This document shows, piece after piece, positions 1-37,882 of a stretch of 37,882 bases of DNA (position 1 is the first letter of the stretch; each line of letters starts with the position of its first letter). The notes beneath the pieces are model-generated. The model was not told where the DNA came from. It worked only from the letters and a program-made list of their open reading frames with translations, and ran no database searches. The DNA is from a virus. Both the position numbers and the translations under genes were made by a program. The stretch lies in the IMG/VR virus record IMGVR_UViG_3300037137_000983, positions 1-37,882 of that record; one strand, 5' to 3'.

Positions 1-50
1 ATGGACGCGAAGCCCATTGCCAGGATCAGGAACGTGACAAGACCGGTCAT
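1..50 (-). CDS. N-terminus of a membrane or exported protein (cut by window edge)
   Basis: Only the first 16 codons are visible, starting at the ATG at 50-48 and running off the left edge. They read MTGLVTFLILAMGFAS, a hydrophobic stretch that could be a signal peptide or first membrane segment. The ATG overlaps the stop of the micro-ORF above it (ATGA), which fits the coupled layout of this end of the window. Nothing can be said about function. Confidence 0.5.
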   Translation of the reverse strand, partial: MTGLVTFLILAMGFAS

Positions 51-133
51 CGCTTGGCCACGCGCCAAGCTACCACGAGCACGAGGCCGCAGAACACCAC
101 CCAGCCTGCGAGCATGGCGTCCAGTGCGATCAA
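47..133 (-). CDS. possible 28-aa single-pass membrane micro-protein
   Basis: A short ORF with a TTG start at 133 (or an ATG at 115, giving 22 aa). The TTG overlaps the TGA of the upstream gene, and its own TGA overlaps the next ATG at 50. The product is almost entirely one hydrophobic helix (GWVVFCGLVLVVAW) with a basic end (RVAKR), as in small phage membrane proteins. No convincing Shine-Dalgarno sequence is seen. The perfect overlaps at both ends are the main support; function is unknown. Confidence 0.4.
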   Translation of the reverse strand: MIALDAMLAGWVVFCGLVLVVAWRVAKR

Positions 134-375
134 GGGCGTAGGCTCGGCGGCAGAGGCAGACCGTACTTGCGCCGTCGGTAGCGTGCTCCTCGACGTGCAT
201 CCCGCTTCCGACACGCGGGGCACCGCGTATAGCCTTCAACGGCGACGGCACAGTCCACGCACCGCTCAGCTACTCGACGGGCGGCCCGCCTCTCTCGCAG
301 GTATGCCGCAACCTTCAGTCTGTTGCTCTCGCGCCAACGGCGCACCCGCGCGCGGGCTGCGTCAGAGGTCTTCAC
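130..375 (-). CDS. small basic zinc-finger-like protein
   Basis: The 81-aa product is very rich in Arg and contains CVDC and CPAC separated by ten residues, a likely zinc ribbon, followed by an RRGARYRRRKYG tail. Small proteins of this plan are common in phages, often HNH-like or nucleic-acid binding, but the HNH catalytic residues are not evident. The GTG start at 375 was chosen over an upstream ATG at 432 because it overlaps the TGA of the preceding gene (GTGA), the usual junction in this genome. Specific function unknown. Confidence 0.65.
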   Translation of the reverse strand: MKTSDAARARVRRWRESNRLKVAAYLRERRAARRVAERCVDCAVAVEGYTRCPACRKRDARRGARYRRRKYGLPLPPSLRP

Positions 376-626
376 AAGCCGGTGCCGTCGAGCGACGTCA
401 TGCAGTTGGTCTTGAGCGTGGCGTTGGGGCACAGCCGGGGCTCGTACTGAACGACAAGCTGCACCAACTCGGCCGACCTCGCCTCATCAGCGGTCTTTAG
501 GAAGTCTTCGGCTCGGAGGCGCGCAGACGGCTCATCCACGGCATCGAACTCATGCGCGGTGTAGCCGTCCGAGCAGGTCCTCGTAGATTCCTCGGACAAC
601 TGGATGGTCAGGCGATAGATGGGCAT
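372..626 (-). CDS. hypothetical protein, 84 aa
   Basis: The protein begins MPIYRLTIQLSEES and looks like a small alpha/beta domain: a beta strand, then a mixed segment with FDAVDEPSARLRAEDFL, and a final strand VQLVVQYEPRL. An AAAGGAC ribosome binding site lies a few bases upstream of the ATG at 626, which decides the start. It overlaps the next gene by GTGA. It is the first gene after the low-complexity block. I do not recognise the family. Confidence 0.65.
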   Translation of the reverse strand: MPIYRLTIQLSEESTRTCSDGYTAHEFDAVDEPSARLRAEDFLKTADEARSAELVQLVVQYEPRLCPNATLKTNCMTSLDGTGL

Positions 627-670
627 GGGTCCTTTCAGACGTGGAGTCCACGGAAGTTCTTGAAGCACGC

Positions 671-871
671 TCACTTGGCGGCCTCACCGTCGCCGTAGCC
701 GTAGCCGTAGCCGTCGCCGTAGCCGGAGCCGGAGCCGTAGCCGTCGCCGTAGCCGTAGCCGAGGCCGTAGCCGAGGCCGTAGCCGCCGCCGGAGCCGGAG
801 CCGTAGCCGTGGCCGGAGCCGTGGCCGGAGCCGTGGCTTGCCTCGGCCCACGACGGGACCGTCCCGATCAC
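671..871 (-). CDS. Gly-X low-complexity protein 1
   Basis: A 66-aa product: a 12-residue head ending TVPSWAEAS, then 25 exact hexanucleotide units encoding X-Gly dipeptides (X mostly Tyr, Ser, Asp, His, with Leu), then GEAAK. The GTG start overlaps the TGA of protein 2, and GAGG lies seven bases upstream of it. It is the shortest of three adjacent paralogues sharing the head and the GEAA tail. This reading frame is preferred to the Arg-Leu and Ala-Val frames of the same repeat because only it gives consistent starts, stops and a conserved non-repeat head. The composition suggests a disordered, self-associating protein; that is inference. Confidence 0.6.
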   Translation of the reverse strand: MIGTVPSWAEASHGSGHGSGHGYGSGSGGGYGLGYGLGYGYGDGYGSGSGYGDGYGYGYGDGEAAK

Positions 872-1434
872 GGTGCGGCCTCACCGTCGTCGTAGCCGTA
901 GCCGGAGCCGTAGCCGGAGCCGTCGCCGTAGCCGTGGCCGGAGCCGGAGCCGTAGCCGTCGCCGGAGCCGTAGCCGTAGCCGTGGCCGGAGCCGTGGCCG
1001 GAGCCGTAGCCGGAGCCGTAGCCGTAGCCGTGGCCGGAGCCGTGGCCGGAGCCGTCGCCGTAGCCGTAGCCGTAGCCGGAGCCGTAGCCGGAGCCGTCGC
1101 CGTAGCCGTGGCCGGAGCCGTAGCCGTAGCCGTAGCCGTCGTCGGAGCCGTAGCCGGAGCCGGAGCCGTAGCCGTCGCCGGAGCCGTAGCCGTAGCCGTA
1201 GCCGTCGCCGTAGCCGAGGCTTGCCTCGGCCCACGACGGGACCGTCACGCCCACGGTGCGGCCTCACCGTAGCCGTAGCCGCCGCCGGAGCCGTAGCCGT
1301 CGCCGTAGCCGTCGCCGGAGCCGTGGCCGGAGCCGTCGCCGGAGCCGTAGCCGTAGCCTTCGCCGGAGCCGTAGCCGTGGCCGGAGCCGTGGCCGGAGCC
1401 GTAGCCGTAGCCGTAGCCGGAGCCGTAGCCGAGG
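687..1434. repeat. three arrays of GC-rich hexanucleotide repeats
   Basis: Arrays at 687-836 (25 units), 884-1219 (56 units) and 1267-1434 (28 units) consist of hexamers of the form CCGTAG, CCGGAG, CCGTCG or CCGTGG on the plus strand. Read on the minus strand they encode X-Gly dipeptides. The two spacers, around 837-883 and 1220-1266, are nearly identical and carry the stop of one gene and the start and head of the next. There is no spacer diversity of the CRISPR kind. Confidence 0.9.
868..1254 (-). CDS. Gly-X low-complexity protein 2
   Basis: A 128-aa product: head MGVTVPSWAEAS, then 56 hexanucleotide units giving 112 residues of alternating Gly and Tyr/Ser/Asp/His, then EAAP. The Gly codon is always GGC and the alternate codon nearly always ends in C, so variation is confined to the first two bases of alternate codons. 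GAGG sits seven bases before the GTG start, inside the tail of protein 3. It overlaps protein 1 by GTGA. It is the longest of the three tandem copies, so the repeat number has changed since duplication. Function unknown. Confidence 0.6.
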   Translation of the reverse strand: MGVTVPSWAEASLGYGDGYGYGYGSGDGYGSGSGYGSDDGYGYGYGSGHGYGDGSGYGSGYGYGYGDGSGHGSGHGYGYGSGYGSGHGSGHGYGYGSGDGYGSGSGHGYGDGSGYGSGYGYDDGEAAP

Positions 1435-1487
1435 CTTGCCTCGGCCCACGACGGGGCCGTCCCGATCACGCCCCCGATCACGCCCAC
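1245..1487 (-). CDS. Gly-X low-complexity protein 3
   Basis: An 80-aa product with head MGVIGGVIGTAPSWAEAS (a small internal duplication of the head relative to its siblings), 28 X-Gly units and tail EAAPWA. The GTG at 1487 was chosen because it matches the start of protein 2 and has AAGG upstream; GTGs at 1481 and 1469 are in the same frame. It overlaps the end of the DUF6948-like gene, whose last residues KAAPWA match the tail of this protein. The duplication unit therefore seems to span this gene border. Confidence 0.6.
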   Translation of the reverse strand: MGVIGGVIGTAPSWAEASLGYGSGYGYGYGSGHGSGHGYGSGEGYGYGSGDGSGHGSGDGYGDGYGSGGGYGYGEAAPWA

Positions 1488-1798
1488 GGTGCGGCCTTCC
1501 ACGCCGCCACGGCGGCGGGGGTCGCGTCGAGTATTGCGTGGGCCGAGTCCTCGACGCGCGGGACGAGCCGTCCGATCCGACATTCCGCTGTCGGGCCGTG
1601 CGACGCGAGCCCGAACACGCCGCGCTCGACGGCGCTCCACCGGACGCACATCTGTGCGTCGGCTATCACGACGCGCATCAGCGCCGTCCCGGGAATCGGC
1701 GCGCTCGACAGCAGGCGGCCGAAAATCACGCCGCGCTTTTCCGTGCACACGACGACGTGGCGCGGGGTCTTGGTAGGCTTCTTCGTGGGCTTCTTCAT
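1478..1798 (-). CDS. DUF6948-like small phage protein
   Basis: The 106-aa product has a lysine-rich start (KKPTKKPTK), then a beta-rich domain with RHVVVCTEKRGVIFGRL, a Trp-containing strand (CVRWSAVERG), CRIGRLVP and ATPAAVAAWKAA near the end. From memory this pattern resembles DUF6948, a domain of unknown function in phage proteins. GAGGAGA lies upstream of the ATG at 1798. The last residues KAAPWA are shared with the tail of the adjoining Gly-X protein. It could be the parent of a protein that once carried the Gly-X tail. Function unknown. Confidence 0.65.
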   Translation of the reverse strand: MKKPTKKPTKTPRHVVVCTEKRGVIFGRLLSSAPIPGTALMRVVIADAQMCVRWSAVERGVFGLASHGPTAECRIGRLVPRVEDSAHAILDATPAAVAAWKAAPWA

Positions 1799-1852
1799 GG
1801 GCTCTCCTCAGTCTTGTTTGCGGGCTTGTTGATGATGATATTAGGGGCCACG

Positions 1853-2167
1853 CTACTTTTCCCTGCGCCACTGGCCCTTCTTCCGCTCGGCCATCGTCAG
1901 GCACCTGTCCTGGTAGCAGGTCACGCGAGGACGCTTGGTCTTGACCTTCGGGATGAAGACCGCTCCACAGTAGCGGCAGGTCGTGGGAGCCGCCGCCGGG
2001 GCCATCCGGCAGTCCTGCTCTCGGACGTACCAGTTCGCGCCGATCTTCGTCGCGACAAGACGGCCTTCGCGCATCGCCTGGTAGAGCGTGCTCTGCGCGA
2101 CCCCGAGACGCAGGCACACCACCGCCAGCGGGATCATATCTTCCACCCCCGCCAGCGGGATGCTCAT
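1853..2167 (-). CDS. HTH (excisionase/MerR-type) protein with zinc-ribbon tail
   Basis: A 104-aa product. Residues about 12-50 (PLAVVCLRLGVAQSTLYQAM, then EGRLVATKIGANWYV) form the winged-helix pattern of excisionase-like HTH domains: a helix-turn-helix followed by a small beta wing. The C-terminal half has CRYCGAVF and, later, CYQDRC, a probable zinc ribbon. The start at 2167 overlaps the stop of the upstream gene (ATGA); a later ATG at VEDM is possible. It is likely a DNA-binding regulator. The fusion of HTH and zinc ribbon looks more like a phage transcriptional regulator than a true excisionase, since no integrase is seen. Confidence 0.7.
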   Translation of the reverse strand: MSIPLAGVEDMIPLAVVCLRLGVAQSTLYQAMREGRLVATKIGANWYVREQDCRMAPAAAPTTCRYCGAVFIPKVKTKRPRVTCYQDRCLTMAERKKGQWRREK

Positions 2168-2628
2168 GGGATGATCTTGTCCGTCTCGGTGAGGGCCCGC
2201 ACGATGTTGGTCTGCCCGTGACGCTCTACCGACGGCTTTGCGCCGCCCCAAATCAGCACTCGTCCTGCTTCACACACGCGACACAGCGTCCCGTGGGTGT
2301 GCGCGTCAGTATCGCAATCCCAGTTGTCGCGGCATTCGCGGGCGAAGGCCGAGAGCCTTTGAATCACGTCACTCTTGCGTGACTCCGCAATCTCAAGATC
2401 GGCCCGGAGACGCTGAACTTCGGCGGCCAGGCGAGGGATCCCTTGCCTGACATGGCTTTCGCCGTCCCCAACAGGGCAGTGAGTACGTGCTAGCGCGCAC
2501 GCTTCGACCCATCGCTTTTCCGTGTCGAGCAACCGTTTGATGTCAAGTTCGACTGCCATCGCGGCGTCGTAGCGATCTGGTATTTCCAAATTCAGAACTC
2601 GCGCTAGTCGTGCAAGGTCGTCGGTCAT
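2164..2628 (-). CDS. hypothetical coiled-coil protein, 154 aa
   Basis: The product is mostly helical: an N-terminal LARLARVLNLEIP, a central heptad-like stretch (RLAAEVQRLRADLEIAESRK) and a Cys/His-rich patch (CRDNWDC, then CRVCEAG). The patch may bind metal. GGGAGGGA lies eight bases upstream of the ATG at 2628, a good ribosome site. It overlaps the HTH gene by ATGA, so the two are probably translated together. No family recognised. Confidence 0.65.
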   Translation of the reverse strand: MTDDLARLARVLNLEIPDRYDAAMAVELDIKRLLDTEKRWVEACALARTHCPVGDGESHVRQGIPRLAAEVQRLRADLEIAESRKSDVIQRLSAFARECRDNWDCDTDAHTHGTLCRVCEAGRVLIWGGAKPSVERHGQTNIVRALTETDKIIP

Positions 2629-2756
2629 GGTGCGGTCCCTCCCGGTCGTTCACCTGGGTAGGTCATCCCCCCTGATATTCGCGCGTCCCTGAACTTTTCG
2701 GCAGGCTTCCTGATGATCCCTCTCGTGACGACCCGGAAGAAGATGATCTTGGACAT
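2625..2756 (-). CDS. possible 43-aa protein
   Basis: A short ORF starting MSKIIFFRVVTRG and ending GERPGGTAP, whose TGA overlaps the ATG of the next gene (ATGA). Codon third positions are mostly G or C as in its neighbours. No clear Shine-Dalgarno is present, and two other open minus frames cover 2650-2931, so this choice is uncertain. The overlap junction is the main reason to list it. Confidence 0.35.
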   Translation of the reverse strand: MSKIIFFRVVTRGIIRKPAEKFRDARISGGMTYPGERPGGTAP

Positions 2757-3132
2757 CCGAGACGGGGACACTCTCGTCTGCCGGAAGCAGGGGAAGCAGC
2801 ACGGCTCCTCGCGTCCCCGTGCCGAGCAGTCGCTCGAAGAGGATGAGATCCCGTAGGATCCCGAGAAGTTCCCCCGAGAAAATTTCGTGTAAAAATTTTC
2901 GGGGGAGTCTCACGCCCAGAAAAACGCACACGAATTCGGGGGTAGGACAGCCTCCCCCCGGGGGCCCGCGTCAGGGGGGGAGGGTACCCCCGTCCCCCCT
3001 CCCCTGCTCGCGCAGGAGGCCCGCAAGGCTCTCCTGGCCCTACAGCCCCACCCTCCCAACCGAACGCCCCGCCTGCGCGATGACCTAAGCCCCCAGGCCC
3101 ATCCCAGCAGCAGGCCCATCCCAGCAGCAGGC
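2757..3132. other. non-coding region with GC-rich inverted repeats
   Basis: I see no convincing gene here. From the small-terminase-like gene leftward the region has a direct duplication of a 17-18-base unit (about 3097-3131, CCCATCCCAGCAGCAG twice), runs of G and C that can fold on themselves (CCCCCGGGGGCCCGCG around 2956 and GGGTACCC flanked by G/C tracts around 2983), and an AT-rich palindrome at 2870-2906. Such regions can hold a transcription terminator, packaging site or origin; none is proven. Confidence 0.6.
2870..2906. repeat. AT-centred palindrome with CCCCCGA arms
   Basis: The left arm TCCCCCGAGAAAATTT pairs with AAATTTTCGGGGGA across a seven-base loop, with a two-base bulge. It is the most AT-rich point in its surroundings. 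The same CCCCCGA/TCGGGGG arms occur in the hairpin at 3940-3964, so the two may be recognised by the same factor, or this may be a terminator for leftward transcripts. Confidence 0.6.
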
Positions 3133-3939
3133 TCAGGCCCCGCGCTTCTTGCCCCCCATGAGCATCGCGTCATCCACCCCGTCGGGCAGTTGCCCATCGT
3201 GATCGATGATGTACTGGGCCTGCTCCTCCGAGAGCGTGGCCCAACCAGGCAGGGCCCGCCCGTCGGTCCCGTCGACCTCGACGTTCGACCAGACTTCCTC
3301 CACGCCGGATACGTCCTTGAGGCTGGAGGCCAGCGAGCGCAGCGCGTCCAGGACGGCCTTGCCCTCGACGACCTTCTCGCCCCGGACGGTCTTCTCGAAG
3401 GTGGCCTTGTCGACGACGTTGAGCACCTTGCGCAGGCCAGCGGCGACGGCGGCCTTAACGAGCTTCGTCAGCTTCAGGTTGTCGGTTTTCGCGCGCAGTC
3501 GCTCGTCCGTCTCGGCGCGAGCCTTCTCGGCCGAGGCCCTGTCGTCGGCCTCGCGCTTGTGGGCGTCGTAGAGCCTGGCGCGCTCTTTTAGTGACGGCCA
3601 CTCGCGCTTGGGGTATCCTCGCTCGATGAGGTGCTTTGCGGTCGGGATTGAGACGCCGAGTTCGGTCGCGAGGCGGCGGTGAGTGCGGACGCCGTCGCGG
3701 TACAATTCCCATGCTTTTTCGTAGGAAATGACGGTAAGCGTTGGACGCGGTGAGTCGTCAGTAACTAAGCGTAGTCGTTGGGGATTTGGGGCTGGGGCGT
3801 AGGCCCCCGGAGGCTCTTTCCCACCTTCCGAGCTACCCACGACCACCCTCTCCACCGGCTCCTCAACCGTCCTCGGCGGGGCAGAGGGCGGTTCCTCCGC
3901 TCCTCCAAGCTCGTCTCCCTCTGGCGGCTCTTCCAACAT
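3133..3939 (-). CDS. HTH protein, candidate small terminase subunit
   Basis: A 268-aa product. The first 75 residues are acidic and Pro-rich (EEPPEGDELGG). An HTH-like segment follows (YEKAWELYRDG, then HRRLATELGVSIPTAKHLIERG), then a long charged coiled coil (about 110-165, DAHKREADDRASAEKARAE) and a C-terminal domain. HTH plus coiled coil is the plan of small terminase subunits, but no large subunit is next to it, so this is a guess from architecture. The ATG at 3939 follows directly after a hairpin. It borders a GC-rich palindromic region, where a packaging signal would be plausible. Confidence 0.55.
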   Translation of the reverse strand: MLEEPPEGDELGGAEEPPSAPPRTVEEPVERVVVGSSEGGKEPPGAYAPAPNPQRLRLVTDDSPRPTLTVISYEKAWELYRDGVRTHRRLATELGVSIPTAKHLIERGYPKREWPSLKERARLYDAHKREADDRASAEKARAETDERLRAKTDNLKLTKLVKAAVAAGLRKVLNVVDKATFEKTVRGEKVVEGKAVLDALRSLASSLKDVSGVEEVWSNVEVDGTDGRALPGWATLSEEQAQYIIDHDGQLPDGVDDAMLMGGKKRGA

Positions 3940-3964
3940 CCCCCGATTCTTACTGAGTCGGGGG
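3940..3964 (-). promoter_or_regulatory. hairpin abutting a start codon
   Basis: On the minus strand CCCCCGA and TCGGGGG pair around an 11-base loop, and the ATG of the small-terminase-like gene follows immediately. The only ribosome-site-like bases (GGGGG) lie inside the stem, so folding could hide them and limit translation. The 3965-4136 stretch beyond it lies between divergent genes, and I see no strong promoter in it. Confidence 0.45.
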
Positions 3965-4136
3965 CGGCTTGTCCAGCGTTTCTGAGCTTCGCCTCCCTCG
4001 CCGAGAACGCTCTGCCGTGTTGGGCAAGACAGGCTTGACTTCTCGCTCTGGAGAGAGCACCCTCGCGTGCAGAGCACGTCGAGGGGATGAGGGGGTTTTG
4101 TGGGGAATCTTCCGGGGACGCGCTAATGGCTTCGGG

Positions 4137-4418
4137 GTGAGCGATTCCATCGACGCAGTTGAGCACGCCCTCGGCGAGTTCGTTCATGCGAAGTTGGGCT
4201 ACAACAGCCTGCGCATGATGTGCGGACGTCCGACGCGCATTCCAGGGCATCCGTCCTTTGGACAACGCGACGCGGACACGCTGAAGAAGGCTGTCATCCT
4301 GACGGGGTGGCGTGGTGACCGCATCGGTCGTCGGCACGTAGATTGCCCCCAGTGCCTCGCAGCCGTGAAACAGCTAATGGCAGCCGTGAAACAGCTAATG
4401 GACTCCTGCGAAGTATGA
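4137..4418 (+). CDS. small Cys-motif protein, only plus-strand gene
   Basis: A 93-aa product with HAKLGYNSLRMMCGRPTRIPG, then RRHVDCPQCLAAVKQLM and a DSCEV end. A Cys in a CGR motif followed by a CPQC pair is typical of small phage zinc-binding proteins. The GTG start at 4137 lacks a clear ribosome site and the N-terminus is uncertain. A perfect 21-base tandem duplication repeats AAVKQLM near the end. It runs opposite to every other gene, converging with the gene ending at 4436. A TTGACT at 4035-4040 could be a -35 box, but no good -10 follows. Confidence 0.55.
   Translation: MSDSIDAVEHALGEFVHAKLGYNSLRMMCGRPTRIPGHPSFGQRDADTLKKAVILTGWRGDRIGRRHVDCPQCLAAVKQLMAAVKQLMDSCEV
4359..4400 (+). repeat. 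perfect 21-bp tandem duplication
   Basis: GCAGCCGTGAAACAGCTAATG occurs twice in a row (4359-4379 and 4380-4400), adding seven residues in frame (AAVKQLM twice) to the plus-strand gene. The identity of the copies points to a recent slippage event, and in-frame length is consistent with an expressed gene. Confidence 0.95.
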
Positions 4419-4435
4419 GCACGTTTGGGCCAGTT

Positions 4436-4690
4436 CTACTGCCCCAGCGCCCGTTCGACGCAAGCCAGCCGCATGAGAAAGTGCCGCTCGACCGCGCGCA
4501 GCGCCTGGCCAAGCGTGGCGATCTTCCAGCCGGACGTGGGCCAGGCGTGACCGCAACCCGGGAAGCCGTAGAGCCAGCCAAGTTCTTGGGTGAAATCGAG
4601 GTATGCGACGAATGCCCCGTCCAGATGGAGCGTCCAGCGATCATGGCTCGGATGCTGCCAGGACGCGCCGTCAAGCTTCGTGAGTTTCAC
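4436..4690 (-). CDS. hypothetical protein, 84 aa
   Basis: The product starts with VKLTKLDGASWQ (GTG start) and carries an aromatic, beta-rich middle (WTLHLDGAFVAYLDF, then LGWLYGFPGCGHAWP) and a helical end (ALRAVERHFLMRLACVERAL). The GTG at 4690 overlaps the TGA of the gene above (GTGA), which is why the longer open frame to 5005 is not used. Probably co-translated with the 84-aa protein upstream. Family not recognised. Confidence 0.65.
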   Translation of the reverse strand: MKLTKLDGASWQHPSHDRWTLHLDGAFVAYLDFTQELGWLYGFPGCGHAWPTSGWKIATLGQALRAVERHFLMRLACVERALGQ

Positions 4691-4941
4691 CGTCCCGTGT
4701 CCTTGTCGAGCGCCTGTTCGACGAACGCGACGATCTCGGCCGCGTAACTCGCTTCGACGAAGTCGAGCGCGGCCTTCTCGGTTTTGAAGATGGCCACGGC
4801 TCTTGGGCGGAAGTACCCGCGGAAGTAGGGCCCGTCCGGCACGATGGTCCCCACGACGGCCGGCCCGGTGCGCGCGTGCAGGTGCCCCTCCCAGAAGCGG
4901 CCTCCGTCGTTCCAGCGCCAGTCGAGCATCAGGGGAGACAT
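4687..4941 (-). CDS. hypothetical protein, 84 aa
   Basis: The protein has DWRWNDGGRFWEGHL, VVGTIVPDGPYFRGYF and AIFKTEKAALDFVEASY, a compact beta-alpha pattern that I take for a small phage domain of unknown function. The ATG at 4941 overlaps the stop of a short upstream ORF (TAATG), and the stop overlaps the next GTG. Codon use matches the neighbours, so it is likely real. Function unknown. Confidence 0.65.
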   Translation of the reverse strand: MSPLMLDWRWNDGGRFWEGHLHARTGPAVVGTIVPDGPYFRGYFRPRAVAIFKTEKAALDFVEASYAAEIVAFVEQALDKDTGR

Positions 4942-5036
4942 TAGACGCTGCGCGTGTGATTTCGCCGGGTTCCAGGTCGAGACGTCGGGTCAGACCCTCG
5001 GCCATCGGACGGCTCGTGCGCGAGCCGCCGGGTCAT
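4941..5036 (-). CDS. possible 31-aa ORF
   Basis: This short basic ORF (MTRRLAHEPSDGRG, then RRNHTRSV) fills the gap before the 84-aa gene. It starts by ATGA overlap with a small upstream frame and ends by TAATG overlap with the next gene. Support is only positional, and two other frames are also open here. It may be nothing more than a translated linker. Confidence 0.25.
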   Translation of the reverse strand: MTRRLAHEPSDGRGSDPTSRPGTRRNHTRSV

Positions 5037-5115
5037 TCGCAGGACTCGACCAGCAGCATCACGAGGTCGAAGCACTCGGGGCATCATGCGAACGGCGCTG
5101 AGCGTGCGCCGTCAT
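5033..5115 (-). pseudogene. possible frame-disrupted small CPEC-motif gene
   Basis: An ATG at 5115 overlaps the stop of the SbcC-like gene and begins MTAHAQRRSHD. That frame then runs into poor sequence, while the neighbouring frame reads CPECFDLVMLLVESCE before a TGA at 5035-5033. Joined by one missing base, the product would be RRSHDCPECF to VESCE, strikingly like the end of the plus-strand gene (RRHVDCPQCL to DSCEV). This suggests a small Cys-motif gene broken by a one-base deletion, a sequencing error or programmed frameshifting. Confidence 0.35.
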
Positions 5116-6779
5116 GCCGCTTCGACCAAAGAGAAGTCGTCCTTCGACACGCGCCACACGACAGACGCCGGGAAGAGGGCGAGCAGGTCCGCGTGATGCG
5201 TGATGACCACGATCTGCCTGGTTTGCGCGAGTTCGCCCAGGAACGCGGCCACGCGCTCGATGCCGTCCCGGTCCAGGGCATCGAAGACTTCGTCGAACAC
5301 CAGCACCCCGCCTGCCCCCGAGAGCGCGGCCAGGGCCAGCAGCAGGGCCACGTCCAGCCGCGCACGCTCCCCGTCCGAGCAGGCGCGGTAGTCCCCGCCG
5401 CCCGCGCCATCCACCCGGATCGCGATGGCGTCGACCACCTTGCCCGACTTCTGCGTCGCCTGCCCGGCGATCCCGACCCTCATGCCGAGCCCGAGCTTCC
5501 CCAGAACCACGTTCGTCTCGGCCTCCAGCCGCGCGAGGGCGCGCGTCAGCAGGGCCACCCGCGCCCCCCGGAGTCCGAAGACGTCCTCGACCGCAGAGAG
5601 CCTCTCCGCGTGCCCACGCGCGGCCTCCGTGGCCTTCTTGGCCGCGACGTGGTCGGACTCCGTCTGGTCGTGGAGCGTCTGCCACCGGGCCATCTCCGCG
5701 GCCGAAGCCTCGGCCCGAGCCAGAAGACGGTCGGCCATCGCCAGGTCCGAGCGCAGCGGGGCCACCTTCGCGTCTGCCGCCCGGGCCTTCTCCCGCAGGG
5801 TGTCGGCCTCGCCGCGCAGTTCGGCGTACTCATCCTCGGCAGGGGCCAGGGCCATCTCGGCGGCGACCCTGGCCTTCTCCAGCCTGGACAGTTCGTCCGT
5901 GTAGTGGTCGAGCGCCTCGTTGCGCCCGCGGCCCACCAGGGGCCGGAGGCAAGCCGGGCAGGTGTCCCCGGCCAGGTTGCGGTCACGACGTGCCGCGAGG
6001 TCGATGACCCGCTGCCGGGCCAGTTGCGCTGCCCGACGCAACTCCGCGAGCCCCCCGCTCGCCCCTTGCAGGTCGCTCACCGCGCTGTCGGCCATCGAGG
6101 CAAGCTGCGTGCTCTGCCCCTCCAGCGTCGTTACCGCCAGCCGGAGGGCCTCGACGCGGGCCCTGATGGACTCCGGGTCGTCCCCTTCGGGGGGCCTGCC
6201 CTGCAACACCCGGTCGAGGATCGCCCCCAGCGAAGTCGCGTTGCCGGCCATGCGGATCTTCGCGTCCTCGGCCACGCGAAGATCGGCGCGCACGAGGTCT
6301 AGCGCCCGGTCGAACTGCCCGAGGCCAAGGAGGGCCTCCAGCAGGGCCTTGCGCTCCTTGTCCGTCGCTCCGCCGAACCGCGTCAAGAACGAGCGCGCGA
6401 AAATCCTCGTCGAGACATGGTGGTCCCAGGTGCCGATCATCCGGTCGATCTTCGTCTGCGTCTCGGTCGCGGTCTGCGCCGACAGGTCGAGCATCCCGCA
6501 CGAGAGCTTCACCTCAGGGTTGCCCTTGTCCCGTCGACGCTCGACCGCATACGTCTCGCCATCGTGGTCGAACACCAGCCTCGCGCTCATCACCTTGCCC
6601 GCCCACGGGAACGCCTCGCGCACGGTTTGCCCGTAGAGCGCCCACGACGGGCCTTCGACACCGAGCGTGGACTTCCCTGCGCCGTTGTCGCCGACGATGA
6701 GTGTGAGCCCCGGGCTGAAGTCCCGGACCAGCTTGGAGTAGGTGGCGAAGCCGGTGAGCGTAAGGTGGCAGAGCTTCAT
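5112..6779 (-). CDS. SbcC/Rad50-like (gp46-type) ATPase of the recombination nuclease
   Basis: A 555-aa SMC-like ATPase. Walker A GDNGAGKST is at residues 30-38. Coiled-coil arms flank a zinc hook, CPAC at 274-277. The ABC signature is CSDGER (467-472), Walker B GVLVFDE (491-497), the D-loop FDALD, and the switch His is in ITHH (526-529). The length is that of T4 gp46 rather than the about 1000 aa of bacterial SbcC. With the adjoining nuclease, overlapped by ATGA, it would form the Mre11-Rad50-type complex that processes double-strand ends for recombination-dependent replication. Confidence 0.93.
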   Translation of the reverse strand: MKLCHLTLTGFATYSKLVRDFSPGLTLIVGDNGAGKSTLGVEGPSWALYGQTVREAFPWAGKVMSARLVFDHDGETYAVERRRDKGNPEVKLSCGMLDLSAQTATETQTKIDRMIGTWDHHVSTRIFARSFLTRFGGATDKERKALLEALLGLGQFDRALDLVRADLRVAEDAKIRMAGNATSLGAILDRVLQGRPPEGDDPESIRARVEALRLAVTTLEGQSTQLASMADSAVSDLQGASGGLAELRRAAQLARQRVIDLAARRDRNLAGDTCPACLRPLVGRGRNEALDHYTDELSRLEKARVAAEMALAPAEDEYAELRGEADTLREKARAADAKVAPLRSDLAMADRLLARAEASAAEMARWQTLHDQTESDHVAAKKATEAARGHAERLSAVEDVFGLRGARVALLTRALARLEAETNVVLGKLGLGMRVGIAGQATQKSGKVVDAIAIRVDGAGGGDYRACSDGERARLDVALLLALAALSGAGGVLVFDEVFDALDRDGIERVAAFLGELAQTRQIVVITHHADLLALFPASVVWRVSKDDFSLVEAA

Positions 6780-7840
6780 CGCGCGGCCTTCCGCCAGTAG
6801 CTCCGCGCGAGCGTGAGTACCTCGTCGAGGGGTACGCCCGTCGGCAGCCGCATCCGGGCCGTGAACTCCGAGATGGCGGCGTCCGCGTCCTCGACAACGG
6901 GGAGCTTCTCGATGGAGGCGAGCACCGGGGGCTCCGCGACGATCTCATAGCTCGCGGCCCAGGCTGGGGCTTCGACAGGGCCTTCACCGCGCATCCTGAC
7001 GTGGTAGGTGTTGTCCCGGCCGCGCTCGCCGTCGGGATCGCCGGGACGCGTCAGCAGGAAGCGCGGGCCAGGGATCTGCGCGAGCGCCGGGCCCCCGAGC
7101 CCCATGTCGAACGCCAGCCCGCCGACCAGCGGATAGTCGCCGGCATCGCTGAAGCTGCCCGGGCAGAGCGTTCCGATCTGCCACAGGTGCCTTCCGTTGC
7201 GCGCGAGCGCGAGGTGCTGATGGTAGTTGCCTACGAACGCCGCATCGAAGCGGCCGAGATCCAGCAGGTCGAGCGCGGCCTCGGCCTCGACACCGTCCTT
7301 CGCGTCGCGCGCCCACGGTGCCGCCGTCGCGTGCTGGTACACGCCGATGTGGGTGACCAACACCCTGCGTGCCTTTCCCGAGTCCCAGGTCGCGGCCTCC
7401 CCGCACACCCGACGCAGGTGGTCGCGCATGGGTTCACCACCACGGAACGGCACCGCGAGAACCTGCGTGTCGCCGTGGTCGAGCCAGGTCGGCGTCTTGA
7501 CCACCGTCGCTTCGAACTGGAGCGGCGCGCAGGTCGTGTTTCCGTCGTCCGCGGTCGCGTCGAGCATGTCGTGGTTGCCCGGGACGATGACCACGGGCAG
7601 GTCCGCAGCGTCCTCGTGCAACACCCGCGCGACCGCCCCCAGCAGCGCGGGGTCCGGCCGACGAACGTGGAACAGGTCGCCGGCCACGTAGAACGCCGTG
7701 GCTCCTTCCTGCTTGGCCTGTCGGACAGCGCGCGCGAGCACCTCGACGGCGAGCCTGCCGCGCTCGTTGAGCCCCGCCTTCCAGTCGTTCCCCTGGTAGG
7801 CGAAGTTCCCGACGTGGACGTCGGCGCAGACGGCGATCAT
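6776..7840 (-). CDS. SbcD/Mre11-like (gp47-type) nuclease
   Basis: A 354-aa calcineurin-type metallophosphoesterase. Its metal-binding motifs are in order: CADVHVG (Asp7, His9), VAGDLFH (Asp55), PGNHD (89-91), VTHIGVYQH and GNYHQH. The C-terminal part would be the capping domain. GAGGA lies upstream of the ATG at 7840, which also overlaps the stop of the preceding gene. Family members are Mn-dependent exo/endonucleases that work with the SbcC partner encoded directly downstream. Confidence 0.92.
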   Translation of the reverse strand: MIAVCADVHVGNFAYQGNDWKAGLNERGRLAVEVLARAVRQAKQEGATAFYVAGDLFHVRRPDPALLGAVARVLHEDAADLPVVIVPGNHDMLDATADDGNTTCAPLQFEATVVKTPTWLDHGDTQVLAVPFRGGEPMRDHLRRVCGEAATWDSGKARRVLVTHIGVYQHATAAPWARDAKDGVEAEAALDLLDLGRFDAAFVGNYHQHLALARNGRHLWQIGTLCPGSFSDAGDYPLVGGLAFDMGLGGPALAQIPGPRFLLTRPGDPDGERGRDNTYHVRMRGEGPVEAPAWAASYEIVAEPPVLASIEKLPVVEDADAAISEFTARMRLPTGVPLDEVLTLARSYWRKAAR

Positions 7841-8073
7841 CTTTTCCTCGCAACCAGTCGGAACTCGCGCAGCCACCACTGGAGCCGATGCAACGACGTG
7901 ATGTTGCAGCCAGCGAAGTCGCCGTTGAACGGGCCTGTCTGCTGTCCGCCCGGTGAGGGGTTGGCTCTGTGAGCGAGAGCCCGTTCGACCTCCTCCTCGA
8001 AAGCGTCGAACAGCCGAGACAGCCGAGACAGCCACAGCACCTCGATGAGGTCCCCAACTTGCGGTTTATTCAT
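7837..8073 (-). CDS. hypothetical protein, 78 aa
   Basis: The product begins MNKPQVGDLIEVLWLSRLSRL, followed by a charged helix (FDAFEEEVERALAHR) and a Trp/Arg-rich end (HRLQWWLREFRLVARKR). A strong AGGAGGA site precedes the ATG at 8073. Its stop overlaps the nuclease start. A 12-residue reading frame (MTDLDRDRQEEP) upstream is bounded by ATGA overlaps on both sides and may just couple translation to the gene before. Function unknown. Confidence 0.65.
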   Translation of the reverse strand: MNKPQVGDLIEVLWLSRLSRLFDAFEEEVERALAHRANPSPGGQQTGPFNGDFAGCNITSLHRLQWWLREFRLVARKR

Positions 8074-8104
8074 GGCTCCTCCTGTCGATCCCGGTCCAGG
8101 TCGG

Positions 8105-8602
8105 TCATCGCGCACGCACGGATGGCTCCTCCACCTCGTCGGCCGCGTCCTTTCCGACCGCGAGGGCGTAAGCGTCGACCCTCGCGCGCATCTCCGGCGA
8201 GAGGTTCCCGAGGCCCGGCCAGCACGCGCCGGGGTGGCCGTCCTGCAACGCGCAGCGCGGGGACGAACGAACGAACCCGTCGGGCTCAGCGAGATCGGGG
8301 ATCACCTTGCCACAGACCGGGACGGCCACGCCCCCGGAAGGGCCGCAGATGATGCCCGGGGGCTCTTTGCGCTGCATGACTTCCGCGATGACGCAGATCT
8401 CCCGGAGCCGGTCGACGACTTCGTGAAGGTGGTCGTGCCGCTCTGTGACACGGTGAGCGGTCAGGGCTTCGAGTGCCCCGGCAGCCGCCTCCTCGATGTG
8501 CCGAGCGAGCGCCTTGTCCCCGGTCGGCCCCGAGTACGGGGGAGCAAGGTCCATCACCCCGACGAGCAGCGTCTCGTAGACCTCCACGCTCTTGTCCTTC
8601 AT
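8105..8602 (-). CDS. hypothetical protein, 165 aa
   Basis: The first half is helical with many His and Glu (RHIEEAAAGALEAL, HDHLHEVVDRLREI). The second half has four Cys residues within PGIICGPSGG, VCGKVIPD and CALQDGHPGACWPG, possibly a metal-binding knuckle. The ATG at 8602 overlaps the stop of the upstream gene, and a better start is not seen. No family recognised. It sits between RecA and SbcCD genes, so a replication-related role is possible by context only. Confidence 0.65.
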   Translation of the reverse strand: MKDKSVEVYETLLVGVMDLAPPYSGPTGDKALARHIEEAAAGALEALTAHRVTERHDHLHEVVDRLREICVIAEVMQRKEPPGIICGPSGGVAVPVCGKVIPDLAEPDGFVRSSPRCALQDGHPGACWPGLGNLSPEMRARVDAYALAVGKDAADEVEEPSVRAR

Positions 8603-8850
8603 CGTCCCGCCTCCATCTCCATCGCCTGCTTCTCCAGCCAGCCTTGCACCCAGGCCGCGTTGAGGGCCCCTCCGTTCGCCTCCGCGTAGAGACGCGCGGC
8701 GACGTCGCGAAGAATGAGCGCCCCGTGCGTGCGCAGCACCGTCTCCATCGTGTGCTCGGGGCTGAACATCACGGCTCCGTTGCCCCCTGCGGGGTCGTCG
8801 AGCCTCGCGAGCGCCTCGGTTGCGTGTCGTCTGTGGTCGATGGGCTTCAT
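8599..8850 (-). CDS. hypothetical protein, 83 aa
   Basis: A mostly helical small protein (RRHATEALARLDD, TMETVLRTHGALILRDVAARLYAE) ending in LNAAWVQGWLEKQAMEME. A GCGGAAT sequence upstream of the ATG at 8850 is a weak ribosome site. It overlaps the next gene by ATGA. Unknown function; part of the cotranscribed run below recA. Confidence 0.6.
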   Translation of the reverse strand: MKPIDHRRHATEALARLDDPAGGNGAVMFSPEHTMETVLRTHGALILRDVAARLYAEANGGALNAAWVQGWLEKQAMEMEAGR

Positions 8851-8853
8851 GCG

Positions 8854-9027
8854 CTATTCCGCTTCGCTGGACTCCGCGTCGTCGTCGAGATTCAGCGCCC
8901 AGCATCCCAGCGACCGACCCCGGTCGTAGGCCCGCGAACGTGGCGATTCCGGGTCGTTGTCGTAGGTCATGCCGAAGCTGCTGCGGCATTCCGTCAGCCC
9001 GAGGAAGAAGGCGGCGATGATTTTCAT
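8854..9027 (-). CDS. hypothetical protein, 57 aa
   Basis: A small protein with a hydrophobic start (MKIIAAFFLGLTEC) and an acidic end (LNLDDDAESSEAE), with YDRGRSLGCWALN between. The start could be a weak signal or membrane segment but lacks the basic residues of a good signal peptide. GGAGGAGGT stands directly before the ATG at 9027, inside the end of the recA gene, and the ATG overlaps its stop. Confidence 0.6.
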   Translation of the reverse strand: MKIIAAFFLGLTECRSSFGMTYDNDPESPRSRAYDRGRSLGCWALNLDDDAESSEAE

Positions 9028-9938
9028 ACCTCCTCCCAGCCGAGCGCCTTGCGGGCGTCCTTCACGGAACGGCAAGTGTCGGGCACGAGCTTCTGTTCCT
9101 TCGCATGGTCGAGGATGCTCCAGTCGTCGTCGAACCCCGTCGTGAAGTTGAGCCGCAGCCGGGCCTTACGGAACGGCGGGCAGACCTGATTCTTGAGCGC
9201 AGTCACGGTCATGTACTTGCCGACCGCCTCGTTGCCGTCCTTGACGCTCTTGCCGTGCGACACGGAGAGCCGGATGGTCGCGTAGAACCGGATGCCCAGT
9301 CCGCCGGGGGTCGTCTCCGGGTTGCCGTACAGCACGCCGATCTTGAGCCGGATCTGGTTGATGAGCACCAGCACGGCTTGTCGCTTGGCCAGCTTCGACG
9401 AGAGCACGCGCAGCGAGCGCGACCAGACGCGTGCGGCCTCTGCCACCGTGACGTCGCCACCTGCGCCGTTCTCCATCTCCTTCTCGGTCGGGGTGGCGGC
9501 CACGCTGTCGAGCGCGATCAGGAGCGGCTGGTCGCCGCCCTTTCCGAGGATCGCGTCCATCTGCGCGACCACCTGCTCCAACGTCGTAGGCTGAAGTAGA
9601 ACGACGTCGTCGACCTTGACCCCGTGCAGTTTCGCCCACTCGGGGTCGAACTTGTTTTCCGTGTCGATGAGGACGGCGATGCCGTCGTCGCGCTGTACCC
9701 CTGCCATCATGCAGCAGAGGATCGACGTCTTGCCGACACCGTTGTCGCCGAACATCTCGATGAGACGCCCGTAGGGCAAGCCGCCGACGCCGAGGACGTG
9801 TTTGTCGAGCACCGTCAACCCCGTCGGGACGACGTTCGTGATCTTCGACAGACTGCCCTCCGCAAGAAGCATCGCGGACGTTTCCCCGAAGTCCTTGCGG
9901 AGAGCCTCAACCAGCTTCCCCGGCGTCGTCTTGCTCAT
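9024..9938 (-). CDS. RecA/UvsX-like recombinase
   Basis: A 304-aa RecA-fold ATPase. Walker A is GDNGVGKTS (64-72); VLIDTENKFDPEW supplies the catalytic Glu region; LIALDSVAA is the Walker B strand; and the glycine-rich NPETTPGGLGIRFYA stretch fits the DNA-binding loop region of RecA/UvsX proteins. It is shorter than bacterial RecA (about 350 aa), as in phage forms. It would coat ssDNA and drive strand exchange. Its neighbours are a gp32-like SSB upstream and the SbcCD pair downstream, the T4 recombination set. Confidence 0.92.
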   Translation of the reverse strand: MSKTTPGKLVEALRKDFGETSAMLLAEGSLSKITNVVPTGLTVLDKHVLGVGGLPYGRLIEMFGDNGVGKTSILCCMMAGVQRDDGIAVLIDTENKFDPEWAKLHGVKVDDVVLLQPTTLEQVVAQMDAILGKGGDQPLLIALDSVAATPTEKEMENGAGGDVTVAEAARVWSRSLRVLSSKLAKRQAVLVLINQIRLKIGVLYGNPETTPGGLGIRFYATIRLSVSHGKSVKDGNEAVGKYMTVTALKNQVCPPFRKARLRLNFTTGFDDDWSILDHAKEQKLVPDTCRSVKDARKALGWEEV

Positions 9939-9944
9939 GTCGAC

Positions 9945-10694
9945 CTACGCGTCGTCGATGTCGACCGCGTCATCCTCGGCCGTGCGTCCCTTGCCGGCCT
10001 TGGCTTCGGGCGGCGCCTCCGGGTCGCGGCCCTCCAGGATCGCCGAGAGGCTCTCGGCCGGCAGGTTCTTCTGGAGCAAGGCGAGATCGCAGAGGTGCTT
10101 GAGCCACTCACGATCGGCGATGGCGGTCGCCGTCTTGGCGAGCCGCACGCTGTAGCGGGTGTCCTTCATCTTGCCGGTGCGCTCGATGACGACGTTGTAG
10201 CCCTTGTCCGGGTTGGTGTAGTCCCCGCCCGTCTCGGGGTCGAGAAGGTAGTCGAGGAGCGTCTCGTAGATCATCGACCCGAAACGGAGGGCCTGGACGC
10301 CCTTGTCGACGTTGCCCATGTCGACGACGTTCGCATAGATTTGCCGCTTGGCCCCCATGTCGGCCGCGAGGTTGCGGTCGGACTCGTGCCCCGTGCGACG
10401 GAGCACCGACACGCGTTCGCAGACGACGCAGGTCGAGCCCCGGGTCTTCGTCGGGCAGGTTGCACTCTTGGTATCGTCGGGCTTCGCCGGATTTCGGATG
10501 TAGTGAATCCAGGTTTCGAAGAACGGCGTCTTCTGCCCCGGCGCCGGGGGCATGAAGCGCAGGACGTTCTTACCCTCCCCGAGCACCAAGAAGGAAGTTT
10601 CCCGCGACGCTTTCTCGGAGGCGTAAGCCTCCTTGCGTTGACGAATGTAGTCGAGGTCCGTCGACCCGTGCTTGATCAGATCCTTGTCGGCCAT
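9945..10694 (-). CDS. gp32-like single-stranded DNA-binding protein
   Basis: A 249-aa protein matching the T4 gp32 plan: a basic N-terminus; a core starting VLRFMPPAPGQKTPFFETWIH; a zinc site made of His64, Cys80, Cys89 and Cys92 (CPTKTRGSTCVVC); then RQIYANVVDMGN and YNVVIERTGK. An acidic C-terminal tail (AEDDAVDIDDA) would bind replication partners. It lies directly upstream of recA with a six-base gap. It covers ssDNA during replication and recombination. Confidence 0.9.
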   Translation of the reverse strand: MADKDLIKHGSTDLDYIRQRKEAYASEKASRETSFLVLGEGKNVLRFMPPAPGQKTPFFETWIHYIRNPAKPDDTKSATCPTKTRGSTCVVCERVSVLRRTGHESDRNLAADMGAKRQIYANVVDMGNVDKGVQALRFGSMIYETLLDYLLDPETGGDYTNPDKGYNVVIERTGKMKDTRYSVRLAKTATAIADREWLKHLCDLALLQKNLPAESLSAILEGRDPEAPPEAKAGKGRTAEDDAVDIDDA

Positions 10695-10719
10695 GTTGTT
10701 CTCCGGTTCCGGTGGTGCG

Positions 10720-10848
10720 TCAAAAGCGACGCGGTTGTGGTGCGTGGAAAGTGCCCGGCCTGCGAACCCTACCGGGCGTTAGGGTGGAAGGCGCCGCGCA
10801 GGAGGACGAATCGCTGCCCGGCTTTGCCCCGTCGCAGGTCGGGGACAT
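10720..10848 (-). CDS. possible 42-aa ORF between SSB and helical protein
   Basis: An ATG at 10848 opens a Ser/Pro/Arg-rich 42-residue frame in the 171-base gap above the SSB gene. It lacks a ribosome site and a recognisable pattern. An overlapping frame ending in GQRFVLLRGAFHPNAR looks more protein-like but has no start codon. The gap may instead be an untranslated leader for the abundant SSB. Confidence 0.2.
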   Translation of the reverse strand: MSPTCDGAKPGSDSSSCAAPSTLTPGRVRRPGTFHAPQPRRF

Positions 10849-10865
10849 CGTGCGATCCAACGGTA

Positions 10866-11342
10866 TCAGCCTCCGAGTTGCCCTTTCTTGTGGTCCAGGC
10901 GGAAGTCACGACGGAGGCTGGGGTCGCCGGCCATCTCCTGCCGGATGTGCGCCCCGAGCGAGACGAGCATCTCGCGCTTGCCCCTGATGGCGTCGAGGAT
11001 GCCGAGCATCCGTTGCTTCCGGGCGTCGGCGGTGATCTCCCGCTCACGCGTCTCGCGGTAGCGGGGGTCGGTGACGACCATCGCGTCGAGCGTTCCCTCG
11101 GTCACCTTGGAACCCTGTTCAACCAGCTTCGCGCGAACCTCCAGACGCAGGTTGGCCTCGTCGACCTCGCGAGCCAACTCCGCCCGCAGGTGCCCCTCGC
11201 GTGCGCGACAATACTGCTCGTTCCAGTACGCTAAGTCGCCGGGGATTCGGATGTACTCCTCCTCCAGCATCTTCGGCTCGATGACCGTGGCTTCACGGAG
11301 GTCCTTGTCGGTCCAGTCTTCGGGAACGATTGCGTTGGCCAT
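10866..11342 (-). CDS. helical protein, candidate UvsY-type recombination mediator
   Basis: A 158-aa, strongly helical and charged protein: EYIRIPGDLAYWNEQYCRAREG, then VRAKLVEQGSKVTEGTLDAMVVTD and GILDAIRGKREMLVSLGAHIRQEM. The run IP, Lys-x-Thr-Glu, Asp and an Arg-rich last helix recalls T4 UvsY-like mediators, and the gene lies between the polymerase and the gp32-like SSB. UvsY loads UvsX onto gp32-covered DNA, so the partners are present. The assignment is from pattern and context only. No ribosome site is seen before the ATG at 11342. Confidence 0.6.
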   Translation of the reverse strand: MANAIVPEDWTDKDLREATVIEPKMLEEEYIRIPGDLAYWNEQYCRAREGHLRAELAREVDEANLRLEVRAKLVEQGSKVTEGTLDAMVVTDPRYRETREREITADARKQRMLGILDAIRGKREMLVSLGAHIRQEMAGDPSLRRDFRLDHKKGQLGG

Positions 11343-11368
11343 GTGCTGTAGGGTATTAGGGGACAGGG

Positions 11369-13768
11369 TCAAATTTCGAGCTTCACGAGCGAGCCCCACG
11401 TAGGACCCGTCTTCATGTCAACAGCGAACTTCACGATCCCGCTCGGCCACTGAAGCATGATGGCGCGCACCTCGGCGGCAACATCGTGCAGCAGGTCCTC
11501 GCGCACCTCCAGCAGGATCGAATCGTGGACGGTGATGACCACCTTCGCGGGCACGTTCTCGTCGGAGATCCACCGGACGATCTCGATGAGACTCGCGAGG
11601 CAGAAGTTGTTGGCCATGTTTTGAATCGGGTCGTTGAGGGCGATGTTGCGTCCGTGTCCTCGTGACGCCCCCTGGACGACCTCGTCACCGAGCGCCCCTA
11701 TAGCCGTGTTCGCCCGTCGGTGAACCCAGCCGTTCCACTCGACGACGGACTCCCCGGTCAACTCGGCAGCCGACACGCACTCCCGACGAAACTGCGCGAG
11801 TCGTCTGTACTTGCCCAGGATCGCGTTCACATACTTCTTCGCCGCGTCCTCGGAGATCCCCAGGTCGAGCGCCAGCCCGCGCGGGCCCTTCCCGTAGAGC
11901 AGCCCGAAGTTGACGACCTTGGCCGCGCGTCGCTCGTCGGGCCCGATTGTCGCGAGCGTCTTCCCCGTGATCATGCACGCTGTCGCCGCGTGGAAGTCGG
12001 TGCCTGACGCGAACGCCGCCGCCATCGTCTCGTCCTGTGAGAGCATCGCCGCAACGCGCAACTCCATCTGGCTGTAGTCGGCCTCCAGCAGCACGTACCC
12101 CGGGGGCGCGGGCCAGCAGCCCCGCGCCCAGACGCCCTCCTCCTTGCCTGCGGACGTGATGTTCTGAAGGTTGGGATCGCTCGACGAGAGCCGGCCCGAA
12201 CGGACCATCCCGTAGTTGGTGTGGACGCGTCCATCGCTGCCGATGTGCCGAAGCATCGGCGTCCCGTAGGTGGTCTTCTGCTTCATCCAGCGGGCGTGTT
12301 CGATGAAGTGCGGGATGAGCGGGTGCTCGTTCTGCATCGCGCGCAGCACCGCCGCCGCCGTCGATGGCTTCCCCGTTGGCGTCCTCACCAGGGACTTCAG
12401 CCCCAGCTTCTTGAAGATCACCTGCGCAAGCTGCGCCGAGGTGTACGAGAAGGCCGCGACCTCTTGCACCTCGGGGTACTTGTACACCTCGTCGTCGATG
12501 ACCCGTAGTTGTTCAGTCAACCAGCGGTCGTACAGTTCCACGGCGTCTTTCGAAAGCAGCGCCCCCCACCGCTCGACCTGCGCCAACGCCGAAACCGCGG
12601 GCCCCGTCAGGGACCGCCACGTCTTGTCGAGCTTATGCGTCGTCATGCGCGGAAGCTCCCGCTCGTAGAGCCGCAGCGTGGCCGACGTGTCCCTCCCGTT
12701 GTACGCGTGCAGGGTGTCCTCGTTCAACGCCGCGTGCTTACGACCTTGCAGCGCGGCGCTTTTGTAGCCCCCCATCCCGACCAACCAGGAAGTGTCGTTC
12801 AACCCGGCCGGTGAATCGGACGCCAGCACGCGACGCCAGAGCATCGTGTCGGCCTCGATCCCCGCGAGCACCGCGCCCGTCGCGCGGAAGATCCCTTGCG
12901 CGTCGTACTTGATGTTCTGCCCCACCTTCGGATAGCGCGGGTCCTCGACGAACTTAACGAAGCGTTCAAGCGTCGCCCCCGTCAACAAGCTGACGGGGAT
13001 GACAACTGGCTCCTGCACGTCTTGGCAGAGCCCGACGCACAGAAGCCGGTAGCTTTCCGCCCAAAGCTCCCCGGCGTTCTCGATGTCGACGACCACCGGT
13101 GCGTCGGTCAACGCGTCGAGGAAGGCCACGACTTCGTCCGCCGTCTGGAGCACCCACGTCGACCCGTCGGGAATCGACGGGGCTGCGGCGGTGAGCCCCC
13201 ACTTCAGGTCGGACTCCGTCTGCTTCGCCAGGAAACGGTTGGCCGTGACCGACAGCGGATTCGCCATGAAGAAGACGGGTACGCCGCGCGCGTAGGCCCA
13301 GCAGCGTCGAAGGCCGTGCGGAACCTTCATCCCGAAAACCGCCATCGCCGCTTCCTGCCCGACGGCGATGACCCGACTGATCTTCGGCTGAGTGAGGTCC
13401 AGGTCCGCCGCCAGGTACGGACGACAGGCCGTGTACGTCGTGTCGTCGGGCTTGCCGTGGCAGCGCACGGCGTGCGTCATGATCACGGGACCCGCGTGAT
13501 ACTTCCGCGCCTTCTCGCGCGTCCAGGTCCATACCCAGTTGGTGAACCACTGCCCCGAGCGATGCTCCTCCTGCGTGGCCGCCGCCCCCAAGAGCATGAT
13601 GAGGTCCCCCTTGCCGTCGCCCATGTCGACGAGCGGAGGCGCGCAGTTGCGGTGCTTGCGCTCGCTGTTCTGTCCGAGCGAGCAGCGTTCGCACTTGTCC
13701 TCACGCGGACGCGGCTCGACGAGGTCGACACCTGGCAGCCAGGACTCGTACAGGGGAAACCGGATCAC
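11369..13768 (-). CDS. family A DNA polymerase with N-terminal uracil-glycosylase-like domain
   Basis: A 799-aa replicative polymerase. Residues 1-200 resemble family 4 uracil-DNA glycosylases: Cys26, Cys29, Cys103 and Cys115 could hold an iron-sulfur cluster, with GAAATQEEHRSG at 61-72. The 3'-5' exonuclease has Asp228/Glu230, NIKYD (285-289) and YNGRD (356-360). Polymerase motifs are ADYSQMELR (563-571), RRAAKVVNFGLLYG (613-626) and VHDS (747-750), where the usual Glu after Asp749 is Ser. The HPS-type glycosylase motif appears as NPLS, so glycosylase activity is doubtful. From memory SPO1-type phages have a similar fusion. The GTG start has a GGGAGGGG site and overlaps the stop before it. 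Confidence 0.93.
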   Translation of the reverse strand: MIRFPLYESWLPGVDLVEPRPREDKCERCSLGQNSERKHRNCAPPLVDMGDGKGDLIMLLGAAATQEEHRSGQWFTNWVWTWTREKARKYHAGPVIMTHAVRCHGKPDDTTYTACRPYLAADLDLTQPKISRVIAVGQEAAMAVFGMKVPHGLRRCWAYARGVPVFFMANPLSVTANRFLAKQTESDLKWGLTAAAPSIPDGSTWVLQTADEVVAFLDALTDAPVVVDIENAGELWAESYRLLCVGLCQDVQEPVVIPVSLLTGATLERFVKFVEDPRYPKVGQNIKYDAQGIFRATGAVLAGIEADTMLWRRVLASDSPAGLNDTSWLVGMGGYKSAALQGRKHAALNEDTLHAYNGRDTSATLRLYERELPRMTTHKLDKTWRSLTGPAVSALAQVERWGALLSKDAVELYDRWLTEQLRVIDDEVYKYPEVQEVAAFSYTSAQLAQVIFKKLGLKSLVRTPTGKPSTAAAVLRAMQNEHPLIPHFIEHARWMKQKTTYGTPMLRHIGSDGRVHTNYGMVRSGRLSSSDPNLQNITSAGKEEGVWARGCWPAPPGYVLLEADYSQMELRVAAMLSQDETMAAAFASGTDFHAATACMITGKTLATIGPDERRAAKVVNFGLLYGKGPRGLALDLGISEDAAKKYVNAILGKYRRLAQFRRECVSAAELTGESVVEWNGWVHRRANTAIGALGDEVVQGASRGHGRNIALNDPIQNMANNFCLASLIEIVRWISDENVPAKVVITVHDSILLEVREDLLHDVAAEVRAIMLQWPSGIVKFAVDMKTGPTWGSLVKLEI

Positions 13769-14121
13769 CTCCCCTCCCTCCGCCCACCACCCAGCGATAA
13801 GCGGGTCCAGCCGGGCGGTTCTGGCCCCAGGTGCGTCAGGTCGACGACCCGCTTCGCGGCCTGCATCTCCGCGCGCATCCCGACGCTGATGGCCCCGCCG
13901 ACCAGCCAGAGTTCATCGCACAGGCCGACGATCTGCGTGCCGAACGCAAGCCCTTGGGCCCGGTTCTCGGGCGTCTCGGGCAGGCAGAAGCACGCGTCGA
14001 TCCAGGGAGCGAGGAAGTTGTACTCGGGGTGGTTCTGCCACGCCCAGCGCAGCCAGCGACGAGCACGCGCCAAGTTCCCCAGAAACCCCCCGTAGGGGTG
14101 CGCGAGATAGACGAGCGTCAC
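13765..14121 (-). CDS. nucleoside 2-deoxyribosyltransferase-like / DUF4406-type protein
   Basis: A 118-aa protein beginning VTLVYLAHPYGG (GTG start), with FLAPWIDACFCLPET, CDELWLVGGAISVGMRAEMQAAKR. The AHPYGG loop, a DELWLVGG strand and GMRxE helix form the pattern of nucleoside deoxyribosyltransferase-fold proteins annotated as DUF4406 or similar in phages. A role in nucleotide salvage or modification is likely but the substrate is unknown. The GTG at 14121 overlaps the upstream TGA, and the gene overlaps the polymerase start by GTGA. Confidence 0.75.
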   Translation of the reverse strand: MTLVYLAHPYGGFLGNLARARRWLRWAWQNHPEYNFLAPWIDACFCLPETPENRAQGLAFGTQIVGLCDELWLVGGAISVGMRAEMQAAKRVVDLTHLGPEPPGWTRLSLGGGRREGR

Positions 14122-14771
14122 GCCGTCAGGCCCGTCGCGACGGCGAACCGCTCCAGCCGTTCGTCGAGGTTGCGGATCTTGCCCAGTACCGGGCACATCT
14201 CGGCGTCGCGCAGCGCGTGACACCGGGTCTTGATCTCATCGAGCGTCTTCGCCCCCTGCGCCTGCACCTCGCGCACGACCTCCTCCAGCTTGGTCAGCCG
14301 GAGGAACACCGCATCCGACGACGGTCGCGACACCGTCGTTGCAGGCGCAGGGCTCGCCGGAGTCGAGGCACCAGGAGCAGGGGCCAAAGGGGGGGCCGGA
14401 GGCGGGACCTCCTCACGCGGAGCCCCCGCACCAAAGTTCGCAGACTCCTCTACCCGACGAGCTTCCGGCATCCCGTTGCCCGGCAGGAGCGGCTCGTCCG
14501 GTCCCGGCGGGAAGTTCTTTCCGGTGATGTTCCGGGCGGCTTCCTGCACCTCCTCCTTGGAGAAGCGACGCTCCGTCACGCGGGGCGCGACAGCCACCGG
14601 GTCCGGTACCACCCACGCCGTGTTCTCGACCTCGACCTCCACCTTGACCGTCTGCTGCGTCAGCATTCGGTTGAGCGTGGACAGCACATGCGCGGCGGTG
14701 TCAGGACTTACGTCACCGAGGGTGACGATGAACTGCGCGGGGCTCCAGTTGAACGCGAGGATCTTCGACAT
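14118..14771 (-). CDS. hypothetical protein with Pro/Ala linker and coiled coil, 217 aa
   Basis: The N-terminal 80 residues (ILAFNWSPAQFIVTLGD, HVLSTLNRMLTQQ, VKVEVEVEN) look like a small folded domain. Then comes a disordered Pro/Ala-rich linker (PPPAPPLAPAPGAS) and a helical C-terminus (LRLTKLEEVVREVQAQG, KIRNLDERLERFAVATG) that may oligomerise. TAGGAGAA gives a good ribosome site for the ATG at 14771. It stands between primase and polymerase genes, so a replication accessory role is possible. Confidence 0.65.
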   Translation of the reverse strand: MSKILAFNWSPAQFIVTLGDVSPDTAAHVLSTLNRMLTQQTVKVEVEVENTAWVVPDPVAVAPRVTERRFSKEEVQEAARNITGKNFPPGPDEPLLPGNGMPEARRVEESANFGAGAPREEVPPPAPPLAPAPGASTPASPAPATTVSRPSSDAVFLRLTKLEEVVREVQAQGAKTLDEIKTRCHALRDAEMCPVLGKIRNLDERLERFAVATGLTA

Positions 14772-14781
14772 GGTTCTCCTA

Positions 14782-15729
14782 TTAGTCGGTCTGGATATAC
14801 TTCGACACGGCCGCCCCGAGCACCCCCGGATCTGTTCCCGGAGGCAACCGGCACCAGTCAACCGCCAGCCCCCGCAGGCCCAGCCGGCAAGCGAGTACCT
14901 GCCCGTCCTCCCACGCGTCGCCGTCGAGACACACGACCAGCTTCCCGAGAACGCCGCGCAGGGCGGCGGTGTGCCACGGAACGGCGGAAAACTCCTCGAC
15001 CAGCCAGTCGATCTGCGTCTCGGTCACGGCCTTGCCGAACGTCGCAATGGCGTTGGGGTAGAGCGCGAGCGCATCGAAAACCCCCTCGACCAGCCAGATG
15101 ACGGCCGCGCGAGACTGTAGGGCGGTGTCCATGTTCCACAGCGTCGCGCGACGATTCATGCCCGGCGGATAGAGGTAGCGCGGCTCGACATCAGGGAAGA
15201 TCGTGCGCGCGGTGAACCCCGCCCAATTGCGGGGCGTTCCTAGCCAGAGGGTTTTTAACCCTCGGGGTCCTACATCCTCCGGCCACACCGGCAGGACGAC
15301 GCGTCCCGCGTACTTGCCCGCGTAGCAGTACCCCGCGCCGGCAGACACCGCGGCTTTGTACGCATGTCGCTTCTTCAGGTAGACGACCGCAGGGGCCATC
15401 GACGTCGGGAGCCCCTTGCCGTCCGACGTGAACGGCACGAAACTCTCCGGGGGGCCCAGCGTCGCGAGCTTCTCTTGCGGGTGCTCGTCACTGGGTGCTC
15501 CCCCCAGCCACGCGAAGGAGCCCGCCCCCGAGGTCCCGCACCGGTAGCAGTGGAAGAGCCCCAGCCGGATGTTCACGGACAGCTTGTACTTGGTGTCCGT
15601 CTTGCCCGTCGTCACGTCGCACCAGGGGCAGCAGATTTGCCACTCCCCGCTCGGCGATGGCCCGCGTGTTCCGCGGGACTCGGCCGACTGCCGAATCATC
15701 TTCACCATCGGTGTGAGACGGAGCTTCAC
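14782..15729 (-). CDS. DnaG-type DNA primase (zinc ribbon plus Toprim)
   Basis: A 315-aa protein. The N-terminal zinc ribbon has CPWC (34-37) and CYRC (61-64). A central region holds AGRVVLPVWPEDV, and a Toprim core has VEGVFDAL (Glu215) and CLDGDAWEDG (Asp269, Asp271). It would synthesise RNA primers for lagging-strand replication. The GTG at 15729 overlaps the TGA of the DnaB-like helicase gene, the natural partner. It is shorter than bacterial DnaG because the C-terminal helicase-binding domain is absent. Confidence 0.85.
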   Translation of the reverse strand: MKLRLTPMVKMIRQSAESRGTRGPSPSGEWQICCPWCDVTTGKTDTKYKLSVNIRLGLFHCYRCGTSGAGSFAWLGGAPSDEHPQEKLATLGPPESFVPFTSDGKGLPTSMAPAVVYLKKRHAYKAAVSAGAGYCYAGKYAGRVVLPVWPEDVGPRGLKTLWLGTPRNWAGFTARTIFPDVEPRYLYPPGMNRRATLWNMDTALQSRAAVIWLVEGVFDALALYPNAIATFGKAVTETQIDWLVEEFSAVPWHTAALRGVLGKLVVCLDGDAWEDGQVLACRLGLRGLAVDWCRLPPGTDPGVLGAAVSKYIQTD

Positions 15730-17054
15730 TCGTCCGAGCCCCGCAACGAAGACGCGCCACCGTCGTCCACGATCAGCCCGTGTTCGAACGCCGTGCGGAA
15801 GGGGCCGAGCGTCACACCGTCCGCCGCGTACCGGCACTGCGACAGGTAGAGCCGGAGCAGCCTGTCCGCCCGTTCCTCTTCGGTTCGACAGATGGCGACC
15901 ATCACGTCCACGACCGCCAGCTTCTTGAAACTCTCGGCGATGTCGATGCCCGAGACGACCTTCTTCGACAGGGCCTCGCGCTTCGCCTGCGACGCCGTCC
16001 AGACCGGCACGGAGAACTCCTGCCCGAGCGCCCGAAGTTCCTCGTACACGCGACCGAGTTCCTCGTAGCGTTTTTCGTGATCGCCCGTCGCTGCGGACAG
16101 CAGGTCGCCGTAGTCGACGACCACGACTGTCGGGACGATGGACCGTTCGACACGAAGCTGCGACAGGTGTGAGCGCAAGTCGCGCGAAGTTGTCGCGCCG
16201 GCCACGAACTGCTTGACGACAACGGTGCCGCCGGTGCCCGCCATGAACGTCGCCACACGTTCCGCCACGAGGTCAGCCTGTCGGCTCAAGTCCGCGGTCG
16301 GCACGCGTGCGACTCCGGCGTCGAGCCGGTCGATCAGGTCTTGCTCGCTCATCTCCAGCGAGTAGTACACAACGGTCCCGCCCTGCCGCATCGTGTGCAG
16401 CGTGATGTACGCGAGCATCATGGACTTCCCGTATTTCGGAGCCCCGAGGATGCAGCCGAGTTCACCTTGCGCGAGGCCGCCCCGGATGCAGTCGTCGAGG
16501 TCGACGATGCCCGTCCCCCAGCGGGGCGGCTGCTTGCCCTCCTTGCGCGCCGAGAGCCGCGTCTCCTGCGACGCTCGAAAGTCGACACCGAGAGACGCGT
16601 CGACTCGTCCAACGGCAGCCGCCGCCTCGACCCCGGCGATCACTTCGTCGTACTCGCCCTGCCGGTAGAGCTTGAACCCGTTGTCGAGCGCCGCGTAGAG
16701 CGCCGCCTTGCGCTCCTCGTCGAAGACGCGCTCCAGGATGTAGTCGCGCGCCGCTGGTGGTTGGTCTTCCGCTTCGTCGAAGAGCGCGTTCGCGTCCGAC
16801 AATCGGTCGTAGGTGAGCTTTCCGCCCTCGACCTGCCGACGGAGTTCCTGCACGACAGCGACCGTCGTAGGGACTGCCCCCTGCGTCTTGTAGTAGCCGA
16901 GCGTCGCCCCGATCACCATCGCGATGTTTGCGTCGTCGAACTTCTCTGCCTTCAGGTATGCGGCGAGCTTCGGCATGAGCACCGGATCGGCGACAAGTTC
17001 GCGCATGATCGCGAGTTGGAAGTCCCGCGTGAAAGGGTAGTTCTTGCTCGCCAT
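15726..17054 (-). CDS. DnaB/gp41-type replicative DNA helicase
   Basis: A 442-aa RecA-fold helicase. The N-terminal 150 residues are helical, like the primase-interacting domain of DnaB. The ATPase domain begins RWGTGIVDLDDCIRGG; Walker A is GAPKYGKS (204-211), then VVYYSLEMSE and Walker B VVVVDYGDLL. Residues SQAKRE and LYLSQCRYA fit the arginine-finger/hexamer region. It would unwind DNA at the fork with the primase encoded by the overlapping gene downstream. Confidence 0.87.
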   Translation of the reverse strand: MASKNYPFTRDFQLAIMRELVADPVLMPKLAAYLKAEKFDDANIAMVIGATLGYYKTQGAVPTTVAVVQELRRQVEGGKLTYDRLSDANALFDEAEDQPPAARDYILERVFDEERKAALYAALDNGFKLYRQGEYDEVIAGVEAAAAVGRVDASLGVDFRASQETRLSARKEGKQPPRWGTGIVDLDDCIRGGLAQGELGCILGAPKYGKSMMLAYITLHTMRQGGTVVYYSLEMSEQDLIDRLDAGVARVPTADLSRQADLVAERVATFMAGTGGTVVVKQFVAGATTSRDLRSHLSQLRVERSIVPTVVVVDYGDLLSAATGDHEKRYEELGRVYEELRALGQEFSVPVWTASQAKREALSKKVVSGIDIAESFKKLAVVDVMVAICRTEEERADRLLRLYLSQCRYAADGVTLGPFRTAFEHGLIVDDGGASSLRGSDE

Positions 17055-17057
17055 CGA

Positions 17058-17546
17058 TCAGGCTCGACGAAACCGTAATGCGTAGGCTCGACGACGTTCG
17101 TCGGTCGCCTTGTAGACGAGGGGACGGATCTCGCCAGGGGACGCCGCCAAGTACGACCGCATCCAGCCGTCGACCGCCTTGGGCCCGAAGACTTGCTGGG
17201 GGAAGGGCAACCGTCCGCGCAGCTTGCGGAACTGCACGACAACGTGCGACACATACGCGTCCGGGGAGATGTCGAGCGCGCGCAACTTCTCCGCCGTCGA
17301 GGTCAACATCTTCCTCCAGGTGGTGCGGTACTTCTTCACGAGCCCGAATCCCAGCCTCTCCCCCGCGGCCTTCCGATAGGCCCAGACCAAGTCAACCACG
17401 ACCACGTCGACCGAGTTCGCGCCGGACCCCACGGGGGCCTGCTCGAACATCTCGGTCGGCACCGGGGGGAGCGGAGGAGGCGGACGCACGCTCGTCGACC
17501 GGCCCTGCCCACGAACGACCCCCAGCGACTTCAACCAAGGACGCAC
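17058..17546 (-). CDS. hypothetical protein, about 162 aa
   Basis: The N-terminus has a Pro-rich linker (RPPPPLPPVPTE). The remainder is helical and basic (VVVVDLVWAYRKAAGERLGFGLVKKYRTTWRKM, read in parts) with ISPDAYVSHVVVQFRKLRGRLPFPQQVFG, and ends in RRRAYALRFRRA. A GTG at 17546 is used as start, nine bases after the stop of the upstream helicase; a later ATG at MFEQAP is possible, as no ribosome site decides it. Placed between two helicase genes, it may be a helicase loader or DNA-binding factor, but that is only context. Confidence 0.6.
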   Translation of the reverse strand: MRPWLKSLGVVRGQGRSTSVRPPPPLPPVPTEMFEQAPVGSGANSVDVVVVDLVWAYRKAAGERLGFGLVKKYRTTWRKMLTSTAEKLRALDISPDAYVSHVVVQFRKLRGRLPFPQQVFGPKAVDGWMRSYLAASPGEIRPLVYKATDERRRAYALRFRRA

Positions 17547-17554
17547 TGTTGGGG

Positions 17555-18961
17555 TTATTCGCGAGAGGACGTCGTTTTCGCGACGCGCAGGGCGACTTCC
17601 GACGCGCTCACCTCCGTCGTTTCGAAACCCTCTGAAACATAGGCTCCCAGCCGTTCTTCGGAGTGCTTGGTCAGCCAGCGGTGCCCGGTGTCGCGAAAGT
17701 CCCATAGCTCCATCTCGTCCTTTTCGGCCGTCTTGCGCATTCCGCGCCCGAGCCGTTGGAGGGTGCGGATCACCGAGCGCCCGCCTCCAGCCACTACTAC
17801 GCTGCGCACTTCGGGGATGTCCACCCCCTGTTCGAAAATAGGGGACGTGATGAGTGTTTCGATGTCCCCGCGGCGCAGCCGACGAATCGCCCCTGCGCGC
17901 TCGCCGCTGGTGTCGTCTCCGAAGACGAACTCGACCCGGAGCCCCTGCCGCTCCAGCGAACGACAGAGCGTCCGTCCGTGCGCGATCTCCTTCGTGAAGA
18001 GCAGCGACGGCTTGGCCGCCGCCACCGCGACTGCCGTGACCAGCGCATTCCTCCGCAGCGATTCAGTCACCCCGAGCGCGTAGACCTCGCGCCAGTCGCC
18101 GGAGAGCCCGCTCTGTCGAAGCTCCACGATCTTGATCCGCGGCTTCGACAGGATTCCCTTCTCGACGAGGTGCTGCGCCGACACCCGGTGGATGACCGGG
18201 CCAGTGGCCGCGATGACGAAGGCGTTGCGCTTGTCCCCGCGCGCCAGCGGCGTCCCGCTGAACCCGAAACGCCAGTAGGCGTTCGGCGTCGACATGATGA
18301 CCTTCCAGAAGGAGTTGGCCGGGGCGACGTGCGTCTCGTCGATGGCGATGCCCTCGGCCTCCAGAAGAAGCTGCCGGATCCTGGGCACGCGCAGCCCCCG
18401 CACGAGGGTCTGCATGGTCGCGACCGTCCAGCGTTGCGGGGACCAGAGGCCGTCACCGACGAGGCCGGGCTCTTCGTCCGGCACGCGCAGCCGCCACCGT
18501 TCGGCGGTCTGGTGCAGCAAGTCCGCGGTGTGCGTGAGCACGAGCCAGCGGCACGGGATCTTGCGCCCGAGCGCGACGAACATCTCGGTCTTGCCGCTCC
18601 CCGTCGCAGCCCAGACGACGCCGCGACCCCGACGCAGGCACGTCGCGACAGCCTCCTGCTGGTAGTCACGCAGCCACGCGGCGTCGGGGCCAGTCGGCTC
18701 GACGCGCGTGCGCTTGTCCACGACGTCGACGGTCCATGCCCGTCGCGTCGCCTCCTTCTTCACGAGAGGCACGAGCCCCGCGGGGAACGTCCGGGTGACC
18801 TCGTTCCACAGGTGGATCTTCCCGTCCCAGTGACCCGAGCGCGCGGCCAACGAGTACGCGGCGCCGGGGGCCTCGAACGACAGGTACGAGCGCAGCATCC
18901 GGTCCTCGGCGTCCGTCGAGGACAGCACCGAGGCGTGCAGGTTGGTGAGGGCGATGATCAC
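17555..18961 (-). CDS. SF2 DEAD/DEAH-type helicase, UvsW-like
   Basis: A 468-aa superfamily 2 helicase: an N-terminal domain with GHWDGKIHLW (as in UvsW-type proteins), motif Q region RDYQQEAV, motif I ATGSGKT (119-125), motif II DETH (208-211), motif III SGTP (235-238), and motif VI QRLGRGMR. In T4, UvsW unwinds branched DNA and R-loops and pairs with the UvsX system, which this phage also has. The GTG at 18961 overlaps the stop of the HTH gene (GTGA). Confidence 0.85.
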   Translation of the reverse strand: MIIALTNLHASVLSSTDAEDRMLRSYLSFEAPGAAYSLAARSGHWDGKIHLWNEVTRTFPAGLVPLVKKEATRRAWTVDVVDKRTRVEPTGPDAAWLRDYQQEAVATCLRRGRGVVWAATGSGKTEMFVALGRKIPCRWLVLTHTADLLHQTAERWRLRVPDEEPGLVGDGLWSPQRWTVATMQTLVRGLRVPRIRQLLLEAEGIAIDETHVAPANSFWKVIMSTPNAYWRFGFSGTPLARGDKRNAFVIAATGPVIHRVSAQHLVEKGILSKPRIKIVELRQSGLSGDWREVYALGVTESLRRNALVTAVAVAAAKPSLLFTKEIAHGRTLCRSLERQGLRVEFVFGDDTSGERAGAIRRLRRGDIETLITSPIFEQGVDIPEVRSVVVAGGGRSVIRTLQRLGRGMRKTAEKDEMELWDFRDTGHRWLTKHSEERLGAYVSEGFETTEVSASEVALRVAKTTSSRE

Positions 18962-19188
18962 GCCGACGCCAGGAGCGGCCCGAGGAACTGCTCCAGGCTC
19001 GTGCGCAGGATGTACCTCGCGCCGCCGAGACGGCTGTTCTCGATCTTGTTCTGCTCCAGCCACGAGTAGATCGTCGAGCGGTGGACCCCGGCGATCTTGG
19101 CCGCCGCGACGACGGTGACGAACCCCCGGAGTTCCATCCTGATCGCTTGTGCAGACGGACGACGAGGCGAGTAATGGCGCTTCTTCAC
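18958..19188 (-). CDS. excisionase-type HTH protein, 76 aa
   Basis: The product has VTVVAAAKIAGVHRSTIYSWLEQNKI, an HTH of the excisionase/MerR type, followed by the wing SRLGGARYILRTSLEQFLG. The GTG at 19188 has GGAGAA about eight bases upstream and overlaps the stop of the ParB-like gene. It is probably a small DNA-binding regulator. It resembles the HTH protein at 1853-2167 in fold but not in its tail. Confidence 0.75.
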   Translation of the reverse strand: MKKRHYSPRRPSAQAIRMELRGFVTVVAAAKIAGVHRSTIYSWLEQNKIENSRLGGARYILRTSLEQFLGPLLASA

Positions 19189-19799
19189 GACGATTCTCCT
19201 TTGCCCGCGATGTTGAGGATGCCTGCTTCGATGGTAGGCCCGTTGTTCAGGGCGAAGAGTCGCACGCGATCGCGGTCGACTTCGCGGTCGAACGAGAGCC
19301 GCAGCGTGTACCGCTTCTGCGGAACGCTCTCGCCCTCGTCCTCGACGTTACCCCCCAGGTCGCCCAGGTCGTCGACGTCCGCGCGCGCCTGCTTGAGCAG
19401 GGCCTCGACCTCCTCGTCGGAGAAACCCGTCACGGTCATCTCGGGCACCGTCCAGCCGAAGTCACGCAGGTCGCGGAGTGCGTCCGCGGCGATGGACAGA
19501 TCCGTCTCGCCGCGCAGCCGGTTCATCGAGAGCGACTCGGCCAGGGCGACCGCCTCGTCCGCGTCGACCACGACCACCGACACCGTCGCGAGGCCAACGT
19601 CGATGGCCGCCGCTACCCGGTGATGCCCGTCGATGATCTCCAGCGCACCGTCCTCCAGCCGACGCGCGAGCACCGGCTGGAGGAAGCCAAACTTCTTGAT
19701 AGCAGCGCGCAGTTGGACGCACTGCGCCGGGGTGAGCACGTTGGGGTTGTCGCCCGGCCTCGGGTGCAGGTCGCTCGGATGGACGTCGAGGTTGGTCAC
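19185..19799 (-). CDS. ParB/Srx-fold nuclease-like protein
   Basis: A 204-aa protein. A ParB-like N-terminal domain has PNVLTPAQCVQLRAAIKKFGFLQPVLAR, then EIIDGHHRVAAAIDVG and SLSMNRLRGETDL, the canonical boxes I and II of ParB/Srx domains. No ParA partner is present, so it is more likely a phage ParB-like regulator or nuclease than a partition protein. The GTG at 19799 was chosen over ATG 19811 because GGAGG lies five bases upstream and it overlaps the stop of the micro-gene above. Confidence 0.8.
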   Translation of the reverse strand: MTNLDVHPSDLHPRPGDNPNVLTPAQCVQLRAAIKKFGFLQPVLARRLEDGALEIIDGHHRVAAAIDVGLATVSVVVVDADEAVALAESLSMNRLRGETDLSIAADALRDLRDFGWTVPEMTVTGFSDEEVEALLKQARADVDDLGDLGGNVEDEGESVPQKRYTLRLSFDREVDRDRVRLFALNNGPTIEAGILNIAGKGESS

Positions 19800-19906
19800 G
19801 AGAGCCTCCATTCGATGCGATGCCGGGCGAACCAACGCAGGTAGCACGTCGGCGTGCAGACCCAGCCGACGCCGAACGACACCGGCTGCTTGCAGACGTA
19901 ACTCAC
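19796..19906 (-). CDS. 36-aa Cys-containing micro-protein
   Basis: The 36-residue product reads from SYVCKQPVSFGVGWVC through TPTCYLRWF to RLS and has three cysteines. It is linked to both neighbours by GTGA overlaps: its GTG (19906) with the membrane micro-gene stop, and its TGA with the GTG of the ParB-like gene. This exact coupling is good evidence that it is translated. Function unknown; it may be a small metal-binding or membrane-associated peptide. Confidence 0.5.
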   Translation of the reverse strand: MSYVCKQPVSFGVGWVCTPTCYLRWFARHRIEWRLS

Positions 19907-20046
19907 GGGACGATCCTGACGTGCTTGACCAGCCACATGACGCCCGCGCAGACACCGACGATCACGGTCAGCGCGCCCACCACGGAGAGGCCCCCGGCGA
20001 GCCAGGACAGCCAGCGAGGGACGCCGAAGCCGTCGTAGCCGTCCAT
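19903..20046 (-). CDS. 47-aa single-pass membrane protein
   Basis: The product starts MDGYDGFGVPRWLSWLAGG and continues into a hydrophobic helix (LSVVGALTVIVGVCAGVMWLV) ending KHVRIVP, so one membrane-spanning segment with a basic tail. The ATG at 20046 overlaps the stop of the sigma factor gene (TGATG) and the stop overlaps the next GTG. Its place directly after the sigma factor is curious; it might be a membrane regulator, but no anti-sigma motif is visible. Confidence 0.55.
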   Translation of the reverse strand: MDGYDGFGVPRWLSWLAGGLSVVGALTVIVGVCAGVMWLVKHVRIVP

Positions 20047-20651
20047 CACCCGATCTCCTCGCGCGCCCGGTTGAGCACGGCCAGCGCCGACGACTCCTTC
20101 AGGTGACGGTCGAGCTTCGCCCTCACGCGGTAGACCTGCTTCGGCTCGACCCCCAACGTCGCGGCGATCTCGCGACTCTTGCCGCCGTCGACCAGAGCTT
20201 CGACGATCTCGCGTTCGGCTGCGGAGAATTTCGCGGTCACCCTCTCGACCTCACGACGCACGCGGATTCTCCACGACACGAGGTTCCGGGCCTGCTGGTT
20301 CTCGATGGCGAGATCCTCGGGCGTCGTCTCGTCCACGAGCGCGTTGACGACGACGTCGTCGATCTCGACGCGCGTCTGCAACTCACGGGCGAGTTCCCGG
20401 TGCTGGCCGATGGACGGCACCGCGAGGACGCGGGACATCTCGTCCCCCACGTTTCGGATAACCGCCGTGTAGAGCAGCCCTCCGAGCTTCCCCCGCTTCG
20501 GGTCGAAGTTGAGCAGGGCCTCTAGGGCCGCGCGCCACCCGACTTGCGTCGCCTCCTCCGGGTCGACGGGGGCACCGAGACGCTTGAAGCGACGCGCGAC
20601 TGCGGTGACGGCGGTTTCGATGGCGAGGTGCTGTTCGGCGGTGATCTGCAT
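20046..20651 (-). CDS. sigma-70-family factor
   Basis: A 201-aa protein. The N-terminal part fits sigma region 2 (DPEEATQVGWRAALEALLNF, then RGKLGGLLYTAVIRNVGDEM). The C-terminal part is a region 4-type HTH (ERVTAKFSAAEREIVEALVDGGKSREIAATLGVEPKQVYRVRAKLD, read in parts). GGAGGC precedes the ATG at 20651. It could direct host RNA polymerase to phage promoters such as the repeated boxes found at 22.8, 24.1 and 26.5 kb. A TTGACA-type promoter lies just upstream, so it is probably the first gene of a long operon running leftward. Confidence 0.78.
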   Translation of the reverse strand: MQITAEQHLAIETAVTAVARRFKRLGAPVDPEEATQVGWRAALEALLNFDPKRGKLGGLLYTAVIRNVGDEMSRVLAVPSIGQHRELARELQTRVEIDDVVVNALVDETTPEDLAIENQQARNLVSWRIRVRREVERVTAKFSAAEREIVEALVDGGKSREIAATLGVEPKQVYRVRAKLDRHLKESSALAVLNRAREEIG

Positions 20652-20683
20652 GGGTTGCCTCCAAGGCGAAATTGCGTTCTTTC

Positions 20684-20712
20684 CTGGTAGCTTTCACGGT
20701 GGCGAATGTCAA
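20684..20712 (-). promoter_or_regulatory. sigma-70-like promoter for the sigma/replication operon
   Basis: On the minus strand TTGACA (20712-20707) is followed after 17 bases by TACCAG (20689-20684), about 33 bases before the start codon of the sigma-like gene. An AT-rich stretch (GTAATTTTC) lies upstream. The -10 lacks the final T. It is the only such site before a run of overlapping genes. Confidence 0.5.
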
Positions 20713-20726
20713 GAAAATTACTTCTG

Positions 20727-21470
20727 CTACGGCAGCTTCACCGGCACAGGTTGCGGCACCCCGGCGAAAGCGAGGGCCTCGACGACCTTCGTCGAGCCCT
20801 GCCCAAGCGCGTTCAGAAACGCCACTGCACGACGCACGCACTGCACAACGCGCTCGCAGTGACCGGAGCCGTGAAAATGCTTCGGCGTCACGTCGGACTT
20901 GTTGCACGCGCGGCAGGAAGTTCGGCCACGACGCGTGGCAAAGACCCGCGGCGCGGCGGCGTAGACCGCAGGCTCGTTGAGCGTCCACCGTCCAGCCGCG
21001 TTCTTCTCGGCGACCCGGCACTGGTGAACGATGTGTAGCTCCCGTCTATCGATCTCCATCGGGATCCCGGCGGCCTTACGAAGCCAGCGGTCCTTCGCGT
21101 TCTCCTGGTTGAACTTCTCCTGGGCGAACTTCCTCGCTCGATCTCGACGAAGCTGCGCGCGCGCAGCGTCCCGACGGCACAACAACTCGTTGAAGGCCCC
21201 CGCGACTCCCATGTCCGTCTTCCCGGCCAGCGCCTTCTTGATGGAGTTCAGGAGGTTCAGGCAGCACTCGCCTTCCAGCCCTCGGATAACCGACGCGAGT
21301 TTCGGATCCTGGCAGGGAGCCGACAGGTGCATGATCTCGCCCTCGACGTCTACGACGACGGTGACCGGGTGAACACCGTTCTTGCCTTCGGCGCACGACG
21401 CGAACGCCGTGTAACGCATCTCCGGTCGGGCCGGCTTCTCACCCAGCTTGTGCCATTTTTCAGCGCGCAT
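20727..21470 (-). CDS. hypothetical protein with C-terminal zinc-like Cys/His cluster, 247 aa
   Basis: The N-terminal half has a beta-rich portion (VHPVTVVVDVEGEIMHLSAPC) and a helical one (DAARAQLRRDRARKFAQEK). The C-terminal half carries HIVHQCRVAEKNAAGRWTLNEP, CRACNKSDVTPKHFH and GHCERVVQC, resembling the short receptor-like zinc element seen in phage proteins that describe accession-type tags (C-x2-C with His/Cys). AAGGAG lies six bases before the ATG at 21470, inside the end of the VWA gene, so it is probably coupled to it. No family named. Confidence 0.65.
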   Translation of the reverse strand: MRAEKWHKLGEKPARPEMRYTAFASCAEGKNGVHPVTVVVDVEGEIMHLSAPCQDPKLASVIRGLEGECCLNLLNSIKKALAGKTDMGVAGAFNELLCRRDAARAQLRRDRARKFAQEKFNQENAKDRWLRKAAGIPMEIDRRELHIVHQCRVAEKNAAGRWTLNEPAVYAAAPRVFATRRGRTSCRACNKSDVTPKHFHGSGHCERVVQCVRRAVAFLNALGQGSTKVVEALAFAGVPQPVPVKLP

Positions 21471-22815
21471 TCTTGACTCCTTCCTCGTCGACTTCAATGA
21501 CCTTCCCGTAGGTGATCGTCCCGTGCTCGTTGTAGGGAACCGCGTGGCTCCCGCCGACGAGCAACCAGATCACGCCGAACTCGGGGGCCACGTTGGGTGC
21601 CGGGCCCTGCCCGTCGGTCACGAACACGAACACGTCCGGGGTCGGCCGGAGCTTACCGACCGCGTCAAAGATCGGCCGGAAGTCCGTGCCTCCGCCACCC
21701 TTGAGCGCAGCCGCCGCCTCTTGCCACGACCTCACGATCTTGTTCTCGTGGACACTCGCGTCGCAGGCCAGGAAGTCCACCGCGGTCCCGGCCGCGCGCA
21801 GGATGCCGTTGACCTCCGCGATGGCCCGCTCCAGTTCGGCGGCTCCCATCGACCCCGAGGTATCGACCCCGACCGCGACGCGAGGCTTCGGCGCGTGCAG
21901 ACTCGGCGCGAGGTAGCTCCCCGGCCCGTAGCCGATGGAGCCCTGCCGACGACTCGGCCGACGGTAGGTGTAGTCGACCGCGCCGGCCACGTAGACCAGC
22001 GACGCGCGCACCGCGCGAGCGAGAAGCTGCTGCCACGGAACCCTCGCCGGCTTGACCATCTCGGCGGCCCAGCGAGCCCAGCCGCCGGGAACCGTACCCC
22101 GACCGTGCGAGGCTTCGTCGCGGATCGCTTCGGCGACCTGCCGCGCGATGCGCTTGCCGTCGGCCTCGGAGCGGCCGCCCCCCTGCCCCTCTTCCTCACC
22201 GGGAAGCTCGCGTCCCGCGCCGCCACCGCACCATCCGGCCCCGACCTGCGGCTTGCCCTTCCCCTCCCCCTCCTGGCCCCCTTGGCCTTCCCCCTCCCCC
22301 TCCTGGTCCTCGTCGCCGCCGCCCTCCTGCTTCTCCTGCTTCTCCTGCTCTTCCTGCTGCTGACGAAGCTGCGCGTAGTAGCCCTCGGCCAGATCCCCGT
22401 CGAGCAGGGCGAACTTGCCCGGGGTGCAGTGTTCGTGTGCACCCGGCTTGTGCTTGCACACCTTGTCGGGGCACGGGAAGACCGGGAAGGACAGCCCGGC
22501 CGGGAGCGGATCGTCGTTGATCTCGCAGTCCGCAGCCACGTTCCAGAGCCGCGCTTCGGCGGCCATGAGCTTGCGTCGCGACGCGTGGTCGCGAAGAACG
22601 TGTCCGACTTCGTGCCAGAGCACCGCGGCGATCTCGGACACTGCCCAGCGATCCGCCATCTGGGGGTCCCAGTAGAGCATCCAGTCGGCCGACACCCCGA
22701 AGGTCCCGAGCCCGGGAGCTTCCTTGGGGATCAGGCCCATCGCGGCAGCGGCGAACCACGGAGCCTTCCGCACCAAGAGAAGCCTACCGGCAGCGAGCTT
22801 TTCGTTCGAGTTCAT
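21460..22815 (-). CDS. putative metallopeptidase/VWA-like domain protein
   Basis: A 451-aa protein. The N-terminus is a metallopeptidase-like domain with HEVGH (68-72) and WNVAADCEINDD (91-102), as in the DUF2201 family. A charged, Gln/Glu/Gly-rich linker (about 150-215) leads to a VWA-like domain with the MIDAS motif VDTSGSM and GGGGTDFRP, plus FVFVTDGQGP. Such proteins pair with MoxR-type AAA+ ATPases, and one is encoded next to it. The peptidase residues look intact. A promoter of the repeated type lies 20 bases upstream, with AAAGGAC as ribosome site. Confidence 0.87.
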   Translation of the reverse strand: MNSNEKLAAGRLLLVRKAPWFAAAAMGLIPKEAPGLGTFGVSADWMLYWDPQMADRWAVSEIAAVLWHEVGHVLRDHASRRKLMAAEARLWNVAADCEINDDPLPAGLSFPVFPCPDKVCKHKPGAHEHCTPGKFALLDGDLAEGYYAQLRQQQEEQEKQEKQEGGGDEDQEGEGEGQGGQEGEGKGKPQVGAGWCGGGAGRELPGEEEGQGGGRSEADGKRIARQVAEAIRDEASHGRGTVPGGWARWAAEMVKPARVPWQQLLARAVRASLVYVAGAVDYTYRRPSRRQGSIGYGPGSYLAPSLHAPKPRVAVGVDTSGSMGAAELERAIAEVNGILRAAGTAVDFLACDASVHENKIVRSWQEAAAALKGGGGTDFRPIFDAVGKLRPTPDVFVFVTDGQGPAPNVAPEFGVIWLLVGGSHAVPYNEHGTITYGKVIEVDEEGVKNAR

Positions 22816-22833
22816 GCGCGTCCTTTCACCATC

Positions 22834-22879
22834 AGAGTAGAGTCACGCGGGGGGAACGTCAAGGATAAATCGACACGAA
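22834..22879 (-). promoter_or_regulatory. repeated promoter box, copy A (metallopeptidase/VWA gene)
   Basis: TTGACG (22862-22857) and TACTCT (22839-22834) are 17 bases apart on the minus strand. Upstream of the -35 lies the shared element TTCGTGTCGATTTAT. The start codon of the VWA gene is about 19 bases after the -10. Confidence 0.7.
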
Positions 22880-22911
22880 AGAGAAAAGGGGAGGGGCTTC
22901 GGCCCCTCCCC
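22877..22911 (-). terminator. rho-independent terminator after the MoxR-like gene
   Basis: A perfect 10-bp stem (GGGGAGGGGC with GCCCCTCCCC, 22888-22911) closes a four-base CGAA loop on the minus strand and is followed by TTTTCTCTTT. It ends transcription of the MoxR-like gene, and the next promoter box starts directly after it, so the tail of the terminator and the promoter element touch. Confidence 0.85.
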
Positions 22912-22919
22912 GAGTCGGG

Positions 22920-24086
22920 TCACGAGGCCCCGAGCAGACCCGCCGCGCGCAGCACCGGCTCCAGCTTGAGAAGCACCGGCCGGGCCTCGACAGGGGCCAC
23001 CCCGGCCGACAGCTTGGCCCTGACCAGCGTGCGCGCCGCCGGAACGATGACGTCGACCGCGACCTTCGCCTGATCCCCGAGCAGGGTCCAGAGCTTCTTG
23101 ACCCGGTCGATCTTCTTGTCGACCTTCGGTGCAGTCACGAGAGCCGCGCAGGCCGAGAAGACCGCCAGTGTACGGTCGAGCCTCGCGTCCGGCTTGAACG
23201 ACACCTTGCCGTCGAGCACGTCGGCAGGGTCCGGCAGGTCCGCGTCGCTCACGAACGCGACGAACTCCGTGGCCGCGCCGGGACCGACGCATCCCGTCAA
23301 GAGCGTCTCCGTCTCGACCACGGGCAGCCCGTGGATCTCGGCCCCCGCCAGGATGTGCGCCGCGTAGTCCCAGGTGCGCGGCGATGGCCACGCCTTCGAC
23401 AGCGCGGGGTCGCCGGCCGCGGGCACCCGCAGGTGCAACTCCGGCCGCTTGCGCAGGAACGCGGTAAGGAGGCCCGCCGACTTGGCCCATGGGCCCCCCC
23501 AAGCGTCCAGCACGCGCTTCTCTTCGGCCGCGGGATCCCCGCTGACCTTGGCCTCCGGCTCCAGCCCACCCCCGCCGAGCAAGTAGTCAGACCAGTCGTC
23601 GACCGATGGCTTCGCCCAGTTCAGGTGGATGAAGCGGTTAGCGAGCGCAGCCGCGACGTCGTAGCCCCCGGCCGCGTGCTCGACCGCGTTCTGCGCCGCG
23701 TAGAAGCGCACCCCGTTGCCGAGGGAGCAGTCCCCGACCACCCGGTCCAGAATCGAGCGCAGGAGCGCCGCCTGCACCGCGGGAGGGGCGTTGCGAAGCT
23801 CGTCAAGGAAGACCGCTCCCCGGCCCTTCTTCTGGAGCCGGACGGCCCAGCCCATCGCGCGAAACACAACCGAGTCATTGGTCACGACGGGGAGGCCCGC
23901 GAAGTCCGAGGGCTCACGCGTGGCGGCGATGATCGTCTCGAAGTCCATGCCGTGCTCGCGGAACGCGGCTTCGGCCATCGAGGTCTTGCCAACCCCGGGG
24001 GGCCCCTCCCAGAGCACGGGGATGCCCCAACGGCCCTTGGGGCCGGGGGTGAAGAGCAGAGTCTTGATGATGCGGTTCAGATCCAT
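22920..24086 (-). CDS. MoxR-like AAA+ ATPase
   Basis: A 388-aa AAA+ protein. Walker A is GPPGVGKT (28-35), sensor/insert region REPSDFAGLPV, and Walker B AVFLDE (91-96), followed by RNAPPAVQAALLRSILDR, the MoxR-type helix, and AAQNAVEHAAGGYDVAAALANRF (sensor I and arginine finger region). The second half is helical lid and C-terminal segments. MoxR ATPases act as chaperones with VWA proteins; the next gene downstream encodes one. Promoter copy B and AAAGGACGA precede the ATG, and a strong terminator follows. Confidence 0.87.
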   Translation of the reverse strand: MDLNRIIKTLLFTPGPKGRWGIPVLWEGPPGVGKTSMAEAAFREHGMDFETIIAATREPSDFAGLPVVTNDSVVFRAMGWAVRLQKKGRGAVFLDELRNAPPAVQAALLRSILDRVVGDCSLGNGVRFYAAQNAVEHAAGGYDVAAALANRFIHLNWAKPSVDDWSDYLLGGGGLEPEAKVSGDPAAEEKRVLDAWGGPWAKSAGLLTAFLRKRPELHLRVPAAGDPALSKAWPSPRTWDYAAHILAGAEIHGLPVVETETLLTGCVGPGAATEFVAFVSDADLPDPADVLDGKVSFKPDARLDRTLAVFSACAALVTAPKVDKKIDRVKKLWTLLGDQAKVAVDVIVPAARTLVRAKLSAGVAPVEARPVLLKLEPVLRAAGLLGAS

Positions 24087-24122
24087 GGGGTTCGTCCTTT
24101 CAAGGGGCCTTCCAACACCCCC

Positions 24123-24168
24123 ATACTAGAATCACACGGGGGGGACGTCAAGAATAAATCGACACGAA
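24123..24168 (-). promoter_or_regulatory. repeated promoter box, copy B (MoxR-like gene)
   Basis: TTGACG (24151-24146), a 17-base spacer and TAGTAT (24128-24123) on the minus strand, with TTCGTGTCGATTTATTC upstream. This is the best match to a sigma-70 consensus among the copies. It begins five bases after the stop of the gene ending at 24173, with no terminator between. Confidence 0.75.
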
Positions 24169-24172
24169 TAGG

Positions 24173-25051
24173 CTAACGCGTTCCCGCCTCCATCTCGGCC
24201 GCGAGCGCGGCCTCGGCGAGATTCACCTTGAGCGCGTCGAGCTTCTCGCGCAGGACATCGAGCGACTGCCCGAGCAGCTTCTCATAGCTGACGACCTTCA
24301 CCCGGGCGGCCTCGCAGCGGGCCTCGCGACCGCGGAGAGCCCGCGCCCCCAGGTCACCGTCGACGAGTTCCTTCTCCATCTCGGCGACCGCTTCGGAAGC
24401 CTCGCGGCTCACCGCCTCAGTCACCGCGTCGACCACGTCCCCCGCGCGGAGCGCGGGGATCTCGCGCAGCGTGTGCCCGGTCACCGAGCGCATTACGCTG
24501 ACCAGGGCCCGCCATGCCGGGACCGACGGACGGGGCACGAAGTAGAAGCCCCCTCCCTCGCGCAGCCTGACGCCGCCGAGCCGCTCGACCTGCCGGGGCA
24601 GCCACGCCGAGAAGTCGTCCGCGACGTAGTGGTCAAGAGCCTTCGCGAAGTCCGCCTCGATGGTCGGGGCCAGCGGGTGATCCGCCGGGGTGATCTTCAC
24701 CCAGCCCGCGATCTTCGCCTGGAGAGACATCGCGTGCCGCAGCGGCGCCGCGCTGTCGTCGGCCTGCACCGTCTCGTCGATGAGCGCCCAGCCCCCGGGG
24801 ACCGGCCGCGCGAGCCGACGCTTGTGCTTCTCGTGCTGCACCGCGCGACGGAGCGCCGTCTCGGGACTCGGACTCGGGGGAGCCCCATCCTCTGCGAATC
24901 CCGCGGCCACCCAGGCCGCCGTGAAGGCCCCGACCGGCACCGGGCCGGACAGGTTCCAGTAGACCAGGGCCCCCGTCACGTCGTCTGCCGCCAGTCCGGG
25001 CAGCACCACGATGCTGTTGTCGTCGCGAATCTGAAAGCCGTGCGTCGTCAT
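24173..25051 (-). CDS. DUF6744-like phage protein, 292 aa
   Basis: A 292-aa protein with a central domain containing VPGGWALIDETVQ, FAKALDHYVADDFSAWLPRQVERLGGVRLREGGGFYFVP (read in parts) and a helical C-terminus (EAVAEMEKELVDGDL, VSYEKLLGQSLDVLREKLDALK). The GGVRLREGGGFYFVP strand recalls DUF6744 from memory. CAAGGACG lies upstream of the ATG at 25051. It stands between the MoxR-like gene and a 149-aa gene with the same ribosome site. Function unknown. Confidence 0.65.
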   Translation of the reverse strand: MTTHGFQIRDDNSIVVLPGLAADDVTGALVYWNLSGPVPVGAFTAAWVAAGFAEDGAPPSPSPETALRRAVQHEKHKRRLARPVPGGWALIDETVQADDSAAPLRHAMSLQAKIAGWVKITPADHPLAPTIEADFAKALDHYVADDFSAWLPRQVERLGGVRLREGGGFYFVPRPSVPAWRALVSVMRSVTGHTLREIPALRAGDVVDAVTEAVSREASEAVAEMEKELVDGDLGARALRGREARCEAARVKVVSYEKLLGQSLDVLREKLDALKVNLAEAALAAEMEAGTR

Positions 25052-25075
25052 GTTCTCGTCCTTGTTCGGGGTTTT

Positions 25076-25108
25076 GAGGTCCGGGGGCTTTCCACACCCC
25101 CGGACCTC
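25076..25108 (-). terminator. 12-bp inverted repeat between two genes
   Basis: GAGGTCCGGGGG and CCCCCGGACCTC pair perfectly around a nine-base loop (TGTGGAAAG on the minus strand). No U-run follows, so it may be an attenuator, processing site or leader structure of the downstream gene instead of a classical terminator. A shorter hairpin of the same look (GGGG, then TGTTGGAAGG, then CCCC) lies before the MoxR-like gene. Confidence 0.5.
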
Positions 25109-25120
25109 GGGGTTGAGTCT

Positions 25121-25570
25121 CTACGCGAGGTGCTTGGCCGCCACGAAGAACTTGCTGCCGTCGGGGGCGAGCACCACGATCCGCTTGCCCGTCTTGCTCG
25201 CGACCTTCAGGTTGGAGAGCACCGCGTCACTCTCGACCAGCGGGAGGTACTCGGCCCGGTACTCGGCCCGGATCGCGACCGACGCGCCGGGCTCCAGCTT
25301 GGCCGATGCCGCGACGGCGACGCGGGCCTTCGTCGGCACGAAGCCCTGTTCGACCAGCGTCTTGCACGCGGTCACCGCGTCCGGGAGCGCCGAGGCCGCG
25401 GCGGCCAGAGCCTCCACTGCGACGACCACGTTGGGGTTGGTGGTTCCCCAGCCCCGCAGGGTCTTCAGCGTCGCGTTGACCCTGTCCAGGAGCAGGGAGC
25501 AGCGCGCAGGGAGTCGCCCCACGACGGGGCCGCGGGCCTTCTTGGGAGCGGGAGCGGAGTTGAGAGTCAT
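25121..25570 (-). CDS. hypothetical protein, 149 aa
   Basis: The product has a basic Ala/Pro-rich start (SAPAPKKARGPVVGRLPARC), a helical middle (NATLKTLRGWGTTNPNVVVAVEALAAAASALP) and a beta-rich C-terminal half (SVAIRAEYRAEYLPL, KRIVVLAPDGSKFFVAAKHLA) resembling a small barrel or SH3-like domain. The ATG at 25570 follows AAAAAGGACGAAC, matching the ribosome sites of its neighbours, so it is preferred to the ATG at 25618. Unknown function. Confidence 0.65.
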   Translation of the reverse strand: MTLNSAPAPKKARGPVVGRLPARCSLLLDRVNATLKTLRGWGTTNPNVVVAVEALAAAASALPDAVTACKTLVEQGFVPTKARVAVAASAKLEPGASVAIRAEYRAEYLPLVESDAVLSNLKVASKTGKRIVVLAPDGSKFFVAAKHLA

Positions 25571-25667
25571 GTTCGTTCGTCCTTTTTGTGGGTTGCGTTC
25601 GACTTGCACCAAAGTCATTAGCCGCGAGCCGGCGAATTACGTCGAACCCGTTGCGATCTGGAAGGCT

Positions 25668-25692
25668 TGGTGCCGGTGCGGGGACTCGAACC
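25668..25692 (-). other. tRNA 3'-end fragment (T-arm, acceptor strand, CCA)
   Basis: On the minus strand GGTTCGAGTCCCCGC ACCGGCACCA reads as a T-loop, T-stem, acceptor 3' strand, discriminator and CCA. The 5' acceptor partner GCCGGTG, a D-arm and an anticodon arm could not be found in the 40 bases before it, where the neighbouring gene ends. It is therefore a remnant or a copy of a tRNA 3' end, as in tRNA-targeted attachment sites. The GCCGGTG/CACCGGC pairing would suit a threonine-type tRNA. Confidence 0.45.
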
Positions 25693-25730
25693 ACGCCAAA
25701 CAGGCCCTCCTCCGTTCGGGATGCCCTTCC

Positions 25731-25898
25731 CTAGGCTACCTCGCGCACGACGAACCAGTTGATCTCGAAGTAGCAGTAGCGCCCCGCGTCGAGAGCCGCT
25801 CTCGTCTCCTCGACCACGTCGGGCTCGTTGTCCCGGACGAAGTCCGCCCAGGTTACGCGCACCGCGCATTCCGCGCTTTCGATCCAGATGTCCTTCAT
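25731..25898 (-). CDS. hypothetical protein, 55 aa
   Basis: A small mixed protein, MKDIWIESAECAVRVTW, then FVRDNEPDVVEETRAALDAG and RYCYFEINWFVVREVA. Alternating hydrophobic and charged residues suggest a small folded alpha/beta domain. The ATG overlaps the stop of the upstream gene (TGATG). A TAG at 25731-25733 ends it just ahead of the tRNA-like fragment. No family recognised. Confidence 0.6.
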   Translation of the reverse strand: MKDIWIESAECAVRVTWADFVRDNEPDVVEETRAALDAGRYCYFEINWFVVREVA

Positions 25899-26068
25899 CA
25901 GTTGACCTCCGGCTTGTGGCTGACGGGAGCGATGACCGCGTCCCAGTTGTCGAGCACCTGCTGGCGAATGACCATCTCGAACCTCTCCTGCTCCGGCGAG
26001 CGGACCTCGGGGAGCACCTCCTGAAGTTGGGGTTCCGGCATCTCGTACTCGTAGTCTTCTCGCGTCAT
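25898..26068 (-). CDS. hypothetical acidic protein, 56 aa
   Basis: Starts MTREDYEYEMPEPQLQEVLPEV and continues into a helix (ERFEMVIRQQVLDNWDAVI). The start overlaps the stop of the 123-aa gene (TAATG) and the stop overlaps the next ATG (TGATG), so it is part of a three-gene coupled set. Function unknown. Confidence 0.6.
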   Translation of the reverse strand: MTREDYEYEMPEPQLQEVLPEVRSPEQERFEMVIRQQVLDNWDAVIAPVSHKPEVN

Positions 26069-26439
26069 TAGGCGACCTTCTTCCAGGTCACGTCGAAGGC
26101 CCATCCCCGGGGGGCTGCGGCTCGGGAGAACGCTTCGGACTTCGGCTCACCGCGTCGAGCGAGAAGGTTGCGCAGTGCGTTGGGCTCCCAGACCTTTTCG
26201 GCCTTCTGCCGCTCCCGTGCCATCACGCGTCGAGCGCGTCGCGTCAATTTCGGGGAGACTGCCGGGGCCCACGGGGAGGGGGCACACGCAGGGCAGTTCG
26301 GGCCACCAACGCAAGGGTCCTTGGGGGCCACCGGGGGGGCCTTGGGGGCAGCTTCCGGGGCCGGCTCGGGGCACCACGCGAAGTTGGAAAACTCGTCGGC
26401 ATCGAACACCGTGCCGTCCGCGAACTCGATTTTCAGCAT
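26068..26439 (-). CDS. hypothetical protein, 123 aa
   Basis: N-terminal MLKIEFADGTVFDADEFSNFAWCPE is beta-rich; then a Pro/Ala-rich stretch with CVGGPNCPAC, a likely zinc knuckle; and a basic C-terminus (RRARRVMARERQKAEKVWEP, GWAFDVTWKKVA). AAGGAG lies upstream of the ATG at 26439, and promoter copy C lies 44 bases before it. It is the first gene of the unit ending before the tRNA-like fragment. Confidence 0.62.
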   Translation of the reverse strand: MLKIEFADGTVFDADEFSNFAWCPEPAPEAAPKAPPVAPKDPCVGGPNCPACAPSPWAPAVSPKLTRRARRVMARERQKAEKVWEPNALRNLLARRGEPKSEAFSRAAAPRGWAFDVTWKKVA

Positions 26440-26482
26440 CTCGGAGACTCCTTCCCGGGAGCCCTTCTGGCCCCCGCACTTC

Positions 26483-26530
26483 TAGTTAGAGCCACCCGGG
26501 GGGGAACGTCAAGGATAAATCGACACGAAT
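26483..26530 (-). promoter_or_regulatory. repeated promoter box, copy C (26.4-kb small-gene unit)
   Basis: TTGACG (26512-26507) with TAACTA (26488-26483) after 18 bases, or CTAACT after 17, on the minus strand. The upstream TTCGTGTCGATTTATCC is identical to that of copy A. The spacer also holds the C-run (TTCCCCCCC) seen in the other copies. Confidence 0.65.
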
Positions 26531-26574
26531 ATCCTGCCCGTTGACGCGATGCCTCCCCCCACCTACACCTACAC

Positions 26575-27342
26575 CTACACCCACACTGCGTCAGAAATGC
26601 GGACGAAGACCAGGGAGCCCCAGGGCCGTCGAATGGAGCGGACCCGGTTCGCCGAGTTGCCCTCGACCGTCACCACGACGTCCGCCTGCGGGTCCACCGC
26701 GAGAACCAACCCCGTGTGAACGCCCCCGTCGAACGGAACGGTACCCGAGGCCGGTCGACGCGCGACCACGCCGAAAATGTCCCCGGGATGCGGCACGAAC
26801 GCCCCCTCGAAGACGGGATCGTGCAGGAGGCGCCGCCGCCGAGCCCAACCCAGGATGGAGTCCACGCTGCCGAAGTGCGGGAGCTTCAGCGACCACCACG
26901 TCGTCACCGCGTAGGCGCACCACGCCGGCCCCTGCTGCCCCGCGGGCCTTCCCGTCCAGCCTGTCATCGCGTCGATGCGCGGGCTCCGGTTCGAGCCCGG
27001 GGGGACCTCGACCACCCCCGCGTGCAGGTCGAGAAGAGCCGCGTTGAGGGCGACGGCGGCTGCGGTGAACCCGAGATCCGTGACCGCGACCGAGGGGATC
27101 GCGGTCGGCTCGTCCGCCTGATGATCTCCGTCGAGCGTCGCCCAAGTCTTCGGGCCGACGATGCCGTCGTGATTGAGCGCGTGCGCCGCCTGGAAGGTCC
27201 GCACCGCTTTGTCCGTCGTCGTACTGAAGAGCCCGTCGGCGATCTCGGCCCCGTCGATGGCGAAGCCCGACTCGACGAGCCGCTGCTGGAGGTACTTGAC
27301 CGCGTCGTTGTGCACGCCGAGCGCGATGGTGGGACGAGTCAT
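26575..27342 (-). CDS. endolysin: peptidoglycan-binding plus CHAP-like amidase
   Basis: A 255-aa lysin. The N-terminal 75 residues match the PG-binding 1 domain: NDAVKYLQQRLVESGF, GLFSTTTDKAVRTFQAAHALNHDGIVGPKTWATL. The C-terminal domain has GPAWCAYAVTTWW (Cys), VHTGLVLAVD (His) and TVEGNSAN, the CHAP Cys/His/Asn pattern. No signal peptide, so it would need a holin or equivalent. Three TAG stops repeat every six bases at its end. It overlaps the RuvC gene by ATGA. Confidence 0.85.
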   Translation of the reverse strand: MTRPTIALGVHNDAVKYLQQRLVESGFAIDGAEIADGLFSTTTDKAVRTFQAAHALNHDGIVGPKTWATLDGDHQADEPTAIPSVAVTDLGFTAAAVALNAALLDLHAGVVEVPPGSNRSPRIDAMTGWTGRPAGQQGPAWCAYAVTTWWSLKLPHFGSVDSILGWARRRRLLHDPVFEGAFVPHPGDIFGVVARRPASGTVPFDGGVHTGLVLAVDPQADVVVTVEGNSANRVRSIRRPWGSLVFVRISDAVWV

Positions 27343-27842
27343 CGTCGCACCATCCTCCGCAGGTACTCCGCGATGCAGAGCGCGTCAGCCCGTCCGTCCA
27401 GGATGCGCCCGCGCTCCGTCTTCAACTGGCTTGCCACCGAGGGGAAGAGCCGCGACGCGACCTGCACCGCGGCGCCCTTGTCCTTGTTGCCGTAGCCGGC
27501 CAGCACGACCTTCTTCCACGCCTGCGGCGTCACCGTGCCCCACGCGAGCCCGCAAGCGGAGACGATGCCCTTCCAGAGCCCGTAGCCCTCTCCCATCGAG
27601 AACATGCTGGTCACGCCCTGACCGGGCATCGCGTGAACCTGCTCGATAACCACCCCGCAAACCGGGGCCAGGCGCAGCGCGTGCCGAACGACGGCGACCA
27701 TCGCCTGCTCGTCGTAGATCCGCGCGCTACTCCCGGCCTTCCCCGAGGGCAGCGTCGGGGCATCCCAGAACGTCACCTCGCCTGTCTCTCGGATGAGACA
27801 GAGAGCCCCGTCCTTCCCCGGGTCGATCCCGAGGGCGTTCAC
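27339..27842 (-). CDS. RuvC-like Holliday junction resolvase
   Basis: A 167-aa RNase H-fold nuclease: GIDPGKDGA (Asp7), VVIEQVHAMPGQGVTSMFSMGEGYGLWKG (Glu67 and the Phe/Gly motif) and DGRADALCIAEY (Asp149, Asp153), the four acidic residues of RuvC. It would cut Holliday junctions made during recombination-dependent replication and resolve branches before packaging. Its overlap with the endolysin gene is curious for a DNA-repair enzyme. Confidence 0.9.
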   Translation of the reverse strand: MNALGIDPGKDGALCLIRETGEVTFWDAPTLPSGKAGSSARIYDEQAMVAVVRHALRLAPVCGVVIEQVHAMPGQGVTSMFSMGEGYGLWKGIVSACGLAWGTVTPQAWKKVVLAGYGNKDKGAAVQVASRLFPSVASQLKTERGRILDGRADALCIAEYLRRMVRR

Positions 27843-28090
27843 TTCGCGGCCGGAAAGAGCGGCCCCGTCCGGTCGGTGGTGACCGTGGCGTTCTTCCCGT
27901 GGTCGGCGCTTGCCTGGACCACCAGCTTTCCTGCCAGCATGATCGCGCTCGCGAGCGTTGGTTTGCCGTTCGCGTGCAGGTCACCCAGAACACCGAGCGC
28001 CGCCACGAGCGATGACTTGCTGCCAACGAGATCGCACAGTGCGAAGAAGAGGGCCTTGCCGGTCGCCTGGAGCTTTTGTTTGATGGTCAT
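27839..28090 (-). CDS. hypothetical protein near the lysis genes, 83 aa
   Basis: A small protein with LQATGKALFFALCDLVGSK, SLVAALGVLGDLHANGK and ASAIMLAGKLVVQASADHG. It has moderately hydrophobic helices but none long enough for a certain membrane segment. GGTGGG lies upstream of the ATG at 28090. It overlaps the RuvC gene start. Its place beside the lysin leaves a holin-like role possible but unproven. Confidence 0.55.
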   Translation of the reverse strand: MTIKQKLQATGKALFFALCDLVGSKSSLVAALGVLGDLHANGKPTLASAIMLAGKLVVQASADHGKNATVTTDRTGPLFPAAK

Positions 28091-28123
28091 GCCCACCAAG
28101 CTACCGCGCCTGCCTACGTGCGT

Positions 28124-28531
28124 CTACCGGCGCCGACTCAAGAGGTCATCCAGCTTGACGTTGATCTTGTCCTGCTGGCGCTGGCTCTCGGTTGCGTGAG
28201 CGTCAAGCTGTGACTTCAGGGCATCTAGGTGGACTTGGATGATGGTGCTCTCCTTGTCCACCTTCGAGTTCACCATCTGCTGCGCGCTCTTGTCCACGTC
28301 GTACATGGACGCCCTGACGAAGAAGGCGCTGGCCACAGGCACCGCGATGCCGATGACTGCTGCCAGAAGCGCCAGCCAGGTGATGAGGGCCTTGGGCTGC
28401 GGCCAGGAGAGGAACCCACCAGACCGCTCTCGCGGCTCCGTTACGTAGATGGGGGTGCCGCGGACTGGCGTCAGCTCACGCTCTGGCACACCTTCAAAGG
28501 GCGTGGCGATGTGGTCAGTGTCGCGTGGCAT
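28124..28531 (-). CDS. membrane-anchored coiled-coil protein, i-spanin or holin-like
   Basis: A 135-aa protein. About 50 N-terminal residues precede a membrane segment (LITWLALLAAVIGIAVPVASAFFV) and a coiled-coil tail (MVNSKVDKESTIIQVHLDALKSQLDAHATES), ending in KLDDLLSRRR. A transmembrane anchor plus periplasmic coiled coil is the i-spanin plan. GGAGA lies six bases before the ATG at 28531. It overlaps the lipoprotein gene by 17 bases, the upstream gene of the pair. Confidence 0.65.
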   Translation of the reverse strand: MPRDTDHIATPFEGVPERELTPVRGTPIYVTEPRERSGGFLSWPQPKALITWLALLAAVIGIAVPVASAFFVRASMYDVDKSAQQMVNSKVDKESTIIQVHLDALKSQLDAHATESQRQQDKINVKLDDLLSRRR

Positions 28532-28673
28532 CGAGAGTCTCCGCTGATGCGTCAGGGGTAGCGCCGCCACAGTCCGCGTGAACCAGAGGACCACCACCGT
28601 CACCAGGAATGGGGCGCCCTGGGCAGCTCACCAGGAAGAAGGCTGCGATCATCAGCCAACACAAACGCAGCAT
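28515..28673 (-). CDS. small lipoprotein, o-spanin candidate
   Basis: A 52-aa protein with a short basic/hydrophobic start (MLRLCWLMIAAFFLVSC) whose LVSC fits a lipobox, then a Pro/Gly-rich mature part (PGRPIPGDGGGP). The mature part is the size of Rz1-type outer-membrane spanins. It overlaps the membrane/coiled-coil gene, but the order is the reverse of lambda Rz/Rz1 because the lipoprotein gene comes first. No certain ribosome site (GGGGGC upstream). Confidence 0.55.
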   Translation of the reverse strand: MLRLCWLMIAAFFLVSCPGRPIPGDGGGPLVHADCGGATPDASAETLDATRH

Positions 28674-28776
28674 AGTGCCCCCTGCTTCCTCACCTCCGGG
28701 AGCACCCGAGGTTGGTGCGACAACACCGGACGAGATGAACGGTGCTGCCATGGAGGACCTGTTGGCCGCCATTGGC

Positions 28777-29712
28777 CTAAACCACGAAGGTGTTGAGGTT
28801 GCCTGCGGGCCCCACTACACCATCGGCGCCAGTGCCACCTTTGACGCCCAAGGCCCCACCGGCTACCGAAGTCGTCCAGGTGCCCGAGGTAGTACGGTAG
28901 GCAAGGCCGACGAATCCACCACCACCACCTCCACCGCCACCTGTGTTACCAGCGGGGTCACCGTTGGCTCCAGCGCCACCGACAGCCTCTATGGAGCCCG
29001 CGCCTGTAACTACGGAAGCGAGAACAGCGACGAAGCCGCCACCTCCGCCGCCCCCACCCCCTTTCTTCGCGCCAGAGGTTTGACCGCCACCACCGCCACC
29101 ACCTGCCCCACCTTGGTAGGTGAAGACGGCGTTCTGGGCGTCTATGGTTCCGCCATTGAGAAGCCCAGCAAGCTCGGCGACCGTGTGTATGCCGAGCAGC
29201 GGTACAGTCCCGCCAGAAGTATCCAGGCTGCCCGCAGCACCAGCGGCTCCGTTCTGCCCCGCGCCTCCCGCACCGCCTGCGCCTCCCAGAGCGTTGTGGT
29301 AGAGCGCGGTGGCCGGGTCGCGGGTGTAACCGCCGCCCGCGCCTCCTGCACCGACCTGGCCAATACCACCAAGGGCGCCGATGTTGCTGGTAGTCCCGCC
29401 CACCTTGCGGTTGTACACGTCGTACACGGCACCAGGCCCAGCGCCACCACCAGAGGCCCCAGACCCGCCGGCGCTACCGCTAGATGCGATCTTGCCGGTG
29501 CCCGAGAGCGTCAGCGTGCCCTTTACGAATATGCGCCAACCCTTCGTCGTCAGCACCTTGCCGGTGTTGATCGTGAGGTTGTTGTAGTACATATCGCGAG
29601 CAAGGTTCGTGTCCGCAGCGATCACCACATCGCCGTCGGAACCGTCTCCGAAATAGGGGACGCCGATCACGGCCCCGTCCGCCCCCAAGAGTCCGTAGAC
29701 GTCGCCGGGCAC
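28777..29712 (-). CDS. glycine-rich tail-tip or receptor-binding-like protein
   Basis: A 311-aa protein. The first 65 residues (DGDVVIAADTNLARDMYYNNLTINTGKVLTTKGWRIFVKGTLTL, in parts) form a beta-rich lead-in typical of phage spike or fibre proteins. The rest is mostly glycine with runs such as GGAGGGGGGG between short Val/Ala strands, like polyglycine-rich adhesins on phage tails (gp38-type). Such proteins bind host surface receptors. The GTG start at 29712 follows a four-base gap after the previous gene. The match is by composition, not by a catalytic motif. Confidence 0.65.
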   Translation of the reverse strand: MPGDVYGLLGADGAVIGVPYFGDGSDGDVVIAADTNLARDMYYNNLTINTGKVLTTKGWRIFVKGTLTLSGTGKIASSGSAGGSGASGGGAGPGAVYDVYNRKVGGTTSNIGALGGIGQVGAGGAGGGYTRDPATALYHNALGGAGGAGGAGQNGAAGAAGSLDTSGGTVPLLGIHTVAELAGLLNGGTIDAQNAVFTYQGGAGGGGGGGQTSGAKKGGGGGGGGGFVAVLASVVTGAGSIEAVGGAGANGDPAGNTGGGGGGGGGFVGLAYRTTSGTWTTSVAGGALGVKGGTGADGVVGPAGNLNTFVV

Positions 29713-29716
29713 GACG

Positions 29717-30094
29717 CTACTTCTGCTCCGTGGCCCGCGTGGTCAGGCTCGCCGCCGCCGCGAAGCCGGCGATTGCCGTGAGTTGGACGAAGCAATTGGC
29801 TTCCACCGGGACGGGCTGCGTGATGACCACGCGGTCGGCCGCCGCTGCTGCTGTCGCCACCTTGATGAACGCGGCGGTCTTGGCGTCCTGCACCCAGAGC
29901 GTCCAGGTGAAGGTGCCGGCGGCGGCGTTGTTGGCCTCGACGTAGAAGGAGATGCTGTGCGCCTCGTCCTCGCCGTTCGGCGGGTTCCGCTGAAGCCGCA
30001 GCAAGCTGGCCGCGGCCGGCGGGGTCGTGTTCGGGGCCGCATCCGGCAACGCCCCGACGAGCACTGTGCGTTCGTGAGAGAACTCGACGGCCAT
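29717..30094 (-). CDS. virion-associated protein, N-domain paralogue
   Basis: A 125-aa beta-rich protein (HSISFYVEANNAAAGTFTWTLWVQD, then RVVITQPVPVEANCFVQLTAIAG). Its sequence runs parallel to the N-terminal half of the protein at 34862-35803: both have a PDA(A/D)PN start, a LRLQ/FKLQ-RNPP/RPP segment, YVE/YFSLEG strand, and a final strand plus LTTRATEQ/LRLTEQ. They are duplicated domains of a structural protein. Likely a tail-fibre or virion surface component. Confidence 0.6.
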   Translation of the reverse strand: MAVEFSHERTVLVGALPDAAPNTTPPAAASLLRLQRNPPNGEDEAHSISFYVEANNAAAGTFTWTLWVQDAKTAAFIKVATAAAAADRVVITQPVPVEANCFVQLTAIAGFAAAASLTTRATEQK

Positions 30095-30125
30095 AGATGC
30101 AGCCTATCTCAGCCTCGGCTGGCTG

Positions 30126-31064
30126 TCACTTCGCGGGTTGTGGCGGGCAGAACGTCATCGTGAGCACGGTGGTCGGCGTACAGGTGTGGAGCCCCACGCC
30201 ATCATCGTAGGCGTAGGCGTAGGCCGTCTTGTGACACATGCCATGGACCGCTCGGACGTACTTCGTCTGCGCCACCGGGCCAGCCTTGCACGCTCCAGGT
30301 GAGATGGGCGGCGTCGGGCAGCAGTACATCGCGGCGCGCGGATCGCTCGGAGGCTGAATGCCCTTGCCTCCGTACCCAACCTGCGTGAGCGCCTGACATG
30401 GGGAGTAGCAGCCGATGACCGCGCCACCCGCCCCGCGCACGTTGAGGTTGATGCTCTTGAACTCGGGGTACTTCCCGCCCGTCGAGAGGTCCTCGGCATC
30501 AGGGCACTGCCCTTGCCACAACTCGTTGCAGTTGACGGCCACGCAACCGGGTCCGCCGTTCGCACCGGGCTCGATGGAGTAGGGGACGGTGTAGCCCCCG
30601 ACCTCGCTCGCGTTCCACCACGTCGGTCCGTGCAACGTCTTGCCCTGTGGAGTCGTGCCGCACTGGGCTTCGGGCAGGTCGCAGCCCCATGTCGCTTCGA
30701 TCATCGAGTCGATGGGCGGCGTGCAACCAGCCGGAGGGCAAGGCGGCGATGACTGGCCTTCGGGGCAGTTCTGTCCGGTCGCATCGCAGCCGGTCTTCAC
30801 CCAGAAGCGCGTGGACGCGATCCCGGCCACCGGGATGTTGTAGGTCGTGCTCCCCTTCACAGGCAGCGCCGTGACGCTGGGGGTGCCCGCCGGCATCCCT
30901 TGCTGCTGAATCCAGATCGGGGATGCGCACTCGTTCTTGACGATGAGCAGTGGTCGCGTGGCCGGCGGAGGAGTCACCAGCGCCGGCTTGACGGGAGCCG
31001 GGCGCGGAGTCGGGTTCGGGCAACCACTGACGAAGCAAACGAGGAACAGCGCGAGGGTCTTCAA
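30126..31064 (-). CDS. thaumatin-like lipoprotein
   Basis: A 312-aa exported protein. A TTG start gives KTLALFLVCFVSGC, with a lipobox (VSGC, Cys15). A Pro-rich spacer follows. The rest follows the thaumatin fold: VKNECASPIWI, STRFWVKTGC, SMIEATW, TWWNASEVGGYTVPYSIEP, SPCQALTQ, YCC, and the signature CHKTAYAYAYDDG with MTFCP at the end. It has about 18 cysteines after the lipid Cys. Two of the acidic-cleft aspartates appear as Asn151 and Gly157. Thaumatin-like proteins bind beta-glucans or inhibit enzymes; here the target is unknown. The start matches the KTLA start of the gene before. Confidence 0.82.
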   Translation of the reverse strand: MKTLALFLVCFVSGCPNPTPRPAPVKPALVTPPPATRPLLIVKNECASPIWIQQQGMPAGTPSVTALPVKGSTTYNIPVAGIASTRFWVKTGCDATGQNCPEGQSSPPCPPAGCTPPIDSMIEATWGCDLPEAQCGTTPQGKTLHGPTWWNASEVGGYTVPYSIEPGANGGPGCVAVNCNELWQGQCPDAEDLSTGGKYPEFKSINLNVRGAGGAVIGCYSPCQALTQVGYGGKGIQPPSDPRAAMYCCPTPPISPGACKAGPVAQTKYVRAVHGMCHKTAYAYAYDDGVGLHTCTPTTVLTMTFCPPQPAK

Positions 31065-31074
31065 AGGGGGCTCC

Positions 31075-32199
31075 CTAGTAGGGCACGGCGATGAACCGCA
31101 GAGGGAACGACGATCCCCCCGTCGGCATGAACTGGCACCACGGGCTCGGGGTTGTTCCGGGAGCGTACTTACCCTCGACGGCGCCCTTGGTGTTGTCTCC
31201 GGTTGACCCGCTGGTGGCTGGGACCAGGAACACGCCGCCCACCGTGATGCCGGCGAGGGTCTTGACTGCGCCTCCCCACTGCCCGCCACGCGGGTTGAAC
31301 AGGAAGCCAAAGCTCTTGCCGTCGGTGGTCTGGACGCTGAAGTGCATCCGGTACTTGATCCCGAAGTTGCCTGTGAGCGTCTGCGTGCTCCCGTCGGTGG
31401 CGTCGGTTCCGACGGCGTTCGTATCGTTTGTGGTACCCCCAGCGAGGGGAAACTGCTGGATGCCCGCCGTGGTGTCGATGGTCCCCGCGAAGTCGTACAC
31501 CTTGTCGGCGTTCGGGAACGTGCCCCGGACGTGGCTGTCCCGCGCGGCGACGGCGAGCCCCGGGCACACGCTCGTAGGGCTGTCCCCCGTGTTCAACATG
31601 CAGATGTGAACCTCGTGCGACTGGGTGAAGCTGTAGTCCCAGATGCCGTGCAGGAGATTGCCGTTCGTCACGTTGGTCGTGTCGAACGTCGTGTCGAGAC
31701 GCTGGTAGCCGCCCGCCGCCACCGAGACGCCGGAGCCTGCGATCGCGTTGAGCCATCGCTGGAAGGCGAGCTTGCCCGCGTAAAGGAAGCTGGTCGTCGG
31801 ACCGGCCGTCCCGCCTTGCTGCACAGTCAGCGTACCCGCGGCGCTCCCGGTGTTCTTGATGACGACGGTGAACCGCTTGGTCGCTCCCGAGTTGTTGACG
31901 TGATAGACGAAGACCCGGTTGTAGTTGGTGCCGCTCGTCGCTGCGAGGGTCAGGTCGGCGTAGAGCTTGGCCTTGGCTGTCGGGCTCTCGGGGCTGTCGG
32001 AGAACACGAGATGGCCGCCGGCCCAGGTCTGGGTCATCCCGATCTCGGGGCAGTTGAGCGGGTTGACCCCCGACAGGCTGATCACGTCGGATTGGGTGGC
32101 GTTGCCGAGGTCCGTCGCCAGTTGCGCCGGGGTCGCGCAGGTCTGAGCTTGCGCGAGAGTCGTCCAGAGGAGGGCTACGAGAACAGCGAGGGTCTTCAT
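31075..32199 (-). CDS. secreted protein of unknown function, 374 aa
   Basis: MKTLAVLVALLWTTLAQA is a good signal peptide with cleavage before QTC. The mature part has LVFSDSPESPTAKAKLYADL, NRVFVYHVNNSGATKRFTVVIKNTGS, TAGPTTSFLYAGKLAFQRWL, and HEVHICMLNTGDSPTSVCPG. A pattern of FSDSPE, LY, YHVN, GP and GK occurs in some secreted bacterial proteins known to me, with no established function. The ATG at 32199 overlaps the stop of the upstream gene. It lies directly before the thaumatin-like gene. Confidence 0.7.
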   Translation of the reverse strand: MKTLAVLVALLWTTLAQAQTCATPAQLATDLGNATQSDVISLSGVNPLNCPEIGMTQTWAGGHLVFSDSPESPTAKAKLYADLTLAATSGTNYNRVFVYHVNNSGATKRFTVVIKNTGSAAGTLTVQQGGTAGPTTSFLYAGKLAFQRWLNAIAGSGVSVAAGGYQRLDTTFDTTNVTNGNLLHGIWDYSFTQSHEVHICMLNTGDSPTSVCPGLAVAARDSHVRGTFPNADKVYDFAGTIDTTAGIQQFPLAGGTTNDTNAVGTDATDGSTQTLTGNFGIKYRMHFSVQTTDGKSFGFLFNPRGGQWGGAVKTLAGITVGGVFLVPATSGSTGDNTKGAVEGKYAPGTTPSPWCQFMPTGGSSFPLRFIAVPY

Positions 32200-32930
32200 G
32201 CGGCGTACTCCAACAGTTGCAGGACGGCTCGGTTGATGGCTCCGGTAGCTCCGGGGACCACCTTGACGCGGACGTAGGTCTTCTCGGCCAACGGCACCCC
32301 GGACAGGCTGCGCGGGAAGAACTCCGCGCGACCCTGCGTGGCGACCCCAGGACCGAGGAGGCTGTAGAGATCCACCACCTGATCGATGAGATCGACGTCG
32401 TTGACCCGCGCCTGGCCGAACAACTTGAACACGGTGTCGAGGCTCGTGACCGCGGACCAGTCGAGCAGGTAGGCCACCCGGCCCGCGGGGACGTAGTGAT
32501 GGCAGAGGAAGGCGTCGGTTGCCCCCGCGCCCACTCCGCAAATCTCAGTGCCGCCGCCGGCTGTGGTCGTCTGGAGGGTGACCGCGCCGACCGCGAACGT
32601 GCCCTTGATAACCTCGAACTTCTCGATGAACCGGATGTCGGAGGCGACCGTGTTGACGCCAGTCACGCCGTTCAGCAGCACGTCCTCGGTCTTCAGGACG
32701 TAGGAGGAGGTGAGGTACGTGATCCGCACCGCCTTCGCGCCTGACCCGGCGGAGTTGGTGTCGCTCGCGCTCGTGGACTTGACGGACCGCTGGGCCTCGC
32801 TCGCCGGCTCCGTGTAGGTCCGTCCGCAGAGCAGCACCTCCGACGTTCCCGCCGACGTGAGGTTGCCCAGTCGTCGGATGAGCGCGACGGCCAACTCCGC
32901 CAGGTTCGCCCCGCCGTTCTCGTTGATCAC
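32196..32930 (-). CDS. virion or tail-fibre-associated protein, paralogue 2
   Basis: A 244-aa protein with AELAVALIRRLGNL, RTYTEPASEAQRSVKS, AVRITYLTSSY, ENVLLNG-type DVLLNGVTGVNTVASDIRFIEKFEV and a C-terminal beta-rich end. Its central block (YTE.AS.AQRSV, LNGVT.VNTVA.DI..IE..EV) is clearly the same as in the next gene upstream, so they are tandem paralogues. The GTG start overlaps the TGA above it. Structural role is inferred from position among virion genes. Confidence 0.65.
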   Translation of the reverse strand: MINENGGANLAELAVALIRRLGNLTSAGTSEVLLCGRTYTEPASEAQRSVKSTSASDTNSAGSGAKAVRITYLTSSYVLKTEDVLLNGVTGVNTVASDIRFIEKFEVIKGTFAVGAVTLQTTTAGGGTEICGVGAGATDAFLCHHYVPAGRVAYLLDWSAVTSLDTVFKLFGQARVNDVDLIDQVVDLYSLLGPGVATQGRAEFFPRSLSGVPLAEKTYVRVKVVPGATGAINRAVLQLLEYAA

Positions 32931-33790
32931 GTCGGCACCTCGATGAGCGAGAACGCGCTGCCCTGGATGGCGACGGTCGCAGTAGAGGGAGAGACATAGG
33001 ATCGAATGCGCGCCGGGCCGACGACAGGGATGGGCACGGAAAAATTGAACTGTTTGGTGGAGGACACACCCTGCACCTGCATGAACGGCGTGAGGTTCTT
33101 CTCCGCAGCGGCGGCGAGCGAGTAGTCCAGGCTCTTGAGCGTGAAGTTGGGCTCCTGCGCGGAGGCCGACATGCTGAAGTGATTGGCCTCGTAGATGAAC
33201 GCGGTGCGCCCGCTGGCAACGTAGTGCTGCGCGTAGTTGAGTCGTCGGCCGGCAGAGCTCGCCGCGAAGACCGCGATGCTGGCGACGGTGCCACCAGCGC
33301 CCGCCGCTGCCGCGAACAGGCTGATGACGCCCGCGTTCGTGCCTCCAGTGCCCGCCGTGCGGACTTCCAGGTCCTCGATGAGTGCGATGTCGGTGGCGAC
33401 GGTGTTGACCGGGGTGACCCCGTTGAGCGTGATGTTCTCGGTGAACGGGCCTGCGATCACGCCAGCGACCAGCGTGTAGTAGGTCAGCCGCACGGTCCGC
33501 GCCCCGGTGCCTGCCGCGGTATCCGCGGCATTGGCCGAGCTGACGCTGCGCTGTGCGCCTGACGCCTGCTCGGTGTAGGTCGTCGAGTTCACCGCCACCT
33601 CGGCGGTGATGACGGAGGTGGATACCGTGCCCCACAGCATCTTGTGGAGCGCGTTGGCGAGCTTGCCCGCCGCGATGGCGAACGCCAGGTCCGACGAGAT
33701 GGAAGACCCCGACCAGACGATGTTGCCGGGGCTCGCGCCTGCGGCGTCGTAGAGGATTCCTGCGGGTGAGATTTCGCCGAAGGCGCCCAT
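32927..33790 (-). CDS. virion or tail-fibre-associated protein, paralogue 1
   Basis: A 287-aa protein. It has SSDLAFAIAAGKLANALHK, YTEQASGAQRSVSSANAAD, TENITLNGVTPVNTVATDIALIEDLEV and a C-terminal beta-rich half (RIRSYVSPSTATVAIQGSAFSLIEV). It shares the central block with the gene that follows it, indicating duplication. Both gene boundaries overlap (TGATG with the 122-aa gene, GTGA with its paralogue). Likely part of the tail or a surface structure. Confidence 0.65.
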   Translation of the reverse strand: MGAFGEISPAGILYDAAGASPGNIVWSGSSISSDLAFAIAAGKLANALHKMLWGTVSTSVITAEVAVNSTTYTEQASGAQRSVSSANAADTAAGTGARTVRLTYYTLVAGVIAGPFTENITLNGVTPVNTVATDIALIEDLEVRTAGTGGTNAGVISLFAAAAGAGGTVASIAVFAASSAGRRLNYAQHYVASGRTAFIYEANHFSMSASAQEPNFTLKSLDYSLAAAAEKNLTPFMQVQGVSSTKQFNFSVPIPVVGPARIRSYVSPSTATVAIQGSAFSLIEVPT

Positions 33791-34158
33791 CAGACCACCG
33801 TCCTCACGCGAGAAGTCTCGAACACGCCGGAGTACGTCATGGTGTCGGTCACCGTGTAGAGGATCGTCACGCCGTCATCCTTGAAGACCTTGGTGACCTC
33901 GGTGGCCGGGGTCTGGTTCGCGTTGCGGGTGATGTCCAGCGACACGATCTTGGCTACCTTTGCCGCGCTCGTCCACCAGATGACCTCGGTGGGAAACGCC
34001 GTGCCCGTGATCTCGCGGAAGGCGTTGTTCAGCAGCGGACCCGCGATGTGCAGGTCCGCGTACCTCGCGGCGTCCTGCGCCCCGACGGGCAGAGGCAGCG
34101 TGCGAATCGCCAACCCTGCCGCGTCGAGAGGCCGCTCAAGCTCGAAGGAGGTTGCCAT
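33790..34158 (-). CDS. hypothetical virion-region protein, 122 aa
   Basis: A beta-rich small protein: DAAGLAIRTLPLPVG, EVIWWTSAAKVAKIVSLDITRNANQTPATEVTKVFKDDG (in parts) and TMTYSGVFETSRVRTVV. GAGGA close to the ATG at 34158 suggests a ribosome site. It sits between two structural genes. Probably a virion assembly or decoration protein. Confidence 0.6.
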   Translation of the reverse strand: MATSFELERPLDAAGLAIRTLPLPVGAQDAARYADLHIAGPLLNNAFREITGTAFPTEVIWWTSAAKVAKIVSLDITRNANQTPATEVTKVFKDDGVTILYTVTDTMTYSGVFETSRVRTVV

Positions 34159-34164
34159 GTCCTC

Positions 34165-34851
34165 TTACCCGATGGCGACTTCGTAGCCTCGGATGCGCTG
34201 CCGGTTCGGGGCGGCGGAGCCCTGCGACGTGATCTGCACGAGCCGCTGGCCGCCGGGGTTGGCGAACGCAGCACCCAGGTTCGTCTGCTGTTCGAACGCG
34301 GTGTTGGTGGTCGTGATGGTGGCGCGCACCGTGCCGCCTGCCGTGGCTCCGGGAGCGGTCGCACCCGTGTAGAGCCGAAAGGTGCCCGTGCCGGCGCTGA
34401 CGTTCACGAGCGCGGTCAGCCGGGCCTGGATGGTCCCCGCTCCGGCGTCGTCGAAGTTGATGTTCCACTCCGCGACGATCTCCTCGACGTTGCCTTGCTG
34501 GAGCAACTGGTCATCATCGGCCCAGGTGATCTTGTTCACCGCTGCGGCGTTGGTCGCCACGGTGATCGCGTTGCCCGCCTGGGAAAGTGTGATGCCCGTG
34601 CCGGAGACGAGTTGCACGTTGCCGAACAGGTTGGGGTTCGCGTCGGCGTTGACGGCGTGGACACCCTGATGGACGTGGTTGGCCGGAGCGGCCTTGAAGC
34701 TGGCCCCGGGGGCGGCCACTGCCGCCGGGTCCGCGGGAGCGGTGGCGTTGTCGGTCTTGGTGACATCATCGGCCGCCGTCGGATCTCCCAGGTTCTTCCC
34801 CTGGAAGGTGGCGAAGTCGAGTGTCCTTTGGAGTTCGTCAGCAACAGACAT
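34165..34851 (-). CDS. virion-associated protein, C-domain paralogue
   Basis: A 228-aa protein. The N-terminal part has TLDFATFQGKNLGDP and a HVHQGVHAVN segment, typical of fibre-like proteins. The C-terminal half (VEEIVAEWNINFDDAGAGTIQARLTALVNV, GGTVRATITTTNTAF, RLVQITSQGSAAPNRQRIRGYEVAIG) matches the C-terminal half of the protein at 34862-35803 (TIDFDALS, FALLTTTNPAYALP, KLARIRGYEL). AGAGGAG upstream of the ATG at 34851 gives a good start. Confidence 0.65.
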   Translation of the reverse strand: MSVADELQRTLDFATFQGKNLGDPTAADDVTKTDNATAPADPAAVAAPGASFKAAPANHVHQGVHAVNADANPNLFGNVQLVSGTGITLSQAGNAITVATNAAAVNKITWADDDQLLQQGNVEEIVAEWNINFDDAGAGTIQARLTALVNVSAGTGTFRLYTGATAPGATAGGTVRATITTTNTAFEQQTNLGAAFANPGGQRLVQITSQGSAAPNRQRIRGYEVAIG

Positions 34852-34861
34852 GGTGGCTCCT

Positions 34862-35803
34862 CTACGCGGAGAATATCAGTTCGTAGCCCCTAATACGGGC
34901 GAGTTTTCCGGCGATGGAGGCGCGGGCTGTCACCTTCACCAGTTGCTTCCCGACGGGCTTCGGTAGGATAGGCCCGACCACGCCGTCAGGCGGCAGCGCG
35001 TAGGCCGGGTTGGTCGTCGTGAGCAGCGCGAAGATCGTCCCGTCCGCCGTGTTGAAGGTGCCCCCCACGCGGACCCGGTAGTCGCCGGAGGCCCCTCCCG
35101 TCTGCTCGGTGAGAGCGGTGAGCCGACACCCGAGGCCGATGGAGGAGAGGGCGTCGAAGTCGATGGTGTGCTCGGCCACAACCTCCTCCGTCATGCCCAC
35201 CGTGTACTTCTGCCACTCGTTGTTCACCTGGATGGAGATCACACCGCAACCTCCGCTGGAAGGGTTCGTGACGAAGACGGGGATGGGCTCGCCGCTGGGG
35301 TCGCCCTGCACAGTGAGCAGGCCGCCGACGGGCAAGCCTGGCAGGCCGAAGCCCTCTACGACGCTGGAGGCGCCGCCACCCGCACCGCCGTAGCTGGCGT
35401 TGCTGTCGGTGCCCTGCTCGGTCAACCGCAGGTGGATGGTCGTGGCCGCGCCAGCATCGACAACCCCGATCAACTGGACGAACAGCCGCGCCTCCTGCAC
35501 GCCGGTCCCGACCAGCTTGACGCGATCTTGCGCGAGGACAGGGCCAGGCGTGACCGCAACCCAACGCATCCCGAGTTCATCCCACTCCCAGGTGCGAAAG
35601 GAGACGGCCGGAGCCGCGCCAGGAGCGCCGCCCTCCAGGGAGAAGTACAGCGCGTGGCTCACCGTCAGCGTGTTGCCGAACGGCGGACGCGACTGGAGCT
35701 TGAAGACCACCTCGTCGTCGGGCGACAAGCCCGAGACGTTCGGGTCGGCGTCCGGTACGAGCGGGAGCGGGAGGACGCGGTGGTATCGGTACTCGACGCT
35801 CAC
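34862..35803 (-). CDS. two-domain virion protein
   Basis: A 313-aa protein built from an N-domain like the protein at 29717 (RPPFGNTLTVSHALYFSLEG, KLVGTGVQEARLFVQLIGVVD) and a C-domain like the protein at 34165 (EWQKYTVGMTEEVVAEHTIDFD, FALLTTTNPAYA, GKLARIRGYELIF). A Gly/Ser hinge joins them. It starts with GTG at 35803. Such modular repeats are common in tail fibres. Role in the virion is inferred. Confidence 0.65.
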   Translation of the reverse strand: MSVEYRYHRVLPLPLVPDADPNVSGLSPDDEVVFKLQSRPPFGNTLTVSHALYFSLEGGAPGAAPAVSFRTWEWDELGMRWVAVTPGPVLAQDRVKLVGTGVQEARLFVQLIGVVDAGAATTIHLRLTEQGTDSNASYGGAGGGASSVVEGFGLPGLPVGGLLTVQGDPSGEPIPVFVTNPSSGGCGVISIQVNNEWQKYTVGMTEEVVAEHTIDFDALSSIGLGCRLTALTEQTGGASGDYRVRVGGTFNTADGTIFALLTTTNPAYALPPDGVVGPILPKPVGKQLVKVTARASIAGKLARIRGYELIFSA

Positions 35804-35821
35804 GAGCGAGAGCCTACCTCA

Positions 35822-36484
35822 TCAGGGGATCGGGAAGAACTTGGTCCGCAGCAGGCAGTCGAGAACTGCCCCTGTCGCTACGCCGTCGTTCTTGGCCTGC
35901 ACCTCGATGGTGTTGCCGACGATGGCGAACTGCACGTCCACGTTGACACCCGAACGCACCAGAACGGGAACAGCCGTCGTACCAAACTGCGTTGGCGGTG
36001 AGCCTCCTTGAAACAGCCCGTCAATCTCGAACATGCCGTAGGAGCCCGCGCCCCCTGCTGCCTGCATGAACAGCGACGCCTTGAGCTGGATGATGACGGA
36101 AGACGTGACCGGAACGTCCATGATGGTCGTCCACACACCGTCATCAGTTGGGTAACCTCGACGCCCGAGCCAGTGCCAAGTCTCCGTGTCGAGGTCGTGC
36201 TTGAGGACTAGGCCCCCCACCAGACCCGTGTCCTGATGAGGCTGCCCGCCGACAACGGTATCACCTGAAGGTTGCGACCCTTTACCAGCACCTCCGAGTA
36301 CCGCGTAGTTACCACCAGCGTTGTTCCCCGCTGCGGCATCACCAGCCGTAAAATTCATGTTGCCGCCAGCACCAGAAGTCGCCGGGTCAGTCTGGAACGT
36401 GCCCCCCGTCTTCTTGAACCGGAAGACGTCGATGTTTGACACCGTGAAGCCGTCAGCGTCGATCTCGTCGTTCCACTTGCGCAT
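35822..36484 (-). CDS. hypothetical virion-region protein, 220 aa
   Basis: A beta-rich protein with DAAAGNNAGGNYAVLGGAGKGSQ, then LKHDLDTETWHWLGRRGYPTDDGVWTTIMDVPV and SGVNVDVQFAIVGNTIEVQAKNDG. Gly and Asn repeats near the N-terminus suggest a fibre or shaft. Start at the ATG at 36484. No specific family identified. Confidence 0.6.
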   Translation of the reverse strand: MRKWNDEIDADGFTVSNIDVFRFKKTGGTFQTDPATSGAGGNMNFTAGDAAAGNNAGGNYAVLGGAGKGSQPSGDTVVGGQPHQDTGLVGGLVLKHDLDTETWHWLGRRGYPTDDGVWTTIMDVPVTSSVIIQLKASLFMQAAGGAGSYGMFEIDGLFQGGSPPTQFGTTAVPVLVRSGVNVDVQFAIVGNTIEVQAKNDGVATGAVLDCLLRTKFFPIP

Positions 36485-36488
36485 GGGC

Positions 36489-37127
36489 TTAGGCCACCTT
36501 CAGCGAGGCGTGGTCGAGTTCGGTGACCACCGCCGCTCCAGCGAAGTCGATGCTGTAGGCGGCGAGGCGCATGTCCGTGCTCACGGGGTAGTTGGCGTCC
36601 CCCGCGGTGTTCTTGACGATGATGACGTTGCCGTCGAGCTTGACGGTGATGATGGAGCCCCTGCGGGTCATCTCGAAGCGGTGGTAGACGCCGATGTCAA
36701 TGACGACCGTCGAGGGAACGATGGTCTTCGCGCCCCCTCCGTTTGAACTGTACTCCAAGGCCCAGTGCGTCCCGGGAGCGTCCTCGGTGATGACGACGTA
36801 ACGCGCGGTGCCCCCCGTGTATCCAGCCAGGGCGTTGAGCAGTCCGAAGTTGTGCGTCCGCACTCCCGCTGTCCCCGCTCCGAACTTGCCCTCAAAGCAG
36901 ACCAGCCAGTCAACGCCATCGTTCGGCACCTTGGGCATGGACGCCTTGTCCATGAGGATCGCCGTGGCTCCAGGGTTGCCCGCGTTGGTGATGACGATGT
37001 TCGCGCTGTGGCCCTCGATGGGCGTCTGAACAACCGTGCCTGCGCCGAGCACGTCGTACTTCGTCCAGTGCGCCGTGTAGTCGGCGTGGAAATCGTCGCT
37101 GTACTGCCCGTTGTCTGGCGATGACAT
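36489..37127 (-). CDS. concanavalin/LamG-like virion protein, 212 aa
   Basis: The sequence DDFHADYTAHWTKYDVLG, DWLVCFEGKFGAGTAG, YHRFEMTRRGSIITVKLDGNVIIVKN and RLAAYSIDFAGAAVVTELDHASLKVA is a jelly-roll pattern like LamG/concanavalin domains. Such domains on phage fibres bind carbohydrates. GGAAGGGG lies upstream of the ATG at 37127. Likely a tail or receptor-binding component. Confidence 0.6.
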   Translation of the reverse strand: MSSPDNGQYSDDFHADYTAHWTKYDVLGAGTVVQTPIEGHSANIVITNAGNPGATAILMDKASMPKVPNDGVDWLVCFEGKFGAGTAGVRTHNFGLLNALAGYTGGTARYVVITEDAPGTHWALEYSSNGGGAKTIVPSTVVIDIGVYHRFEMTRRGSIITVKLDGNVIIVKNTAGDANYPVSTDMRLAAYSIDFAGAAVVTELDHASLKVA

Positions 37128-37139
37128 GCTTGCCCCTTC

Positions 37140-37808
37140 CTATGGGACGCTGAACCAGGGCGAGCAGTCGGCGGGGGTTGGGTCCTTCTGGAACCCGAGG
37201 TGAATCCCCAGCACGTTCGCGGTCATCACACCCGCTGCGGCTGAACCGGTTACGAGGAAAATCTTGACGTAGTGCGCGCCCATCGCCTGCGGAGTGAAGA
37301 CGAAGTTCTTTCGGAACGTCCGGTACGTCCCATTCGCCGTGAACGGCATGAACAGCGTACCCGGTTCCACGAACGCCCCGGGGTTGTCTCCGATCCGCTT
37401 GCCGTCGGCCACGCCCTTCGTCCCGCCAACCCACACGTCCAGACGCGCGTTCGGGTCCGTGACCAAGCCGCCCACGCCGAACTTCCCGATGGCCGAGATG
37501 ACGGCCTTCCGCTCTGTCACGTCGTCGAAGTAGAAGGCAGCCTGCGTGACGAACGAGGTCCCCGCTGCGCCGCCGCCTCCGCCCGTCGCGATCACCTCGG
37601 CGTCCAGGGTCAGCCGGAACAACTGCTCCAACGGGGCAATCGAGTGCGGCACAACCTCACCAGCAAGCACCCAGTCGAAATCCCCCACACCCCATTTCAG
37701 GTACACGAGTCCGTTGTACCTACCTCGGGTTAGGATCGTGGCGTTGAACCCGACCACTATCGGGTCCACCGGGAGGAGAATGTCGGTTACGAAAACGACG
37801 GTTGCCAT
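37140..37808 (-). CDS. hypothetical virion-region protein, 222 aa
   Basis: A beta-rich protein with LLPVDPIVVGFNATILTRGRYNGLVYLKWGVGDFDW and a Gly-rich loop (ATGGGGGAAG), ending in LGIHLGFQKDPTPADC. GGGAGA precedes the ATG at 37808. It belongs to the right-hand run of structural-looking genes. Function not recognised. Confidence 0.6.
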   Translation of the reverse strand: MATVVFVTDILLPVDPIVVGFNATILTRGRYNGLVYLKWGVGDFDWVLAGEVVPHSIAPLEQLFRLTLDAEVIATGGGGGAAGTSFVTQAAFYFDDVTERKAVISAIGKFGVGGLVTDPNARLDVWVGGTKGVADGKRIGDNPGAFVEPGTLFMPFTANGTYRTFRKNFVFTPQAMGAHYVKIFLVTGSAAAGVMTANVLGIHLGFQKDPTPADCSPWFSVP

Positions 37809-37817
37809 GAGTTCTCC

Positions 37818-37882
37818 CTACGCGGGTGGGGCGACTAGCACGGCTGACACGTCCACCGTCGCTACCCAGAGCGATCCGCCCG
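37818..37882 (-). CDS. C-terminal end of a further virion-region protein
   Basis: Only the last residues (GGSLWVATVDVSAVLVAPPA) are visible before the TAG at 37820-37818; the rest is outside the window. The beta-strand pattern resembles the neighbouring structural proteins. Confidence 0.45.
   Translation of the reverse strand, partial: GGSLWVATVDVSAVLVAPPA

Follow-up and report, generated by a model that had tools for sequence, protein, structure and literature searches.

Thaumatin-like proteins (TLPs) are best known as the PR-5 defence proteins of plants and have been little studied in bacteria. Typical TLPs contain 16 cysteines, and an acidic cleft marked by the REDDD motif has been described for the family (PMC3048497). 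Phages, for their part, encode small lipoproteins that block outer-membrane receptors, the genes for which lie beside that of the receptor-binding protein; in the case of T5 Llp and of Rtp45 from phage Rtp, receptor block also prevents wasted adsorption (PMC9586334, PMC12685063).

The window analysed here is the complete IMG/VR virus contig IMGVR_UViG_3300037137_000983 (37,882 nt), in which a gene for a thaumatin-like lipoprotein was identified with the following features:

30126-31064, minus strand: thaumatin-like lipoprotein gene, 312 aa, TTG start (ORF call and PF00314)
31020-31064, minus strand: predicted lipoprotein signal peptide LKTLALFLVCFVSG and lipidated Cys15, lipobox VSGC, Pro at +2 (direct reading)
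30936-31019, minus strand: Pro-rich linker, residues 16-43, from lipid anchor to domain (direct reading)
30144-30935, minus strand: thaumatin domain PF00314, residues 44-307 (profile and fold matches)
31065-31077, minus strand: junction, with TAG stop at 31075-31077, GGAG ribosome site at 31071-31074 and a 6-base spacer, then TTG

The GGAG was read directly from the sequence 6 bases 5' of the TTG, and the start lies 10 bases past the TAG stop of the preceding gene. This tight junction looks like that of a coupled operon, and the operon as a whole looks to be expressed late.

The sequence-only reading had described a thaumatin backbone with two named motifs, many cysteines and a lipobox, all of which were borne out. 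The Pfam profile PF00314 was matched along its full length (positions 1-209 of 209), scoring 61.7 bits where the cut-off is 27.4 (E=1e-16), values that place the match far above chance. The motifs RFWVKTGC and YAYAYDD occupy residues 86-93 and 282-288, respectively, and 18 cysteines follow the lipid-attachment Cys15 in the mature chain, comprising the 16 of thaumatin type and an extra pair (C128/C135); the homologue from a 152-kb phage (L017) is without this pair and has 16. A short hydrophobic signal precedes the VSGC lipobox at residues 12-15 (VSG/C15, a pattern-based call), and by this combination of signal and lipobox the product is predicted to be a bacterial lipoprotein of the SPase II type.

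Structure prediction with AlphaFold from the single sequence reached a pLDDT of 34, and a model built from an eight-sequence alignment was also of low confidence (pLDDT 47, pTM 0.52). When this low-confidence model was compared with the PDB by Foldseek, all 27 matches at E<=0.001 were members of the thaumatin family, in agreement with the fold anticipated earlier. In a VIA alignment of the same model, TLXI, osmotin, zeamatin and thaumatin scored Z 8-10 and other beta-sandwiches came only slightly lower; the top row, at Z 10.0, was TLXI (3g7m), the wheat thaumatin-like xylanase inhibitor, on a level with MoHrip2 (9.7). Because the model is weak, the sequence is the main evidence for the family and the structure is consistent with it. 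The full-length profile match, the 16 cysteines and the fold confirm the window protein as a member of the thaumatin family.

The window encodes a DNA polymerase, a DnaB-type helicase, a primase, a UvsX-like recombinase, SSB, SbcCD and RuvC, together with an endolysin-like PG-binding protein (26575-27342). No terminase was found in the window, which is therefore probably a genome fragment. The thaumatin-like gene lies in a dense run of same-strand phage genes, including the following:

32196-32870, minus strand: phage protein of the phrog_8198 family
31075-32199, minus strand: exported protein with cleavable signal MKTLAVLVALLWTTLAQA, directly upstream of the thaumatin-like gene
28777-29712, minus strand: downstream Gly-rich protein with poly-Gly runs, adhesin- or fibre-tip-like by composition (weak match to phrog_13336, of unknown function)

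Jumbo and large phages, whose IMG/VR records are 102, 176 and 393 kb long, encode relatives of the exported protein with 54-61% identity (L060-L062), and a relative of the phrog_8198 protein precedes it, directly in L060 and with one gene between in L061. A thaumatin profile search of ten phage records carrying these neighbouring genes found no thaumatin gene, so these neighbours can occur without it. The description of the gene as phage-borne is upheld by the IMG/VR record, the replication genes and these neighbours: its surroundings are phage genes rather than host DNA, and the gene belongs to the phage.

Several other proteins were encountered in this survey. The exported protein is a second phage-borne surface protein without a PHROG match, and its copy in L060 carries the lipobox FGIAC in place of the cleavable signal. 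Collagen-like proteins with Gly-X-Y repeats are encoded near glycosyltransferase-like genes (L060:2022-2504 and L050:9157-15138) in G054 and G051, two apparently related jumbo phages. In the window, a small Pro-rich lipoprotein (28515-28673, LVSC lipobox) overlaps a one-TM coiled-coil protein (28124-28531), a possible spanin-like pair, in an unusual order, near the PG-binding protein.

Homologues of the thaumatin protein were retrieved by an alignment-based scan of viral contigs, which yielded seven records (L011-L017) and later a partial one (L018); scans of this kind work from short peptides that are conserved, and may leave homologues unfound. A viral scan with a single sequence as query found nothing, and a PF00314 search missed the copy in a 202-kb phage that tblastn found at 52% identity, so that the initial filter of the profile search lets some members escape. 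The phage homologues were 36-56% identical to the window protein, mostly 52-54%, with the 36% value originating from the 152-kb phage (G053). The other carriers were a 52-110-kb group (G047-G050 and G052) and the 202-kb low-GC phage (G051), and phage marks were present in the form of portal and terminase genes in G049, a terminase in G051, and baseplate wedge and DNA polymerase genes in G053. No fewer than three phage lineages, mutually unrelated, are represented, among them that of the 202-kb jumbo phage. The few other proteins common to the window and the carriers (polymerase, recombinase and two more) shared about 25-35% identity; judged by sequence identity, the thaumatin protein is the best conserved between these otherwise distant phages, with the G053 copy at 36%.

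A lipobox is present, and Asp absent from +2, in each of the seven phage proteins for which the N-terminus is known, that of the window included; the position of the lipobox is the same in the six other homologues, whilst the signal peptides differ. Within the 52-110-kb group dN/dS was 0.12-0.18, and the thaumatin gene is under purifying selection in this one phage lineage. The GC content of the G051 gene (0.49, against 0.42 for its genome) suggests later acquisition. In the window the thaumatin gene has fibre-like genes as neighbours; in the 202-kb phage it does not, and in the G047-G052 group 6-9 kb separate the two, which suggests that linkage to a receptor-binding gene is not conserved. 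A protein that begins like a patatin (LVLSGSGTRYPVQIGAVCEL...VGASGGA) and lacks a PHROG match is also conserved near the thaumatin gene in the 52-110-kb group:

L013:12858-13679, L014:12304-13125, L016:12274-13095 and L011:6625-7461: patatin-like-start protein

Chromosomal homologues, about 50% identical along the entire domain, were found in a Deltaproteobacteria MAG (L002) and in genomes of its phylum (L005 and L006). Like the window protein, these have a low-complexity linker, the 16 cysteines plus extra ones, and an N-terminal lipobox-like site, the residues of which are atypical in L005 and L006. Unlike it, they are chromosomal, with DsbD-like, PhoU and PstB-like and other metabolic genes as neighbours, and they retain the VDG aspartate. 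A relative of 38% identity was encoded on a Comamonas plasmid. A tree of 11 proteins resolved little beyond the L011-L016 clade, and so yields neither a count nor a proven direction of the transfers linking bacteria and phages. A phage gene of bacterial origin is the simpler reading, though not a proof, and the gene is best read as mobile lytic-phage cargo taken from bacteria.

As to function, we tentatively favour, at somewhat less than an even chance, a lipid-anchored thaumatin of bacterial origin that would sit in the outer membrane, bind a glycan or receptor, exclude other phages and spare progeny from wasted adsorption. Host lipoprotein machinery would export the protein and lipidate Cys15, and a +2 residue other than Asp would direct it, given a diderm host, to the outer membrane. 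The +2 sorting rule is established in enterics and is applied to the present host by inference, so that the lipobox and the non-Asp +2 residue predict an outer-membrane location with that qualification. On its Pro-rich tether, the disulfide-rich domain may bind an envelope glycan or surface receptor, which could shut out further phages by superinfection exclusion or receptor masking, and could keep progeny off infected cells and lysis debris. An exclusion or masking lipoprotein is our best guess by analogy with Llp and Rtp45. Exclusion proteins are often produced early in infection (PMC9586334), and the late appearance of the thaumatin operon counts against this role, as does the variable distance from fibre-like genes among the carriers.

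A second possibility, which we consider unlikely without being negligible, is that the gene is host-fitness cargo comparable to the lambda moron Bor: at the cell surface, the thaumatin would shield the infected or carrier bacterium from predators, from fungi or from glycan enzymes of foreign origin, and survival of the host would benefit the phage. That close homologues are ordinary bacterial chromosomal proteins would suit such cargo, as would the presence of the gene in unrelated phages and its accessory-gene surroundings in the G047-G052 group. Against this stand the packing of the window copy among phage genes and the result of a search of the eight carrier records for phrog_1, the tyrosine integrases: no match was found in any, weak evidence given that the records are fragments, and a role in lytic growth is for this reason favoured over lysogenic conversion.

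The remaining functional alternatives turn on the acidic cleft. With positions placed by alignment to osmotin (4l2j), the window protein has R86, E123, N151, G156 and D287, and thus keeps three of the five REDDD residues, with Asp changed to Asn at 151 and to Gly at 156. All aligned relatives have Asp at the second of these positions, where the window copy alone has Gly, and the L017 homologue has all five residues. The complete cleft that marks glycan-lytic TLPs is therefore absent from the window protein, and owing to this incompleteness a glucanase is unlikely and a non-catalytic binder likelier. Such a degraded cleft would fit an inhibitor of glycan enzymes that, like TLXI, binds and blocks hydrolases, for instance the wall-degrading enzymes of rival phages, and TLXI heads the VIA alignment. 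We nonetheless regard an inhibitor as distinctly unlikely: the structural model behind that alignment is a low-confidence one, and TLXI belongs to the small TLPs and has 10 cysteines (PMC3048497), whilst the window protein is of the long 16-cysteine type. Even less probable is a beta-1,3-glucanase-type enzyme trimming surface polysaccharide, for although glycan lysis is known for some TLPs (PMC3048497) and R86, E123 and D287 are retained, two of the five cleft positions are altered, one of them Asp in all aligned relatives.

Host DNA or an assembly chimera in the viral bin, an alternative to which the chromosomal location of the closest cellular homologues might point, is extremely improbable: host contamination was rejected on account of the adjoining genes, which are phage genes, and of the tight junction, the thaumatin gene starting after a 10-base gap from a gene whose homologues keep the same order in other phage records, and genes of the same type lie within records with portal, terminase, or baseplate and polymerase genes.

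The sequence-only reading had expected a thaumatin to be unusual in a phage, and this held in the searches made: the window protein matched no family in a PHROGs scan, tblastn with the window and L017 proteins found no match in INPHARED (50,697 phage genomes), and a literature search found no paper on phage thaumatins, nor one describing the solved bacterial TLP 7p22. The gene is nevertheless recurrent in several unrelated lineages. What is new here is a known thaumatin fold in a new carrier, a phage, lipid-anchored and recurrent. Recurrence across lineages, purifying selection and conservation above that of polymerase and recombinase point to a useful surface function, shared perhaps among phages of related hosts. 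It is possible, and we put it forward with caution, that lipid-anchored thaumatins form a new, horizontally shared class of phage surface modifiers that would put an immune-type, glycan-binding fold to a second use and mask or seal the envelope of infected bacteria against rivals or against adsorption of the phage's own progeny. As a candidate new type of exclusion lipoprotein, the protein may also offer a handle on the role of bacterial thaumatins.

Compared with known systems, the window protein shares its fold with thaumatin/PR5-like proteins of Tupanvirus soda lake, Satyrvirus and Feldmannia species virus, matched by Foldseek at 13-19% identity, but these are viruses of eukaryotes and the similarity is weak. 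With plant PR-5 proteins, osmotin and thaumatin (4l2j, 2ahn, 1thv) it has in common the fold, the 16-cysteine pattern and the RxWxxTxC and YxYxxDD motifs; the plant proteins lack a bacterial lipid anchor and usually have a complete REDDD, against three of five residues here. T5 Llp, T1-type Cor and Rtp45 resemble it in being phage-coded lipoproteins expected in the outer membrane; in the window, its gene also lies near fibre-type genes. They are, however, unrelated and much smaller (Rtp45 is about 6 kDa), which counts against exclusion. For Llp, Cor and Rtp45 exclusion has been proved, whilst for the window protein, with its larger, lectin-like domain, it is proposed.
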